DNA from: Candidatus Contendibacter sp. | Lineage (GTDB): Bacteria; Pseudomonadota; Gammaproteobacteria; Competibacterales; Competibacteraceae | Assembly (NCBI GenBank): GCA_029624675.1 | Contig: JARSSP010000043.1 | Location: forward strand, 1-64,000 | DNA: 64,000 nt | Direction: 5' to 3' | Shown: positions 1 to 64,000 of the stretch, one piece after another | Position numbering within the stretch: the stretch's first letter is position 1 | Layout of the letters: every line of letters begins with the position of its first letter | The notes under the pieces: model-generated | Told to the model about the DNA's origin: nothing | Databases searched by the model: none | Seen by the model: only the letters and a program-made list of their open reading frames with translations | Translations under genes and position numbers: made by a program

Positions 1-2567
1 CGCTGGGTAATGTCGGTGATTACTGAGATGAAGCCTTGCACCCGACCGTGTCCGTCACGATGGTAAGCCCAATCGACCTGGATATCGGCGACCGTGCCAT
101 CGGCACGACGATTTTTTGTAAAGTAGGTCTGGGGGAGCGGTTGCTTGCCCGCGAGGAAGCGCAGATAGCCGCGCAATCGTCGGCGTTCTCGGTCGTTCGC
201 CAGTAAATCCTGGATGTACCGTCCGACTAGATCGCTTGGCGGATAACCCTGAAAGCGTTCCAGCGCCGGATTGGCGAAACGTATCCGGCCAGTGATATCG
301 TTTTCCTGCACGCCATAGGGTAGCAGGTCGACCAGGGTACGATATTTGGCCTCGCTCTCGCGCAACGCGGTTTCCGCCAGTTTGCGTTCGGTGATGTCCT
401 GCAACGTGCCGATCGACCGGATGGGCTGGCCTTCAGCGTCGCCCAAGGTTTCGCCTTGCTGATAGACGTGCTTGACGCGCCCGTCGGCGAAACGCAGGCG
501 ATGGTCGATCTGGTAAGCAGTATGATAACTTATTGATTTTAAATGTGATTCACGTACCCGATCCACGTCTTCGGGATGCAGCAGGTCGAGAAAATCCTGG
601 TAGCGGATGCTGTATCGTCGCGGGTCGATCTCAAGAATGTGGAACAACTCCTCGGAACACAACAGGGAATCGGAAACCAGATCCCACTCCCAGGTACCGA
701 CGTGCGCCAGCCGCTGAGCCTCGTTCAGCCGTGCTTCGCTCGCGCGCAGCGCATTCTCCACCTGGATGCGCTCGGTGATGTCGCGATCCACGCCACGGAA
801 GCCCAGCAATTTTCCACCCGGCCCGAGGATCGGAACCGCCGTGCTTTCCAGATAGCGATAGCCCTCGTCCTTGCAACGCCAGCGGAGAACCAAGTTGCTC
901 CATCCCTGTCGCGTTTCGATCCAGTCGGGCCATTGGGAATCGACGATCCATCGATCTTCCGGATAAATCAACTCCTCCACCCTAATGTGCTGCATCTCGG
1001 TGGGAGAATAGCCGAGAATCTTTTCCACCGCTGGGTTCGAGTAGGTGTGATAGCCGGAAAGGTCAATGGCCCAAATCCAATCCTTGGACGTTTCCACGAT
1101 CGCATTGATCGTTTGCTGATACTCGTGCAGGGCCTCGTCCGCCTGCTTGCGCGCGGTGATGTCGCGCACCGCCGCGATCACTCGCAAATGCCCACCGATG
1201 CGGGATGCCCGAAGAGCAACCTCGGTCCAGAGCGGCTCTCCATTCCGGCGTTTGGAGCGCCACTCGAAAACTTGCGGGCCTTTTTGTATGGCCCGGCGTA
1301 CCCACTCTTCCGCCTTGGTTTGGGAATAAGGATTCTCGCCTAAATCCAGGTCGTCGATGGAGGGTCGGAGCGTCGTTCTCCAATCGTATCCGAACAGGGT
1401 GTACGCTTGATCGTTGGCGTCCAACACACGGCCGGTTTCGTCGTGGATCAACAGCGCATCGCTGGTGGCGTTGAAAATCTCACGGTAGGTTTGCTCGCTC
1501 TCGCGCAGGGCCGCCCTGGCGGCCATCTGCTCCGAAATGTCGATGGCCACGCCGACCACGCAGGGCTTGTCCTCGATTTCGGTGCGCACGCCCGTCCCGT
1601 AATACCGCCCTCGCTCTCGCCCGCCCCGATCCACCGGGGTCAGTTCCGCGAAACTTTCGCCCCGGACCAGCACATCCCGAAGCTTGGCGGCCACTCGCGT
1701 TTGATCCTGGGGGCTGACGATATCCAGGGCGCGCAGTCGCGCCATGTCCTCGTCCGACCATCCCAGCAGCTTTTGATAGCGTTGATTCCAGCGCAGGAAC
1801 CGCCCGTCTTCGGCCAGGACGAAGGCAAACCCTGGAATACTTTGAAATAAGGCTTCCAAGACTTTTTTATCGGCAACCGCCTCCTTGACCCGCTGCTCAT
1901 GCTCGGTGATGTCGCGCACCAACACCAAACCGTAGCCTTGCCCATCGTACTCCAGGTAGCTGGCATGGATTTCCACGGGGAAGACACGCCCCGTCTTGGT
2001 CCGATAACGGCTTTCGAGGAGCAGCGAGTGATGGGTTTTAAGTTCGCCCCAATGGTCGGACCAGCCGCCGGCGGCAACGTCCACATCGGTTATGCTCAGG
2101 TTCAGCAACTCGTTGCGGCTGTATTCCAATGCCCGGCAGGATGCCTCGTTGGTGTATTGAAAACGACCCCCCTCGTCGAGCAGCAAGGTCGCCTGGCCCG
2201 CTTGGTCAAGCGCGAGACCGAGCAGCGCCGCGCGCTGTTCGCTCCGCCGCTGTCCAATTAGGCGTCCGCCCAACCGCCAACGCATTGCCGCCAATCCCAG
2301 TAGTCCCAGTCCCCAGAATGCACCATAACCGGCTACGGTCACGATCGTCGGGACTGGCGCGTCGCTGGGAAACCACGCTGCCGCCTGGTTGCCAAGATGA
2401 TGCCATGCCGCTAACGCCAGCACGAGCAACGTCCACAGGAAGGCCACCCCCCAGGAGTAAGTGTTCAACCATGCCGGAGTTTCGGCTAGGGTGGGGTCCG
2501 ATATCGCGGATCGTTCCGCCCGGCGCCAACTTGCGCCTCCTAGAAGGGGATGAGTTTTAGGGTACAT
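1..2567 (-). CDS. Multi-PAS sensory protein, N-terminal part (3' end outside window)
   Basis: The frame is open from an ATG at 2567 down to base 1, so at least 855 residues are present and the C-terminal output domain lies outside the window. Two hydrophobic segments (about residues 38-55 and 68-88) form a membrane anchor. At least six PAS modules follow, starting near residues 120, 240, 360, 485, 605 and 730. They show the usual N-terminal phrases (for example LLDEGGRFQYTNEAS and LPYGVQENDITGRIRFANPA) and linkers such as RDITE and SVITDITQ. Proteins of this build are normally histidine kinases or diguanylate cyclases; which one cannot be told here. The likely role is integrating redox or ligand signals. 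The next gene in this direction is a bacteriohemerythrin, which would fit oxygen sensing, but that link is inference. Confidence 0.85.
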   Translation of the reverse strand, partial: MYPKTHPLLGGASWRRAERSAISDPTLAETPAWLNTYSWGVAFLWTLLVLALAAWHHLGNQAAAWFPSDAPVPTIVTVAGYGAFWGLGLLGLAAMRWRLGGRLIGQRRSEQRAALLGLALDQAGQATLLLDEGGRFQYTNEASCRALEYSRNELLNLSITDVDVAAGGWSDHWGELKTHHSLLLESRYRTKTGRVFPVEIHASYLEYDGQGYGLVLVRDITEHEQRVKEAVADKKVLEALFQSIPGFAFVLAEDGRFLRWNQRYQKLLGWSDEDMARLRALDIVSPQDQTRVAAKLRDVLVRGESFAELTPVDRGGRERGRYYGTGVRTEIEDKPCVVGVAIDISEQMAARAALRESEQTYREIFNATSDALLIHDETGRVLDANDQAYTLFGYDWRTTLRPSIDDLDLGENPYSQTKAEEWVRRAIQKGPQVFEWRSKRRNGEPLWTEVALRASRIGGHLRVIAAVRDITARKQADEALHEYQQTINAIVETSKDWIWAIDLSGYHTYSNPAVEKILGYSPTEMQHIRVEELIYPEDRWIVDSQWPDWIETRQGWSNLVLRWRCKDEGYRYLESTAVPILGPGGKLLGFRGVDRDITERIQVENALRASEARLNEAQRLAHVGTWEWDLVSDSLLCSEELFHILEIDPRRYSIRYQDFLDLLHPEDVDRVRESHLKSISYHTAYQIDHRLRFADGRVKHVYQQGETLGDAEGQPIRSIGTLQDITERKLAETALRESEAKYRTLVDLLPYGVQENDITGRIRFANPALERFQGYPPSDLVGRYIQDLLANDRERRRLRGYLRFLAGKQPLPQTYFTKNRRADGTVADIQVDWAYHRDGHGRVQGFISVITDITQ

Positions 2568-2870
2568 GACAGAACTCGCCGATGGTCCCGCATACAGTGT
2601 ACTCAATCATGCGGATTGCGGGCGGTGCGGAAAAGGAGCCAGGAAGGCTCGAAAGCCGTATGGGAACCTTTCGCCCGCCAGCGGTAGAGATGGATGAAAG
2701 CATCTCCATCAACGGATTTGCTCGCCGAAGGCTGTCTGGGGGACTGTTCGAAGGCGCCCCGCCCTCTGGCGGAAGAGGGGTGAAGCGGGGGCGTCTTTTC
2801 AGCAAGCCTGACCAGAGGCTATGCAAGGGCGCCTCTAGTGGGTTGTCGCGAAAGTTTTGATCGGCTCCCA

Positions 2871-2968
2871 TTCCCACGCTCCGGCGTGGAAATGTCGTCA
2901 AGCCGCTCCAGCGGTCCGCTAGGTTGCCCCATTGGGACGGGATCTGGCTCCCACGCTGGGGCGTGGGA
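2871..2968. repeat. Two short palindromic repeats in the sensor-hemerythrin gap
   Basis: Two related hairpins sit 57 bases apart, at 2871-2891 (core CCCACGCTCCGGCGTGG) and 2949-2968 (core CCCACGCTGGGGCGTGGG). They look like copies of a short dispersed palindrome common in gammaproteobacterial intergenic DNA. They lie downstream of the hemerythrin gene and upstream of the PAS gene, so they could serve as a transcript 3' end for the first. The rest of 2568-2971 holds no gene I can support. Confidence 0.6.
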
Positions 2969-2971
2969 AAA

Positions 2972-3442
2972 TCATTTGAGATAAATCGAGTTCCAGACCT
3001 TCCCTATCCACGACTGTTGCTTGGACCAACTGCCTTTCAGGCCCTTTTCCAAAAAGAAAGGAGCGTATTTTTTATCCTCCATCAGGATATGGTTTTTTAT
3101 CCATCGCCTTAGAAAGCTCATAAGTTCGATATTGACGGGTTCTCCATCCTTGAATTTACGATGAACCTTCGCAAGTTCTTCCTTGAGGCTGTCGTGTTGC
3201 TTTTGGTGGGCTTCGGTGTAAGGATAATCAAACAGGCGGAACAGGCTTTCCTCGACCGAAAAGTGTATGATGGTGTATTGCTTGAGTTCGTTGATGATGG
3301 AATCGACGGTGGATTGATCCGCCTTTTTCAAGATCGATTCGCTGTACAGGGAATTGATCAGGCCGATGAGGATCTTGTGCTGCTCGTCAATTTCCTGAAG
3401 ACCCACGCTGAGATCATCGGACCATGGAATGTACTCTGACAT
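2972..3442 (-). CDS. Bacteriohemerythrin
   Basis: 156-residue four-helix-bundle protein that binds O2 at a non-haem di-iron site. All seven expected ligands are visible: H22 in DEQH, H60 and E64 in HFSVEE, H79 and H83 in HQKQH, H118 and D123 in HILMED. I take the ATG at 3442 (MSEYIPWSDD) because GGAG lies nine bases upstream; a TTG five codons earlier is also in frame. It has no signal peptide, so it is a cytoplasmic O2 store, carrier or sensor. It stands upstream of the multi-PAS gene on the same strand with a 400-base gap, so a shared role is possible but not shown. The gap 3443-3747 on its other side holds nothing I recognise. Confidence 0.93.
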   Translation of the reverse strand: MSEYIPWSDDLSVGLQEIDEQHKILIGLINSLYSESILKKADQSTVDSIINELKQYTIIHFSVEESLFRLFDYPYTEAHQKQHDSLKEELAKVHRKFKDGEPVNIELMSFLRRWIKNHILMEDKKYAPFFLEKGLKGSWSKQQSWIGKVWNSIYLK

Positions 3443-3747
3443 ATTCAATTGCTCCAATTTTCAAATGGCTAAAAAACGGTGCTTCATCTCGGCGTGAACG
3501 GTCGAAAATCAAAATCCACCCACCGAAGTCGGTTGTTAGAATAATCAATCAGATTGCATACCAGCATCGGGGAAACCCTGATTTTGGGGGTGGCGAAACC
3601 TGAGCTTGCCGTTCGCCATGCGCATCGCTTGTCAACCGTCAATCACCCACACGCGTCACCAAGGGCGAATTCCGGCTTTCCTCCCGGTGGCGATTGTCCG
3701 AAAGAGATCCTGCCACCACCTGCGATGATCACCACGAGGGCTCGACC

Positions 3748-4038
3748 ATGAAGCAAGGTATCCTGATCGCCGCCGTACTTGGAAGCACGATAAACGTCGC
3801 CGCCACGGCGGAACCCCTGATTCTCGGTCAGGATGATACAATTGGAAAAGTGCTGGCGGCTCAGAAAGGCAAGAAGGTTACAATCCGCCTCGGTTCGGGC
3901 GAGGATCTCAGCGGTACGGTCAAGGAGGTGACTGGCTCCCTGGTGCAATTGAGCGAACTGAGCGGCAAGGAGTTTTACGATGCGGTCATCGCCCTTCAAG
4001 GCATTACGGCGGTGATCGTCCGGGTTAAGACGCCATGA
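3748..4038 (+). CDS. Small exported protein with an Sm/SH3-like fold signature
   Basis: 96 residues from the ATG at 3748 (GAGGG seven bases upstream). Residues 1-20 (MKQGILIAAVLGSTINVAAT) form a Sec signal peptide with cleavage likely near TAEP. The mature part is short and beta-rich. The pattern VTIRLGSGEDLSGTVKEV followed by VIALQGITAVIVRV resembles the five-stranded Sm/LSm-type barrels that bacteria use in small envelope proteins. No catalytic residue is evident. Function unknown; it stands alone between longer gaps. An upstream in-frame start at 3694 would hide the signal peptide and is less likely. Confidence 0.6.
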   Translation: MKQGILIAAVLGSTINVAATAEPLILGQDDTIGKVLAAQKGKKVTIRLGSGEDLSGTVKEVTGSLVQLSELSGKEFYDAVIALQGITAVIVRVKTP

Positions 4039-4236
4039 TCGTCGAACAACCTCGGACCTGAACCGGAATGCGAGCCGTTTTTCGGCCGCCTATCCGTTAC
4101 GGTCATTGGACTGGCCCTGTGGTTGGCCGGTTCGCGTTAGCGGTTAGTCTTTGGCCTTTGGCCTTTAACCTTTGACCTTATGAAATAAAACGAAAATTGA
4201 CGCGGACATTCAGGCTTCGGACTGGGGACGACAACG

Positions 4237-4533
4237 ATGGGCTGGCGAACAGCGGTGTTGATAGTGGCATTGATGACTGACGCTTGCGCGCTCAATTACG
4301 CGGCTGACCGGCCATTTCAAAGCTGGCTGTCTCGGGCGGAGGCGCGCTGCGGGCCGAATTACGGGGCGCTTCCCCTGAATACGCCGGAACAACGCGTGCA
4401 GTTCGAAAGCATGAGCTATCGCACCTATTACGGCGAACTGCCTCGAGAAGTCTACGCCGATCGCCTGAAAATTCTTTATCCAAATAACGGTCTGACGGTG
4501 GATTGCCTGGCGACTTCCGTGCCGAGGTTGTGA
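4237..4533 (+). CDS. Hypothetical small exported protein
   Basis: 98 residues. It begins MGWRTAVLIVALMTDACALN, a short hydrophobic leader ending in a cysteine that could be a poor lipobox (TDAC), so it is either a lipoprotein or a Sec-exported protein. The remainder is hydrophilic with three further cysteine/tyrosine-rich patches (ARCGPNYG, YRTYYGELP, VDCLATS). I do not recognise a family. It lies 83 bases upstream of the DUF1269 gene on the same strand and may be co-transcribed. The 200 bases upstream contain only short imperfect CTTTGGC/CTTTAAC/CTTTGAC repeats (about 4148-4180). Confidence 0.5.
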   Translation: MGWRTAVLIVALMTDACALNYAADRPFQSWLSRAEARCGPNYGALPLNTPEQRVQFESMSYRTYYGELPREVYADRLKILYPNNGLTVDCLATSVPRL

Positions 4534-4616
4534 GGCCGCCAGACCAAACTTGGATGAATCACGAGGTGAAATACCTTATCCATCAACCATCTTGAAGCAC
4601 TTTGGGAGAATTTACG

Positions 4617-5150
4617 ATGAGCAACACGTTTGTCGCGGTCGCCTATGATGATATGTACACCGCCCAGGAGGTCCGGTTGCGGCTGCTGCGGATGCAGAAG
4701 GAGTACCTGATCGACCTGGAGGACGCGGTAGCCGCTGTCCGCGACGAGAAGGGCAAGGTCAAGCTGCATCAGATTCACAACCTGACCGCCGCCGGCGCGG
4801 CCTCCGGCAGTTTCTGGGGATTGCTGATCGGTCTGATCTTCTTGAATCCGCTACTGGGGCTGGCGGCGGGCGCGGCCGGCGGCGCGCTGAGCGGCGCGCT
4901 GGCCGATGTCGGCATCAACGATGATTTCATGAAGAAGCTGGCCTCCGAATTGAAGCCAGGTTCCTCGGTACTGTTCGTGCTGGTCAAACATTTCACCCCG
5001 GACAAGGTGCTGGCCGAGTTGGAAGGCACCGGTGGACGGCTGCTGAAAACCTCGTTGTCGGACGAGGACGAGGCCAAGTTGCAAGCAGTGCTGGATACGG
5101 TTAAACCCTCGGCTGGGGCTGGTATTCCCGATTTGGAAAAGCCGGCATAA
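4617..5150 (+). CDS. DUF1269-family membrane protein
   Basis: 177 residues from ATG 4617; GGGAG lies eight bases upstream, which decides this start over the one at 4602. The N-terminus (FVAVAYDDMYTAQEVRLRL) and the following charged stretch are a soluble ferredoxin-like region. A central glycine/alanine-rich hydrophobic hairpin (about residues 62-100, with SGSFWGLLIGLIFLNPLLG and AAGAAGGALSGAL) spans the membrane. The C-terminal SSVLFVLVKHFTPDKV region completes the DUF1269 pattern. The family's role is not established; members often respond to stress or osmotic change. The gene ends just before a bidirectional terminator shared with the convergent RND operon. Confidence 0.85.
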   Translation: MSNTFVAVAYDDMYTAQEVRLRLLRMQKEYLIDLEDAVAAVRDEKGKVKLHQIHNLTAAGAASGSFWGLLIGLIFLNPLLGLAAGAAGGALSGALADVGINDDFMKKLASELKPGSSVLFVLVKHFTPDKVLAELEGTGGRLLKTSLSDEDEAKLQAVLDTVKPSAGAGIPDLEKPA

Positions 5151-5173
5151 ATCGCTTGGCGCGTTAAATGAAA

Positions 5174-5214
5174 AACGAACGGGGCGCGTTCCCACGCACC
5201 CCGTTCGTTGTTTT
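5174..5214. terminator. Bidirectional intrinsic terminator
   Basis: A 16-base stem (AACGAACGGGGCGCGT at 5174-5189 pairing with 5194-5209, one G-T type mismatch) closes on a four-base loop. It is flanked by an A-run on the left (5170-5175) and GTTTTAG on the right, so it can stop transcripts from both the DUF1269 gene and the convergent RND operon. Confidence 0.85.
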
Positions 5215-5228
5215 AGCGAACGCAGCGG

Positions 5229-6668
5229 CTATGAAGCCGGTGGTGCCGAACTCGCCACCTTCGCCGGGGGCGCGCCCATCCTCTCCGCCTCATTCACCCA
5301 GCCGCCGCCCAGTGCGGCATACACACTAACCAGGGCGGTGTAGAGTTGACCCTGGCTCTGAACATACTGAAGCTGGGCGGTGAACAGATTGCGCTCGGCG
5401 TCCACCACCGTCAGGTAGTCGGAATAACCGTTTTTATAGCGGAGCGTCGCCAGATCCACATAGCGTTGCAGGGCGCTGACTTGCGCGGCCTGATCCTTCA
5501 ACTGCTCGCGCAGCTTGCTGACCGCGATCAGGCTGTCGTCCACCTCGGCGAAGGCGCGCTGAATCACCTTCTGGTAATTGAACAGTGCTTCCTGCCGCAC
5601 CGCTTCCGCCTGCTGCAACTGGCCGGTCAAGGTGCCGCCGGTGAAGATCGGCTGGACCAGTTGGCCGGCGAACTGCCAGGTACGGGAAGGGCCGTTGAAC
5701 AGATCGGAAAGATCGTTGCTGGCGGTACCGAAAAACCCGGTCAGCGAGATGCTGGGGAAGAACGCCGCCTTGGCCACGCCGATCTGGGCGTTGGCGGCGA
5801 TCAACTGCTGTTCGGCGCCGCGGATGTCGGGGCGCCGCTCCAGCAATTCGGACGGCAAACCCGCCGGCACCTGGGGCATGGCCAGTTGATCCAGGGTCAC
5901 GCCCCGGGCGATTTTGCCGGGATTGCGCCCCAGCAGGAGGCTGATGGCGTTCTCCTGTTGCGCGATCTGCCGCTCCAGCACCGGCACCTGAACCGCCGCA
6001 TTCTGGTACTCGGCCACGGCCTGCTGGTAATCCAGTTCCCCGATCAGTCCCGCCTTGAAGCGCAGCCCGTTGATCCGCACCGATTCGCTGCGGGTTTTTA
6101 GCGTCGCCCGGGTCACGGCCAGTTGCTGGTCGTAGTCGAGCAACTGGACGTAGCTGTTGGCCACCTGGCTGACCAGGGTCAGGATCACGGTGCGCTTGGC
6201 TTCCTCGGTCGCCAGCAGTTGCGCGCGGGCTGCCTCGGTGGCGTTGCGCAGCTTGCCCCACAGATCGACTTCGAACGACACGCCCAGATCGATCTGGAAA
6301 CTGTTGCCGGGATTCTCCCCCGTCGTCAGAGGTGGATTTTCGCTGAGGCGGGTGCGCGCTCCAGCGGCGTTGGCCCCGACCTGCGGGAACTCCGCGCCAC
6401 GGGTCGCGCCGTAGCGGCCCATGTATTCCTCGACCCGCGCGGCGGCGATCAGCAGGTCCTTGTTCTCCCGCAACGCGGTCTGGATGAGGTTGTTCAGCAC
6501 CGGATCGCCGAACTGCTCCCACCAGGCGGTATTGGCGAAATCGTTGGCCTGCTGGATGTTGACCTGCCACTGAGCCGGAACCGGCGCCTCCGGGCGCTGG
6601 TAGGTCGGGGCGAGCGAGCAGCCGGCGAGGGCGAGACCGATGGCAACCGTAAGTAATGCCTTACGCAT
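5229..6668 (-). CDS. RND efflux outer-membrane factor, NodT family lipoprotein
   Basis: 479 residues from ATG 6668 (GGAGG nine bases upstream). It has an N-terminal lipoprotein signal (LALAGCSLAPTY) and the two TolC-like repeats of outer-membrane efflux channels. Seen are WWEQFGDPVLNNLI, VDLWGKLRNATEAARA, LLERRPDIRGAEQQLIAANA and FAEVDDSL, all hallmarks of this family. It forms the trimeric outer-membrane duct of a tripartite pump whose inner-membrane pump and adaptor are encoded immediately upstream. Its ATG overlaps the stop of the pump gene by eight bases, so translation is probably coupled. The substrate cannot be read from the sequence. Confidence 0.95.
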   Translation of the reverse strand: MRKALLTVAIGLALAGCSLAPTYQRPEAPVPAQWQVNIQQANDFANTAWWEQFGDPVLNNLIQTALRENKDLLIAAARVEEYMGRYGATRGAEFPQVGANAAGARTRLSENPPLTTGENPGNSFQIDLGVSFEVDLWGKLRNATEAARAQLLATEEAKRTVILTLVSQVANSYVQLLDYDQQLAVTRATLKTRSESVRINGLRFKAGLIGELDYQQAVAEYQNAAVQVPVLERQIAQQENAISLLLGRNPGKIARGVTLDQLAMPQVPAGLPSELLERRPDIRGAEQQLIAANAQIGVAKAAFFPSISLTGFFGTASNDLSDLFNGPSRTWQFAGQLVQPIFTGGTLTGQLQQAEAVRQEALFNYQKVIQRAFAEVDDSLIAVSKLREQLKDQAAQVSALQRYVDLATLRYKNGYSDYLTVVDAERNLFTAQLQYVQSQGQLYTALVSVYAALGGGWVNEAERMGAPPAKVASSAPPAS

Positions 6669-9600
6669 CGTGGCGGTCCTCCGATGAGCCTTCGCCCCCA
6701 ACCCCTCTCCCAGCGGGCGAGGGGAGCGACGGTGTGGTTTCCAGCGCTAACGGCTCCCTCCCCTCTCGTGAGGAAGGGTTCGGGTCGGCTTTCTCTTTCT
6801 TGCCGCCGGTTTTCTCGCTGATGCCCTCGAACAGGCGGAAGAACATCGGCACGAAGAAGATCGCCAGCACCGTCGCCGCCGTCATGCCGCCGACGATGCC
6901 GGTGCCAATGGAATGCCGGCTGTTGGCCCCGGCGCCGGTGGCGATGACCAGCGGAATCGCGCCGAGGATGAAGGCCAGCGACGTCATGAGGATGGGGCGG
7001 AACCGTAAGTGGGCCGCCTCCACCGCCGCGTCCATGATCGGCATGCCCTCCTCGTGCTTCATCACCGCGAACTCCACGATCAGGATGGCGTTCTTGGCCG
7101 CCAGGCCGACCAGGGTCAGCAGACCGATCTGGAAGTACACGTCGTTTTCCATCCCGCGCAACCAGACCGCCAGCAGGGCGCCAAACACGCCAAACGGCAC
7201 GGCCATCAATACGCTGAACGGCAGCGACCATTTCTCATACTGCGCCGCCAGGATCAGGAACACCATGATCAGGCCGTAGACGAACACCATCGCCGAATCA
7301 CCGCCGACCTTCTTTTCCTGATAAGCCTGGCCGCTCCAGGCGAAGGAATAACCTTCCGGCAACACCTCGCGGGCCACGGCTTCCATGGTGGCCAGCGCCT
7401 GACCGGAGCTAAACCCTGGCCCAGCACCGCCCGTCACCTTGGCGGCGGGGAAGGTATTGAAGCGGGTGATCAGATTCGGGGCGCTGGTGTATTCCAGCTT
7501 GGTCACCGCCGACAGCGGCACCATGCCGCCGCTGTTGGAACGCACGTAAACTTGCTTGATGTCGTCCGGGCGGGAACGGTATTCCGGTGCCGCCTGCACG
7601 ATTACCTGCCATACCTGGCTGAGATAGTTGAACTGGCTGATGTACATCGAGCCGAACAACGCTTGCAGCGTGCCGAACACGGTGCTGACCGGCACACCCA
7701 AAGTCCGGGCCTGCTCGCGATCCAGCGTCACATACAATTGTTGCGAAGCCGGATTGAGCGTGGCGGTCAGTCCACGCAGTTCCGGACGCTCCTTGGCCTT
7801 GGCGATAAACTTCTGAGTCACTTCGGCCAGTTGCTTGATATCGCCGCTGCCGCGACTCTGAATCCAGAACTCAAACCCGCCGGTGGTGCCGAGGCCGGGA
7901 ATCGACGGCGGGTTGAACACCAGGGCGATAGCCTCGCCGATCCTGGCGAATTTCCCCATCACCTCGCGGATGACGTTGGGCGCGCTCAATTTCGGATCCT
8001 TGCGCTCCTCGTAATCCTTGAACGACACGAACAAGGTGGTGTCGGTGGTTTTCATCTGCGAATCCAGCAGGCTGTAACCGTTCACCGCGACCACGCTGCT
8101 GACCGCCGGGTTGGCGCGGAAGATCTGGCTCATTTGCTCGCCCACCGCCTCGGTCCGATCCAGACTGGCGCCGTCGGGCATGATGCCCACGCCAAACACA
8201 TAGCCCTGATCCTCATCGGGCACGAAGCTGGTCGGCACCTTTTCAAACAGGCCGTAAATCGCCACCAGCATCACCGCGAACAGCGCCAGGCCCAGCAGGA
8301 TGCGCTTGACCAGGAATCGCACACCATCGGTATAGCGATGTGTGAACCACTCAAATCCGCGATTGAAGGGACCGAAGAAGAAGCGGTAGAGCAAGTCGGT
8401 GCGCTGGTCGCCGTGTTCGCCCGGCTTGAGCAGCAACGCCGCCAGCGCCGGACTCAGAGTCAACGCCACCAGGCCGGAAATCGCCACCGAGATCGCGATG
8501 GTGATCGCGAACTGCTTGTACAACTGCCCGGTCATGCCACCCAGGAAACCGACCGGCACGAACACCGCGCCCAGCACCAGCACCACGGCGATGACCGGTC
8601 CGGTGACTTCCTCCATCGCCCGATGCGCGGCCTCCTTGGGCGAGAGATGAAATTCCGCCATGTTGCGCTCGACGTTTTCCACCACCACGATGGCGTCGTC
8701 CACCACGATACCAATACAGAGCACCATGCCAAACAAGGTGAGCATGTTGATCGAGAAGCCCAGCAGGTACATGCCGCTGAAGGTGGCGATCACCGACACG
8801 ATGACCGCCACGATGGGGATGACGGTGGCCCGCCAGCTTTGCAGGAACAGGTAGACCACCAGGATGACCAGCACGATAGCTTCCATCAGGGTTTTCACCA
8901 CCTCGTCGATCGAGGCCTGGACGAACTTGGTGGTATCCAGGGCGATGGAATAGTCGATGCCAGCCGGGAAGCTTTTCTTGAGTTCCTCCAGCGCCGCCCG
9001 CACCTGCTTGGACACATCCAGGGCGTTGGCGCCGGCCTGCTGATACACCGCGATGGCAGTGCCAACCTTGCCGTTGAAGCGGCTGCGCAGGTTGTAGCTC
9101 TGCATTCCCAGGGTGACATAGCCGATGTCCTTGAGCCGCAACACGCCAGCGCCGGTGGTGCTGGCGCGCAGGATGATGTTCTCGAACTCCTCCGGCGTGG
9201 TCAGCCGGCCCTGGGTGGAAACCGGGAAGGTCAGTTCCACTGGACCGTTGGTGGGCGCCTGGCCGATCTGGCCGATGGCGAACTGCTGGTTCTGGCTTTG
9301 GATGGCCTGAATTACTTCGTCCGTGGTCAGACCCAGCTCGCTCATCCGGTCTGGTTTCAGCCAGATCCGCATGGCGTAGTTGGGCACGCCGAAGATGCTG
9401 GACTGATTGGCGCCGGGAATGCGTTGCAGGGCGTTGAGCACGTACAGATAGGCGTAGTTGCCGACGAAGGTCTCGTCGCGGCTCCCGTCCGGGGAATAGA
9501 GCGCGATCACCAGCAGGAAGGTGGACGATTTGGTCTGAACCTGTACCCCCTGTTTGGATACTTCCTCCGGCAACTGCGGCAAGGCCAGGCTCACCTGATT

Positions 9601-9927
9601 CTGCACGTTGACCTGGGCGATGTCGGGATTGGTGCCGATGTCGAAGAACACGTTCAGGGTCATGTTGCCGGTCGAGGAGCTGGACGAATACATATACATC
9701 AGATTGTCCACGCTGTTGACCTGCTGCTCGATCGGCGCCGCCACGCTTTGCGAAACTACGTCGGCGCTGGCGCCGGGATAGGTGGCGCTGACCGTGACCT
9801 GCACCGGGGTGATTTCGGGGAACTGGGCGATCGGCAACACGCCCATCGCCGATAGCCCGGCCAGGGTCAGGATGATGGAAATGACCGCGGCGAAGACCGG
9901 GCGGTCGATGAAGAAATGAGAGATCAT
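6661..9927 (-). CDS. RND multidrug efflux pump, HAE1/AcrB type
   Basis: 1088 residues; proton-driven inner-membrane exporter. The start MISHFFIDRPVFA is typical. The proton-relay residues are present: the DD pair in IGIVVDDAIVVVENVERN (TM4) and the lysine in AAKNAILIVEFAV (TM10). Twelve membrane segments and two periplasmic loops are evident. At 1088 residues it is about 40 longer than most relatives. The surplus is a low-complexity tail (about residues 1045-1088, including PSLPSPAGRGVGGEG) encoded by a C/G-rich repeat that recurs elsewhere in the window. The pump gene is between the adaptor (12 bases upstream) and the outer-membrane factor (8-base overlap), forming one operon. Confidence 0.96.
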   Translation of the reverse strand: MISHFFIDRPVFAAVISIILTLAGLSAMGVLPIAQFPEITPVQVTVSATYPGASADVVSQSVAAPIEQQVNSVDNLMYMYSSSSSTGNMTLNVFFDIGTNPDIAQVNVQNQVSLALPQLPEEVSKQGVQVQTKSSTFLLVIALYSPDGSRDETFVGNYAYLYVLNALQRIPGANQSSIFGVPNYAMRIWLKPDRMSELGLTTDEVIQAIQSQNQQFAIGQIGQAPTNGPVELTFPVSTQGRLTTPEEFENIILRASTTGAGVLRLKDIGYVTLGMQSYNLRSRFNGKVGTAIAVYQQAGANALDVSKQVRAALEELKKSFPAGIDYSIALDTTKFVQASIDEVVKTLMEAIVLVILVVYLFLQSWRATVIPIVAVIVSVIATFSGMYLLGFSINMLTLFGMVLCIGIVVDDAIVVVENVERNMAEFHLSPKEAAHRAMEEVTGPVIAVVLVLGAVFVPVGFLGGMTGQLYKQFAITIAISVAISGLVALTLSPALAALLLKPGEHGDQRTDLLYRFFFGPFNRGFEWFTHRYTDGVRFLVKRILLGLALFAVMLVAIYGLFEKVPTSFVPDEDQGYVFGVGIMPDGASLDRTEAVGEQMSQIFRANPAVSSVVAVNGYSLLDSQMKTTDTTLFVSFKDYEERKDPKLSAPNVIREVMGKFARIGEAIALVFNPPSIPGLGTTGGFEFWIQSRGSGDIKQLAEVTQKFIAKAKERPELRGLTATLNPASQQLYVTLDREQARTLGVPVSTVFGTLQALFGSMYISQFNYLSQVWQVIVQAAPEYRSRPDDIKQVYVRSNSGGMVPLSAVTKLEYTSAPNLITRFNTFPAAKVTGGAGPGFSSGQALATMEAVAREVLPEGYSFAWSGQAYQEKKVGGDSAMVFVYGLIMVFLILAAQYEKWSLPFSVLMAVPFGVFGALLAVWLRGMENDVYFQIGLLTLVGLAAKNAILIVEFAVMKHEEGMPIMDAAVEAAHLRFRPILMTSLAFILGAIPLVIATGAGANSRHSIGTGIVGGMTAATVLAIFFVPMFFRLFEGISEKTGGKKEKADPNPSSREGREPLALETTPSLPSPAGRGVGGEGSSEDRHDA

Positions 9928-9939
9928 CGGGCGCCCTCG

Positions 9940-11130
9940 TCAGGGTTTGAGTGGGGTAGCGCTCGGAACTTTCGCTGGCTCGGGCGCGGGCGCGGCGGCC
10001 GGTTTGATCTGCACCGGCGCGCCCGGTTGCAGGCGCACCGCGCCGTCCACCACCACCCGGTCACCGGTTTCCAGGCCGGAATTGATGATCCACTGATCGC
10101 CGTACCAGTCGCCGACCTGAACCGGCTTGGGCACGGCGGTGTTGTCCGGGCCGACCACGAACACGAACTTGCCGCTCGGCCCCTGCATCACCGCCACTTG
10201 CGGCACCAGGATCGCGTCGGGGCGAACCACGCCCTTGATCTGCACGCGCACGAACTGGCCGGGGTTTAATTGATTGTCCGGGTTAGGCACGACGGCGCGG
10301 ATGTTGAAGGTACCGGTTTGCGCGTTGACCACCGGGTCCACGAAAGTGATCTGGCCCTTTTGCGGATAGGTGGCGCCGTCGGCCAAAATCAGTTCAACTG
10401 CCACCTTGCCGATCCCCGGCCCCTTCAACTGTCCCGCTGCTTCCTGAGCGCGAATTTTCAGGACTTCGTTTTCGCCGACCCCGAAGTTGACCCACATCGG
10501 ATCGATCTGCACGACGGTGGTCAGCTGACTGCCAGTGCCACCCGCCCGGATCAGAGCGCCCTCACGGTAATTGGCGCTGCTGGACAGACCACTGAGGGGC
10601 GATTTGATGGTGGTGTAACCCAGATTCAGCCGTGCCTGTTCGACGTTGGCCTTGGCCGCCTGGACCTGGGCCTCGGAGGCCAGAACGTTGGCGATGGAGT
10701 TATCCAGATCCTGCTGGCTGACCGCGTTTTGCTTGGCCAGCGGCTTGACCCGCGCCAAGGTTTGTTGCGCCCGGGTCAGCAGCGCTTCCTGCTGGGCCAG
10801 GTTGGCCTTGGCGCTGTCCAGCGCGGCCTGGAACGGCTTGGGATCGAGCTGAAACAGCAACTGACCCTCCTTGACCAGGCTACCCTCCGTATAGGCGATC
10901 TTATCGAGGTAGCCTTCGACCCGGGCGTTGATCTCCACCTGGCGGGAACTGGCGGTCTTACCGGTGAATTCAAACGTCGCCGGGGTGCTTTCCGGTTTGA
11001 CCTCGACCACGGTCACGGGGGTGGGTGGGCGGGCCGCCGTTGGCGTTTGCGCCAGCGCGAGAGTCGGTCCAATGCTCAGCAGGAACGCCAGCAACGCTCC
11101 GGTACTTGGCCGAAGCGAGTATCGAGACAT
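9940..11130 (-). CDS. RND efflux periplasmic adaptor (membrane fusion protein)
   Basis: 396 residues from ATG 11130 (MSRYSLRPS); a start ten codons earlier is open but has no better ribosome site. A signal peptide (LLAFLLSIGPTLALAQ) precedes the barrel-sandwich hybrid (EINARVEGYLDKIAYTEGS), an alpha-hairpin (about 105-170) and the beta-barrel and membrane-proximal domains (FVRVQIKGVVRPDAILVPQ). It bridges the AcrB-type pump and the NodT channel. First gene of the operon; an 11-bp perfect inverted repeat lies 69 bases upstream of its start. The proline/alanine-rich tail (PAAAPAPEPAKVP) is not conserved in the family. Confidence 0.95.
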   Translation of the reverse strand: MSRYSLRPSTGALLAFLLSIGPTLALAQTPTAARPPTPVTVVEVKPESTPATFEFTGKTASSRQVEINARVEGYLDKIAYTEGSLVKEGQLLFQLDPKPFQAALDSAKANLAQQEALLTRAQQTLARVKPLAKQNAVSQQDLDNSIANVLASEAQVQAAKANVEQARLNLGYTTIKSPLSGLSSSANYREGALIRAGGTGSQLTTVVQIDPMWVNFGVGENEVLKIRAQEAAGQLKGPGIGKVAVELILADGATYPQKGQITFVDPVVNAQTGTFNIRAVVPNPDNQLNPGQFVRVQIKGVVRPDAILVPQVAVMQGPSGKFVFVVGPDNTAVPKPVQVGDWYGDQWIINSGLETGDRVVVDGAVRLQPGAPVQIKPAAAPAPEPAKVPSATPLKP

Positions 11131-11198
11131 GGGTTTACGAACGGGGCACGAATCTCGCACGGGACAGGACTCCGTTTGTTAATATGAAATGGGGCGGA

Positions 11199-11224
11199 GG
11201 GTCATCTTGCGATCAAGATGACCC
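11199..11224. promoter_or_regulatory. Perfect inverted repeat upstream of the RND operon
   Basis: GGGTCATCTTG, four bases CGAT, then CAAGATGACCC: 11-bp arms with no mismatch, 69 bases before the adaptor start. No T-run follows on either strand, so it is more likely an operator for a dimeric repressor (TetR or MarR size) than a terminator. No regulator gene is adjacent. AT-rich DNA to 11379 could hold the promoters. Confidence 0.5.
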
Positions 11225-11400
11225 TTAAAGGCACTTATCTTGAAGCAGATTATACTTTAATTCGCGCGATGGCATCGTGGTGAACGAGCCCGATGAAAAA
11301 CGGCCAATTCATCAACGGTTCACGTTGTCATTGCTAGTCTTTTTTACTCCCATCAACCCGTTATTCAGAAGGAATTCCAATGAAGAAACAACATGTTTTA

Positions 11401-11617
11401 TTTCAATATCCAAGGTTAAAACCACCGGCTTTAGCCGGTCAGCTTTCAGCTACGACTCTCCAAGCAGATTCCGATGCGCTCTAAATTGGTCTTAATTGAG
11501 TGCCGGATGCTATTGTTGCAATCGTCATGTTTTTAAAGCGCCGGGTGCATTGATGGGTGGACTTTTAGTCCTCTGCACCCGGCGCAGAACCCACCGGCTT
11601 TAGCCGGTGGTTGTTTA
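11401..11617. mobile_element. IS200/IS605-like non-autonomous element (MITE), about 217 bp
   Basis: The segment has a palindrome at each end (ACCACCGGCTTTAGCCGGT at 11421-11439 and CCACCGGCTTTAGCCGGTGG at 11591-11610), as in the subterminal hairpins of IS200/IS605 elements. There is no transposase gene inside. A 12-bp-arm inverted repeat (11538-11549 with 11574-11585) lies just inside the right end, in the place and with the look of a TnpB guide-RNA (omega RNA) scaffold. The exact ends are inferred: joining codon 7 at 11398-11400 to the codon at 11618 restores a continuous signal peptide. Confidence 0.55.
11538..11610 (+). ncRNA. Possible omega-RNA-like right-end structure of the IS605-type element
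   Basis: Two consecutive hairpins: GCGCCGGGTGCA / TGCACCCGGCGC (24-base loop containing TTTTAGTCC) and the terminal CCACCGGCTTTAGCCGGTGG. This order and spacing at the right end is what IS605 elements use for the RNA that guides TnpB. There is no tnpB here, so if transcribed it could only act with a TnpB encoded elsewhere. The call rests on structure alone. Confidence 0.3.
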
Positions 11618-12224
11618 GTAGTTTCCATGCTGGGCTGCGCGCTGGCGGCGCCGGTCTGGTCGGCGGAAGCACCGAAAGCGGCGGAAGCACCGAAAGCGGC
11701 GGAAGCACCGAAAGCGGCGGAAGCACCCAAGGCCAGCGAGGAACTTCGGGCGGTGCTCAAGCAACACCACGACGCCTTAAACAAACAGGACCTCAAGGCC
11801 TTGATGGCGCTTTACGCCGATACGCCCAACGTGGCGTTGATGGGCACCGGCCAAGGTGAATTCTGGAAAGGCAAGGCGGCGATCGAAGAAACCTACAAGC
11901 ATTTTTTCGAGACCTTCAAGGCCGGCTCGCTGAGCCATGAGTGTCCGGAGGCTTCCGGGGCCGAGGAAGGCAACGGCGCCTGGCTGATGGCTTCCTGCAT
12001 CATGAAGGACACCGACCCGGCCGGACAGCCGCGCGAGTTTGGACTCAATGTCTCGGCGGTGTTGAAAAAGGAGAAGGCCGGCTGGCGCGTTCAAGCCTTG
12101 CATACTTCCAATATAACCGAAGATGGTGGTCCACCTCCGGAAGGCGCGGCCCCGACGACGGTCCCCGCGCCAGCGGCAGCGCCAGCCGCTGCTCCGAAGA
12201 AGGCCCAGTAAGCGGAGAACAGCC

Positions 12225-12617
12225 ATGACCGATCAACATGAGATGGCGCATCCCGAACCGGTCGATGCACCCGATGCCCAAGAACGGCGGCGGTTTCTGC
12301 GCGGGCTGGGCAAATGGTCGCAAGCCGTCATCGGCGGCGTGCTGGTGGGCGGCGCGTTGACCGAGTCCAATCCCGCCCATGCCTGGGCCGCTGCCCGCGG
12401 CTATGGCGGTTCCGCCGCCGTCGGCGCGCGAGGCGGCTGGGCTAACCGCTACGGCGGCGGCGGCTGGGCCAATCGGGCGGGCGGCGGCGGCGCCTGGGTC
12501 AACGGTGGCGGTGGCTACCGCTACGGTGGCGGCGGCTGGATCAACGGCGGCGGCGGTGGCGCCGCCTGGGTCAACCGCTACGGCGGCGGTGGCGCGGGTT
12601 GGATCAATCGCTATTGA
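12225..12617 (+). CDS. Glycine-rich Tat-signal protein with W-x-N repeats
   Basis: 130 residues from ATG 12225 (GGAG eight bases upstream). The leader contains a twin-arginine signal (ERRRFLRGLGKW) and a hydrophobic stretch ending near NPAHA. The mature part is about half glycine and carries six W-[AVI]-N units (WANR, WANR, WVNG, WING, WVNR, WINR) separated by GGGG. This layout recalls glycine-rich RiPP precursors of GRRM type, but no radical-SAM or other maturase gene is nearby. A structural or surface role is equally possible. It follows the split SnoaL-like gene by 13 bases and is followed by a clear terminator, so the two form a transcription unit. Confidence 0.7.
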   Translation: MTDQHEMAHPEPVDAPDAQERRRFLRGLGKWSQAVIGGVLVGGALTESNPAHAWAAARGYGGSAAVGARGGWANRYGGGGWANRAGGGGAWVNGGGGYRYGGGGWINGGGGGAAWVNRYGGGGAGWINRY

Positions 12618-12666
12618 ACAATCCTCTTCGTTCCATCGAACGCCGAGCCGCGCGACGCGATTTTCA

Positions 12667-12690
12667 GCAAGCCGCGCGGCTTGTTTTTTA
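12667..12690 (+). terminator. Intrinsic terminator after the glycine-rich gene
   Basis: A perfect palindrome CAAGCCGCGCGGCTTG (12668-12683) is followed directly by six T residues, 50 bases downstream of the stop codon. Confidence 0.85.
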
Positions 12691-12718
12691 ACGGCGGCGT
12701 TGAAACCAGGGAGTTCTC

Positions 12719-13081
12719 ATGACGATATCGTCGCATCAAATCTCGGACCGGGTTCACCAAATCACCTTGAGCGGACTGCTGACCTGGACCGAATTCCAAT
12801 CGTTCCTCAACCAGGTCGAGGCGAGAAACGTCTTTGCGTCCGGCAAGGTCAGAGTATTGATCCATCTGGAAAATTTTTCTGGCTGGGGACCCAGCGTCCA
12901 GTGGGGCGACGTCAGTTTCTTCTTCAGGCACGACCACGACATCGAAAGGATCGCGGTGGTGTGCGAGCCGCGCTGGCGAGACGAAATGCAGGTGTTTCTG
13001 TTCGCCGATTACCGGCAAGCGGAAGCTCGGTTCTTTACCGAGACCGACCTCGAAGCGGCGCGCGCCTGGCTGATGGGTTGA
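12719..13081 (+). CDS. SpoIIAA-like (STAS-fold) protein
   Basis: 120 residues from ATG 12719 (AGGGAG seven bases upstream). The pattern HQITLSGLLTWTEFQSFLNQ, then KVRVLIHLENFSGW, then IERIAVVCEPRW and FTETDLEAARAWL matches the SpoIIAA-like family (PF11964), small cytoplasmic proteins with the STAS/anti-sigma-antagonist fold. Members lack a known partner. It is convergent with the DUF4239 gene, 29 bases away, and shares no obvious operon. Confidence 0.85.
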   Translation: MTISSHQISDRVHQITLSGLLTWTEFQSFLNQVEARNVFASGKVRVLIHLENFSGWGPSVQWGDVSFFFRHDHDIERIAVVCEPRWRDEMQVFLFADYRQAEARFFTETDLEAARAWLMG

Positions 13082-13110
13082 GGGATTGCCACTCACCAGC
13101 GGATGGTCGT

Positions 13111-13887
13111 TCATTTCATGCTCTCTCGCAGTTCCACCAAGGCCTGATCGAAGGCATCGACCCGGATCAGGCCCAGGCGCGGGAATTCAAGGTCGAGAAT
13201 GACGTAAACCGCCACCGCCATGACGGCGGCGAAGCCCAGCATGTGGAGCCAGTTGCGGGACTTACCGCCGGCCATGCCATAACCGGCCAGCAAGGCGCTG
13301 ACCAGCGCCAGCCCGAACAGCATTATGAAAATGATCACCGGCGGATGGGTTTTGGACGCCATGGTCCGGGTGGTGGTGATGTCGATCATCTCGTTCAACG
13401 CCGGTAACAGCAGCATGGTCGCGGCGGGTGGCGCTCCTTCCGCGCGGCCCGCCGCGACCGCCTGGGACCAGATTTCCCCTTGTAGCCGGTTGGCCTTGTT
13501 CAGTTCCGCCCAAACCGCCTCCAGATTCGGCAACTTGCGATAGGCTTCCAGCCGCGCATCCACGTAGCGCCTAAACAAGTCCCGCAGTGGCGGTTGCGCG
13601 CCGGCTGGCAGCAGGTCGAGCCGCAGATAAGCGGTGCCGATGGCGTTGGTTTCCTCGACGATCAAGGTCCGCCGGGTATCGAAGCGCGCGGCCGCGCCGG
13701 AAAAGGTGAAGGCGATGAGCAACCCCAACAGGGCGAAGACCGCGCCCTCGATCGTGCCGGCGCCCGCCCGCGCGCCTTCGGGGTCGTTCGCCAGCCGTCG
13801 CACCCCAAGCCGCCGGCCAATTTCCAGAAAGAGCAACATCCCCAACAGCAAACCAAACGCGAATGATGAAGCGGCAAGTGCATTCAT
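13111..13887 (-). CDS. DUF4239 (bestrophin-like) membrane protein
   Basis: 258 residues from ATG 13887 (GGGA eight bases upstream); earlier in-frame starts reach back over the hsdR start and are unlikely. Four membrane segments: residues 5-22 and 42-60 at the N-terminus and two near 185-235. Between them is the family signature ARFDTRRTLIVEETNAIGTAYLRLDLLP and the LRDLFRRYVDARL helix. This family is distantly related to bestrophin ion channels; transport of an anion has not been shown for it. It is divergent from hsdR across a 123-base gap. Confidence 0.88.
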   Translation of the reverse strand: MNALAASSFAFGLLLGMLLFLEIGRRLGVRRLANDPEGARAGAGTIEGAVFALLGLLIAFTFSGAAARFDTRRTLIVEETNAIGTAYLRLDLLPAGAQPPLRDLFRRYVDARLEAYRKLPNLEAVWAELNKANRLQGEIWSQAVAAGRAEGAPPAATMLLLPALNEMIDITTTRTMASKTHPPVIIFIMLFGLALVSALLAGYGMAGGKSRNWLHMLGFAAVMAVAVYVILDLEFPRLGLIRVDAFDQALVELRESMK

Positions 13888-14010
13888 GGTGAATTCCCGG
13901 TGGATGTAAATAAATCGATCATCTTCCAATATCATGCAGTATTGGCTCTCTTCGCGCGACACGTAATTGTTTAAGGGAAGATCGATCTTGACCGATAAGC
14001 TGGTAGTCGC

Positions 14011-16464
14011 ATGAACAAAAAGGATCTCAGCGAGCGCGACATCCGCACCCGGTTCATCACGCCCGCACTTGTCGGAGCCGGATGGGAACACCGTCAATTT
14101 CGCGAAGAGGTCAAGCTGACCGACGGGCGGGTTGTCGTTCGCGGCAAGCTGGCGTCCCGCCTGCAAAACCCCGAGGCCAGGGGCGGCCCCAAACGGGCGG
14201 ACTACGTGCTATACGCCAAAGGCAGCATCCCCGTCGCCGTCATCGAGGCCAAGCGGAACGTCTACGCGGTGGGCCACGGCATGCAACAGGCGCTCGACTA
14301 CGCGGAAATGCTCGATGTTCCTATAGCGCTCAGCTCCAACGGCGACGGTTTTCTGCTGCACGACCGTACCGGGATTACCCAGCCGACCGAGCGCGAACTC
14401 GCGCTCGAAGACTTCCCCACCCACGATGATCTTTGGGCCATTTACCAGCAATGGAAGGGTATCGAGTCAGAAACGCAGAAAAAACTCGTCTCTCAGCCCT
14501 ACCACACGGACGGTAGCGGCAAGGAGCCCCGCTATTACCAGCGCGTCGCGATCAACCGCACCCTGGAGGCTATCGCCAAAGGTCAGCGGCGCATCCTGCT
14601 GGTCATGGCCACCGGCACCGGCAAGACCTACACCGCCTTTCAGATCATCTGGCGGCTGTGGAAAGCCAGGGCGAAGAAACGCATTCTCTTCCTCGCCGAC
14701 CGCAATATCCTCATCGACCAGACCATTCAGCAGGATTTCGCGCCCTTCGGCGAGGTGATGCACAAGATCACCGACCGCACCGTCAAGAAGAACTATGAGA
14801 TTTACCTCTGTCTCTATCAGGCCGTCACCGGAACGGAGGAATGGAAGCAGATCTACCGGCAGTTCCCGGCGGACTTTTTCGATCTGGTCGTCATCGACGA
14901 ATGCCACCGGGGCAGCGCCGCCGAGGATTCGGCGTGGCGGGAGGTGCTGGACTATTTCGCGGGCGCCACGCATCTAGGCTTGACGGCCACGCCCAGGGAA
15001 AAGAAACCCGAGCCAGGCGAAACCCAGGTCAAGGACCCGGAGTTCAACCTCAAATACTTCGGGAATCCCCTCTACACCTATTCGTTGAAGCAAGGCATCG
15101 AGGACGGTTTTCTGGCCCCCTACAAGGTCATCCGCGTGGTCACCGATGCCGACGCGCTCGGCTACACCCCGGAGCAAGGTAAAATCGACCGGGACGGCCA
15201 ACTCGTCGAACAGCGCCAGTACCACACGCAGGATTTCGACCGCCATCTCGTTCTCACCCAGCGCACCGAGTTGGTCGCCCGGCGGGTTTGGGAATATCTC
15301 AAAGCTACCGATCCGATGGCCAAGACGATCATCTTTTGCGACGACCAGCCCCACGCCGAGCGCATGCGCCAGGAACTGGTCAAACTGATTCCCGAAGCCG
15401 CGAGCAACCGCCGCTATGTGGTTCGCATCACCGGCGATGACCGGGAAGGTCAGGCGTTGCTTTCCTATTTCATCGACAACGACGAGCCGTATCCGGTCAT
15501 CGCCACCACGTCCAGACTCTTGTCCACCGGCGTCGATGCCAAGACCTGCAAGTTGATCGTGCTGGACCAAACCATCAATTCCATGACCCAGTTCAAGCAG
15601 ATCGTCGGACGCGGGACGCGCATCCGCGAGGACTACCACAAGCTCTACTTCACCATCATGGACTTCAAAGGCGCCACCCGGCTGTTTCAGGACCCGGAGT
15701 TCGATGGCGAGCCGGTGACCGTGTATGAGCCAAAGTCGGGTGAGTCCATCGTTCCCCCGGAGGATCAGGCCGAGTCGCCAGCGACGCCTGAAGCAATGTA
15801 CCCGGAAGGAAACGATCCCAGGCTCGACGATGGCCAGGATGACCACGGACGCGTCGCCGATCCGACGGCTGGCCGAACCCGCTATGTCATTGACGATGTT
15901 GGCGTGAGCATCGCCATCGAGCGTTCCCAATACCTCGACGCCAACGGCAGGCTGGTCGCCGAAGACTACCGCGTCCTGCTCAAGGATGAGATCAGGAAAT
16001 CACTTCGGCGCGAGTTCGCCTCGCTCGATGACTTCCTGCGGCGCTGGACCCAAGCCGAGCGCAAGCAGGCGGTCATCGACGAGTTGCGGGAGCAGGGGAT
16101 TTCGCTGGACGTTCTCAGAGAAGCGGTTCCGCAAGGGGAGGTGATTGACGCTTTTGACCTGATCGCCCACATCGCTTTCGACCAGCCTCCGCTGAACCGG
16201 AGGGAACGGGCCAACAACGTCAGGAAGCGGAACTATTTCAGGAAGTATGGAGACGATGCCCGCGCCGTCCTCGAAGCCCTGCTCGACAAGTATGCGGACC
16301 ACGGCATCACGGATATCGAAGATCCAAAAATCCTGGAGCTGCCGCCTTTCACTAAAATAGGCAGCAAAACCCAAATCCGGCGGGGCATCTTCGGCGGCAA
16401 CGACCGCTATTCCCAGGCTCTGACAGAGCTGGAACAAGCCATCTACGAAAAACAAACCGCTTGA
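14011..16464 (+). CDS. hsdR: Type I restriction enzyme, restriction/translocase subunit HsdR
   Basis: 817 residues. The N-terminal nuclease domain has D64 (RADYVLY) and E79-A-K81 (AVIEAKRN), the PD-(D/E)xK centre. The SF2 helicase motor has Walker A MATGTGKT (199-206), DECH (296-299) and TATPRE near 324, with the second RecA domain holding IVGRGTRIRED. The C-terminal 170 residues bind the methylase complex. With HsdM and HsdS it cleaves unmethylated foreign DNA far from the recognition site. First gene of an hsdRMS operon; hsdM starts 24 bases after its stop. All catalytic motifs are intact. Confidence 0.96.
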   Translation: MNKKDLSERDIRTRFITPALVGAGWEHRQFREEVKLTDGRVVVRGKLASRLQNPEARGGPKRADYVLYAKGSIPVAVIEAKRNVYAVGHGMQQALDYAEMLDVPIALSSNGDGFLLHDRTGITQPTERELALEDFPTHDDLWAIYQQWKGIESETQKKLVSQPYHTDGSGKEPRYYQRVAINRTLEAIAKGQRRILLVMATGTGKTYTAFQIIWRLWKARAKKRILFLADRNILIDQTIQQDFAPFGEVMHKITDRTVKKNYEIYLCLYQAVTGTEEWKQIYRQFPADFFDLVVIDECHRGSAAEDSAWREVLDYFAGATHLGLTATPREKKPEPGETQVKDPEFNLKYFGNPLYTYSLKQGIEDGFLAPYKVIRVVTDADALGYTPEQGKIDRDGQLVEQRQYHTQDFDRHLVLTQRTELVARRVWEYLKATDPMAKTIIFCDDQPHAERMRQELVKLIPEAASNRRYVVRITGDDREGQALLSYFIDNDEPYPVIATTSRLLSTGVDAKTCKLIVLDQTINSMTQFKQIVGRGTRIREDYHKLYFTIMDFKGATRLFQDPEFDGEPVTVYEPKSGESIVPPEDQAESPATPEAMYPEGNDPRLDDGQDDHGRVADPTAGRTRYVIDDVGVSIAIERSQYLDANGRLVAEDYRVLLKDEIRKSLRREFASLDDFLRRWTQAERKQAVIDELREQGISLDVLREAVPQGEVIDAFDLIAHIAFDQPPLNRRERANNVRKRNYFRKYGDDARAVLEALLDKYADHGITDIEDPKILELPPFTKIGSKTQIRRGIFGGNDRYSQALTELEQAIYEKQTA

Positions 16465-16488
16465 GCGGCGCTCGGAACCCACCACCTC

Positions 16489-18243
16489 ATGAACCTCAGC
16501 AGCACTATCAAATCCATCCAGGACATCATGCGCAAGGACGACGGCGTGGACGGCGACGCCCAGCGCATCGGCCAACTGACCTGGATGCTGTTCCTCAAAA
16601 TCTTCGACCAGTGCGAGGAAACCTGGGAAGACGATGCCCAGGATCGGGGCGAGACCTATCGGTCCCCGCTCCCCGACGAATGCCGCTGGCGCCACTGGGC
16701 GGCCTACGTGGACGGCAAGCCCCAGAAGCCCGCCAACGAGTTGGTCGCTTACGTCAACAACACGGTTTTTCCCGGCCTCAAGGAATTGCCCATCGACAAC
16801 GACCCCAGGGCTAAGGTGGTTCGAGAGGTCTTCGCCGACGCCAACAACTACATGAAATCGGGCACCCTGATGCTGGGCGTCATCGAGAAGCTCGAAGCGG
16901 CCATCGACTTTCACGACATCAAGAAACGCGGCCAGCTTGGCGAGATTTACGAGCAGATCCTCAACGACTTGCGCAGCGCCGGCAACGCCGGGGAGTTCTA
17001 CACCCCGCGCGCCGTCACCGAATTCATGGTGCAACGGGTCGATCCCCGGCTGGCCCGGCGCGAAACGGTGCTCGATCCCGCTTGCGGGACGGGCGGCTTC
17101 CTCACCGCCACGATCAATCATTTCGAGAAACAACTTACCGAGAAATCCAGCGTCGAGGATCGCAAAGCCATTGCCGAGCGCATCCGGGGGATCGAGAAAA
17201 AGCAGCTTCCTCACTTGCTCTGCACCACCAACATGCTGCTGCACGGCATCGAGGTGCCGAGCATGATCGAGCGTCGCAATACCCTCGGGACGCCGTGGAA
17301 CGATTGGCGGATTGCCGAGCGCGTGGATTGCGTCATCACCAATCCGCCCTTCGGCGGCATGGAAGACGATGGCGTCGGTACCGATTTTCCCGCCGATGTC
17401 CAGACGCGGGAAACCGCCGACATGTTTCTGGTGCTGATCGTCAAGAAGCTGCTCAAGGAACAGGGCGGGCGCGGCGCGGTGGTCTTGCCGGACGGTACGC
17501 TGTTTGGGGAAGGGGTGAAGGCCAAGATCAAGGAACTGCTGATGCGGGAGTGTCACCTGCATACCATCGTTCGCTTGCCCAATGGCGTTTTCAATCCCTA
17601 CACCGGCATCAAGACGAATCTGCTGTTTTTCACCAAGGGCAAGCCGACCGATATGATTTGGTTTTACGAGCACCGGTATCCCGAAGGCGTGAAAAGCTAC
17701 TCCAAGACCAAACCGTTGCGGATCGAGGAACTTCAGCCCATCGCCGATTGGTGGGGCCAGGAATCCGACGGCTTCAAGGATCGAGTGGAGACCGAACAAG
17801 CCTGGAAGGTGGATTTCAGGAAGCTCAAGGAAGACGCCGAGGCTAAAGCCAAGCCGCACTGGGATAAAGCCGAAACGCTGAACAACGAAGCAGCTTCCCT
17901 CAACGAACAGGCCAAGGAACTCCGCGCATCGATCAAGGGCGAGAAGGTGACGAGCGTTCGCGAACAGGCCGATGCACGGATCGAGGTATTGAGCCAGCAG
18001 ATCGACAGGCTGCGCCAGCAGGCCAAGGACGAACAGGCCACCGGCGACCGTCACTACTGGCCGATCTACAACCTGGACCTCAAGAACCCGAACACCGCTG
18101 AAGAGGAAAGCCACGATCCCGACGCGCTGCTGGCGAAATACCAGAAGTTGCTCAGCGAAATTGAGCAAACCCAGAACCAGCTCCGCGATGAACTGGCCGC
18201 TGCTTTGGCGCATCACTTCGAGAGCGAAGAGTCGGCATCATGA
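16489..18243 (+). CDS. hsdM: Type I modification methylase subunit HsdM
   Basis: 584-residue N6-adenine methylase. The AdoMet-binding motif is DPACGTGG (196-203) and the catalytic motif is NPPF (285-288). The N-terminal HsdM helical bundle (IMRKDDGVDGDAQRIGQLTWML) is present. Residues about 455-525 are charged and heptad-like, probably the coiled coil that contacts HsdS. It modifies host sites and, together with HsdR, forms the restriction complex. Its stop overlaps the hsdS start (ATGA). Confidence 0.96.
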   Translation: MNLSSTIKSIQDIMRKDDGVDGDAQRIGQLTWMLFLKIFDQCEETWEDDAQDRGETYRSPLPDECRWRHWAAYVDGKPQKPANELVAYVNNTVFPGLKELPIDNDPRAKVVREVFADANNYMKSGTLMLGVIEKLEAAIDFHDIKKRGQLGEIYEQILNDLRSAGNAGEFYTPRAVTEFMVQRVDPRLARRETVLDPACGTGGFLTATINHFEKQLTEKSSVEDRKAIAERIRGIEKKQLPHLLCTTNMLLHGIEVPSMIERRNTLGTPWNDWRIAERVDCVITNPPFGGMEDDGVGTDFPADVQTRETADMFLVLIVKKLLKEQGGRGAVVLPDGTLFGEGVKAKIKELLMRECHLHTIVRLPNGVFNPYTGIKTNLLFFTKGKPTDMIWFYEHRYPEGVKSYSKTKPLRIEELQPIADWWGQESDGFKDRVETEQAWKVDFRKLKEDAEAKAKPHWDKAETLNNEAASLNEQAKELRASIKGEKVTSVREQADARIEVLSQQIDRLRQQAKDEQATGDRHYWPIYNLDLKNPNTAEEESHDPDALLAKYQKLLSEIEQTQNQLRDELAAALAHHFESEESAS

Positions 18244-20042
18244 ATGCGCAAATGTTGTTGGAGAATTTTGGGCCTATTACCAATGCGCCGGGTGGAGTTA
18301 AGCGACTGAGGGAAATGATTCTCCAAGTTGCTGTGACGGGGACTCTTACGGAACGTGATCAAAATGATACTGAAGCTGACGTGTTATTCAGACTTAATCA
18401 GCAGCATCGTGATCGCCTAATTGAAAAGAAAGAATTTCAGGTACAAAAGCCACTACCTCAAATTGATGTAACTTCTGTTCCTTGGGCTCTTCCTGATACC
18501 TGGAAATGGTGCCGACTTGGACAAGTCACGAGCTACGGTTCAACGGACAAAGCTGAATATTCAGATGTCAATTCAGAAACCTGGGTTTTAGAGCTTGAAG
18601 ATATCGAAAAGGAAACTTCAAGACTTCTTTCCAAGGTTCGTGCGAAGGATCGAAAATTTCTTAGTTCCAAAAATCAATTCGTTAGAGGTCAGGTTCTTTA
18701 CGGTAAGCTTCGCCCTTATCTGGATAAGGTAGTCATAGCTGATGAAGGGGGTGTTTGCACTACTGAGATTATTCCTATTCTTCCATTCGATGGAATTCTT
18801 AGCGAGTATCTCCGTTGGTATCTCAAGTGTCCCTTTTTCAAATCCTACGCCAATAATTCCACTCATGGGATGAACTTGCCACGACTCGGAACAGAACCCG
18901 CTCGATTAGCGCTCTTTGCCTTCCCGCCAATCGAAGAACAAAAACGCATTGTCGCCAAAGTGGATGAGTTGATGGCGTTGTGCGACAAGCTGGAGGCGCA
19001 GCAGCAGGAACGGGAACGGCGTTTCCCCGTGCTTTCCCGCGCCTGTCATGCTCGCTTTGTGGAATCGCCTAGTTTGGATAATCTAAGGGCTATTTTTTAT
19101 GAAGCTGAAACTGTTTCCAGCGATGATCTGCGAAAAACCGTTCTAAGCCTCGCTGTTCGAGGGAAATTAATTCCATTTGATGCTGTTAATGAGCGCCAGA
19201 CAGTGGGTGATCACTTCGACTTCCTTAATGGGTACGCATTTAAGAGCGAATGGTTTACATCACATGGAATTCGACTTTGTAGAAATGCAAATGTTAGCCA
19301 CGGATTTTTGAATTGGAGTGAGCCTGCCTATGTGTCCCAAGAAGTGGCAGATGAGTTTGCACGGTTCGCTCTCTCTAAGGAAGATATTGTTCTGTCGTTG
19401 GATCGACCTCTTATTAGCACGGGGCTAAAAGTTGCTCGAATTAAAGAAGACGACCTTCCTTGTTTGCTCCTTCAGCGTGTAGCAAAACCACTTCCTAAGC
19501 ACAACCAGATCGATTTAGGCTTTTTCTATTTATGGCTTAACTCATCTGATTTTATCGACTCCATTGATCCAGGGAGAAGCAATGGGGTTCCACATGTTTC
19601 GACACGGCAGGTTCAAAAAATCCCCTTTGTTTTGCCACCTCTCGCTGAACAACACCGCATCGTCGCCAAAGTCAATCAACTCATGGCCTTGATCGATAAA
19701 CTGGAAGAACAGCAAGCAAGAAAAGCCAAGGTCGCTGAAGCCTTCGCCCAAGCCGCTGTCGCCACCATCACCGGAACGGAGATCAAGGAGCCAGAAAAGA
19801 TGAAAGCGCCCAAGACAGAACTGGTCTCCCGCCTTCAGACCAAAAACACGCCGAACGCCACCGATCCAGCGCCCCTCGCCAAGCTCCTCACCGACCACAA
19901 CGGCGAACTTCCCGCCAAGACGCTCTGGCAACGGTCGGGCTTGGAAATCGACGCCTTCTACCAGCAACTCAGAACCGAAATGGCCAACGGCTGGATCATC
20001 GAGCCGGAAAAAGCCGTTATGAAAGAAATCGAAGCCGACTGA
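18240..20042 (+). CDS. hsdS: Type I specificity subunit HsdS
   Basis: 600 residues with two target-recognition domains (about 75-230 and 320-465). Each is followed by a near-identical helical spacer: PPIEEQKRIVAKVDELMALCDKLE near 230 and PPLAEQHRIVAKVNQLMALIDKLE near 465. It dictates the two half-sites of the methylated sequence. The DNA coding for both recognition domains is clearly AT-richer than hsdR, hsdM and the spacers, as expected if these cassettes are swapped by recombination. An extra C-terminal domain of about 80 residues (TELVSRLQTKNT to the end) with a winged-helix look follows. The start overlaps hsdM by four bases. Confidence 0.95.
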   Translation: MNAQMLLENFGPITNAPGGVKRLREMILQVAVTGTLTERDQNDTEADVLFRLNQQHRDRLIEKKEFQVQKPLPQIDVTSVPWALPDTWKWCRLGQVTSYGSTDKAEYSDVNSETWVLELEDIEKETSRLLSKVRAKDRKFLSSKNQFVRGQVLYGKLRPYLDKVVIADEGGVCTTEIIPILPFDGILSEYLRWYLKCPFFKSYANNSTHGMNLPRLGTEPARLALFAFPPIEEQKRIVAKVDELMALCDKLEAQQQERERRFPVLSRACHARFVESPSLDNLRAIFYEAETVSSDDLRKTVLSLAVRGKLIPFDAVNERQTVGDHFDFLNGYAFKSEWFTSHGIRLCRNANVSHGFLNWSEPAYVSQEVADEFARFALSKEDIVLSLDRPLISTGLKVARIKEDDLPCLLLQRVAKPLPKHNQIDLGFFYLWLNSSDFIDSIDPGRSNGVPHVSTRQVQKIPFVLPPLAEQHRIVAKVNQLMALIDKLEEQQARKAKVAEAFAQAAVATITGTEIKEPEKMKAPKTELVSRLQTKNTPNATDPAPLAKLLTDHNGELPAKTLWQRSGLEIDAFYQQLRTEMANGWIIEPEKAVMKEIEAD

Positions 20043-20058
20043 TGCGACACTTTACATT

Positions 20059-20259
20059 ATGAACAAGACCTTGATCGAAGCCGAACTTCCATCCGAACTT
20101 GCGGCACAGGCGCACGCCTTTGTCGCAGAAGGCTGGGCAACTGACTTGAATGAACTCTTGGTGGAAGCGTTACGCCGGTTTCTGGAATCCCATGAAGGAT
20201 CGCTGGCGGAGTCGTTTGTGAGGGAGGATGTCGAGTGGGGGCTGCATGGTCGAGACTGA
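20059..20259 (+). CDS. Antitoxin-like small protein (orphaned partner of a PIN toxin)
   Basis: 66 residues: MNKTLIEAELPSELAAQAHAF, then GWATDLNELLVEALRRFLESH and an acidic tail. The pattern of a short beta strand followed by an amphipathic helix with NELLVEALRRFLE is that of ribbon-helix-helix-type antitoxins paired with DUF3368/PIN toxins. It begins 16 bases after hsdS. Directly overlapping its 3' end is a 20-codon frame beginning like a PIN toxin, so the toxin seems to have been lost. It is probably co-transcribed with the defence genes on both sides. Confidence 0.6.
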   Translation: MNKTLIEAELPSELAAQAHAFVAEGWATDLNELLVEALRRFLESHEGSLAESFVREDVEWGLHGRD

Positions 20260-20308
20260 CCACGGTCCGTCCGTGGTGGTATGTGACGCCGGCCGGACAA
20301 CTACTTGA
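20246..20308 (+). pseudogene. Stub of a PIN-domain toxin
   Basis: The 20-codon frame from ATG 20246 overlaps the antitoxin end by 14 bases and reads MVETDHGPSVVVCDAGRTTT. VVVCDAG is the opening strand of PIN-domain RNases (usually followed by PLI), including the first catalytic aspartate. After DAG the family match ends and a stop follows at 20306. I infer that the rest of the toxin was deleted and replaced by the Septu-like operon upstream DNA. Confidence 0.4.
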
Positions 20309-20348
20309 TCGTTTTGGAATTCAAAGGATTTGGTGACAGGGCCGACCG

Positions 20349-21965
20349 ATGCAACTCGAACGCCTCAAAATTCAAAACTTCCGCAACCTGCGGGATTTCG
20401 AGATCACCTTCACCGGCAAGGCCACCAGTGCCGACGGCGCCGAACGTCCATTCAAAAGCCACGCCGTCATCGGCCAGAACGGCACCGGCAAATCCAACAT
20501 GATCGAGGCCATCGTCACCATCTTCCGCGACCTCGACCTGAACCAGAAGACCGAATTCGCCTACCAACTCGACTACGTTTGCCGGGGCCACCGCATCCAG
20601 GTCGATGCGATGGGGGAGAAAGGCAAGGTCACCATCACCGAGCAGGGCACCGACCAACCCAGGGAATCCGCTCTCTCGCACCTGCAACGGTACGCCCGCA
20701 AGTTCCTCCCCTCCCACGTCTTCGCCTACTACTCCGGGCGCAGCGAGCGGATTGAAGCCCTGTTCCAGCAACACCAGCAGCGCTTCTACGACGCCCTGAT
20801 TAGCGGCAGCGACGAACTGATGCGCCGTCTCTTCTACTGCCGTGCCGTCCACAGTCAATTCGTTTTGCTCGCCTACCTGCTCAAGGACGATGAAGAGTGC
20901 CGGCGCATCCTCTCCGATCTCAACATCGAAGAACTCGATTCCGTGCTCTTCGTCCTGAAACGCCCGTACTGGTTCAAGACCGATCTATCCGATGAAGTTC
21001 TCCGCGACGGCGACAACCGCTTCTGGTATGCCCGAGGCATCGTTCAGGAATTCCTCGACGAACTGTGGCAGGTCGCCATCGCCCCCATCGCCCATTCCGA
21101 AAATCGGTTGCTGGACTTCCGGGGCAGAAAAGAAAAGCAGGATCTGCTGTATCTCTACGTCCCCGACAAGGCCGCCTTGCAACGACTGGCCGACAAGATC
21201 GGCGAACCGGCCCGGCTGTTCAAATACCTGGAAAGCACCTACATCTCCGACCTGATCGACGAGGTTCGCATCAACGTCAAACACCGGAACGTGGCCGGTA
21301 ACATCAACTTCACCCAGCTTTCCGAAGGCGAGCAACAACTTCTCAACGTCCTGGGCCTGATGCGCTTCACCCAGGAAGACCAATCCCTGTTCCTCCTCGA
21401 CGAGCCCGACACTCACCTCAACCCCATCTGGAAGCTCCGCTACTTCGACGAGATCGAGAAAGTCGTCAGACTTCAAGACCAAACGGCAATGGGCGATTCC
21501 CAACTCATCGTCACCACCCACGATCCCATCATGATCGGCAGTCTGCGCAAGGAGCAGGTGCGGATTCTGCGCAAGACCCAGACCGGCTCGGTAAAGGTCG
21601 CCGAACCGGACATCGACCCGCAAGGCATGGGCTTCGCCGGCCTGCTGAAAAGCGAGTTATTCGGCCTGCGCTCGACCGTCGATACCGAAACGCTGCGCCG
21701 CCTGGATCGCAGAAACGCGCTCTACGCCAAGGGCGATGAGCGAACGAAAGCAGAGGATGCGGAAATGGCGCGGCTCAGCGACGAGCTGGCCGATCTCGGC
21801 TTCGCCAAGGATTTCAAAGACCCGTACTACGCGCTGTTCGTGCGGAAAATGGCGAAACACACCCAGTTCCACAAGCAAACGCTGACCCCGGAAGAACAGC
21901 AGGAACAGGACGCTATCGCCGATGAAATCATCGACAAGATCCTCGCGGAGGAAGCTGCGAAGTGA
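20349..21965 (+). CDS. ptuA: AAA/ABC-type ATPase of a Septu-like defence pair (PtuA-like)
   Basis: 538 residues. An SMC/RecF-like opening (MQLERLKIQNFRNLRDFEI) leads to Walker A GQNGTGKS (42-49). The ABC signature SEGEQ (325-329), Walker B FLLDEPDTHLNP with D351/E352, and an H-loop region VTTHDP follow. There is no TOPRIM domain, unlike OLD nucleases, and the next gene, in a four-base GTGA overlap, is an HNH nuclease. ATPase plus HNH in this order is the Septu (PtuAB) layout and also occurs with some retrons; no reverse transcriptase is present here. The ATPase is thought to control the nuclease during phage infection. Confidence 0.78.
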   Translation: MQLERLKIQNFRNLRDFEITFTGKATSADGAERPFKSHAVIGQNGTGKSNMIEAIVTIFRDLDLNQKTEFAYQLDYVCRGHRIQVDAMGEKGKVTITEQGTDQPRESALSHLQRYARKFLPSHVFAYYSGRSERIEALFQQHQQRFYDALISGSDELMRRLFYCRAVHSQFVLLAYLLKDDEECRRILSDLNIEELDSVLFVLKRPYWFKTDLSDEVLRDGDNRFWYARGIVQEFLDELWQVAIAPIAHSENRLLDFRGRKEKQDLLYLYVPDKAALQRLADKIGEPARLFKYLESTYISDLIDEVRINVKHRNVAGNINFTQLSEGEQQLLNVLGLMRFTQEDQSLFLLDEPDTHLNPIWKLRYFDEIEKVVRLQDQTAMGDSQLIVTTHDPIMIGSLRKEQVRILRKTQTGSVKVAEPDIDPQGMGFAGLLKSELFGLRSTVDTETLRRLDRRNALYAKGDERTKAEDAEMARLSDELADLGFAKDFKDPYYALFVRKMAKHTQFHKQTLTPEEQQEQDAIADEIIDKILAEEAAK

Positions 21966-22861
21966 GATGGATCGATTTTCAGAACAAAAGACCCACTGAA
22001 CCCGTCAATGACTGGCCGGGATGGACGGAACCACAGTGGCAAGGCTGGCTGAACGAATCCAAACGCCTATTGGACGAAATGACCCGCTTGAACCAAGAGG
22101 CGGAGCAGTTACGGAGCGACGGAAAAGCGGCGGAAGCCGAGGAAAAGATCAAGGAACGCAACCAGTTCATCGACGACCACAGCGGGCACTGGACAAAACT
22201 AAAACCGTGGTTGTTCGCCTTGTCACACGGCAAATGCTGGTTCACCGAAGGCCGGGATATCTGCTCGCATATGGATGTCGAGCACTTTCGCCCGAAGAAG
22301 GAGGCCAAGGAACTCGATGGTAACATCAGGGATGGCTATTGGTGGTTGGCTTTCGACTACAGCAACTTTCGGGCGGCGGGCAATGTGCCGAATCGGAAAA
22401 AGGGCGGATGGTTCCCGCTGCACAAAGATTCACGCCGTTCGCGATTCTGTGCCCGCTGCGAGGAATCCGAAACCTACTTTTTGCTCGACCCGGTCCGGCA
22501 AACGGATGTGAATCTGCTGGCCTTCGATGAAGAAGGCAACGCGATACCCACCCCAGAGGCGAATGACTGGGAGCGCGAGCGCGTTCGAATTTCAATTGAC
22601 AGGCTGAAGCTCAACGACCACGACGCCCTGCCGCAAGAACGCCGCCGGGTTTGGCAACAGGTCTCGCAGGAGATCGATGGCTACCTGGAGGCAAAATCGA
22701 AATACCACCCCGGCATTAATCCCGCTCTGGGGGGAAGGATGGAAGAAAAAGCCCGGCGAATCCGCGAGATGACAAGACCGGATGCCGAGCTTTCCGCCGT
22801 CGCCCTTTGGTGCGTCCGATTCCGTAACGACCCCGGACTTATTCGCCTGATCACTTCTTGA
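21962..22861 (+). CDS. ptuB: HNH nuclease of a Septu-like defence pair (PtuB-like)
   Basis: 299 residues, GTG start overlapping the ATPase stop. The HNH core is at C92 (KCWFTEGRD) and E107-H108-F-R-P-K112 (MDVEHFRPK), followed by the WWLAFDYSNFRAAG block found in PtuB/TIGR02646-type proteins. A coiled-coil stretch (residues 32-65) precedes it. C-R-C spacing in FCARCEES may hold a structural metal. It would be the DNA- or RNA-cutting effector released or activated by the ATPase. The next gene is convergent, so the pair ends the defence island. Confidence 0.78.
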   Translation: MRWIDFQNKRPTEPVNDWPGWTEPQWQGWLNESKRLLDEMTRLNQEAEQLRSDGKAAEAEEKIKERNQFIDDHSGHWTKLKPWLFALSHGKCWFTEGRDICSHMDVEHFRPKKEAKELDGNIRDGYWWLAFDYSNFRAAGNVPNRKKGGWFPLHKDSRRSRFCARCEESETYFLLDPVRQTDVNLLAFDEEGNAIPTPEANDWERERVRISIDRLKLNDHDALPQERRRVWQQVSQEIDGYLEAKSKYHPGINPALGGRMEEKARRIREMTRPDAELSAVALWCVRFRNDPGLIRLITS

Positions 22862-22908
22862 CCGAACGCAAATCAGGACGGTTTCTCCGGGGGGTGATGG
22901 TTATAGAT

Positions 22909-23730
22909 TCAACACGTTTCGGGAACGAATTTGAAAGGATAATTCGGCTCCTGATAGTCGCCGGCCTTTTGCCGTTTCGGCAGCTTGATTTTTTCGCGCG
23001 GCACGTCTTCGTAGGGAATCTGGCTCAGCAAGTGGCGGATGATGTTCAGCCGCGCCTTCTTCTTGTCGTCGGATCGGGCCACGTACCACGGCGCCCAAGC
23101 GGTGTCGGTCGCCGCGAACATCGCGTCGCGCGCCCGCGAGTAGTCGTACCAGCGGCTGTAGGACAGCAGGTCCATCGGCGACAATTTCCAAATCTTGCGG
23201 CCGTCCTCAATGCGCGCTTCGAGCCGGCGGGTCTGTTCCTCGGGACTGACCTCAAGCCAGTACTTGAGCAGGATAATGCCGGATTCGAGCATCATCTTTT
23301 CGAACTGGGGCACGACCTGTAAGAAGCGCGTGGCCTGGTCTTCGGTACAAAACCCCATCACCCGCTCGACGCCGGCGCGGTTGTACCAACTGCGGTCGAA
23401 GATGACCATCTCGCCGGCCGCCGGGAAATGCGGGATATAGCGTTGGGCATACATCTGGGATTTCTCGCGCTCGGTCGGCGAAGGCAAAGCCACCACCCGG
23501 AACACGCGCGGGCTGACCCGCTCGGTGATGGCCTTAATCGTGCCGCCCTTGCCGGCGCCGTCCCGGCCCTCGAACACGACGCAAACTTTGAGTCCCTTGT
23601 GCTTGACCCATTCTTGCAGTTTGACCAGCTCAACGTGCAGCTTGGCCAGTTCCCGCTCGTAGTCCTTGGTCTTCAGTTTCTCGGAGGGTTGAGTTTTGTC
23701 GGGGGCTTTCGCGGTTTTGGTCTTACTCAT
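22909..23730 (-). CDS. ppk2: Polyphosphate kinase 2
   Basis: 273 residues. Walker A EGRDGAGKGG (54-63), Walker B FDRSWYNRAGVERVMGFC (111-128) and the lid RRLEARIEDGRKIWKLSP are intact. PPK2 enzymes move phosphate between polyphosphate and nucleotides; the single-domain size and motif set fit the short PPK2 classes, but which nucleotide is preferred cannot be read. Cytoplasmic. Its ATG overlaps the end of the upstream membrane-protein gene by eight bases, so translation is likely coupled. Confidence 0.95.
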   Translation of the reverse strand: MSKTKTAKAPDKTQPSEKLKTKDYERELAKLHVELVKLQEWVKHKGLKVCVVFEGRDGAGKGGTIKAITERVSPRVFRVVALPSPTEREKSQMYAQRYIPHFPAAGEMVIFDRSWYNRAGVERVMGFCTEDQATRFLQVVPQFEKMMLESGIILLKYWLEVSPEEQTRRLEARIEDGRKIWKLSPMDLLSYSRWYDYSRARDAMFAATDTAWAPWYVARSDDKKKARLNIIRHLLSQIPYEDVPREKIKLPKRQKAGDYQEPNYPFKFVPETC

Positions 23731-24421
23731 GGCGTTCTTTCTCCAAGGTTGGAGCGACCGACGAGGATGGCTGACGCAAGTTGTCGATCAGGATGTAGAA
23801 GCTGATCAGGAGCACCCACAGCGGGAAGACCATCAGGATTCCCTCGATGTAGCGGCTGCTGAGCAGCAGAAGCAACGCCACCGCATAGCCGAGAAACGCG
23901 ATCCAACGGGGGATAAATCCGGTGCGGAGCGCGAGGGTGGAGGTGACGATCATGAATACCCCCGCCATCTTGATCGCGTAGATGTTCATGATTTCGTAGG
24001 CGATGGCGCGAGCGGAGGTGAAAGTCGCGGAGCCGATCAATCGACCTGGGTCCGCCGTGAAAGCGATGATCAGGCCGCCCACCATCGCCGCCGACATGAA
24101 CACCATGGCGAGGAACAGCAACCCGCTGCCGAGAAAGACGGTGGCGAAGAAGCGGTCTTCCCGCTCCCCCAGCCGGTCACGCAACACGCCAATGAACCAT
24201 AGGAAGGCGATGCCGGAGAACGGCACCAGGTTCAACGCCAGCGCCACCGTATTCAAACGGGTTTGCAGCCAAGCCCCCGCTTCCAGCGGATCGGCCGGGA
24301 CAGCGAGGCGGATGAGCCAAAGGCTGGTTATCAGCAGGATCGCGAACAGGATACCGGCGATGGCGGCGGCGCGCGGCGCCCGCAGATGGGTGGCGGGCAT
24401 GGTTGTTTCCAGCTCCATCAT
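23723..24421 (-). CDS. DUF4386-like membrane protein
   Basis: About 232 residues; tandem ATG codons at 24421 and 24418 both follow GGAG, and the start at 24469 is less supported. Six membrane segments are evident, starting with AAAIAGILFAILLITSLWLI and ending with GILMVFPLWVLLISFYILI. The layout and the RFFATVFLGSGLLFLAMVF segment resemble DUF4386 proteins of unknown function. Its last codons overlap ppk2, which suggests a two-gene operon. Confidence 0.65.
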   Translation of the reverse strand: MMELETTMPATHLRAPRAAAIAGILFAILLITSLWLIRLAVPADPLEAGAWLQTRLNTVALALNLVPFSGIAFLWFIGVLRDRLGEREDRFFATVFLGSGLLFLAMVFMSAAMVGGLIIAFTADPGRLIGSATFTSARAIAYEIMNIYAIKMAGVFMIVTSTLALRTGFIPRWIAFLGYAVALLLLLSSRYIEGILMVFPLWVLLISFYILIDNLRQPSSSVAPTLEKERHE

Positions 24422-24524
24422 GTTCTCCTTCTTCATACCGGAGTTGAGAATCAAAAGGCGGTTTGGCATGGCCGTTGACGGCCTGAATCAGTTGAGCGAT
24501 CACCCTCGCTTGATCCCATTCCCA

Positions 24525-25538
24525 TCATCGCACGATGCGCGCGCGGCGGCCCTCGGTCAATCCCGCCGTGGGGGCGACGACTAGGGTGTCGTCGTCGCCG
24601 AGACCCGAGAGGATTTCCATCCGGGCTTCGCCGCCGAAGCCGGTTCGCACCGGCTGACGCCGCAAGCGCCCCTCACGCACGACCCAGACATGGCCCTCGC
24701 GCACGGCGGTGGCCGGCGCCAGCAAGGCGTTCGGGTGTTCGGCCACCACGATGTTGATCTCGGCGGTCATGCCGATGCGTAGCGGAGTTTCGTCCTCGAA
24801 ATCGATCCATACCCGATAGCCTCGGGTCACCGGATTGCCCTTGGGCGTGATCTCGGCGACTCGACCATCGAGCACCCGATCCGGCAGCGCGGGCGCGCGA
24901 ATCAGCACGCGCTGACCAGGTTGCACCAGCAGGATGTCTTCCTCGTCCACCTCGGCCTCGATCCGTAGCGGGGCGCGGCGAGCGAAGTAAAAGATCGGCT
25001 GATTGGCGGGGATCACCTGACCGATCTCGCCGTCGCGTTGCAGGATTTGCCCATCGGCCGGGGCAGTCAGATTCATGAAGCCGCGCAGCGCCTGGGCACG
25101 CGCCGCCGCCGCATCCGCCGCCCGCGATTCGGATCGCGCCCGGTCCCGCTCCAGCACCGTGCCCAGTCCCCGGTCGAGCAGGGTTTGGGCGCGGTCCAGT
25201 TGCGCCTTGGCGAACAGCGCCCGCGCTTCCAGTTCGTCCACCGACTGCTTCAAGTCGGTATCCTCCAGCCGGGCCAGCGTCTGTCCAGCGTGGACCTGGG
25301 CGCCTTCGTCGACGTTGAGTTCCACCAGCCGGCCCGCGCCGCGCGGGGCGATGGGCAGCATCACGGTCGGTTCCACCGTGCCGGCGGCATAGACCGCCCG
25401 CACCGCCGGGCCCCGGCTGGGCCGCGCGGTTTCGACCGTCACCGGGCCGAATCCGCGCCAACCCGCCCAGCCACCGCCGCCCAGCAGGCCCAGCGCGAGC
25501 AGCGTCCAGATGATTCCTTGCCGCGCGCTGGGCCTCAT
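24525..25538 (-). CDS. HlyD-like efflux adaptor without an adjacent pump
   Basis: 337 residues. One N-terminal membrane anchor (IIWTLLALGLLGGGGWAGW), a biotinyl-lipoyl-like domain (GRLVELNVDEGAQVHAGQTLARLED), a short alpha-hairpin (95-150) and a beta-barrel (GMTAEINIVVAEHPNALLAPATAV). This matches periplasmic adaptors of RND or MacB-type exporters. The gene starts in an ATGA overlap with the cytochrome b561 gene; no permease gene lies downstream on this strand, so its pump must be encoded elsewhere or it works in another way. Confidence 0.85.
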   Translation of the reverse strand: MRPSARQGIIWTLLALGLLGGGGWAGWRGFGPVTVETARPSRGPAVRAVYAAGTVEPTVMLPIAPRGAGRLVELNVDEGAQVHAGQTLARLEDTDLKQSVDELEARALFAKAQLDRAQTLLDRGLGTVLERDRARSESRAADAAAARAQALRGFMNLTAPADGQILQRDGEIGQVIPANQPIFYFARRAPLRIEAEVDEEDILLVQPGQRVLIRAPALPDRVLDGRVAEITPKGNPVTRGYRVWIDFEDETPLRIGMTAEINIVVAEHPNALLAPATAVREGHVWVVREGRLRRQPVRTGFGGEARMEILSGLGDDDTLVVAPTAGLTEGRRARIVR

Positions 25539-26101
25539 CGCCGGACGAAGGGTAACATCCGATCAAGGAATCGATCCCGGTCGAAGAGCTGATGCTTGAG
25601 GCCTAGACCGACGTGCCAGGCCACGACCACAACCACGACATAGGAGGTCACGACATGAACGACGCGGGCGAGGACGGCGAGCCATTCTTGCTTGCCGATG
25701 GGATTGGGCAAGTCCTGCCAGCCAAACAGCTTGATGCCATAGTCACCCGCCATGACGAACAGATAACCGCTCACCGGCAGCAGGATCATGCAGCCGTACA
25801 GCAGTGTCTCGTTCCAGTGCGAAATCGTCCGTTCGGGCGGGGTAAGCGTCGGCGCCCAGCCCGGCAGCGGCGTCAACTTGCGCCAGGCCAGGCGCAGCAA
25901 AGCCAGCGCTAGCAATACCAGACCGATAGATTTGTGCCAGTTGTAATAGCTGCCTTGCGTCAGCCCAAACAGGATCTTGCCCGATCCGATCCGGGTCATC
26001 AGGTTGGCGCCCAGATACTGATACACGAACAGCAGGAAGACCGCCCAGTGCAGAAAACGGGTCATCGAGCCGTAGTGGGTGGGGGAGTTGAGCAGTGGCA
26101 T
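25535..26101 (-). CDS. Cytochrome b561-family di-haem membrane protein
   Basis: 188 residues, four membrane helices. Candidate axial haem histidines are in TRFLHWAVF, NWHKSIGLVL, and the pair HVVTSYVVVVVVAWH near 150-164. The pattern (HW at the first helix, WHKSIG at the second) is that of YceJ/CybB-type cytochrome b561 quinol-superoxide oxidoreductases. It probably passes electrons between quinones and a periplasmic acceptor. Co-transcribed with the adaptor gene through an ATGA overlap. Confidence 0.9.
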   Translation of the reverse strand: MPLLNSPTHYGSMTRFLHWAVFLLFVYQYLGANLMTRIGSGKILFGLTQGSYYNWHKSIGLVLLALALLRLAWRKLTPLPGWAPTLTPPERTISHWNETLLYGCMILLPVSGYLFVMAGDYGIKLFGWQDLPNPIGKQEWLAVLARVVHVVTSYVVVVVVAWHVGLGLKHQLFDRDRFLDRMLPFVRR

Positions 26102-26170
26102 GGTGGATTTCCTTGGGTCGCGTTTGGAGTCGGCGTCGGGTCGCGGCCGAGTAGGCCAGTTCCGCCTGGT

Positions 26171-26650
26171 TCAACCTTCAGTCTTCGGCATCATGTGTTC
26201 CGGCATTTGGACCGCCACCACCTGACCGCGCGCGCATACGATCCCATCCGCCGCGACCGTGGCGCTGACCACCACCTTGCGGCCCTTCACTTCCTGGACC
26301 CGTCCCCGGATTTCGAGCGGCACGCCCATGGGGGTCGGACGCAGGTAGTCCACTTGCAGCGACGCGGTCACGAAGCGAAAAGCCGGTTCGCTGCCCATGG
26401 GCCGGCCCGCCTCGCGATAGGCCGCCGCCGCCGCGGTGCCGGTGCCGTGGCAGTCGATCAACGAGGCGAGCAGGCCACCGTAGACGTAACCGGGAATGGC
26501 GATGTGATAAGGGCGAGGCTGAAACACCGCGACCGACTCCTCGCCATCCCAGCGGCTTTTGAGTTGTAGTCCCTGCTCGTTCAGCCGGCCGCAGCCGTAG
26601 CAGTGACTCAGTTCGGCCGGATAGTAGTCCTGAAAAGCATTTTGGTTCAC
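26171..26650 (-). CDS. PaaI-type hotdog thioesterase
   Basis: 159 residues. The N-terminus LSHCYGCGRLNEQGLQL and the hotdog core (IPGYVYGGLLASLIDCHGTGTA, LQVDYLRPTPMGVPLEIRGRV, VARGQVVAVQ-like end) fit the PaaI/4HBT family that cleaves acyl-CoA thioesters. The catalytic acidic residue would be the aspartate in SLIDCHG. Substrate unknown. It sits 69 bases upstream of the cytochrome b561 gene on the same strand. Confidence 0.88.
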   Translation of the reverse strand: MNQNAFQDYYPAELSHCYGCGRLNEQGLQLKSRWDGEESVAVFQPRPYHIAIPGYVYGGLLASLIDCHGTGTAAAAAYREAGRPMGSEPAFRFVTASLQVDYLRPTPMGVPLEIRGRVQEVKGRKVVVSATVAADGIVCARGQVVAVQMPEHMMPKTEG

Positions 26651-26861
26651 GGGGCGGTTTCTCCAGGCATGGACATTTGAAATTCAACACAGGTTCGCGG
26701 CGCCGGGTTTATGGCGGCGATGTCGGGCGGGCCGCTCGAAAGGCGCTGGCTGGCCGTGGAACAGTGTACTCCTCCCGAAACTTTAGGTTATTTCCAGCAA
26801 AGACCTTACCGACCTCTCGTTTCCACGCTCAAGGTCAAGTCTTATTGTTGCTGGAAAAATA

Positions 26862-27500
26862 GAGACGGGATGCGGTGGGTAATGCGACCAGCGCGGTCCG
26901 CTGCCGGAACTCGGCCTGCAGCTTGGTTTTCAATTCCTCGATCTGTTTGAGTTCGAACTCGCTGATGACCAGCCGCCGCCAGGTCTGACTGGCGCGCGGG
27001 CCAGGGCCGTGAACATCCGTTTCAGGACGGCCCGTTCGCCGAAGGTGTGCGGGATGGTTTTGGTCCGGCGGCGTTTCTCGCCGAACAACCGCTCCAGCAA
27101 ATTCGCGGTCCGAATCCCCTTGCGGTGGGCGATGGGCAAGCGCGGGTGGGCGTGCAGGCCTTGAAATCGTCCTCGAAGCGGGCCACCGCGCTGGGAAATT
27201 TCCGCGCGTAGCGGCGGTGGAACTCTTCGGCGGCGGCACGCGCCGCTAGCGGCGAGAGCGCCTGGTCTGCGGCCAGGACATGAGCTTTGACCTCATGCTA
27301 GCGTTTCTTGAGCACTTTCGCGCCCAGGTTACGTAGCGTGGGGGCCAAACAGCACTGGCGCAAGCTCTGGGGAAAGACTTCTTCCACCGCCCGAATCAGA
27401 CCCGGTGCCCCATCGGGGGCGACCAGCACCGAGTCGTTCATCCTCCGGGCCTTGAGATCGTGCAGGCACTCGCAGGCGCTGGCGGTATCCCAGCGATAGC
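26862..27500 (-). pseudogene. Degenerate IS256-family transposase, C-terminal half
   Basis: Translated pieces on the minus strand match the IS256/Mutator pattern in more than one frame. DSVLVAPDGAPGLIRAVEEV and then LRQCCLAPTLRNLGAKV stand at 27300-27460; HRKGIRTANLLERLFGEKRR then RTKTIPHTFGERAVLKRMF at 27000-27130; ASQTWRRLVISEFELKQIEE at the end. Stops and frame changes break it, and the N-terminal half is missing beyond about 27500, where base composition turns AT-rich. An inverted pair (TTTCCAGCAA 26791-26800, TTGCTGGAAA 26848-26857) lies at its 3' side. It marks an old mobile-element boundary. Confidence 0.7.
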
Positions 27501-27609
27501 AACTTGTAAAATGTGCCGATTTTGTTTCACTTTTCCATCTATTTTTTATGGATTTTCACAGTACCTGCTACTATTTGTTAAGTTGTCTGCTGTTACCGAG
27601 ATGGAGTGC

Positions 27610-28665
27610 TTACCGCCCACGCCATGCCTGGTCATCGTATCGCACCCACGGCTCGATTAAATGAGGAAGTTGCTTGACCCACGGCTCGTAGGACGGATTG
27701 CTGGCGTTGGATTCGTTCCGAGTGCGCTTGAGAACGCTCTCATGTATGACTGGCCGTTCCTCTCCGCGCCCTTCCCATACGCGAACCTGTTGGCGATAAA
27801 GTCTGGTAATCCAATTGCCCCTGGAATCATGCATGAAACCATCGGCGTCCTCGGAAATGTTGACTTCGTTATGCTTGTTGAATTCCGGGTAGATTTTCAG
27901 CCCATGATTGACGGCCATGTGCGTCATCCAGACCAAGGGAATATCGGAGAGACCATGTTCCTTGTATCCACCACCTACATCCGTGTGCATTCCACTGAAC
28001 CAGACTTGCCTCACGGTTTGCCCGGCGTTCCAAAGGATTGGGTGAAACGTTTTCCGCTCATCGTCTATCGCCAAGGCGTGGTAGGCGTACTCCACGCTTT
28101 CGCTAAGCGTAAAATTATGGAAGTTGTGCCTGAATCCAGGTAGACCATCGAGCAGGACGCTGGCTGACTCAAAGGGTAAACCCAGAGCAGCGACCGTATC
28201 AAAACAGCCGATAAATTTGATTTTCGTCCACATCGCGCGGTGGCGGCTCACAAACTCAGCCGCTCTCGCTTTGCGCTGATTTTCGTCGGATATTTGGTAA
28301 ATCTTGTAAGCCCTGGCAATAAGTTCAGGACGGGATTTGGGCAGGATGCCGAAATAATGAATAAAGCTAGACAGACTGCGCACCGTGGCGGCGCCCCGAC
28401 TGAATCCGAAAAGAAAGATCTGATCGCCCGCTTCATAGTGATCGAAAATGAACCGGTAGCATTCCTGAATGTTGCGGGATATACCCTTGCCCCCGATGCT
28501 GCCGGTAACCTTCCTCCATCCCGTACCGATGCCGGGATCATAAAACGCGATTTGATTCGACGTGCGGTCTTCCACCATTTTGAAGATCTTGTAGATGTTG
28601 GTGTCGTTGCCCACACCGCCCTCTTGACCGGTCCCATCGGAGAAAACAAGGATATTTTTCGACAT
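27610..28665 (-). CDS. DUF2235 (Tle1-like) alpha/beta hydrolase
   Basis: 351 residues from ATG 28665 (AGGAG eight bases upstream). The opening MSKNILVFSDGTGQE, the nucleophile elbow G87-F-S89-R-G91, and SGMHTDVGGGYKEHGLSD with the candidate aspartate and histidine are the DUF2235 signature. The family includes the Tle1 phospholipase effectors of type VI secretion. The protein has no signal peptide. No T6SS structural gene is in the window. It is the last gene of a minus-strand group with small envelope proteins and a peptidoglycan hydrolase, a neighbourhood that would suit an effector, but that is inference. Confidence 0.85.
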   Translation of the reverse strand: MSKNILVFSDGTGQEGGVGNDTNIYKIFKMVEDRTSNQIAFYDPGIGTGWRKVTGSIGGKGISRNIQECYRFIFDHYEAGDQIFLFGFSRGAATVRSLSSFIHYFGILPKSRPELIARAYKIYQISDENQRKARAAEFVSRHRAMWTKIKFIGCFDTVAALGLPFESASVLLDGLPGFRHNFHNFTLSESVEYAYHALAIDDERKTFHPILWNAGQTVRQVWFSGMHTDVGGGYKEHGLSDIPLVWMTHMAVNHGLKIYPEFNKHNEVNISEDADGFMHDSRGNWITRLYRQQVRVWEGRGEERPVIHESVLKRTRNESNASNPSYEPWVKQLPHLIEPWVRYDDQAWRGR

Positions 28666-28729
28666 TATGCGCACTCCTGACATTCCGAGAAATTACCCCA
28701 TCAAAAACGCCTTCAACGCCTTGATTCCC

Positions 28730-28861
28730 TTAGTGGTTGAGTGTCTTCACGGCGATCTTGTCGGTTTCTGAATCCAATATTTCGCACTGGTTCTCCCTGG
28801 AATAGCTGACGGGGAACCAACCGACACCCAATAGCAAGCAAAGCTTTTGTTGGGTGTCCAT
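28730..28861 (-). CDS. Doubtful small ORF
   Basis: 43 residues (MDTQQKLCLLLGVGWFPVSY onwards) with a short hydrophobic start. No ribosome site precedes the ATG at 28861. It fills the gap between the DUF2235 gene and the 115-residue gene on the same strand, and an earlier start at 28939 would overlap the latter. It may be a real small protein or chance. Confidence 0.25.
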   Translation of the reverse strand: MDTQQKLCLLLGVGWFPVSYSRENQCEILDSETDKIAVKTLNH

Positions 28862-28881
28862 TTTGAGTGCAGTGTTATGAC

Positions 28882-29229
28882 TTATCCAAGTACCGGCACA
28901 GGGAGCGCCACATTTGCCGCCTTTGAAATAGCATTCCAAAGTACGCCAACTATGGCGTTCCAGACCTTTTCAATCGTAACCGTCAGCAAGCCGCGAAGTG
29001 TCTTGGCGAAACTGAGAGCCATATCTTCAAGGCTATCCAGAAAGAATTGCTCTGTTTCTTCAGTGATCTGTTTGGTTGCAATTCCTGTTGCGACAAAGGC
29101 AGCCTGTTGCGCAATCCCCTTAAGTTGCTTTTCCGAGAATCCTTGGAATGTGGTTACATCCTTTTTCAAAACACCGGTCGCCGCCGCCTTTATTTCAGCG
29201 ACAAGTTGATTAAGATCGATAGATGCCAT
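28882..29229 (-). CDS. Hypothetical small helical protein
   Basis: 115 residues from ATG 29229 with GGAG nine bases upstream. Almost entirely helical: LNQLVAEIKAAATGVLKKDV, then an alanine-rich middle and a hydrophobic C-terminal third (TIEKVWNAIVGVLWNAISKA) that may insert in the membrane. I recognise no family. It starts 19 bases after the stop of the lipoprotein gene, so they are co-transcribed. Size and neighbourhood would suit an immunity or accessory protein of the group, which is inference. Confidence 0.6.
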   Translation of the reverse strand: MASIDLNQLVAEIKAAATGVLKKDVTTFQGFSEKQLKGIAQQAAFVATGIATKQITEETEQFFLDSLEDMALSFAKTLRGLLTVTIEKVWNAIVGVLWNAISKAANVALPVPVLG

Positions 29230-29248
29230 TTTGAAATCTCCTGGTCAG

Positions 29249-29764
29249 TTAGCGTTGCAAGAAGTTTTCATACGTAATCGCTTGATCAAAATAAATGACA
29301 ATCTGCCCTTTAAAAGCTTGCGCTTCGTAGGCTGTGACGCCTTGCTTTTTATCGGTGTCCCTCATCTTGGTTAGCGTTTCTGATACCTTCTTGATTGAGT
29401 GCACGCTAGGCGGTATTGAATCGTCATCATCCATTGGTTTCACGCCTCGTTTCTCCAATAGTTTGTTAATGGTATCGGTTGCCTTGTTCTTTGGCATTGG
29501 TCGCGCGCCAGCTAATAGTGCAAGGGCATCAAGTTTACCGATCAAGGTGTTATATTTGTCTTCGCGCGAAGAGAATGTACTCTTTTCCGTTCCTTGGGAC
29601 GTAGCGGCTAGCAATGTCATTGTCTCCATGCTTACCGAACTCAGTCCGTCAACGACGTTCTTGTCGTAGGGGGGAGCAAGCTGTATCGCACAACCCGCCA
29701 GGGAGAGAAATACCGCCATCACTAGCAAACGCACATGCGACCACTGTCTCATTGCAACTATCAT
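29249..29764 (-). CDS. Hypothetical lipoprotein
   Basis: 171 residues from ATG 29764 (AAAGGAG seven bases upstream). The leader RLLVMAVFLSLAGCAIQL has a clear lipobox LAGC, so the protein is lipid-anchored. The mature part is polar and helical (SSREDKYNTLIGKLDALALL, VHSIKKVSETLTKMRDTDKK) and ends FDQAITYENFLQR. No family recognised. Member of the minus-strand group between the NlpC/P60 fusion and the 115-residue gene. The 200 bases between it and the NlpC/P60 gene hold no further gene. Confidence 0.65.
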   Translation of the reverse strand: MIVAMRQWSHVRLLVMAVFLSLAGCAIQLAPPYDKNVVDGLSSVSMETMTLLAATSQGTEKSTFSSREDKYNTLIGKLDALALLAGARPMPKNKATDTINKLLEKRGVKPMDDDDSIPPSVHSIKKVSETLTKMRDTDKKQGVTAYEAQAFKGQIVIYFDQAITYENFLQR

Positions 29765-29964
29765 GTTGAATCTCCTTTCGTTGGGGTAAAACAAGATTGA
29801 ACTCGCCATCGAGTGCCAACGCTCGGTATGAACCGCACGCTTCCGCGCGTCGACTCCATGCCATGATTAGGCTGGGCTTTCACTACCGGATGACCTGGAA
29901 AATCTGCCCATAGCGCATTCCGACTGGAATATCACCATTCAAATCCAGCTAGAGGCTTTTGCGG

Positions 29965-31056
29965 CTAAAAGATGCCATGCTCCCTAAACCAGGTGGCTCT
30001 GGCAAGAACATCAGCCGAATAGTTACGATGCGCGGTGGGATCATCAACACGATCGATGCCACGCTGTGGGTTTTGGAGTACCTTAAGGATGTTCCCTTCA
30101 CCTGCGTTATAAGAAGCGACTCCAGCACGCAAGAGGCTTGCTTGAGAGAGGTTTACTCCAGATTTCTCTAAGAACTTCAGTTTCTTATACAGTGTCTTGG
30201 CACCGTACAAGATATTTTCCCGCGGAGATCGCCAGTTGCCAGTACGGGCAAACTCGTGAGAATCCCAATCGATTTGCATGAGGCCCCTTCCAAAGCCTTG
30301 TCCATCGGGGGGAAGGTTGCCGCGTAGGGGCGGAGAGCTTCTAGGCTTGCGTTTCACCCAATCGCCCGTGCCAGATGGTCCTTTCGGTTTTAAGAGAGGG
30401 CTTGTTCCCCAGCCTGATTCACGGGAGCCAATACCTGCAATCACCGCAGGTTCAATGCCATATTCTCCAGCGGCTTCGAGTATGAAGGCATGGTATACGT
30501 CGAGAGCACGTAGGTGTTCTTTGAGTTCCTCAGGCGATATTTCAACGCTGGCGATGGGTTCGCTGTCAAGCAGTCTATAGTGGGCGACATAGAGATTCGA
30601 TGGCGCCGTATTCTCCACTGTTCGCTGTTGTTGCCACGATAAACCAGCGGGGCGTATCAGCGCTACCAGGTCAGAGCGCCGTTTTATAGGTCGGATACGC
30701 ACTTCGGCCCCCTGTTCACGCGCACGCTCCACAGTCGTGGTTTCAGAACCGCCCCCACCAGCTTCAATCATATTCTGTGCATCCAAGCAGATTGCAATAT
30801 GACCGATGCGCCGAGGCTTTCCATAGAAAGCAAGACACCCACAATCGGCTTTAGACACAGGGCTTCCGTGCTCAGGCTTTTGGAAGTGCCGATAGAGATC
30901 ATGCGCTGTTTGGTCCCCTACAGGATCAAGTCCCAGACGGGCAAGTAATACCTGCGCCAACCCGGAACAGTCATAAGCATCTGGTCCATCCGCACCCCAG
31001 ATATAGGGTAGTCCCAAAAACGTTTTACAAAACTCGATAAACTCTTCTGGAGTCAT
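29965..31056 (-). CDS. NlpC/P60 peptidase fused to a lysozyme-like transglycosylase domain
   Basis: 363 residues. The N-terminal NlpC/P60 domain has catalytic C30 (DAYDCSGLAQ) and H86 (RIGHIAICLD). The C-terminal half is a goose-lysozyme/SLT-like fold with E213 in GIGSRESGWG, then GRGLMQIDWDSH and a VASYNAGEGN block. Together it could cut both the peptide and the sugar chain of peptidoglycan. No signal peptide is visible, so it would need a dedicated secretion route, holin-like release or lysis. It is the first gene after the decayed integron-integrase region at 31.1 kb and heads the group that ends with DUF2235. Confidence 0.85.
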   Translation of the reverse strand: MTPEEFIEFCKTFLGLPYIWGADGPDAYDCSGLAQVLLARLGLDPVGDQTAHDLYRHFQKPEHGSPVSKADCGCLAFYGKPRRIGHIAICLDAQNMIEAGGGGSETTTVERAREQGAEVRIRPIKRRSDLVALIRPAGLSWQQQRTVENTAPSNLYVAHYRLLDSEPIASVEISPEELKEHLRALDVYHAFILEAAGEYGIEPAVIAGIGSRESGWGTSPLLKPKGPSGTGDWVKRKPRSSPPLRGNLPPDGQGFGRGLMQIDWDSHEFARTGNWRSPRENILYGAKTLYKKLKFLEKSGVNLSQASLLRAGVASYNAGEGNILKVLQNPQRGIDRVDDPTAHRNYSADVLARATWFREHGIF

Positions 31057-31106
31057 GTGTGCTTTCCCTCTTTAGCGGGTATTCGTATGAAAACGATCAG
31101 TTCCGG

Positions 31107-31340
31107 CACGAGAATAACCAATGGTTATGTCGTTTCGGCCTAAGATCAATTAATTGGTTTTACTGGATTTTCTGACAGTACAACTCCATTCGCCAGACTC
31201 TTTGGTCCTGGAAATCCCGCCATATTCGCGCCGTCCGCTTGAAGTCGGATTCGACGCCACGAGGCGCTTTTGAAACTATTGGCATCTTCCATGCCATACT
31301 GCACATGGCGCGGATGTTGTTATCTATTAGAGGGTTATCG
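31107..31340 (+). pseudogene. Decayed integron-integrase start, copy A, with SOS promoter
   Basis: After a LexA box (31161-31180) the plus strand reads, in broken frames, PLEVGFDATRR, then RHEALLKLLASS, then TWRGCCYLLEG. This fits the N-terminal SAM-like domain of integron integrases (R-Y-E-A-L-L, then W-R-x-W-L-R-Y-Y-L-D). The rest of the gene is absent. The segment is clearly homologous, at base level, to copy B at 62.6-62.8 kb, over promoter and coding start. It lies divergent from the minus-strand gene at 31056, as intI lies divergent from its cassettes. Confidence 0.55.
31161..31180 (+). promoter_or_regulatory. LexA box upstream of decayed integrase copy A
   Basis: TACTGGATTTTCTGACAGTA is a full match to the gammaproteobacterial LexA frame TACTG-N10-CAGTA. 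A possible -10 (TACAAC, 31179-31184) overlaps its right end. Integron integrases are classically SOS-controlled through such a box. Confidence 0.75.
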
Positions 31341-31373
31341 ATGCTGGCTCTTTAATTTTGAGCACTGGGACAG

Positions 31374-31418
31374 TTTCAATTTGAAACAGGGCATTGCATA
31401 TCGTTTCAATTTGAAACA
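31374..31418. repeat. Tandem pair of 15-bp palindromes
   Basis: GTTTCAATTTGAAAC occurs twice, at 31374-31388 and 31404-31418, centres 30 bases apart (about three helix turns). The pair lies between integrase remnant A and the end of the spermidine-synthase-like gene. It may be a double operator of a dimeric regulator, or a repeat-element edge. No other gene is seen in 31341-31482. Confidence 0.5.
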
Positions 31419-31482
31419 GGTGCCTGCAAGCGCGGGAGATGGTTGGGCTGCGTCACATGCCCCCAATCGATGGTCGATCCAT

Positions 31483-32382
31483 CTAAAAAGCGGTATTCAG
31501 TAAATTCGATGGAGAATACTGATCCGTCAGAATGCGCGCATTGGGATTCCAGTCGCGGTCGGTCGAGAACAGCGGCACGAGCCAGCCGCCGCCGAAACCG
31601 AGCAATTGTAGTTGCGCTTCCAGCAAATCGGCGTTTTGCCTGATCGCATCACGGGACGGAAGCCCATCCATTTTCGCCAGGACGATGCGGTTTTTCAGCT
31701 CGACCCTGAGATTGTAGAACTGACCAAACACCGATTGATAGGTCGTCGATTCATGGTGGTAGAGGCGACTACTGGAAAAGGTATTGGCCGCTAAAACGCC
31801 ATTCGCGGTCAATAGAGCCTTGACTTCAAGTAGAAAGTCCTGGGTCAATAGATGTTCCGGTATGTATTCATGGTCGAAGGCGTCTAACATGATCAGATCG
31901 TAACGCCGATCGGATCTGCCGGCGCGCTTTATGAAGACACGCCCATCTTCCTCGAAAACTCGAACGTTCGAGCTTGGATTGAAGCCAAAGAATTGTCGAG
32001 CGACCTTGACAACGGCCGGGTCGATTTCGACGATGTCGATCCGGGTGTCGGGCAGCATCCTGGACAGCGCCGTCGGCAATATGCCGCCTCCCAGTCCAAC
32101 AATCAGGATGCTTTTAGGATGGGGGTTCAGATACAGCGCGCCCATCATCATCTTGGTATAACTGAAGACGAATTGATTGGGATCGTCCAGGGATTGGCAA
32201 CTTTGTCGAGCGGTTTGATTGTGGCGAGTGAAACTCATGCATCTCTGCTCGTCCTCTTCATAAACGAGGATATTGCGATAAAGCGATTTTTCGGTATGAA
32301 TGATGTTCATCGCGGTGGAGGGTATGGTCACGAATGAAGCAAGGAAAGCGAGCAGTGTCTTAAACCGGATGCCTTGACACAT
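31483..32382 (-). CDS. Spermidine synthase-like protein, soluble domain
   Basis: 299 residues. After one hydrophobic segment (FKTLLAFLASFVTIPSTAM) comes the polyamine-synthase fold: IIHTEKSLYRNILVYEEDEQ, the AdoMet-type loop ILIVGLGGGILPTALSRM, IDIVEIDPAVVKVARQFFGF and the YDLIMLDAFDHEYIPEHL segment with a catalytic-type aspartate. In many bacteria this module is fused to a multi-span membrane domain; here that domain is the preceding gene, overlapping by 23 bases in another frame. Activity as a true aminopropyltransferase is uncertain. Confidence 0.85.
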   Translation of the reverse strand: MCQGIRFKTLLAFLASFVTIPSTAMNIIHTEKSLYRNILVYEEDEQRCMSFTRHNQTARQSCQSLDDPNQFVFSYTKMMMGALYLNPHPKSILIVGLGGGILPTALSRMLPDTRIDIVEIDPAVVKVARQFFGFNPSSNVRVFEEDGRVFIKRAGRSDRRYDLIMLDAFDHEYIPEHLLTQDFLLEVKALLTANGVLAANTFSSSRLYHHESTTYQSVFGQFYNLRVELKNRIVLAKMDGLPSRDAIRQNADLLEAQLQLLGFGGGWLVPLFSTDRDWNPNARILTDQYSPSNLLNTAF

Positions 32383-33058
32383 TGTTGGAGTTTCCAGGAA
32401 AAATTGTCAACAAACCGATCAACAGGGAAATACCGATCAGGCCGATCAGAATCTGGTTGATCTCGAAATACAGAACGAGATAGAACGACGTCAACAACGT
32501 TCCCGCCGCGCTGCCAAACGTTGAGCAAAAATAAAGAAGTCCCGCAAGATGGCCGCTGAGTCGAGATTGATTGACCAGCAAGCGGACGGCGTAGGGAGAG
32601 ACCATGCCTGCCAGGGTGGTTGGGGCAAAGAACAATAAGGTTGCCGACAGCAGGGAACCGTAACGAGGGTCCTGAACCCGGTCGAAGAGCCAGTCGAGGA
32701 GGGGATCGCCCAGGAAAATGATCGGGATCGTGGCCATTGCGCCAGCAATCAGGATCAACGCCAGCCGGCGCAAGCTCGGGTCGCGCAACGACCATCGGCC
32801 GCCCAGAAGATAGCCGAGCGCTAGCGCCAGCATGAAGACCGTGATAATTCCACCCCAGACATGGATGCTGCTGCCGAAGCTTGGCGCGAGAATGCGCCCG
32901 CTCAACAACTCGATGGCCATCACGAAAAAACCGGACCATCCGGCGATCAGGAAGATGAAAAGGCGTTCCAAGGTGGAATCCTCGAAATAACCTTGGCTCC
33001 GCGCGCTGGCGGCGGCCGCTCGGTGAAACGGTTTGAAAATAGCGCACGAACAGCGCAT
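32360..33058 (-). CDS. Membrane partner of the spermidine synthase-like protein
   Basis: 232 residues with six or seven membrane segments (from LERLFIFLIAGWSGFFVMAI to QILIGLIGISLLIGLLTIF). The phrase MAIELLSGRILAPSFGSSIHVWGGI is the signature of the membrane half of fused MFS/spermidine-synthase proteins. It ends in an overlap with the soluble half, so this is the same protein split into two cistrons, either naturally or by an old frameshift near 32370. The true start is uncertain; ATG 33058 gives a cysteine-rich leader with no clear ribosome site. Confidence 0.75.
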   Translation of the reverse strand: MRCSCAIFKPFHRAAAASARSQGYFEDSTLERLFIFLIAGWSGFFVMAIELLSGRILAPSFGSSIHVWGGIITVFMLALALGYLLGGRWSLRDPSLRRLALILIAGAMATIPIIFLGDPLLDWLFDRVQDPRYGSLLSATLLFFAPTTLAGMVSPYAVRLLVNQSRLSGHLAGLLYFCSTFGSAAGTLLTSFYLVLYFEINQILIGLIGISLLIGLLTIFPGNSNNVSRHPV

Positions 33059-33187
33059 GTCGGTCGATCGGCGGGTCCGCTGGCGGTGGTGTCGACCGCC
33101 GATTCTTCGCTATCATCCCGCAATACGAATCCAGGCGCCGGGCGCACGCGCCAGACCCGGTAAAACGGCTGTTCCAGGGGTGACGAC

Positions 33188-33382
33188 ATGGCGGGTGGTT
33201 GGGGTTGTCCGCATGAACTTAACGAGATGTGCCAGCATGTTCAAGGTCGGCCTTGCGATCCTGGCATGAAAGGCTGCGTGCTGGCCGGACGGTTTCGCTT
33301 CAGCAACGAAGCCAAGAACCGGCCGCCTCGGCCGGCGCGGGGCGGTGGCAAACCCGATTCGACGCGCCACCATGACGAGTGA
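33188..33382 (+). CDS. Conserved small cysteine-rich protein
   Basis: 64 residues: MAGGWGCPHELNEMCQHVQG then RPCDPGMKGCVLAGRFRF. Four cysteines (7, 15, 23, 30) in the order CPHE, C, CDPGMKGC and the GR-F ending form a compact metal-site-like arrangement. I recall the same C-PHE..C..C-PGMKGC pattern in uncharacterised gammaproteobacterial proteins. The start has GGGGTGA upstream. Function unknown; a small Zn or Fe-S protein is possible. It stands alone, divergent from the spermidine-synthase pair. Confidence 0.65.
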   Translation: MAGGWGCPHELNEMCQHVQGRPCDPGMKGCVLAGRFRFSNEAKNRPPRPARGGGKPDSTRHHDE

Positions 33383-33564
33383 TTGACTTTCCCGCTCTCC
33401 ATGAAAAGGGCCTCCGGCTTTCGGAAGGAAACGGTGTGCAGCGCGCACTGAACGCCAGCCGGATCTCGCCCAATCTTTTTGGTGATGGTTGCGGGGCTAC
33501 GCATACTATAGCATCAGTTCGACTTGTTTCAGGGATGGACGCCAACCGCGACGAAGGTGAATCC

Positions 33565-33759
33565 ATGCGCCGAGAATACCTGACCAAACGCCAGCCGACG
33601 CTGTACCTGGTTTACGCCACACCGCTGGCCGGTGGCTCAACCGTCGCCGACACCGTGGCGGCCAGCGACGAGAACGAGGCTTACCAGAAGGCGCGGGAGT
33701 TGTACCCGCGCGACCACTACGACGTGACGGTTTACCTGCAATCCGCTGATGACGATTGA
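33565..33759 (+). CDS. Hypothetical small protein
   Basis: 64 residues from ATG 33565 (AAGGTG upstream), MRREYLTKRQPTLYLVYATP through DHYDVTVYLQSADDD. It has an alternating strand-helix-strand character, with DTVAASDENEAYQKARELYP resembling small domains that feed a helix between two strands. No family recognised. Its end overlaps the next lipoprotein gene by 11 bases, so the two are likely one transcript. Confidence 0.55.
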   Translation: MRREYLTKRQPTLYLVYATPLAGGSTVADTVAASDENEAYQKARELYPRDHYDVTVYLQSADDD

Positions 33760-34354
33760 ACCCATTGTCCCCGTTCCACCCCCGCGCGCGAATCCATCCT
33801 TGCGGCGTCGAATCGTCTTGACCGTCGGTGGGCTACTGGCGACGGCGCTGTTGGCCGGGTGCGCCGGCGCCCCTAAGAGCAAACCGGCCGACCTTACGCC
33901 GCCGGCCGGCAAGTTGAGCGAGAAAGCCCGCCAGGAACAACGGCAAGCCATTCTCAAGGTTCGCACCCAAACCTTGAATCAACTCTACAAGCTCAAGCCG
34001 CTTACCCGAAGCGAGATCGAACAGGCGGCTGGTTATGGCGTATTCGAGATCAATGGCTTGAACGCCGTATTGGCCGAGACGCCCGGACGCGGTATGGTGC
34101 AGGAAAGGAAAAGTGGCAGAATCATTTACATGCGGCTGGCCCGGACCGACGTTCATCCCGGCGCCTCGGTAAGCCCGTACTGGCAAGTGCTGGTATTCAG
34201 CGACCCTCACCGCCTGGGCCAGTTCATGGCGACCGGCTCGCCGGCCGACACCTCCCACGATCCCAGCATCAAGGTCTACAAGCTGAACGAAAAGGGCGTG
34301 TCGACCCAGGCCGACTGGGGCGCCCGCTATTTTCGAGATCCCGATCTAAACTGA
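33749..34354 (+). CDS. Lipoprotein of unknown function
   Basis: 201 residues. After a proline-rich cytoplasmic leader comes RRRIVLTVGGLLATALLAGC with a lipobox LAGC. The mature part has RTQTLNQLYKLKPLTRSEIE then QAAGYGVFEINGLNAVLAE, which recalls the SYLF/Ysc84 AGYGVFE motif, though the remaining SYLF blocks are not evident. Probably envelope-anchored. It overlaps the small gene upstream by 11 bases. Confidence 0.65.
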   Translation: MTIEPIVPVPPPRANPSLRRRIVLTVGGLLATALLAGCAGAPKSKPADLTPPAGKLSEKARQEQRQAILKVRTQTLNQLYKLKPLTRSEIEQAAGYGVFEINGLNAVLAETPGRGMVQERKSGRIIYMRLARTDVHPGASVSPYWQVLVFSDPHRLGQFMATGSPADTSHDPSIKVYKLNEKGVSTQADWGARYFRDPDLN

Positions 34355-34486
34355 ACTGAGAAGTTGCAGCAACGTAGTCCGTGATCGTGCAAGCGAGCTC
34401 GTCCGCAACCGCCACCTTTGTCGCGAGCGAGTTCGTTCTCGCGCATGGTCCGAGAATCGCCGAGAATCTGGTTCCGCGGAACCGCC

Positions 34487-35623
34487 ATGAAAGTCGTACT
34501 CGCCCCTAATGCGCTGAAGGGTTGTCTGACCGCCGCCAGGGCGGCGGAGGCGATGGCGCGCGGCGTGATCCGGGCGTGCCCGGCGGCCGACATCGCGCTG
34601 GTGCCCGTGGCCGACGGCGGCGATGGGCTGGCCGAGGTGCTGGTCGACGCTCTGCGCGGCGAAACCCGGACGGCAACCGTCACCGGTCCGCGCGGCGATC
34701 CGGTGCGGGCTGCGTTCTGCCATGTCCCCGCGCGTCGGCTGGCGGTCATCGAAATGGCTGCCGCCAGTGGTCTGGCGCTGCTGCCCCAAAACCAACTCAA
34801 TCCCTTGTTGACCACCACCCTCGGCGTCGGCGAACTGATGGCGGCGGCGCTGGATTTAGGCGTGCTCCACCTGATCGTCGGCATCGGCGGCAGCGCCACC
34901 AACGACGGAGGCGTGGGCATGGCGACGGCGCTAGGCGTGCGTTTTATGGACGCGGGCGGTACGCCGGTGGAGCCGGTCGGCGGCGCGCTGGCGGCGATTC
35001 GTCGGATCGACCCCGGCGGCCTCGATCCACGACTGGCCGGGGTTCGGGTCGAAGCCATCTGCGATGTGGACAATCCATTGCTAGGCGAACGCGGCGCGGC
35101 CTGGGTCTATAGCCCCCAGAAGGGCGCCACGCCCGCGCAGGCGCGGGAATTGGACGCTGGCCTGGCCAACCTGGCGGCGGTGATCGAGCACGACCTAGGT
35201 CTGGATGTGCGCGATTTGCCCGGCGCGGGCGCGGCGGGCGGCTTGGGGGCTGGATTGCGCGCCTTTCTCGGCGCGGAACTACGGCGCGGCGTGGATGTGG
35301 TGCTGGACCTGGTCGGGCTGAACGAGCATTTGCGCGACGCCGACCTTGTGCTCACCGCCGAGGGTCGGATCGATGCGCAAACCGCCTTTGGCAAGGCGCC
35401 GGCGGGAGTGGCGGAACACGCCAAGGCACGCGGCGTGCCCTGCATCGCCATTGCCGGCGACATCGGCGACGGTTCGGAATTGTTGCACGCGCTGGGTGTC
35501 CACGCGATCTTCAGCCTGTGTCCGGGGCCGATCAGCCTGGAGCGGGCGTTGGCGGCGGGCGGCGACTATCTGGCCGCCGTGACCGAGCAAATCGTGCGCG
35601 CCTTTCTGGCCGGCCGTCGTTGA
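34487..35623 (+). CDS. Glycerate kinase, GlxK/GarK family
   Basis: 378 residues from ATG 34487. MKVVLAPNALKGCLTAARAA, VADGGDGLAEVLVDAL, GPRGDPV, IGGSATNDGGVGMATALG, DVDNPLLGERGAAWVYSPQKGA and LTAEGRIDAQTAFGKAP are all class-defining blocks of type II glycerate kinases, which phosphorylate D-glycerate to 2-phosphoglycerate (or 3-phosphoglycerate in some). A perfect 14-bp palindrome GGTTCCGCGGAACC (34470-34483) lies three bases before the start and may affect initiation. It is not in an operon with glyoxylate-pathway genes here. Confidence 0.95.
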   Translation: MKVVLAPNALKGCLTAARAAEAMARGVIRACPAADIALVPVADGGDGLAEVLVDALRGETRTATVTGPRGDPVRAAFCHVPARRLAVIEMAAASGLALLPQNQLNPLLTTTLGVGELMAAALDLGVLHLIVGIGGSATNDGGVGMATALGVRFMDAGGTPVEPVGGALAAIRRIDPGGLDPRLAGVRVEAICDVDNPLLGERGAAWVYSPQKGATPAQARELDAGLANLAAVIEHDLGLDVRDLPGAGAAGGLGAGLRAFLGAELRRGVDVVLDLVGLNEHLRDADLVLTAEGRIDAQTAFGKAPAGVAEHAKARGVPCIAIAGDIGDGSELLHALGVHAIFSLCPGPISLERALAAGGDYLAAVTEQIVRAFLAGRR

Positions 35624-35926
35624 GTTGAACCAGTACGCTCGATAATGAACCGAAAGCGACCTTCCGGTGAAGGAGGAATGAAGCCAAGCGCGGCCGAATA
35701 TCAAGATGACTCGTCGGTGCCTTGAACGGTTCTTGAAATCGCGCGCACTTCGTCATGGCGCCGAGGTTTCGTTATCGCTGTCAAGACATTACCCGGTCCC
35801 AGCGTTCGTTCCAATACCTCGTGTCCCACGAGGTCGATGCCAAGCCTGAAATTCGTTTGGGTTTTTGGCGCAAACCACTATGCTGTTGCCGACAAGGCTC
35901 TTTGATTTGAGAGGGGACAAGACCGC

Positions 35927-37162
35927 ATGATCGAATTGAAAGTGGACGTGGAACCGGGGGAGGTGGGATTCGACGCCGCCCGGCTGGCGCGCATCGGCCC
36001 CCATTTCGCCCGTTACGTGGACGATGGACGGCTACCCGGCTGGCTGATTCTGGTCAGTCGGGCCGGCAAGATCGCATACCTTGGCAAGTACGGTCGCCGG
36101 GATTTGGAAACCGGGGCGCCGGTCGAGTGGGATACCCTGTTTCGCATCTACTCGATGACCAAGCCGATCACGGCGGTGGCCGCGATGATGCTGTACGAGG
36201 AAGGCGCCTTCGAGCTGAAGGACCCGGTCAGCCGGTTCATTCCAGCCTTTGCGGGAACGCGGGTGTACCGCAGCGGGTCGGCGTTGAAGCCGGTGACCGA
36301 GCCGCTTCGCGAGCCGATCAAAATCTGGCACCTGATCACCCACACCGCTGGCCTGACCTACGGTTTCCACCAGGCCCACCCGGTGGACGCGCTCTACCGG
36401 GCCGCTGGCTTCGAATATGGACCGCCGGACGGCATGGACCTCGCCGCCTGCTGTGAAGTCTGGGCCAGTCTGCCCTTGCTGTTCCAGCCAGGCGTGGAGT
36501 GGAATTATTCGGTGGCGAGCGACGTGCTCGGCCGAGTGATCGAGGTGATCTCCGGACAACCGCTCGACCAGTTTTTCGCCGAGCGGATCTTCCAGCCGCT
36601 GGGAATGCGCGACACCCGCTCCTGGGTGCCCGAGGAAGACGCCGGCCGGCTGGCTGTCCTCTACGGGCCGCACCCTGAAACCCTGCGCGCGGTCCGCTGC
36701 GACGCCATGGACCGGATCACGCGGCAACGCCCGGTCTGTTGCCTGGGAGGCGATGGACTGGTTTCGACCGCCGCCGATTACCACCGCTTCACCCAGATGC
36801 TGCGGCGGGGCGGCGAACTGGACGGCGTTCGCTTGCTGGGCAACCGGACCCTGCGCTATATGACTCGCAATCATCTGCCCGGCGGGGTCGATCTGGAAAC
36901 CTTCGGCCGGCCGCTGTTCGCCGAGACCACCTTCGACGGCGTGGGGTACGGGTTGGGCTTCTCGGTGGTGCTCGACCCGGTGGCTAACAAGGTACTGACC
37001 TCGCCCGGCGAATTCGCCTGGGGCGGGGTCGCCAGCACGGCGTTCTGGGTGGACCCGGTCGAGGACATCACCGCGCTGCTGTTCACCCAGTTGTTCCCCT
37101 CCAGCACCCACCCGCTCCGGCCCCAGTTCCGGCAACTGGTGTACCAGGCACTGGTGGATTAG
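35927..37162 (+). CDS. Serine hydrolase, class C beta-lactamase/esterase family
   Basis: 411 residues. The SxxK motif is S76-M-T-K79 (FRIYSMTKPITAVAAMML) and the Y-x-N equivalent is Y194-S-V (WNYSVASDVLGRVIE). HLITHTAGLTYGF between them is typical of EstB/LovD-like members. There is no signal peptide, which favours a cytoplasmic esterase or transesterase over a true beta-lactamase. Stands alone. The 303-base gap before it (35624-35926) contains no feature I can support. Confidence 0.9.
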   Translation: MIELKVDVEPGEVGFDAARLARIGPHFARYVDDGRLPGWLILVSRAGKIAYLGKYGRRDLETGAPVEWDTLFRIYSMTKPITAVAAMMLYEEGAFELKDPVSRFIPAFAGTRVYRSGSALKPVTEPLREPIKIWHLITHTAGLTYGFHQAHPVDALYRAAGFEYGPPDGMDLAACCEVWASLPLLFQPGVEWNYSVASDVLGRVIEVISGQPLDQFFAERIFQPLGMRDTRSWVPEEDAGRLAVLYGPHPETLRAVRCDAMDRITRQRPVCCLGGDGLVSTAADYHRFTQMLRRGGELDGVRLLGNRTLRYMTRNHLPGGVDLETFGRPLFAETTFDGVGYGLGFSVVLDPVANKVLTSPGEFAWGGVASTAFWVDPVEDITALLFTQLFPSSTHPLRPQFRQLVYQALVD

Positions 37163-37209
37163 CCGCGCGCCTTGCCAAGGAAATTCATCGCGCGCTTGGT
37201 TGACCTCGC

Positions 37210-38418
37210 TTACTCGTGTCGCAGCGCCTCGATGGGATCGAGCCGCGCGGCGCGGCGGGCGGGGAAATAGCCGAAGATCACGCCGATCGCCGCCGAGAAC
37301 AGGAACGCCAGCAGGTTGATGCCCGGATCGAACAGAAAGGGGACCTGCATGACTTTCGCCAGCCCGACCGAGGCCAGCGCGGCCAGCACGATGCCGATGA
37401 TTCCACCCAGCGCCGACAGCGCCACCGCCTCGACCAGAAATTGCAGCAGCACTTCCCGCTCCAGCGCGCCGATGGCCAACCGAATGCCGATCTCGCGGGT
37501 GCGCTCGGTCACCGACACCAGCATGATGTTCATGATGCCGATGCCGCCCACCAGCAGGCTGACCGCCGCGACCGCACCCAGCAGCATGGTCATGACCTTG
37601 GTGGTGCCGGTCAAAGTTTCCGCGATCTGTCGGGTGTCGAGGATGGAAAAATTGTCGTCCTCGTTGGTGGCGATCTTGCGGCGCTCGCGCAGCAGCAACC
37701 GCAAATCCGCCATGACCCGGTCGGTGTTGGCGCTGTCCCCGACCGAGACCAGCAGGCTGCTGACGTCCTGATTGCCGGTCAGTCGCCGTTGCAGGGTGCG
37801 CAGCGGCATCACGATGGTGTCGTCCTGATCCATGCCCATCGCCGACTGGCCCTTGGACGCCAGCACGCCGATCACTTCGCAGGAAAAATTACTGATCCGC
37901 AACACGCCGCCGACCGCGGGCTGCTGGCCAAACAGCTCCTTGCGTACCGTTTCGCCGATCACGCAGACCGCCTTGCCAGCGCGTTGCTCGGTTTCGGTGA
38001 ACACGCGCCCGCCGGCCAGCCGCCAGTTGCCCACAGTGAAATAGGCGTCGGTGCTGCCGGTGACGGCGGTGGACCAGTTGTTCGCCCCATACACCACGGT
38101 CAGCGATCGGTTGGTGCTGGGAGCGACGGCGTTGAGGCCGCCGATCTGGGTTTGGATCGCTTCGGCGTCGCTGACCTTGAACCGGGGCGCGCCCGCCGAA
38201 TCCCGGCCGGGTCCGAGCCGTTGACCGGGGCGCACCATGACCAGATTGCTGCCGAGACTGGCGATCTGATCCGATACCACGCGGGTCGCGCCATTGCCGA
38301 GCGTCACCATGGTGATCACCGCGCTGACGCCGATCACGATGCCGAGGATGGTCAGAAACGATCGCATGAGATTGCGCCGAATCGCGCGCAGGGCCAGCAG
38401 CAGGCTGCTCAGGAACAT
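37210..38418 (-). CDS. MacB-type ABC transporter permease
   Basis: 402 residues: N-terminal membrane helix (SFLTILGIVIGVSAVITMVT), a MacB periplasmic core domain (about 45-240) and the three-helix FtsX domain (AVAAVSLLVGGIGIMNIMLVSVTERTREIGIRLA). This mechanotransmitting permease drives substrates from the periplasm through an outer-membrane channel. The ATPase is a separate gene just upstream, sharing one base. Last gene of an OMF-adaptor-ATPase-permease operon. Confidence 0.95.
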   Translation of the reverse strand: MFLSSLLLALRAIRRNLMRSFLTILGIVIGVSAVITMVTLGNGATRVVSDQIASLGSNLVMVRPGQRLGPGRDSAGAPRFKVSDAEAIQTQIGGLNAVAPSTNRSLTVVYGANNWSTAVTGSTDAYFTVGNWRLAGGRVFTETEQRAGKAVCVIGETVRKELFGQQPAVGGVLRISNFSCEVIGVLASKGQSAMGMDQDDTIVMPLRTLQRRLTGNQDVSSLLVSVGDSANTDRVMADLRLLLRERRKIATNEDDNFSILDTRQIAETLTGTTKVMTMLLGAVAAVSLLVGGIGIMNIMLVSVTERTREIGIRLAIGALEREVLLQFLVEAVALSALGGIIGIVLAALASVGLAKVMQVPFLFDPGINLLAFLFSAAIGVIFGYFPARRAARLDPIEALRHE

Positions 38419-39164
38419 CAGTGCTTCTCCCCGTTGCGATGGTCCGCATCCACCCGACCATCCAGAAAGTGGATGATGCGTTTAGCGTAACGCGCCATGT
38501 CGGGCTCGTGGGTCACCATCAACACGGTGATGCCCCGGTCGCGGTTCAGCGCCACCAGCAGGTCCATGATCTCGTGACTGCGCTGGGTGTCGAGATTGCC
38601 GGTCGGTTCATCGGCCAGCAGAATGGTGGGATGGGTCACGATGGCGCGGGCGATGGCGACGCGTTGTTGCTGGCCGCCGGACAGTTCGGCGGGGGTGTGC
38701 TTCTCCCATTGCCGCAGCCCGACCGCGTCGAGCGCCTCGCGCGCCCGGGCGTGACGGGCGGCGCGCGGTTCGCCGCGATACAGCAGGGGCAATTCGACGT
38801 TTTCCAGCGCGGTGGTCCGGGCCAGCAGGTTGAAACCCTGAAACACGAAGCCGAGGTAATACCGGCGCAGCAGGGCACGCTGGTTGCGGGACAACTGCTC
38901 GACATGCAGGCCGCGAAACACATAGGCCCCCGAGGTGGGGTTGTCCAGGCAGCCGAGGATGTTCATCGCGGTGGACTTGCCGGAGCCGCTCGGCCCCATG
39001 ACGGCGACGAATTCGCCCGGCTCGATACGCAAATCTACCCCGCGCAACGCCTGGAATTCGGCCGGTCCCTGCCCGTAGGTCTTGGTGACCGCCCGCAATT
39101 GGATCAGCGATTCACTCCCCTCGCCTGGTGGGAGAGGGGCTGGGGGTGAGGGCATGGCGTTCAT
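38418..39164 (-). CDS. MacB-type ABC transporter ATP-binding protein
   Basis: 248 residues. Walker [11 protein letters not shown]-loop, signature [15 protein letters not shown], Walker [13 protein letters not shown] and the H-loop VTHEPDMA are all present; LolD/MacB group. Its first 16 residues ([18 protein letters not shown]) are unusual: they are encoded by a copy of the C/G-rich repeat seen also at 6.7 kb and 52.4 kb, placed in frame ahead of the usual start of the domain ([12 protein letters not shown]). The start overlaps the adaptor stop by ATGA. Confidence 0.95.
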
Positions 39165-40462
39165 CGCGCCGTTCCCAAACTAGCGGTGATGACCGGTAGA
39201 CCCGGTTCCAGCCCCTCGCCCGCCACTTCGGTCATGCGGCCATCGCTGCTGCCAACGGTCACCGGCACGGCGACCGGCTGGCCGTCGCGCAACACCCAAA
39301 TCTGCCGCGCCGCGCCCTTGCCGCCTTTGGCGTTCGCGGATTGTCGCCTGGGCGCCAGACCCCGGGGAGGACGGGGCAGCAGGCTGGCCACCAGCCCGCC
39401 GCCGCCGGACTGGGCTTCGGGTGGTGGCGGCGTGAAGCGCAGCGCCGCGTTCGGGACCAGCAGCACGTTCTCCCGTTCGGCGGTGACGATTTCCGCCGTC
39501 GCGGTCATGCCGGGCCGCAGGCTGAGGTCGTCGTTATCCACGTTGAGCATGGTCTTGTAGGTCACCACGTTGTTGACCGTCTCCGCGCCGAACCGCACCT
39601 GTCGGATGCGGGCGGGATAGCTGCGATTGGGATAGGCGTCCACAGTGAACGTGGCCGGCTGCCCTTCGCGCACCTGGCCGACGTCGGCCTCGTCCACGTC
39701 CACCTGCAATTCCATTTGCGCCAGATTTTCCGCAAGCGTGAACAGCACCGGCGCTTGCAGCGAGGCGGCCACGGTCTGGCCCGACTCCACCTTGCGTTGG
39801 AGCACCACGCCGTCGATCGGCGAGCGAATGGACGCCTTGGCCAGATCGGTTTCGTTGGTGCGCAGCGTGGCGCGCGCCTCCTCGACCGCCGCCCGGGCGC
39901 TGGCTTCGTCGGCGACGGCGCGGTCCACCGTCGCCTCGGCCGTTTCCAGTTCCGTCGGCGCGGGCACCTTGCCCCCGCTCAGCTTGGCGACCTGTCGCAG
40001 CCGTCCGAGACTGGCGCGGGATTCCTTAACCGTCGCCACCGCTTGCAACACCTTGGCCTCGGCCGACGTGAGCGCGGCCTTGGACTTGGCAATTTGATTC
40101 TGAAGCTTGGTCAGATCCAGGCGAGCGAGCACCTGCCCTTTATTGACCCGGTCGTTGTCGTCCACCAGGACCGTTTCGATGGTGCCGGACAACTCGCTGC
40201 CGACATCCACCTGATTGATCGGCGCCAGCTTGCCGGTCGCCGACACCGTGACCCGCAGGTTGCCCCGGCCGAGCGGCTCGGTCTGATACTGAGGCGCGGC
40301 GTCGGCGGCGGGGCCGGATCGGAACCACACGAACCCGCCGCCGGCCAAGGCGAACACAACCGCCACGATCAGCCAGCGGAGTGCACGGAGATGGCCGCGC
40401 GCCGGTTCCGACTGAATGATTTTCGCCAGTTCGGCATCCACGACGGAGGGGGTATGGCTCAT
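39161..40462 (-). CDS. MacA-like periplasmic adaptor
   Basis: 433 residues from ATG 40462, which overlaps the OMF stop (ATGA). One N-terminal membrane anchor (LRWLIVAVVFALAGGGFVWF), lipoyl-type domain (DVGSELSGTIETVLVDDNDR), a long alpha-hairpin (about 125-205) and a beta-barrel (TFTVDAYPNRSYPARIRQVR). A glycine/proline-rich insert (residues about 350-390, PPPPEAQSGGGG then RPPRGLAPRRQ) is not usual in MacA. It links the ABC permease to the outer-membrane channel encoded just upstream. Confidence 0.93.
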   Translation of the reverse strand: MSHTPSVVDAELAKIIQSEPARGHLRALRWLIVAVVFALAGGGFVWFRSGPAADAAPQYQTEPLGRGNLRVTVSATGKLAPINQVDVGSELSGTIETVLVDDNDRVNKGQVLARLDLTKLQNQIAKSKAALTSAEAKVLQAVATVKESRASLGRLRQVAKLSGGKVPAPTELETAEATVDRAVADEASARAAVEEARATLRTNETDLAKASIRSPIDGVVLQRKVESGQTVAASLQAPVLFTLAENLAQMELQVDVDEADVGQVREGQPATFTVDAYPNRSYPARIRQVRFGAETVNNVVTYKTMLNVDNDDLSLRPGMTATAEIVTAERENVLLVPNAALRFTPPPPEAQSGGGGLVASLLPRPPRGLAPRRQSANAKGGKGAARQIWVLRDGQPVAVPVTVGSSDGRMTEVAGEGLEPGLPVITASLGTAR

Positions 40463-41919
40463 GGCGATGTTCCTTGCGTGTGGGCGGCGATGGAGTTGGC
40501 CGGCGCTGGCGACCAGCCGCCACCCACGGCTTTGTAAAGCTGAATCAGCGCCTTGGCGCCATCCGCTTCGCTGAGCGTGAGCTTGTCTTCGACGGTCAGC
40601 ACGGTGCGTTCCGTATCCAGCACCGTCTGGAAATCGCTGAGGCCGGCGCTGTAGCGGTGCCGGGCCAGCCGGGCGGCCAGACGCGCGGCTTGCAAGGCTT
40701 CGCGCAGATTGTCTTGCCGCTGGCGGGTGTTGGCCAGAGCCACCAGCGCGTTCTCGACCTCCGCCAGCGCGTTCAACACGGTGGATTCGTAGCTGACCAA
40801 GGCCTGCTCCTGCACGGCGGTCTGAATGTTGACCTGTTGGCGGATGCGCCCCGCATCGAAAATCGGCGCGGCGACGCTGCCCAGCACACTTCCCGCGACC
40901 GCATTGCCGCTGGCCAAGGCGCCGAGGGTCAACGCTTCCAGACCGAGCGACCCGCTCAGGCTGAAGTTGGGATACGCCTGGGCTTCGACCACGCCGATCC
41001 GCGCGGTTTCCGCCGCCAGCGTCCGTTCCGCGACCTGCACGTCGGGCCGCTGGCGCAGCGCATCGGCGGGAATGCTCACCGCTACGTGCGCCGGCATCCG
41101 GGGAATTCCGCCCGGTTGGGCCAACCGCTCGGCCAGGGTGCCGGGCTGCTGGCCGATCAGGATTTCCAGGCGATGTTCGGCCTCGGCGCGGCTGGTTTCG
41201 AGGCTGGGAACTTGCGCCTTGGTCTGCTCCAGATTGGCGCGGGCCTGCTCCACGTCCAGCGCGGTGGTCAAGCCGGCTTGCGCCCGCCACTGGGTGAGTT
41301 GCAGAGTTTCGGTCTGCGAGGCGGCGTTAGCCCTGGCGATGTCCAGCGCCTTTTGGGAGGCGCGCAATTCCACATAATTCAGTCCCACCTCGGCGGCCAG
41401 CGAAACCTGGACCGCGTGCAGACTGGCCTGACTGGCTTCCAAATTGGCCTGGGCGGCTTCGACGCCCCGCCGGAGACCGCCGAAGACATCCGGTTCCCAA
41501 CTGGCGTCAAACTCGGCGCTGAACAGGTTCGCCGTCCCACCGCCGCCGGATTCGCCACTGACCTTCACCCGCCGTCCGGTCGCCGAGCCAGAGACTGCCG
41601 GAAACAGCTCCGCCCCGGCCAGGGCCCGCTGGGCGCGCGCCTCACGCAATTTCGCCTGGGCGGCGCGCAGGTTGAGACTGGTTTGCAGGGCCTGCTCGAC
41701 CAGTCCGGTTAACGTCGGATCGTCGAGTTGCCGCCACCAGGTCGCCAAGTCTGCTAGCGTGGTGGGCGCGACGGCAACCCGCGCCGCCGCTGCACCCCGC
41801 CACGTAGCCGGCGTTGCCAGTTCGGGGGCGGCATAGTTCGGGCCGACCGCCGTGCAACCAGTCAACAGCAGGGCCGCCGCCAAGGCCGTGACGAGGGCGC
41901 GTTGTGGTTGATCGATCAT
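40459..41919 (-). CDS. Outer-membrane efflux factor, NodT family
   Basis: 486 residues from ATG 41919 (AGGAG seven bases upstream). A lipoprotein signal (TALAAALLLTGCTAVGPNY), then two TolC-like repeats with ATWWRQLDDPTLTGLVEQAL, DASWEPDVFGGLRRGVEAAQ, LRQRPDVQVAERTLAAETA and LAEVENALVAL. First gene of the ABC-type tripartite efflux operon and transcribed from the intergenic region shared with the CpxR-like regulator, where three CpxR-like boxes lie. Confidence 0.94.
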   Translation of the reverse strand: MIDQPQRALVTALAAALLLTGCTAVGPNYAAPELATPATWRGAAAARVAVAPTTLADLATWWRQLDDPTLTGLVEQALQTSLNLRAAQAKLREARAQRALAGAELFPAVSGSATGRRVKVSGESGGGGTANLFSAEFDASWEPDVFGGLRRGVEAAQANLEASQASLHAVQVSLAAEVGLNYVELRASQKALDIARANAASQTETLQLTQWRAQAGLTTALDVEQARANLEQTKAQVPSLETSRAEAEHRLEILIGQQPGTLAERLAQPGGIPRMPAHVAVSIPADALRQRPDVQVAERTLAAETARIGVVEAQAYPNFSLSGSLGLEALTLGALASGNAVAGSVLGSVAAPIFDAGRIRQQVNIQTAVQEQALVSYESTVLNALAEVENALVALANTRQRQDNLREALQAARLAARLARHRYSAGLSDFQTVLDTERTVLTVEDKLTLSEADGAKALIQLYKAVGGGWSPAPANSIAAHTQGTSP

Positions 41920-41986
41920 GGTATGACTCCTGGAACCGCGAGATTTTCCCGATTTCCTCATGGCCGCTACTGTAACCGGGGTATCG

Positions 41987-42042
41987 GTAAATGCGGGTTA
42001 GCGTTATGTAAAAACAGGTAAGGACGGGCAAAAACAGGTAAA
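41987..42042. promoter_or_regulatory. Three phased CpxR-like boxes in a divergent promoter region
   Basis: The CpxR consensus is GTAAA-N5-GTAAA. Copies: GTAAATGCGGGTTAG (41987-42001), GTAAAAACAGGTAAG (42008-42022) and GCAAAAACAGGTAAA (42028-42042). Starts are 21 and 20 bases apart, i.e. two helix turns. They lie between the efflux operon (start 41919) and the CpxR-like gene (start 42112), so one regulator could control both directions. Confidence 0.65.
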
Positions 42043-42111
42043 TGTGCTTGGTTGTCGGACGGGGATCGCTATGATGGTCGCCACGAAAAGCAAGCGAAGC
42101 GGTTGGCGGTG

Positions 42112-42804
42112 ATGACCCAGGTGTTGCTGGTGGATGACGATGTCGAATTGGGCGAAATGCTGACGGAATACCTCGAACGCGAGGATTTCGGGGTGGCGGC
42201 CGTGCCGGACGGTGAAGCCGGCGTGCGCCGCGCGCTGTCGGGCGAGTACGACATCGTGGTGCTGGATGTGATGATGCCGCGAATGAACGGCATCGAAGCC
42301 TTGCGCCGCATCCGTGCACAAGACAGCCGCATCCCGGTGCTGATGCTCACGGCCAAAGGGGACGACGTCGACCGCATCGTCGGTCTCGAACTCGGCGCGG
42401 ACGATTACGTGCCCAAACCCTGCACCCCACGCGAACTGGTCGCGCGCATCCGGGCCATCCTGCGGCGCACTTGGTCGCGGGAGCCGACCAGCCTGCCGTC
42501 TGGTCCGCTGATCGTGGGTTTGCTGACGCTGTGGCCGGAAAAGCGCAGCGCCGAGTGGAACGGTGAACCGCTCGACCTCACCAGCACCGAATTCAATCTG
42601 CTGGAGGTGCTGGTCCGCAACGCGGGGCGGGTGGTCAGCAAACAGGAACTGTCGGAACAGGGGCTGGGCCGACCGCTGGCACGCTATGACCGAGGCATCG
42701 ACGTTCACCTGAGCAGCATCCGGCACAAGCTGGGGCTAGACAGCGCGAGACGCTCGCCGATTCAAACCGTGCGCGGCATCGGCTATCAGTACATCCGGAA
42801 GTGA
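42112..42804 (+). CDS. CpxR-like response regulator (OmpR family)
   Basis: 230 residues from ATG 42112. The receiver has the acidic pocket DDD (8-10), phospho-acceptor D52 (VVLDVMMPRMNG), LTAKGDD and the conserved lysine in DDYVPKPC. The winged-helix output (LTSTEFNLLEVLVRNAGRVV, then DVHLSSIRHKLG and IQTVRGIGYQY) is OmpR-type. Sequence style and the envelope-efflux context fit CpxR. It overlaps the kinase gene by four bases (GTGA). Confidence 0.93.
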   Translation: MTQVLLVDDDVELGEMLTEYLEREDFGVAAVPDGEAGVRRALSGEYDIVVLDVMMPRMNGIEALRRIRAQDSRIPVLMLTAKGDDVDRIVGLELGADDYVPKPCTPRELVARIRAILRRTWSREPTSLPSGPLIVGLLTLWPEKRSAEWNGEPLDLTSTEFNLLEVLVRNAGRVVSKQELSEQGLGRPLARYDRGIDVHLSSIRHKLGLDSARRSPIQTVRGIGYQYIRK

Positions 42805-44147
42805 CCGCCGTGGGTCGACTGTTCTGGAAATTTTTCTTGGCCTTCTGGCTGGCTCTCTTAGCGGCTGGCGCTGGCGTGGGCGCGATGGTCTGGCTACATC
42901 AACGGACGCTCGACGAACGCGGCCAGGAATTGGCTAGCGGGCCGCGCGCCGCGTTTCTGGTGAGCGCGACGACGGCCACGCTCCGGCATGGCGGCGTCGG
43001 GGCGCTACAAGGTTTGCTGGAGGAGTGGCATGGCCGGGGTGGCGCGCATGTGTATGTCGTGGACGATACCGACCGGGAACTGCTGGACCGCGCGGTTCCC
43101 CTTGAGGCGCTGGCGCAAGCTCGCCGGCTGGCGCTGGGGGATCAGGAGTCGCGCATCGCCCGACTGGAGACGGCGGGCGGGCGGTCCTATCTGTTTTTCA
43201 TTCCCGCCGAAGGCGAGGCGGCGCCGCGCCATCCCCCGCCGCCGTCGCCGCTGCTGCCGATCAGCATCGGCATCCTGGCCAGCCTCGGCTTTAGCGCGTT
43301 GCTGGCCTGGTATCTAGCGAAGCCGATCCGCCACCTGCGCGGCGCGTTCGACGCCGTGGCGGCAGGAAAGCTCGATACCCGGATCGGGCCGCGCATGGGG
43401 CGGCGGCGCGATGAAATCGCCGACCTGGGGCGGGATTTCGACCGCATGGCCGGGCAACTGCAAATTCTGGTCGGTTCCCAGCGGCGGTTGCTGCACGATG
43501 TCTCGCACGAACTGCGCTCGCCGCTGGCGCGGTTGCAGGCCGCGATCGGTCTGGCCCGGCAACAGCCGGAGAAGCTGGAGGCTTCGCTGGATCGCATCGA
43601 GCGTGAATCGGGTCGCCTGGATGAACTGGTGGGGGAACTGCTGACGCTGTCGCGGCTGGAAGCCGGCACGAGCGGCGCGACGGACGAGGACATCGATCTG
43701 GTGGAATTGGTGGCGAGCATTGTCGATGACGCGCGGTTCGAGGCGGAGGCGACCGGGCGTCAGGTCAACTTTTCTGGCGGGAGCGAGGCCATCGTTAAGG
43801 TCCGCGCCGAATTGCTGCACCGCGCCTTTGAGAATGTGATCCGCAACGCGGTGAAATACACACGCGAAGGCACGGCGGTTGAAGTGCAAGTCGAACGGCG
43901 GGTTGTTCCCAAGCAGCTGATCGTGACCGTCGATGATCGGGGTCCCGGCGTTCCCGACAGTGATTTGCAGGCGGTCTTTGAGCCGTTTTTCCGGGCTGGA
44001 GCCGGCGTCAAGGCCACCGGCTTCGGTTTGGGGTTGGCCATCGCCCGCCGGGCCATCGAGGCGCATGACGGGAGCATTCGCGCGCTGAATCGCCCGGACG
44101 GCGGGTTGCGAGTGGAGATCGTTCTACCGGTGGGTCAGGTTAGCTAA
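42801..44147 (+). CDS. CpxA-like sensor histidine kinase
   Basis: 448 residues, GTG start. Two membrane helices (FFLAFWLALLAAGAGVGAMV and LLPISIGILASLGFSALLAW) flank a periplasmic sensor domain of about 115 residues. Then HAMP, the H-box with H236 (LLHDVSHELRSPLARLQ), N-box (FENVIRNAVKYT), and G-boxes (DDRGPGVP, TGFGLGLAI). It should phosphorylate the adjacent regulator in response to envelope stress. The downstream superoxide dismutase gene is convergent with a 9-base gap. Confidence 0.93.
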   Translation: MTAVGRLFWKFFLAFWLALLAAGAGVGAMVWLHQRTLDERGQELASGPRAAFLVSATTATLRHGGVGALQGLLEEWHGRGGAHVYVVDDTDRELLDRAVPLEALAQARRLALGDQESRIARLETAGGRSYLFFIPAEGEAAPRHPPPPSPLLPISIGILASLGFSALLAWYLAKPIRHLRGAFDAVAAGKLDTRIGPRMGRRRDEIADLGRDFDRMAGQLQILVGSQRRLLHDVSHELRSPLARLQAAIGLARQQPEKLEASLDRIERESGRLDELVGELLTLSRLEAGTSGATDEDIDLVELVASIVDDARFEAEATGRQVNFSGGSEAIVKVRAELLHRAFENVIRNAVKYTREGTAVEVQVERRVVPKQLIVTVDDRGPGVPDSDLQAVFEPFFRAGAGVKATGFGLGLAIARRAIEAHDGSIRALNRPDGGLRVEIVLPVGQVS

Positions 44148-44156
44148 CAGCCCGCC

Positions 44157-44879
44157 TCAGCCCGCCAGATTCTTCGCGGCAAATTCCCAGTTGATCAGGT
44201 TGTCGAGGACAGCGGCCACATAGTCGGCCCGCCGGTTCTGGTAATCCAGATAGTAGGCGTGCTCCCACACATCGACAGTCAGTAGCGGCTGTTGACCGTG
44301 GGCGATGGGGGTATCGGCGTTGCCGGTCTTGGTGACGATCAGCTTGTCACCGTCCTTGACCAGCCAGGCCCAGCCGCTGCCAAACTGGCTGGTGGCGGTC
44401 TTGGCGAACTCAGCCTTGAATTTGTCGTAATCGCCGAAGGATTTTTCGATCAGCTCGGCCAGCGCCCCGCTAGGTTTGCCGCCGCCCTTGGGCCGCAGGC
44501 TGTTCCAATAGAAGGTGTGGTTCCAGACCTGCGCGGCGTTGTTGAAGATCGCGGCCTGGTCGGCGCCGCCGGCGGTGGCCTTGACGACCGCTGCCAGCGG
44601 CTGGTCGGCTAGCGGCGTGCCGGCGACCAGTTCGTTGAGCTTGTTGACATAACCCTGATGGTGCTTGCCGTAGTGGAAGCCAATGGTCTGGGCCGAGATG
44701 TAGGGACTTAGGGCATCGTCAGCGTAGGGCAGGGTTGGCAAGGTAAAGGGTCCGCTGGCGGCGGCGCGCGCCGGGCGAGAAGGAGCGAGGCCGCCTAACG
44801 CCAGCGCGGCGGAGCCGGCCAACAGGGTGGTCAGAAAACGGCGGCGGTTCAGGGCGTATTCGGGCAGGGAAGCGGACAT
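44157..44879 (-). CDS. Tat-exported superoxide dismutase, Fe-type
   Basis: 240 residues from ATG 44879. The leader [20 protein letters not shown] is a twin-arginine signal, so the enzyme is exported folded with its metal. Metal ligands are H69 ([11 protein letters not shown]), H121 (VWNHTFYW), D203 and H207 (DVWEHAYY). Q117 in NNAAQVWNH is the position that marks Fe-type enzymes. Cytoplasmic SODs lack this leader; a periplasmic Fe-SOD would remove superoxide at the envelope. Confidence 0.93.
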
Positions 44880-45013
44880 CGGTTGGCCTCCTTCGGGTAG
44901 TCTGGTGGTCAGCACGTGGAATCGATACTCAATCGATGAGTGACAGTGTAGCTGACCGCGCGTTCACCCTCGCTGCGGTTTGCGACTGGACCGCGATGGC
45001 CGGGCGGCAAAAT

Positions 45014-45547
45014 TTACTGTAGGGAGCCCCAACGGCTAACGGCGGGTTCGGCGACCGCCCACTTCCAGCTCTTGTCCTGCCGGCAAGCGGTCACCACGAA
45101 CCACTGGCGCGTCTGTTTGTTGCCTTCGCCGTCGACGACGGAAAACAGCGCCTCCTTGCACAGAGCCAGCGGCGAAGCCAGGATGCGGACCACCTCGACT
45201 TCGCCGTGTTCGTTTTCGTAGGGCACCGGATGCTGGATTTTCCAGGACTCGATGTCGCCCGGCTTCATCCGGCCGATTTGGGCGGCGATTTGATCCTGTT
45301 CGGCCTGGTGCCAGGTGCGGAACACGTATTTGGCGGTGACATCGACCGCGACCGCGACTCCGATGCTGACCCCATAGCCTACCGCGGGATTGGTGGTGGC
45401 CGCGCCGCTGGCGATGCCGGCGGCGGCCCCGGCGAACCCGCCGATGGTATTGCAGCCCGTGAGGATGATGGCCCATAGACCGACGATCAGCGGCGCGGTG
45501 GGATCGATTTTCGAGTGGGCGGCGGTTGCCTTGCGCGACCGCCTCAT
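45014..45547 (-). CDS. Gly-zipper-type envelope protein, paralogue 2
   Basis: 177 residues from ATG 45547, overlapping the previous stop (ATGA). A lipobox-like IILTGC precedes NTIGGFAGAAAGIASGAATT, a glycine/alanine-rich helix. Then WHQAEQDQIAAQIGRMKPGD, VPYENEHGEVEVVR, CKEALFSVVDGE and KWAVAEPAVSRWGSLQ. The same order occurs in its upstream neighbour, so the two come from a tandem duplication. The leader before the lipobox is long and charged, so lipid anchoring is less sure here. Function unknown. Confidence 0.7.
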   Translation of the reverse strand: MRRSRKATAAHSKIDPTAPLIVGLWAIILTGCNTIGGFAGAAAGIASGAATTNPAVGYGVSIGVAVAVDVTAKYVFRTWHQAEQDQIAAQIGRMKPGDIESWKIQHPVPYENEHGEVEVVRILASPLALCKEALFSVVDGEGNKQTRQWFVVTACRQDKSWKWAVAEPAVSRWGSLQ

Positions 45548-46065
45548 TGCAACGCGCCCCAACGCTCGGTGGCCGGTTCGGCGGAGGCCCATTTCCAGCG
45601 GTCGGCGTCGCGGCAGATAGTGGCGACGTAGAAGTCGCTTTGCGGCTTGTGGTCGGCGGCGGCGGTGTCGATCGAGAACACAATTTCCTTGCAGATCAGG
45701 TTCCGCCCGCTGATGATCCGGCTGACCGTAACCCGGCCCCGCTCGTCATCCTCGATGGGGACTTTATGGCTCACTTGCCAGGTCGCCACCGCGCCGGGCT
45801 CCAGTTTGCCGGCGATCTGGGCGATCAGATCCTGCTGTTCCTGATGGGTCTTGCGCTGGGCATATTGGAGGCCGGCCATAGCCACCGATCTCACGCCCAG
45901 CCCGATGCCGGTGGCGACCGCTGCATTGTCGGTGGCTCTGCTGGCGATGGCCGCGCCACCGACACCGGCCAGATCAGCCGTGCCCTCGCGCAAAAAGGAG
46001 CTGCATCCGCACGCGCCAGCGGCGATCCCTATCAGTAACAGCACGGTTGGATGGCGTTTGTTCAT
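45544..46065 (-). CDS. Gly-zipper-type lipoprotein, paralogue 1
   Basis: 173 residues from ATG 46065. Signal MNKRHPTVLLLIGIAAGACG with a lipobox ending in C-G-C, then AGVGGAAIASRATDN. HQEQQDLIAQIAGKLEPGAV, VPIEDDERGRVTV, CKEIVFSIDTAAAD and KWASAEPATERWGALQ align block by block with the next gene. Probably an outer-membrane lipoprotein; role unknown. The two genes form an operon. Confidence 0.72.
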   Translation of the reverse strand: MNKRHPTVLLLIGIAAGACGCSSFLREGTADLAGVGGAAIASRATDNAAVATGIGLGVRSVAMAGLQYAQRKTHQEQQDLIAQIAGKLEPGAVATWQVSHKVPIEDDERGRVTVSRIISGRNLICKEIVFSIDTAAADHKPQSDFYVATICRDADRWKWASAEPATERWGALQ

Positions 46066-46173
46066 CGCTTGCTCGGATCGCCGTGAATCGAAAGACAACA
46101 CAGTGTAGCCGACTGGTCGTGAATGGGCTCTAACCGGGGTTGACCTTCCACACGGCACGATTATGATGCAGAC

Positions 46174-46959
46174 ATGACGACGCCCACCCCTAAACGAGAA
46201 ATCGACGCATTGCTTAGCCGCTTGATCGCGGTCGGTAATTCTGATTCCACTCCCAACAGCGACGAGTTAGAACGCCTCCAATGGCAGGCGCGGAAGCTGC
46301 TGCGCAGCGATCCCGCCAACGCCCACATGGCGCTGGGCATCATGGCCTCTTGGCGTCGGGACGAAGCCACCGCAGAGCAGGAGTTCCTGCGTTCACGAGA
46401 TACGGGCGGCTGGAGGCCGGACTGGGCACTGAACTTCGCAACCATGCTCCGCACGTTTAATCGCATGGAAGAAGCGTTGAGCCAAACCTTGACTGTGGTG
46501 CAACAGGGGCCTGGGCCGTTCTATGCTCCGGCGTTGGAAGGGGCCATCGAATGGGCCTATGCGGTTGGGCGACTGCATCTAGCCATCGAGCTTCTAGAAT
46601 CCTTGCGCAACCACACGACGGAACCGTTACCGGACAAAATTGCCCCTTTGGGAAACATTTTGCAGCCGCTTGTGGAGGCGGCCGACGCCTTGGGCTTGAC
46701 CGATGATCAAATGGCCGCAATGCAAGCGCCGGTCTGGGCGCTGCTTCGCGAGAAGCAGATAGCAGCGGGCGCTGTTGGGATTGAGGACGAGGTGTACAAC
46801 GACGGCAGTCTGTTTATAAGCCGGACGTTCGAGTTGTCGATACCGTTCGAGGAGATTCTCCAGTTGGAGGAAGCGTTGGTCAAAGCCCAGTTCGAGCAGG
46901 AAGAAACCTTGCCGATCTGGGATTTCAGCGTCAGCCTGCGAGAACGGGAGGCCGCTTGA
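46174..46959 (+). CDS. TPR-like protein of unknown function, partner of a HEPN gene
   Basis: 261 residues. The first 170 residues are helical pairs of TPR type (RKLLRSDPANAHMALGIMAS, DWALNFATMLRTFNRMEEAL, APALEGAIEWAYAVGRLHLA). The C-terminal part (about 200-261) holds VYNDGSLFISRTFELSIPFE and looks strand-rich. No catalytic motif seen. It overlaps the HEPN gene by four bases, a spacing typical of toxin-antitoxin or other two-component units. Confidence 0.6.
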   Translation: MTTPTPKREIDALLSRLIAVGNSDSTPNSDELERLQWQARKLLRSDPANAHMALGIMASWRRDEATAEQEFLRSRDTGGWRPDWALNFATMLRTFNRMEEALSQTLTVVQQGPGPFYAPALEGAIEWAYAVGRLHLAIELLESLRNHTTEPLPDKIAPLGNILQPLVEAADALGLTDDQMAAMQAPVWALLREKQIAAGAVGIEDEVYNDGSLFISRTFELSIPFEEILQLEEALVKAQFEQEETLPIWDFSVSLREREAA

Positions 46960-47366
46960 GCATCACGCCGGAGTCTTTTCTGGCGGAAGCGCAGCTGGCT
47001 TCGAAACGCGCCGATGAAATGGGAATGCGCCTGACGATCAATCGGGCGTACTACGCCGCCTTCCATTGGGCGTTGACGGTCAGCCACTTCTGCCCCAATC
47101 CGTCGGCTGCCCAGGCCGAGGGAATGCACAGAGCCTTGATTCGACGGTTCCAATCCGTCCCGAAGCAAGGTTTTCGAGGCGCGAATATTGCGCGGGAAAT
47201 CGGCGCGTGGTTGGACAAAGGCCGCAAGCTTCGCACCATCGCGGACTATGAACTGAACGCGACGATCCATAAAAATGATCCCACCACAGCACTGTTTTAT
47301 GCTGAACACGTTCGGAAACAGGTCGCTCAGTTCGCCGCATTGCATAATCCGTCACCCACCACTTGA
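46956..47366 (+). CDS. HEPN-domain protein
   Basis: 136 residues; the start is TTG 46956 overlapping the upstream stop. INRAYYAAFHWALTVSHF contains R-x6-H, the catalytic form of the HEPN RNase motif, in the position used by HEPN nucleases. Four helices in all. HEPN proteins are ribonucleases or nucleotide-binding partners in toxin-antitoxin and defence units. The usual MNT antitoxin is absent; the TPR-like gene upstream is in its place. Confidence 0.7.
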   Translation: MSITPESFLAEAQLASKRADEMGMRLTINRAYYAAFHWALTVSHFCPNPSAAQAEGMHRALIRRFQSVPKQGFRGANIAREIGAWLDKGRKLRTIADYELNATIHKNDPTTALFYAEHVRKQVAQFAALHNPSPTT

Positions 47367-47501
47367 CTCTCCCACCAACCAATATTATCCGCGGATCAGT
47401 CGCGCCACTGCCTGATACACGGCGTTGAAATCTACTGCGGGTAGAACAGGAAAGCAGGCTTCGCTATCAGCAAGCGGCATGATGAAAAAAGCAAGGCGCG
47501 C

Positions 47502-47843
47502 TTACGGCGCGGGTTCGATGGCGGTAATGACATAGGCACCCTTGTCGCCTTTCGTCATCGTGAACTTGATCTTGTCACCCGCCTTGACCGCGCCGGCCAG
47601 CGTTTTGTCCGCCAATTGGAAATCCATGGTCATCCGTGGCCAGTTCAGCGCTGGGATCGGGTCGTGATCGATCACCAGCTTGCCCTTGGCCGCGTCCACG
47701 CCCTTCACCGTCCCGGTGGCGGGGATGGTCGCGACGGTGGTCGCCGACGCCGCGCCGTGACCGGCGTGGGGATCGGCCGCTAGGGTTGGACCGTCGCTCA
47801 GCAGGGCGATCAACGCGGCGGCAATAAGGAGCGGTTGTTTCAT
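47502..47843 (-). CDS. CusF-like periplasmic copper-binding protein
   Basis: 113 residues from ATG 47843. Signal peptide (LLIAAALIALLSDGPTLAA), a HAGHG metal patch, then a small beta-barrel with VIDHDPIPALNWPRMTMDF. The H, W and two M residues there match the Cu(I)/Ag(I) site of CusF. No CusCBA or CopA gene is adjacent, so it may serve a pump encoded elsewhere. The gap 47367-47501 shows no gene. Confidence 0.9.
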   Translation of the reverse strand: MKQPLLIAAALIALLSDGPTLAADPHAGHGAASATTVATIPATGTVKGVDAAKGKLVIDHDPIPALNWPRMTMDFQLADKTLAGAVKAGDKIKFTMTKGDKGAYVITAIEPAP

Positions 47844-47941
47844 GGCGTTTTCCTTGGAAGGTCGGTTCAGTGGAATTATCGAGATAACCAATTGAATTAT
47901 TGAAGCTATATTAAGAGAAAATCAAACCGAGACGGAAATTC

Positions 47942-50900
47942 ATGAAAGGAACTCGCGTAAAAGCGATTTTATCCGCGATGGCTGGTTTCCTCGTGGTTCT
48001 CCTGGCCATCTGGGCGGTGAATTATTGGCTGATCCAGCCCGCCTTCGATGAATTGGAACGCTCGCAGACGATGGAAGACAGCATGCGGGCGGGCGCGGCG
48101 ATCCAAGGCGAATTGCGGCAGTTGGACAACGCGCTCGGCAACTGGGCCGAATGGGATGACGCCTACGCGTTCGCCGAGAACCGCGATCCTCGTTTCATCC
48201 AGTCCAATCTTGGCGACTGGCGCGTGCTGGAAAAAAGTTCGCACCTGAACCTTTGCGTCATCCTGGCCCGTGACGGCCAGGTGCTTTACAACGGTGGCTA
48301 CGATACCGACCTGGGCGGAGACGTGAGCCTGGCGGCATTTTCTGGCGAGCGTCCGGCCATCCTGGCCACACTCCGGCCGGTGCTGGAACGGGAGCAGGCG
48401 CTCGAAGGAATTTTGTCCACCGAGCATGGCCCGTTGTTGCTGGTCGCGCGCCCCATCTTGACCACGCGGGGCGCCGGGCCAGCGCGCGGCGCGTTGGTGT
48501 TCGGCCGATTCCTGGACGCGCCATTGTTGCGCGCTCTAATCGAGCAGACCCAGGTTAAGTTCGAACTGTTTACCGAAGACGATCCCCGATTGGCCTTGGA
48601 GGAACGGAATTACCTGCGCACCCTGCAACCGGGTGTGGCGGCCTTGCGGCCAGGACCGCACGGTGCACCGTTCATGTACGAAATGCTGGCCGGTCTGGCG
48701 GATCAACCCGCCGTGCTGATCCGCACTCCCATCCGGCAGGCGATCTCCGCGACGGCGCGAAGCACGGGCCATGCCCTGATCGGGGTTCTCGGTCTGATCA
48801 CCCTGACCCTGCTGCTCGGCGGGGCTTATCTCTTCAACCGATCCGGCGCCAGCGAGACCGGACCCGCCAACGTGGCGGCCTGGGGAACCGCGGCCTTGAC
48901 CGCCCTGATCGGCCTGGCCCTGACCGGCGGCCTTTTTCTGGATCTGCGCCAACGGAATCAGGAGGGACTGGAGCGTCGGTTTCAACTGATCGCGATGCAG
49001 CGCGCCGACCTTGTCGTCGAAAAATTCAGGGACAACCTGCGCGATCTCGACGCCGTCAAACGCTTCTTCGACAGTTCGGAGAAAGTGACCCGGCAAGAAT
49101 TCCACCAGTTCGTGACCCCGATTCTCGACTATTACCGTGGTTTCCAGGCCATCGAATGGCTGCCGCGCGTGACCTGGGAGCAGCGGAGCGAGTTTGAGGC
49201 CGCCGCGCGGGGGGATGGACTGGCGGACTTTCAGTTCACCGAGCTGGGTGGCGGTGGAGCGATGGTCCCGGCTGCCCAGCGTGACGAGTATTTCCCCGTT
49301 TATTATCTGGAACCCTACGCCGGTAACGAGAGAGCGCTGGGATATACCCCCGCCCCGCCCCACCCAGCGCGTGGCGCGGTGTTGACGCAGGCCCGGGACA
49401 GCGGCCGACTCACGCTCAGCGAGCGGTATACTTTGGTACAGGGACCGGCCCAGCATTTTTCGGTGCTGGCATTCGCGCCGGTCTACGCGGGAATAACAAC
49501 CCACGATGTTGAGGAGCGCCGGCGACGGTTGAAAGGCTTCGTGCTGGGGGTGATCCGGGCCGGCGCGGTGGTGGAAACCGCGTTGCGGAACACCGAGCCG
49601 CAAGGGTTGATTCTGCACCTGATCGATTTGTCGGCGGAAGGCGAGCGCCAGTCGCTTTACGAGTGGACCCCACGCCTGGGTTCGCCACGGCCGGTCGATC
49701 AAATAGCGCTGCGGTATCGCCAGGATTTTCCGCTGGCCGACCGGACGTGGCGGATCGAAATCCAACCAAACGCGGTGTTCGTCGCCAACCATGCCGAGCG
49801 GACTCATCAATGGGTTCCGGCCATCAGTGGGCTGCTGACCGCGCTGGCGACCCTGTACCTGTTCACCGTGGTCTCTCAACGACGACGGGCGGAGGTGCAA
49901 GTAGCGATGCGAACCGCCGAGCTGCGCGCCAGTCAGGAATACACCCGCGCTGTACTGGACGCCCTCACCGACGCCGTGTTCGTGGAAGATGCCGGCACGG
50001 GGCGGATCATCGACGTCAACCGCCGCATGAGCGAGCTGTACGGCCATACCCACGCCGAGGCGCTCACGCTCAAGGTGGACCAACTCAGCCTGGGAACGCC
50101 GCCCTATGCCCGGGAAGACGCGCTAGCGTGGCTGCGCAAGACCCGGCAGGAAGGTCCGCAAACCTTCGAATGGATCGCCAAGACCCGCGCCGGCGCCCTG
50201 TTTTGGGCCGAAGTCAGCATCCGCTTCGCCGTCATCGGCGGCTGGGAACGGTTCATCGTCAGCGTGCGCGACATCGCCGAACGCAAGACGGCTGAGCAGG
50301 CGTTGCGGGAAAGCGAGGAACGGTTCCGCGTCCTGCATGAAGCGTCCTTTGGCGGCATCGGCATTCACGACCAGGGCGTGATCCTGGAGTGCAACCAAGG
50401 CTTGGTCAACATGACCGGATTCCCGGTCGACGAACTGGTCGGCATGAACGGACTGCTGCTGATCGCGCCGCAATGGCGGGAGTTGGTGACGCGAAACATC
50501 CGCGACGGCTACGCCAACGCCTACGAGGTGGAAGGTTTGCGCCGGGATGGCGCGGTCTATCCGCTGGAAATTCAGGGCAAGAGCATTCCCTATCGAGGTC
50601 GGATGGTTCGGGTGGCGGAATTCCGGGACATCACCGAGCGCCGGCGCGCGGAGGAGCGCCAGCGGCTGGCGGCGGCCGTATTCGACGCGGCGCGCGAAGC
50701 CATCGTGGTGACCGACATTGATGGGAACATCGTCGCCGTCAACCCGGCCTTCATCGCCATGACTGGCTATGCCGAGGCCGAGGTGAAAGGCCAGCCGTTG
50801 CGGCTCCTGCAATCCGACCGCCAATCGGAAACCTATTACCGCGCGATCCGGCAAACCGTGACGCGGGACGGCGTCTGGCAGGGTGAATTTTGGAGCCGGC

Positions 50901-52327
50901 GCAAGGACGGCGGTCTGTTCCTGGCGCTGGCCACCTTCGGCGAGGTGCGGGACGCGGCGGACCAGGTCTCTCATCATGTGATCGTCGCCACCGACATCAC
51001 TCGTCAGAAGGAAACCGAGCAACGCATCGAGCATCTGGCCTACTACGACGCCCTGACCGATTTGCCCAACCGAGCATTGCTGACCCAGCGGGCGGATCTG
51101 GCGCTGGCTCTGGCGGGCCGTCGGCGCGAGGAAGTCGCGGTGCTGTTCCTCGACCTGGATCGGTTCAAGGAGGTCAACGATTCGCTCGGTCATGCCGAGG
51201 GCGATACCCTGCTGGTGCAGGCCGCGGCGCGGCTGCGGGGACTGGTGCGGGAGACCGATACGATCTGCCGGCTGGGGGGCGACGAATTTGTGTTGCTGTT
51301 GCCGGACACCGGCCAGTCCGGCGCCGCGCGGCTGGCGAGCAAGCTGGTGGCCGCGTTTGGTCAGCCGTTCGTCGTCGCCGGTCACAGCCTGCGTGTAACC
51401 GTCTCGGCCGGGGTTGCCCTTTATCCTCACGACGGCGCGACCTTCGGCGAGTTGTTGAAGAACGCCGACACCGCCCTGTACCGGGCCAAGCACGAGGGCC
51501 GCAACACCTGGGTGTTCTATGCCCGGGAGATGAACGTCGCCACCTTCGAGCGCCTGGTGCTGGAATCGCAACTGCGCAAGGCCATCGACACCGGCCAACT
51601 GCGCGCCTATTTTCAACCCAAGGTGCGGCTGAGCGACGGGGGGCTGGCCGGTGCCGAGGCGCTGGTGCGCTGGTTGCACCCCGATCATGGGCTGATTCCA
51701 CCGGGGCGTTTCATCCCAGTGGCCGAAGCCAGCGATCTCATCGTCGATCTGGGCGACTGGATGCTGGCGGAGGTGTGCCGGCAACTCGCGGTCTGGCGGG
51801 GCGCGGGTCTGCCGCCGCTAACCGTGGCGATCAATCTAGCGGCCCGTCATTTCCGCGATCCGAACTTCATCGAGCGCCTCGAACGGTTGCTGGCGGCCCA
51901 TGGTCTCCCCGCCCAGGCGCTGGAACTGGAACTGACCGAGTCCAGCTTGCTCGAAACCGGCGCGCGGACGGCGGAAACGTTCCTGGCGCTGCGCCGCCTG
52001 GGTCTGGGCCTGGCCATCGACGATTTCGGCGCCGGCTATTCCAACCTGGGTTATCTTAAACGATTGCCGCTCACCGCGTTGAAGATCGACCAAAGCTTCG
52101 TGCGCGACCTCGTCACCGACCCCGACGACCGCATCCTCGCCGCCACCATCGTCGCCCTGGGTCACGGCCTGGGATTGAAGGTCGTGGCGGAGGGCGTGGA
52201 GACCGAGGAGCAACGGCGCATCCTGCTCGACCAGGGCTGCGATTGGGCGCAGGGCTATCTGTTCGCCCCACCGATGCCAGCCGAGTCGTTCGCCGACTGG
52301 CTGGCGCTCGCTCCGAAGATCGCCTAG
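47942..52327 (+). CDS. CHASE4-CHASE-PAS(3)-GGDEF-EAL cyclic-di-GMP enzyme
   Basis: 1461 residues. A first membrane helix (13-32), a CHASE4 sensor (about 45-260, with LRQLDNALGNWAEWDDAYAF), helices near 280-340, a CHASE sensor (about 360-610, FHQFVTPILDYYRGFQAIEW), another helix (about 620-642), and three PAS modules (655-780, 785-905, 910-1030). The cyclase motif GGDEF is intact (1112-1116) with an upstream RETD inhibitory site. The phosphodiesterase begins E1239-A-L and keeps NLAARHF and DDFGAGYSNL. Both activities may be possible. Two different periplasmic sensors in one protein is unusual. Confidence 0.93.
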   Translation: MKGTRVKAILSAMAGFLVVLLAIWAVNYWLIQPAFDELERSQTMEDSMRAGAAIQGELRQLDNALGNWAEWDDAYAFAENRDPRFIQSNLGDWRVLEKSSHLNLCVILARDGQVLYNGGYDTDLGGDVSLAAFSGERPAILATLRPVLEREQALEGILSTEHGPLLLVARPILTTRGAGPARGALVFGRFLDAPLLRALIEQTQVKFELFTEDDPRLALEERNYLRTLQPGVAALRPGPHGAPFMYEMLAGLADQPAVLIRTPIRQAISATARSTGHALIGVLGLITLTLLLGGAYLFNRSGASETGPANVAAWGTAALTALIGLALTGGLFLDLRQRNQEGLERRFQLIAMQRADLVVEKFRDNLRDLDAVKRFFDSSEKVTRQEFHQFVTPILDYYRGFQAIEWLPRVTWEQRSEFEAAARGDGLADFQFTELGGGGAMVPAAQRDEYFPVYYLEPYAGNERALGYTPAPPHPARGAVLTQARDSGRLTLSERYTLVQGPAQHFSVLAFAPVYAGITTHDVEERRRRLKGFVLGVIRAGAVVETALRNTEPQGLILHLIDLSAEGERQSLYEWTPRLGSPRPVDQIALRYRQDFPLADRTWRIEIQPNAVFVANHAERTHQWVPAISGLLTALATLYLFTVVSQRRRAEVQVAMRTAELRASQEYTRAVLDALTDAVFVEDAGTGRIIDVNRRMSELYGHTHAEALTLKVDQLSLGTPPYAREDALAWLRKTRQEGPQTFEWIAKTRAGALFWAEVSIRFAVIGGWERFIVSVRDIAERKTAEQALRESEERFRVLHEASFGGIGIHDQGVILECNQGLVNMTGFPVDELVGMNGLLLIAPQWRELVTRNIRDGYANAYEVEGLRRDGAVYPLEIQGKSIPYRGRMVRVAEFRDITERRRAEERQRLAAAVFDAAREAIVVTDIDGNIVAVNPAFIAMTGYAEAEVKGQPLRLLQSDRQSETYYRAIRQTVTRDGVWQGEFWSRRKDGGLFLALATFGEVRDAADQVSHHVIVATDITRQKETEQRIEHLAYYDALTDLPNRALLTQRADLALALAGRRREEVAVLFLDLDRFKEVNDSLGHAEGDTLLVQAAARLRGLVRETDTICRLGGDEFVLLLPDTGQSGAARLASKLVAAFGQPFVVAGHSLRVTVSAGVALYPHDGATFGELLKNADTALYRAKHEGRNTWVFYAREMNVATFERLVLESQLRKAIDTGQLRAYFQPKVRLSDGGLAGAEALVRWLHPDHGLIPPGRFIPVAEASDLIVDLGDWMLAEVCRQLAVWRGAGLPPLTVAINLAARHFRDPNFIERLERLLAAHGLPAQALELELTESSLLETGARTAETFLALRRLGLGLAIDDFGAGYSNLGYLKRLPLTALKIDQSFVRDLVTDPDDRILAATIVALGHGLGLKVVAEGVETEEQRRILLDQGCDWAQGYLFAPPMPAESFADWLALAPKIA

Positions 52328-52339
52328 CAATTCCCTCCT

Positions 52340-52402
52340 CGTAATCATTCAGTCCCCTTTCTCCCGTCAATGGGGGAGGGGGTTGGAGTGAAGGGGGCGT
52401 GA
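52340..52402. repeat. C/G-rich dispersed repeat, copy 3
   Basis: TCCCCTTTCTCCC followed by GGGGGAGGGGGTTGGAGTGA has the same palindromic build as the segments at 6692-6727 (inside the end of the RND pump gene) and 39113-39152 (inside the start of the ABC ATPase gene). Here it lies between genes, right after the GGDEF-EAL stop, and may act as a transcription end. Confidence 0.6.
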
Positions 52403-52478
52403 GTGGGCTGCCGGTCGCCCAACGGATTTCGCGTCGTTCCATCGTTGAACGCTTTCGTTGGGCCTACACTAGCAACGA

Positions 52479-55043
52479 CTAGCGTTTTTCACGCGCCTCA
52501 CCGGCGCGGAGCCCCAGGATCGCGGCCAGCAGCAAGCCTAGTATCGATAGTCCCCAGACGTTCAGCGCCGGGATGGCCAAAGACATGGTAACAGCGAGGG
52601 TGTCGGTGTCGGTGGCGATATTGTCGAGGGGGGTTTCGTCGGTCATGCCGCTGGGCGGGTTGGCGACGACCATGACGGTCAGGTCGCCGGAAGCGCTCGC
52701 GGCCACCTGGGCGGTGACCCGGTAGGTCACGCTGGCCAATTGCGGCAGATCCAACGAGTCGGTAAAGGTGGCGGGGTTACCGACGCTGTCCGTGCAGTTG
52801 TAGGTGGGCGGCGTACCGCCCGCGCAGGTCCAGGTCCAGGAAACGATTTGCGCCGGCCGCGCGGCGGTGACCACCATGCCGTTGGCGTCGATGGGGCCAC
52901 GATTGGCGACGATGACGTCATAATTCAGCGTGGCGCCCAGGGTATAGCTGCCCTGGCCGTCCGTGACGCTGGCGGTCAGGTCGAGTTGCGGCAAGTTATT
53001 GACCCCGAAATCAAGACGGTTCTCGACGGTCGCGCCCTGCGCGTCGTTGGTCGATTGCTGGCTGGCCGCGATCAACGTGATGGCGAAACTCTGGACATAT
53101 CCGCCCAGGCCGAGGAGCCCGTTCGCCTCGGAGCCGTTGTCGTCCGAATCGGTTCGGTTGATATTCGGGTCTGGCGCGGGTTCGTAGGCCAGCGCGGGCA
53201 GTGGGCCGGTGCTGGAGCGGAAGTTGCGCAGGGTACCGCCGGGGTTGAAGTTGATCGCCGGCAGCCGGACGATGTAATTGCCGGCGGGCAGGCCGCTAAA
53301 GGTGTAGAGGCCGCCGCCGCTGGTCGACATGCCGCCCGGAGCATCGTCAGTTGTGCCGAGAACGCCGTCAGGCCCGACGTTGATTTCCGTTGAGCCGTCC
53401 CCTGACCAGAGTTCGACGGTGACACCGTCAATGCCGACTTCAGCGCCATCGAGCAGGCCGCTGTTATCCAGGTCGTTCCAGACCCGGTTGCCGAGGGTCA
53501 TGGTGTAGAAGCCAAAGTCAACGGTCATGTTGGCCTGGGTGTCGGGCTGGCCCTGCTGGTTGCCGGGCAAGGTGGCGTCCAGGTCGGTTTCGCCGGACGG
53601 TTCGGCGGTAAGCGCCGGACCGAGCGTGGCGGTTGAGGAAATCACCGCGCCGTTGAGCGCACCGCTGGTTTGCAGCGTGCCGTTGTCGTCGGAGTCGGTG
53701 TCGCTGTTGGCCAAGGCGGCGGTCATTTCGCTGATCGCGCCGTTCGCCGCGCGGGTGGTGGCTGAAGACCAATAGCCCGCGAGCGTGTTCCCCGCGGTGA
53801 ATTCGACAGACGGTATAGCGACGACGTAATCGCCAGATTGAAGACCGTTGAACAGGTAGTAGCCGCCGTTGGCTGTGGTCTGTGTGGCAAGGACGGTGGT
53901 CAGATCAGAGGCGGCGTACAGGTTGACGGTGACGCCATCGATACCGACTTCCGCGCCGTTGATCGTGCCGCTGTTGTCGGTGTCAAACCAGACGCGATTG
54001 CCCAGCGAGAAGACCGGGGTGAAGCCAAAGTCCATGGTTGGATTGGTCGTGGAACCCGTGTTGTTATCCACCGTATTGGAGGTCTGGGCAGCGCCAGGGG
54101 TGATCGTGACCTTATTCGAGACGATCGTACCGCTGCCGGTGCTGACGCCGTTGTCGTTATCGTCGGTGTTGGTGGTTGGGTTGGTCGTGTCGGCAGGCGC
54201 AAACGTATCGACGCTGCTAAAAGTTCCAACCGGCGATGTCACGCGCACGGTGTAATCGCCCTGGGCCAGGCCGGAGAAGCTATACAGGCCGCCGCCCGCA
54301 GTAGTGGTGGTGGCAAGCTGCGTCGTGCCGTCGGCAGACCAAAGTTCGACGTTGACACCGTTGATGCCGGTTTCGCTGCCGTTGAAGGCACCGTTCTTAT
54401 CGGTGTCGCTCCAGACCAGGTTGCCGAGGCTCATGGTGTAGAAGCCAAAGTCGACGGTCATGTTGGCGCGTTCATCGGGCTGGCCTTGCTGGTTGCCGGG
54501 CAAGGTGGCGTCCAGATCGGTTTCGCCGGTGGGTTCAGTAGCGCCGGTAGGTCCAAGCGTGACGATGGAAGAAATCACCGCGCCGTTGAGCGTACCGGCG
54601 GTTTGGAGCGTGCCGTTGTCGTCGGAGTCGATGTCGCTGTTGGCGAGGGCAGCCGTCGTTTCGCTGACAATGCCCGCGGGACTGATGGTTGTGCCCGAAG
54701 AGCGATAGCCGTTCAGTGCGCCGGTAAAGTTGCTGGCCGCCACCGAGACGACATAATCGCCGGCGCCCAGGCCATCGAACAAGTAGTAGCCGCCGTTGGC
54801 CGTGGTGTCGGTCGCCAAAATTGTGGTTAGATCGCTGGCGGCATACAGGTTGACGGTGACGCCATCGATACCGACTTCCGCGCCGTTGATCGTGCTGCTG
54901 TTGTCGGTGTCGAACCAGACGCGGTTGCCGATGGCGTAGGAAGGAACCTGCCCCGCGGCGGGCAAGGCGCAGGCGAGCGCGAACAAGAAGGCGAGGGGGG
55001 CAAAGAAGCGTGGAAGAAGTCTCTGGGTTGCTTTCACGTTCAT
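52479..55043 (-). CDS. SdrD_B-repeat surface protein with IPTL-CTERM-like anchor
   Basis: 854 residues. A signal peptide (APLAFLFALACALPAAGQ), then four SdrD_B/Cna-B-like domains each opening with LGN-x-VW-D-D (near residues 38, 208, 345 and 520), with ITGVNVELW/GVTVNLY and GGYYLF/GLYSFSGL strands. A DUF11-like domain (about 685-800, TASVTDGQGSYTLGATLNYD) follows. The end IPALNVWGLSILGLLLAAIL plus an arginine-rich tail is of IPTL-CTERM type, so it is probably sorted to the outer surface. Domains 1 and 3 are near-identical at DNA level, indicating recent duplication and possible repeat-number change. Confidence 0.88.
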   Translation of the reverse strand: MNVKATQRLLPRFFAPLAFLFALACALPAAGQVPSYAIGNRVWFDTDNSSTINGAEVGIDGVTVNLYAASDLTTILATDTTANGGYYLFDGLGAGDYVVSVAASNFTGALNGYRSSGTTISPAGIVSETTAALANSDIDSDDNGTLQTAGTLNGAVISSIVTLGPTGATEPTGETDLDATLPGNQQGQPDERANMTVDFGFYTMSLGNLVWSDTDKNGAFNGSETGINGVNVELWSADGTTQLATTTTAGGGLYSFSGLAQGDYTVRVTSPVGTFSSVDTFAPADTTNPTTNTDDNDNGVSTGSGTIVSNKVTITPGAAQTSNTVDNNTGSTTNPTMDFGFTPVFSLGNRVWFDTDNSGTINGAEVGIDGVTVNLYAASDLTTVLATQTTANGGYYLFNGLQSGDYVVAIPSVEFTAGNTLAGYWSSATTRAANGAISEMTAALANSDTDSDDNGTLQTSGALNGAVISSTATLGPALTAEPSGETDLDATLPGNQQGQPDTQANMTVDFGFYTMTLGNRVWNDLDNSGLLDGAEVGIDGVTVELWSGDGSTEINVGPDGVLGTTDDAPGGMSTSGGGLYTFSGLPAGNYIVRLPAINFNPGGTLRNFRSSTGPLPALAYEPAPDPNINRTDSDDNGSEANGLLGLGGYVQSFAITLIAASQQSTNDAQGATVENRLDFGVNNLPQLDLTASVTDGQGSYTLGATLNYDVIVANRGPIDANGMVVTAARPAQIVSWTWTCAGGTPPTYNCTDSVGNPATFTDSLDLPQLASVTYRVTAQVAASASGDLTVMVVANPPSGMTDETPLDNIATDTDTLAVTMSLAIPALNVWGLSILGLLLAAILGLRAGEAREKR

Positions 55044-55121
55044 GGATTTTCAGCTCATCGGTGGCTGTTTGGAGTTGCGGTCGGGGTGGTGGGGGTTCGG
55101 AATGCCCCGCGAAACCGTTTC

Positions 55122-57122
<2,001 letters not shown>

Positions 57123-57212
57123 CGCGCTCTCCGTGGGGTGATTGGGATGATTGGGCGCTGGCCAAGGCCGGCGTGGCTTGCGCGGCTGGTGGGTGTGCCA
57201 TCGCCGGTGAGA

Positions 57213-58820
57213 TCACATTCTGAATAGACCAAAGCGGGTCGGCGCGATGGGCGCGTTGAGGGCGGCCGACAGCGACAGGCCGAGAATGCGCCGACTCTGG
57301 GCCGGATCGACCACCCCGTCATCCCACAGCCGGGCGGTGGCGTAGTACGGATGGCCCTGCTCCTCGTATTGAGCGCGGATCGGGGCTTTGAACGCTTCTT
57401 CCTCGTCCTTGCTCCAGGTTCCGCCGCCGGCCTCGATCCCGTCCCGGCGCACCGTCGCCAGGACGCTGGCCGCCTGTTCGCCACCCATCACCGAAATCCG
57501 GCTGTTGGGCCACATCCACAGAAAGCGCGGCGAATAGGCGCGGCCGCACATGCCGTAGTTGCCGGCGCCGAAGCTGCCGCCAATCAGCAAGGTGATTTTG
57601 GGCACTCCCACCGTGGAGACGGCGGTGACCATCTTGGCTCCGTCCTTGGCGATGCCGCCGTTTTCGTACTTGCGGCCCACCATGAACCCCGTGATGTTTT
57701 GCAGGAACAGCAGCGGAATACCGCGCTGGCCGCACAGCTCGATGAAATGCGCGCCTTTCTGGGCCGATTCGGAGAACAGGATGCCGTTGTTGGCGACGAC
57801 GCCCACCGGGTAGCCGTACAGTTGGGCGAAACCGGTCACTAACGTGCTGCCATAGCGGGTCTTGAATTCGTCGAAGCGCGAGCCATCGACGATTCGGGCG
57901 ATGATTTCCCGCACGTCGTAGGGCTTGCGGGTATCGGTGGGCAGGATGCCGTAAATTTCCTCCGGGTCGTGGATCGGCTCTTCGCCGTCGCCCAAGGCCA
58001 GGTTCACCGGCTTGACGCGGTTGAGGTTGGCCAGAATCCGCCGGGCGATGTAGAGCGCGTGCGCGTCGTTCTCGGCCAAGTGGTCGGCGACCCCGGAGAC
58101 GCGGGTATGCACGTCGCCGCCGCCCAACTCCTCGGCGCTCACCACCTCGCCGGTGGCGGCCTTCACCAGCGGCGGGCCGCCGAGAAAGATGGTGCCCTGG
58201 TTCTTGACGATGACCGTCTCGTCGGACATGGCCGGCACATAGGCGCCGCCGGCGGTGCAGGACCCCATGACCACGGCGATCTGGGCGATGCCCTGGGCCG
58301 ACATCTTGGCCTGGTTGTAGAAGATGCGGCCGAAGTGGTCCCGGTCGGGGAAGACTTCGTCCTGCCGGGGCAGGAAGGCGCCACCCGAATCCACGAGATA
58401 GACGCAGGGCAGCCGGTTTTGCTCGGCGATCTCCTGGGCGCGCAAATGTTTCTTCACCGTCATCGGGTAATAGGTGCCGCCCTTCACCGTGGCGTCGTTG
58501 GCCACGATCATGCACTCACCGCCCTGCACCCGGCCGACGCCGGTGATGATCCCCGCCGCCGGCGCGTCGTTGTCGTACATCCCGTAAGCCGCTAGTTGGC
58601 CGACTTCAAGAAAGGGCGTGCCGGGATCGAGCAGGGCGTTTACCCGCTCCCGCGGCAACAGCTTGCCTCGGGCAAGGTGTTTTTTGCGCGCCGCTTCGCT
58701 GCCGCCCAAGGCGACCTGGGCGACCTTGTCGCGCAAATCGGCGACCAAGGCCCGCATGGCTTCGGCGTTGACCCGAAACTCGGCCGAGCGAGGATCGATC
58801 CGGGATTGGATGACGCTCAT
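57213..58820 (-). CDS. liuB: Methylcrotonyl-CoA carboxylase, carboxyltransferase subunit
   Basis: 535 residues. Crotonase-like carboxyltransferase fold with [58 protein letters not shown] and [20 protein letters not shown], matching the beta subunit of 3-methylcrotonyl-CoA carboxylase (leucine degradation). It needs a biotinylated alpha subunit (LiuD), which is not in the window. One base separates it from the liuA stop. Confidence 0.94.
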
Positions 58821-58821
58821 C

Positions 58822-59994
58822 TCAGGCGCTCTCGGCGAACAGTTCCCGGCCGATCAGCATGCGGCGGATTTCCGAGGTGCCGGCGCCGATCTCGTACAGC
58901 TTGGCGTCCCGCCACAGGCGGCCGGCGGGATATTCGTTGATGTAGCCGTTGCCGCCGAGGGCTTGAATCGTCTCCCCCGCCATCCAGGTGGCCTTTTCCG
59001 AGGCGTACAGAATGGCCCCGGCGGCGTCCTTGCGCAGGACGCGGGCATGGTCGGCCCGGTCGCAGGATTGGCCCACGGCGTAGACGTAGGCGCGGCAGGC
59101 CTGCCAGGTGGTGTACATGTCGGCCAGCTTGCCCTGCATGAGCTGGAACTCGCCGATGGGGGTGTCGAACTGCTTGCGGTCGTGGAGGTAAGGAACCACC
59201 ACATCCATGCAGGCGGCCATGATCCCCAGCGGCCCACCGGCCAGCACGGCGCGCTCGTAATCCAAGCCGGACATGAGCACCTTGACGCCGTTACCCACCC
59301 CGCCCAGCACGTTCTCCTCCGGCACTTCGCAGTCGTCGAAGAACAGGGGGTAGGTATTCGAGCCCCGCATCCCCAACTTGTCCAGGTGGGTGCCGTGGCT
59401 GAACCCCTTGAAACCCTTTTCGACGATGAAGGCGGTGATGCCCCGGGGGCCGGCGTTGAGGTCGGTCTTGGCGTAGATCACCAGGGTATCGGCGTCGCCG
59501 CCGTTGGTGATCCACATCTTGCCGCCGTTCAGTACGTAGCGGTCGCCCTTCCGGTCGGCGCGCAGTTTCATCGACACCACGTCGGAACCGGCGTTGGCCT
59601 CGGACATGGCCAGCGCCCCGACCTGCTCCCCGGAAACCAGTCCGGGCAGATACCGGGCTTTCTGCGCGGCGGTGCCGTTGCGATGAATCTGGTTGACGCA
59701 GAGGTTGGAGTTGGCGCCGTAGGATAGTCCGACGGCGGCGGAAGCCCGCGAGATTTCCTCCATGGCGACGATATGGGCCAGGTAGCCCATGTCCACGCCG
59801 CCGTATTCCTCCTTGACGGTCATGCCGAGCAGGCCCAGATCGCCGAATTTTTTCCACAAATCGGCGGGAAATAAATTATCGCGGTCGATTTGGGCGGCTC
59901 GGGGGGCAATTTCCTTGCTGGCGAAGGCGCGCACCGTATCGCGCAGCATGTCGATGGTTTCACCCAGGTTGAAATTCAGGCTATGGAATGACAT
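58822..59994 (-). CDS. liuA: Isovaleryl-CoA dehydrogenase
   Basis: 390 residues, acyl-CoA dehydrogenase family. [60 protein letters not shown] and [20 protein letters not shown] are typical; the catalytic glutamate region [19 protein letters not shown]-type end is present. It oxidises isovaleryl-CoA to 3-methylcrotonyl-CoA, the substrate of the next enzyme. First gene of liuA-liuB-aacS. The 226 bases upstream of it (59995-60221) hold no gene. Confidence 0.95.
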
Positions 59995-60221
59995 GTCGTC
60001 TCCTGGTTGACTGAACGCTTTGCTGGCGATAATCCGCCAAAATCGCCCCTACTGTAAATTTTCCTGTAATGGCAAGGTTCGCGGCACGGCCTGGATCGTC
60101 GATCCGCAAGCTAATCCATTGATCCTATTGAGTGATGTACAACATGCCCGGCGTTAGGTACCACTGATTAGTGAACATGTATGGTAATTACCTAAGACGG
60201 ACTGCAGACCGCTGGCAAGGC

Positions 60222-60310
60222 GAATTATCGTGAGGCGGATTAGGGCGACAGCCCGTAATCCGCCTTGTGGGAGACCTATCGGAATCGGCGGGTTACGCTT
60301 TTCTCTACCT
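60222..60310. repeat. Palindromic dispersed repeat R1 (degenerate)
   Basis: First of three related units of about 95 bases that read AATTATCGT, GGCGGATTAGGGCG, CCCGTAATCCGCC, TTGTGGGAGACC and ATCGGCGGGTTACGC. This copy has lost the right-hand CTAATCCGCCCTAC arm. The unit is a gammaproteobacterial intergenic repeat type with hairpin ends. Confidence 0.8.
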
Positions 60311-60327
60311 GTTCCCTTTGGATCGGC

Positions 60328-60428
60328 AAATTATCGTAGGGCGGGATTAGGGCGGCAGCCCGTAATCCACCTTGTGGGAAGCCTGCCGGAATCGGCGGGT
60401 TATGCTTCGCTAATTCGCTCTACCGCCC
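60328..60428. repeat. Palindromic dispersed repeat R2
   Basis: Second copy, same orientation as R1 and R3. Its right edge (TACCGCCC at 60421-60428) supplies the TAG stop of the BrnA-like antitoxin gene on the minus strand (60420-60422). Confidence 0.8.
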
Positions 60429-60662
60429 TGCCGTGCTTGGGTCTTTTGCTAAGCCAGTTGTTTTTTTGGCGATCCTGATCAATGACAGTAATGCTTCGTT
60501 TACCGCCTTTTCAGATGGAAACGCCTTTGCTACTTCAGGTCTGAGAAGAACCAGGTTATGGCCTTCGTTATATGCTTCATAATATTTACCACGAACCCCG
60601 ACACCAAGATCCTCTCTCTTATATTCCGATCTCATTTCATCTTGATTTTTAGCCTTTTTCAT
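60420..60662 (-). CDS. BrnA-like antitoxin
   Basis: 80 residues from ATG 60662, MKKAKNQDEMRSEYKREDLG. The segment YEAYNEGHNLVLLRPEVAKA then FPSEKAVNEALLSLI matches the small antitoxins paired with BrnT toxins. It overlaps the toxin end by 14 bases. The last dozen residues (TGLAKDPSTAGR) and the stop come from the edge of repeat R2, so the natural C-terminus has probably been altered by the repeat. Confidence 0.8.
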   Translation of the reverse strand: MKKAKNQDEMRSEYKREDLGVGVRGKYYEAYNEGHNLVLLRPEVAKAFPSEKAVNEALLSLIRIAKKTTGLAKDPSTAGR

Positions 60663-60921
60663 AAATTTCTCTCTCGTGTTTTTGCATGATTCGAACGCTA
60701 ATGATTCGCATTGATCTTTCTCGTTCGGTATGGGAGACAATGACCAATTTTCCAGTTCTTGTAGCGCCAAATGTCAATAACCTGCGCTCGCCAATGGAAT
60801 GATCCGGATCATCAAAGGTAAGTGCCAATGGATCACCGAAGACCGACGCGGCCTCGCCAAAGGAAACGCCATGCTTTTTCAAGTTGCTCGCGGCTTTTCT
60901 TTTGTCCCATTCGAATTCCAC
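60649..60921 (-). CDS. brnT: BrnT-like ribonuclease toxin
   Basis: 90 residues. MEFEWDKRKAASNLKKHGVS, FGEAASVFGDPLALTFDDPD, RRLLTFGATRTGKLVIVSHT and RIISVRIMQKHEREIYEKG are the blocks of the BrnT family, RelE-fold RNases that slow translation until neutralised. Toxin first, antitoxin second is the usual order. The pair sits next to the cassette array and between two palindromic repeats. Confidence 0.93.
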   Translation of the reverse strand: MEFEWDKRKAASNLKKHGVSFGEAASVFGDPLALTFDDPDHSIGERRLLTFGATRTGKLVIVSHTERERSMRIISVRIMQKHEREIYEKG

Positions 60922-60995
60922 GTCTCACCTTCGTGTCAGTCCGTAGGATGCGACCGTTTACCAGTTCACATTCAGAAAAAGGTATATGGCGTAAC

Positions 60996-61092
60996 AAATT
61001 ATCGTAGGGCGGATTAGGGCGGAAGCCCGTAATCTCCCTTGTGGGAGACCTACCGGAATCGGCGGGTTACGCTGCGCTAATCCGCCCTACCG
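60996..61092. repeat. Palindromic dispersed repeat R3
   Basis: Third and most complete copy, with inverted ends GTAGGGCGGATTAG and CTAATCCGCCCTAC. Its right edge provides the TAG stop (61087-61089) of the cassette gene next to it. R2 and R3 flank the BrnTA pair as direct repeats. Confidence 0.85.
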
Positions 61093-61569
61093 CGCTTGGC
61101 GGCACCGCGGCGACAGGGTCACTTGGAGCGAGTGCCAAGTGACGGGCTTGGCCGACAACCCCGGCCGCCCGGTGGTGATTGAGTTGTCCACCCACACCCG
61201 CCCGTTATCCCAGCGGAGGTGATCGAACTCGGGCATGTCCACCACGTTCGGCGGGCCGAGGTGCCCACGCAGGGCGGCGGACGAACACCGGAACGACCGC
61301 CGCTTTCGCAACGCCTCTGGGGCGTTGTTGTGCACCTGCACCTCAGTAAACCTGCCGTCCTGGTCGGTGACGAAGTTGAACCCCCACACGGCCGTGACCC
61401 CGAGCAGGGTGAATCGCAGCATCGGCCAACCGCCGACGGAGATGGTGAACGCCCCCTCAGGGATCAGGGGATACAGATCCGGCTCACGGATGAGCCAGGG
61501 TACGAACGCGCCTAACTCCGGCACTGGGATGCCGTCGTGGAGCGCAGCCAGTGCTTCGATGCCTACCAC
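61087..61569 (-). CDS. Integron cassette gene 3, hypothetical
   Basis: About 160 residues. The start is probably GTG 61569 (GAGGGG upstream), because the TTG at 61599 lies inside the attC-like site. It contains IREPDLYPLIPEGAFTISVG, LLGVTAVWGFNFVTDQDGRF and HLGPPNVVDMPEFDHLRWDN. No family recognised. The stop codon and last residues (CRQAR) derive from the repeat R3 edge. Third gene after the GTTAGGT core on the minus strand. Confidence 0.55.
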   Translation of the reverse strand: MVGIEALAALHDGIPVPELGAFVPWLIREPDLYPLIPEGAFTISVGGWPMLRFTLLGVTAVWGFNFVTDQDGRFTEVQVHNNAPEALRKRRSFRCSSAALRGHLGPPNVVDMPEFDHLRWDNGRVWVDNSITTGRPGLSAKPVTWHSLQVTLSPRCRQAR

Positions 61570-61587
61570 CGCCGTAACCCCTCTGCC

Positions 61588-61651
61588 GCCGAACGCCAAG
61601 CCTCAGCCGCCGCGCGTTGTTTGCGCGGTCGGCTGGAGGCGATTGTTAGGC
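61588..61651 (-). other. attC-like recombination site between cassettes 2 and 3
   Basis: On the minus strand it begins GCCTAAC (R'') and ends GTTCGGC (R'; consensus GTTRRRY, one mismatch). The interior folds: CAGCCGCCGCGC pairs imperfectly with GCGCGGTCGGCTG around GTTGTTT on the plus strand. Size 64 bases. It starts three bases after the stop of cassette gene 2, as attC sites do. Confidence 0.65.
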
Positions 61652-61654
61652 AAT

Positions 61655-62056
61655 TTACAACCATTGACGTGTTTTGTTTGAAATGCGTGGTGAATTTGGT
61701 ATGCGTGCGCGTTTCTCTGGGTCGTCATATGGGGTTTGGCACACGTCACAATACCAGCCGCGATCAGTTACTTTTAGCGGAGAGAGAATGTCAGATGCTT
61801 TACATTTGGCGCAGTAGCGTAAACCATCCATCTGGTTGATCCAGGTACCTGTTGACTCATCAAACTTTATGGTGCTCTTATGAAAGCTTTCTACCAGGTT
61901 TTCAAGTTTTTTTACCTTTTGTTGCAATTGATCATTGTCAAGTGTAAGCGCATTTACCTTGAGTTCAAGGCCAGAAGACTTACATTTCTCAATAGAAAGC
62001 TCTCGCTCAAGTGCGCGGGCATTGAACAGGCGCTCCAGAATATTCAAAGGGTTCAT
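61655..62056 (-). CDS. Integron cassette gene 2, coiled coil plus zinc ribbon
   Basis: 133 residues, MNPLNILERLFNARALEREL. Residues 20-60 are a coiled coil (SSGLELKVNALTLDNDQLQQ then KVKKLENLVESF). Residues 80-110 hold a zinc ribbon CAKCKASDILSPLKVTDRGWY then CDVC. I have the impression of similar hypothetical proteins in mobile cassettes, but no function is known. It begins 17 bases after the R' core of the attC site at 62074-62136, and AT content is higher than in the chromosome around it. Confidence 0.7.
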   Translation of the reverse strand: MNPLNILERLFNARALERELSIEKCKSSGLELKVNALTLDNDQLQQKVKKLENLVESFHKSTIKFDESTGTWINQMDGLRYCAKCKASDILSPLKVTDRGWYCDVCQTPYDDPEKRARIPNSPRISNKTRQWL

Positions 62057-62073
62057 GTATATTATTTGGTTGA

Positions 62074-62136
62074 GCCTAACGCAAAGCTAACCGGCGCGAG
62101 CGATAGCGAGCGTCACGGTTGAGCGTTGGGTTAGGT
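62074..62136 (-). other. attC recombination site between cassettes 1 and 2
   Basis: Minus strand: R'' ACCTAAC, R' GTTAGGC, both full matches (RYYYAAC, GTTRRRY), 63 bases apart end to end. The arms CCTAACCCAACGCTCAACCG and CGGTTAGCTTTGCGTTAGG fold on each other with a few unpaired bases, and the loop is CTCGCTATCGCTCG. Gene 1 stops 31 bases before it; gene 2 starts 17 bases after. Confidence 0.8.
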
Positions 62137-62167
62137 GCCGGCAGCCATTTGGTTCTGATATTTTTCA

Positions 62168-62590
62168 CTATTCAGCACCATCGCCAATTGAGGGCGTATC
62201 GTCGAAAACTTCAAATTCATCTTTTCGCTTCACCCAAGAACGCACCTTCTTAACGGTGCGATTGTTGTGCTCAACCCACAATATTTCAGCACCATCTGTC
62301 AATTCTTCGTGGATTGCGAGGAGGCTTGTGAGCCCTTCGAAAACCCAATGACCTTTTCGGTTATTTCGTGTGCTGTCTTCAAATTGCGATGTTTGTTGTG
62401 ATGCAAGAGCGATTGCCTTTTCGTATGCGGCTTCACGATCCGGTGCTTGCAAAATGATGGTATTTTCCCAGGCCAGACATCGACTATTTGGAGCTGGATT
62501 AGGTTCGTCGTCCCAGGCAGCTCGCTCAATGTACGAAGCGATCCACCAACCGTATGGTGAGTGATTTCTGTAGGGAATTCCATCCTTCAT
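62168..62590 (-). CDS. Integron cassette gene 1, hypothetical
   Basis: 140 residues from ATG 62590, MKDGIPYRNHSPYGWWIASY. Features: WENTIILQAPDREAAYEKAI, GHWVFEGLTSLLAIHEELTD and VEHNNRTVKKVRSWVKRKDE. This looks like a small DUF4288-type protein (helix-strand, single domain), common in bacterial cassettes. The ATG lies seven bases after the GTTAGGT core, the usual placement of the first cassette. Confidence 0.72.
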   Translation of the reverse strand: MKDGIPYRNHSPYGWWIASYIERAAWDDEPNPAPNSRCLAWENTIILQAPDREAAYEKAIALASQQTSQFEDSTRNNRKGHWVFEGLTSLLAIHEELTDGAEILWVEHNNRTVKKVRSWVKRKDEFEVFDDTPSIGDGAE

Positions 62591-62597
62591 AAGAGGC

Positions 62598-62604
62598 ACC
62601 TAAC
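62598..62604 (-). other. attI-like core, first cassette insertion point
   Basis: GTTAGGT followed by GCC on the minus strand fits the GTTRRRY core. No second folded arm is seen upstream, which favours attI over attC. It separates the first cassette from the decayed intI promoter region, and the homology with copy A at 31.1 kb starts right here. Confidence 0.55.
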
Positions 62605-62662
62605 AAATGATTATGTAGTTTCGACCTATCTGCCACAATCCGCCGTGGTTGACAGGAACCAT

Positions 62663-62694
62663 TTGATTGTACTGGATTTTTCCAGCAGTATAAC
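62663..62694 (+). promoter_or_regulatory. SOS-type promoter upstream of decayed integrase copy B
   Basis: -35 TTGTAC (62667-62672), 16-base spacer, -10 TATAAC (62689-62694). Overlapping is TACTG (62670-62674) and CAGTA (62686-62690) separated by 11 bases, one more than a full LexA box, so this copy has probably lost tight LexA binding. Confidence 0.6.
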
Positions 62695-62726
62695 ATTCAT
62701 CGCCAGCCATCCGACTCCGGAAACCC

Positions 62727-62973
62727 CGCCATGCCCACCGTCCCCAGGAACTCGCCCGTCGCTACGAGGCGCGGTTGGCGCAGCGGAACATCATGGCCAG
62801 GCAACGTCCGCATCCTCACCCGTGGCCACGCCTCCACTTGGACTGCTGTCACAAGTATAGCTCTCGCCAACGGATCGGCGGAGTATGGCCATTGTTCGGG
62901 GACAATTGCCAAAACCGCTGCATTTAGCGGTTCCATGATATTTCGCGGTCCCCGTCCTCGACCAAAGCTCAAC
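62727..62973 (+). pseudogene. Decayed integron-integrase N-terminus, copy B
   Basis: A broken plus-strand frame reads QELARRYEARLAQRNIMARQ, then HPHPWPRLHLDCCHKYSSRQ, then PLFGDNCQNRC and a stop near 62923. This is the N-terminal domain of integron integrases (RYEALL, then HPHYRKWLR-Y-LDFCHKY, then F-DKL-K). The catalytic C-terminal domain is absent. Position and direction, divergent from the cassettes, match a class of chromosomal intI. Confidence 0.65.
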
Positions 62974-63092
62974 AGTCAAAGTGTATGTTATTAATTATAA
63001 TTGAAATTTCTCCAGTGGCATAAGTGTTGCTGCTTCAAGGGACGAATGAACGACCTCTCACCCCATGCAACCCCTATTCTGGAGAACCCCCC

Positions 63093-64000
63093 ATGAAGGC
63101 CATGATTCCCATTGACAACCCCGAGCGCCTGCGCCTGGAACGACAGCATGAAGGTAAAGAAGACTGGCGACTGTGGGGACCGTATCTCGCGGAACGGGCC
63201 TGGGGCACGGTCCGCGAGGATTACAGCGCCCACGGCGAAGCCTGGGAACACCTCGATCACGACCAGTCTCGTTCCCGAGTCTACCGCTGGAACGAGGACG
63301 GGTTAGGCGGCATCTGCGACGAGCAGCAGCGATTGTGTTTCGCCCTCGCTCTGTGGAACGGCCGCGATCCGATTTTGAAAGAGCGGGCGTTCGGCTTGAC
63401 CGGCAACCAGGGTAACCACGGCGAGGACGTGAAGGAGTATTACTTTTATCTCGACGCCACGCCCAGCCACAGCTATCTGCGCTACCTCTATAAGTATCCC
63501 CAGGCTGAATATCCCTACGGCGGGCTGGTGGAGGAAAACCGTCGCCGGGGTCGCCTGGACCCGCCGTTCAACCTGCTGGATGCCGGCGTTTTCAACGACA
63601 ATCGCTATTGGGACGTGGAGGTGAATTACGCCAAGGCCGGCCCGGAGGAAATTCACATTCGCGTCACCGTCGCCAACCGTGGACCCGAGGCCGCGACCCT
63701 GCACCTGCTGCCGCAACTCTGGTTCCGCAACACCTGGGCCTGGGGCGACGAGGAGAAAGAACGGGCGCTGGCCGAACTGCGGGGCGATCCGGTCGAGCCA
63801 GACAGCCAAACCGTCAAACCGACCTTGCGCGCCATCGCTGTACCAGACGGAGCCGCTTGGGCGGTGCGCGCCGAGCATCCGACGTTAGGCGCATATCACC
63901 TGTACGGCCGGCAGTCCGCCGAACCGCTGTTCACCGAGAACGAGCACAACGTTCAGCGGCTGTGGGGACTGGCGAACGCAACGCCGTATGTTAAAGACAG
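63093..64000 (+). CDS. MGH1-like glycoside hydrolase, N-terminal part (3' end outside window)
   Basis: 302 residues are in the window, from ATG 63093 with GGAG nine bases upstream. [60 protein letters not shown] and [20 protein letters not shown] match the N-terminal region of the large MGH1/GH63-related proteins found in many bacteria. These probably act on glucosyl-glycerate or other short glucosides. Catalytic residues lie in the part outside the window. Confidence 0.85.

Follow-up and report, generated by a model that had tools for sequence, protein, structure and literature searches.

An orphan attI site with a putative cassette promoter beside a truncated integrase gene in a Competibacteraceae genome, probably served by an integrase encoded elsewhere

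Cassette arrays without an integrase are common, which raises a question: are they dead relics, or are they still live and used in trans? The locus described here poses this question for a small array next to a broken integrase gene in a wastewater bacterium; the window, that is the whole stretch of DNA analyzed, comprises bases 1-64000 of contig C43 of its 4.74-Mb genome. Orthologous orphan attI sites which share the loss of the integrase and carry different cassettes make the question of relic or live site directly testable. A reading from the sequence alone had left the choice between a frozen array and dependence on an integrase elsewhere; our comparison favors the integrase elsewhere, as the truncation is common to several species while the cassettes differ with a breakpoint exactly at GTT. 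The features of the locus are as follows.

60420-60921, minus strand: BrnT/BrnA toxin-antitoxin pair (BrnT PF04365, E 4e-27)
61087-61599, minus strand: third ORF, start GTG 61569 or TTG 61599
61588-61651, minus strand: attC of cassette 2 (model R1, 59 bits, E 1e-11 in 64 kb; R' box GTTCGGC)
61592-62077, minus strand: cassette 2, ORF 62056-61655 (133 aa) plus attC, bounded by GTT cores
62074-62136, minus strand: attC of cassette 1 (model R1, 38.8 bits, E 6e-7 in 64 kb)
62078-62601, minus strand: cassette 1, ORF 62590-62168 (DUF4288 protein, Pfam PF14119, E 3e-10) plus attC, bounded by GTT cores
62602-62630, minus strand: core of the orphan attI, with the insertion point for cassettes behind GTT (62604-62602); four loci with intI have a homologous motif as their attI
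62610-62638, minus strand: putative cassette promoter Pc (TTGTGG, 17 nt, CATAAT), read from sequence
62731-62921, plus strand: integrase pseudogene, N-terminal part of a long-type IntI, frameshifted and cut off near 62909-62921
63093-63998, plus strand: neighbor gene, a 961-aa open frame continuing beyond the window, which flanks the truncated integrase in orthologous loci

Three minus-strand ORFs lie in tandem (62590-62168, 62056-61655 and 61599-61087). A scan for RYYYAAC...GTT hairpins recovered 62074-62136, and 61588-61651 as well once the R' box was relaxed. The covariance model R1 was built, with R and L arms paired, from 16 aligned attC sites, none of them from this locus: they came from the C64 integron of this genome and from arrays in relatives. 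Both sites scored with this model (39 and 59 bits), at exactly the two coordinate pairs that had been proposed for folding, and all further matches in the 64 kb were far weaker. In both sites the extrahelical bases were found on the arm expected for minus-strand cassettes and the attC strand was the minus strand, as the gene order requires, giving two foldable attC sites in a single orientation. Two of the three cassettes that had been proposed are therefore bounded by attC; behind the third ORF the R1 scan found none. This ORF also matched no known family and had no homologue in the loci of relatives compared; it may be either a decayed last cassette or a flanking gene. The 133-aa protein of cassette 2 matched no family above the curated cut-off, the cassette 1 protein gave no plasmid matches, and Rfam gave no match anywhere in the window. 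At the DNA level the BrnT/BrnA pair shares approximately 92% identity with a cassette in the orthologous array of G022, where it bears an attC; in the window it lies without attC at 60420-60921, with copies of a GTAGGGCGGATTAGGGCGG-type repeat on either side.

A complete integron has intI beside attI; in that place we found only a frameshifted N-terminal remnant (62731-62921). Translated, 62742-62921 (plus strand) matched the N-terminal portion of the long IntI proteins found in relatives, with E values of 1e-12 to 1e-15 (67% identity over 43 aa). A single-base deletion just behind the start codon (62731) breaks the frame, and the homology ends near 62909. The suspected decayed intI code was thus borne out and, together with the attC scores, so was the description of the locus as a small integron-derived array. 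These long IntI proteins, of 500-560 aa, are from the same bacterial family, the Competibacteraceae, and carry an additional N-terminal region ahead of the part covered by TIGR02249. TIGR02249, PF00589 and the Pfam/NCBIfam profiles did not recognize the remnant because it precedes the domain which those models cover. Since it represents the extra N-terminal part, their silence is not counter-evidence, and the integron-integrase HMM search originally suggested for this region would have dismissed it wrongly. tblastn with the integrases of contigs C64 and C14 returned only noise in the window, and the remnant had no plasmid matches. With two attC sites and no integrase nearby the locus falls within the CALIN class (at least two attC, no integrase nearby).

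The first cassette adjoins the core GTT/AGGTGCC, with GTT at 62604-62602 on the minus strand, as the sequence-only reading had placed it. The loci compared read GATARNYVGAAACNNNATAATCAYTNGTT immediately before the first cassette base, and the 29-nt motif occupies the attI position in four loci which have a long integrase gene; judged by this homology, attI lies next to the first cassette, and the array begins exactly at its GTT, behind a promoter-like site. The ATAAT of the putative Pc -10 hexamer, which is 17 nt from a -35-like hexamer, lies inside the conserved motif, and cassettes here may be transcribed from Pc. A LexA-like box and SOS control had also been proposed in the leader and found no support: the palindrome at 62672-62685 is CTGG-N6-CCAG rather than the CTG-N10-CAG spacing of a LexA box, and no CTG-N10-CAG-type box was seen upstream of recA in the same genome, so that there was no calibration for such a box. 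The attI/Pc block was only slightly more conserved than the pseudogene (0.85 vs 0.78), a difference too small for a claim of purifying selection on attI.

With up to two mismatches the attI motif occurred 53 times in 18 of the 39 family genomes; the reversed motif, used as a control in the same 39 genomes, gave 0 occurrences, and outside the family 3 matches were found in 365 genomes of the class. There were 6 copies in this genome, 8 in G036, 6 in G007 and 5 in G004, mostly without an integrase in cis. Being multi-copy, having a -10-like hexamer and being present in loci without integrase, the motif could be taken for a dispersed promoter or repeat which has nothing to do with an integrase and adjoins cassettes by chance. 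We regard this as very improbable, since the motif holds the attI position in the four long-IntI loci, many copies carry long-integrase remnants on the same side, and attC sites are found on the other side only. Of the 39 testable platforms, 25 had an attC in the same orientation no more than 2 kb away on the cassette side and 2 had one in the opposite orientation, a few of those attC sites having been in the covariance model; on the leader side of the motif no attC was found at any of 43 platforms.

Orthologs of the neighbor gene at 63093 were found in many family members, including on contigs of the named records Candidatus Competibacter phosphatis and Candidatus Contendobacter sp. SB13 (Competibacteraceae). 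Upstream of this gene a truncated integrase with the same breakpoint was present in several other genomes: in the orthologous loci compared, truncated copies read approximately GGRAYAATTGCCAA joined to AACC vs approximately GGAAAAATTGCGGG in intact genes. One ancestral deletion would be the simplest account of this shared truncation. A different event was found in G028:C65 (L076), where integrase aa 1-86 are joined to the C-terminal part by an internal deletion, and G008:C62 carries another, separate truncation; the three differing truncations indicate that the integrase was lost at least three times. The deleted G028:C65 integrase lies on the leader side of an orphan attI at 1806, with cassettes present.

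Orthologous platforms, defined by the same flank and the same leader, could be assembled into eight sets. In these, identity over the last 60 nt before GTT was 70-95%, whereas the 60 nt directly behind GTT were mostly near the level of shuffled sequence, the exception being ortholog pairs in which both members carry the same ORF-less cassette. At the present locus the bases after attI are AGGTGCC in this genome, AGCTCAA in G022 and ATGCAGG in G036; in G004, G028, G031, G026 and G025 an ORF-less cassette, GTCGCGGACGC or a closely similar variant, follows attI. G022 has two cassettes between attI and the ORF-less cassette, the second being the BrnT/BrnA pair, and its last junction is GTT/GTCGCGG, as expected if the cassettes had entered the junction of attI and ORF-less cassette. 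Because the integrase truncation is common to these orthologs, exchange of cassettes, whether in or out, happened with no integrase in cis. By comparison of the loci, then, cassettes were exchanged at attI when its neighboring intI had already been lost, the behavior of a platform served in trans.

Cassettes were also common to integrase-bearing and orphan arrays. Within the G004 genome a 557-nt cassette stretch is 95.7% identical between the integrase-bearing array on C314 and the orphan array on C308, with its left limit at CGTT in both, and a 680-nt stretch of the C314 array (96%) lies directly behind an orphan attI in G013. A 245-nt cassette (92%) was found behind orphan attI sites at G036:C237 and on contig C36 of this genome, where the leaders differ and the cassette limits are sharp at GTT on both sides. 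The ORF-less element recurs family-wide, as a GTCGCGGACGC hairpin followed by GGCGGAT...ATCCGC, directly behind the GTT core of attI or of an attC-like site (L070:2069-2160; also L101, L102, L250 and L253). It is probably a very common ORF-less cassette, with its own putative attC identified by eye, and is perhaps a terminator or insulator behind Pc. The alternative that the hairpin is a target-specific insertion was rejected, as nearly every intact copy in the loci compared follows an attI or attC-like GTT core.

Two integrase genes of this genome were considered as the source of activity in trans. Contig C64 encodes a complete IntI of 464 aa, which has an array to itself and another attI; this second, complete integron (G000:C64:1-5204, L017) comprises four or more attC sites and has CTAACAGTTGATTAGACAG as an attI-like boundary. 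At the start of contig C14 a long-type IntI is represented by its C-terminal 240 aa, adjoining nadC, the arrangement which a complete long IntI gene has in the close relative G004 (C314); the N-terminal half was not found in the assembly. The long-type IntI is presumably the cognate of the C43 remnant and would be the likeliest agent. No long-type IntI was found in several genomes which have orphan sites (G007, G013, G028, G029), so that some platforms may be frozen or use another integrase. At G000:C48:71623-74941 (L153) there is another array, with four or more attC sites but neither an integrase nor the attI motif. Matches to attC were also seen within the first approximately 100 bases at the starts of contigs C64, C36 and C57; attC repeats seem to interrupt the assembly, and arrays may therefore be longer than seen.

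We consider it likely that the locus is an orphan attI-Pc platform which lost its integrase and whose cassettes were exchanged in trans by an integrase encoded elsewhere. The competing account which deserves most attention, and which we nevertheless hold to be unlikely, is a frozen relic, the array having been built before the integrase was lost and the lineages having kept different subsets of a longer array by deletion. It would agree with the dead integrase in cis, with the third ORF and BrnT/BrnA pair lacking attC and the other repeats in the region, as in decaying arrays, with the deletion of attI itself at two orthologous loci (G007, G029), and with the precedent of Xanthomonas, where activity was lost after integrase truncation (PMC12444791). 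Random deletions, however, would not keep a breakpoint exactly at GTT in eight ortholog sets, G022 differs by two whole cassettes precisely between attI and a shared cassette, and the same cassettes, 92-96% identical, stand at different platforms. Less probable still, in our estimation, is a swap of whole platform segments with different arrays by homologous recombination in the flanks or by transfer. In its favor, G036 is closer at the neighbor gene than at nadC, and divergence of the neighbor gene is only weakly correlated with that of nadC (Mantel r 0.26, p 0.11), so that the truncated locus may have been transferred horizontally between genera; such transfer would not explain the GTT breakpoints, and flank swaps would scatter breakpoints in homologous DNA rather than set them at the last base of GTT.

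Cassette exchange most likely went on after the loss of the integrase by means of an integrase in trans, a conclusion for which the evidence is comparative throughout. In the course of events we propose, a sedentary chromosomal integron would have lost intI by a deletion common across Competibacteraceae, retaining attI and the cassette promoter as an orphan attI-Pc platform. An integrase encoded at another place in the genome, with the long-type IntI (partial on C14, complete in G004) as the likeliest candidate, would then insert and remove cassettes at the GTT core, and inserted cassettes would be transcribed from Pc. Such activity may extend to the present day, and the platform would be one of several in this genome and in relatives. 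That the Competibacteraceae as a whole have a split integron is a broader proposal, to which we give somewhat better than even chances: each genome would have at most one complete long-type integrase and as many as eight attI-promoter platforms scattered through it, with intI repeatedly deleted and the platforms still in use. If so, captured genes could be put under promoters at several chromosomal sites.

In a limited literature search we found no publications on integrons of Competibacter, the four papers in which both words occur doing no more than mention them, and no use of the phrase 'multiple attI sites' in connection with integrons. Generic software cannot recognize attI because it is not conserved between integron types, and our results suggest that there are more attI sites than have been counted and that a single integrase may act at several expression sites within a genome. 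CALINs, clusters of attC sites lacking an integron integrase, have been described and their mobilization in trans is an accepted idea (PMC12444791). The present locus resembles them in having two attC sites and no integrase in cis. Unlike CALINs, which are defined without attI, it retains attI and a promoter-like site, as happens several times per genome, and between species its cassettes change precisely at attI. For a single orphan attI there is a direct precedent in the Shewanella prophage M16-3, which, in the part of the published account drawn on here, holds a complete integron and a CALIN that each begin with a Shewanella-type attI, the cognate integrase of the CALIN's own attI being present in the genome (PMC9892861). 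As presented in that part, it is one case in one prophage, with neither an orthologous series nor evidence of cassette turnover at the orphan site (PMC9892861). The ancestral integron of Xanthomonas is likewise a chromosomal platform with a fixed neighbor gene and an integrase truncated in many strains (PMC12444791). There, loss of the integrase is described as a progressive loss of activity, whereas at the locus described here changes of content at attI continued after the shared truncation and one genome holds several orphan platforms.
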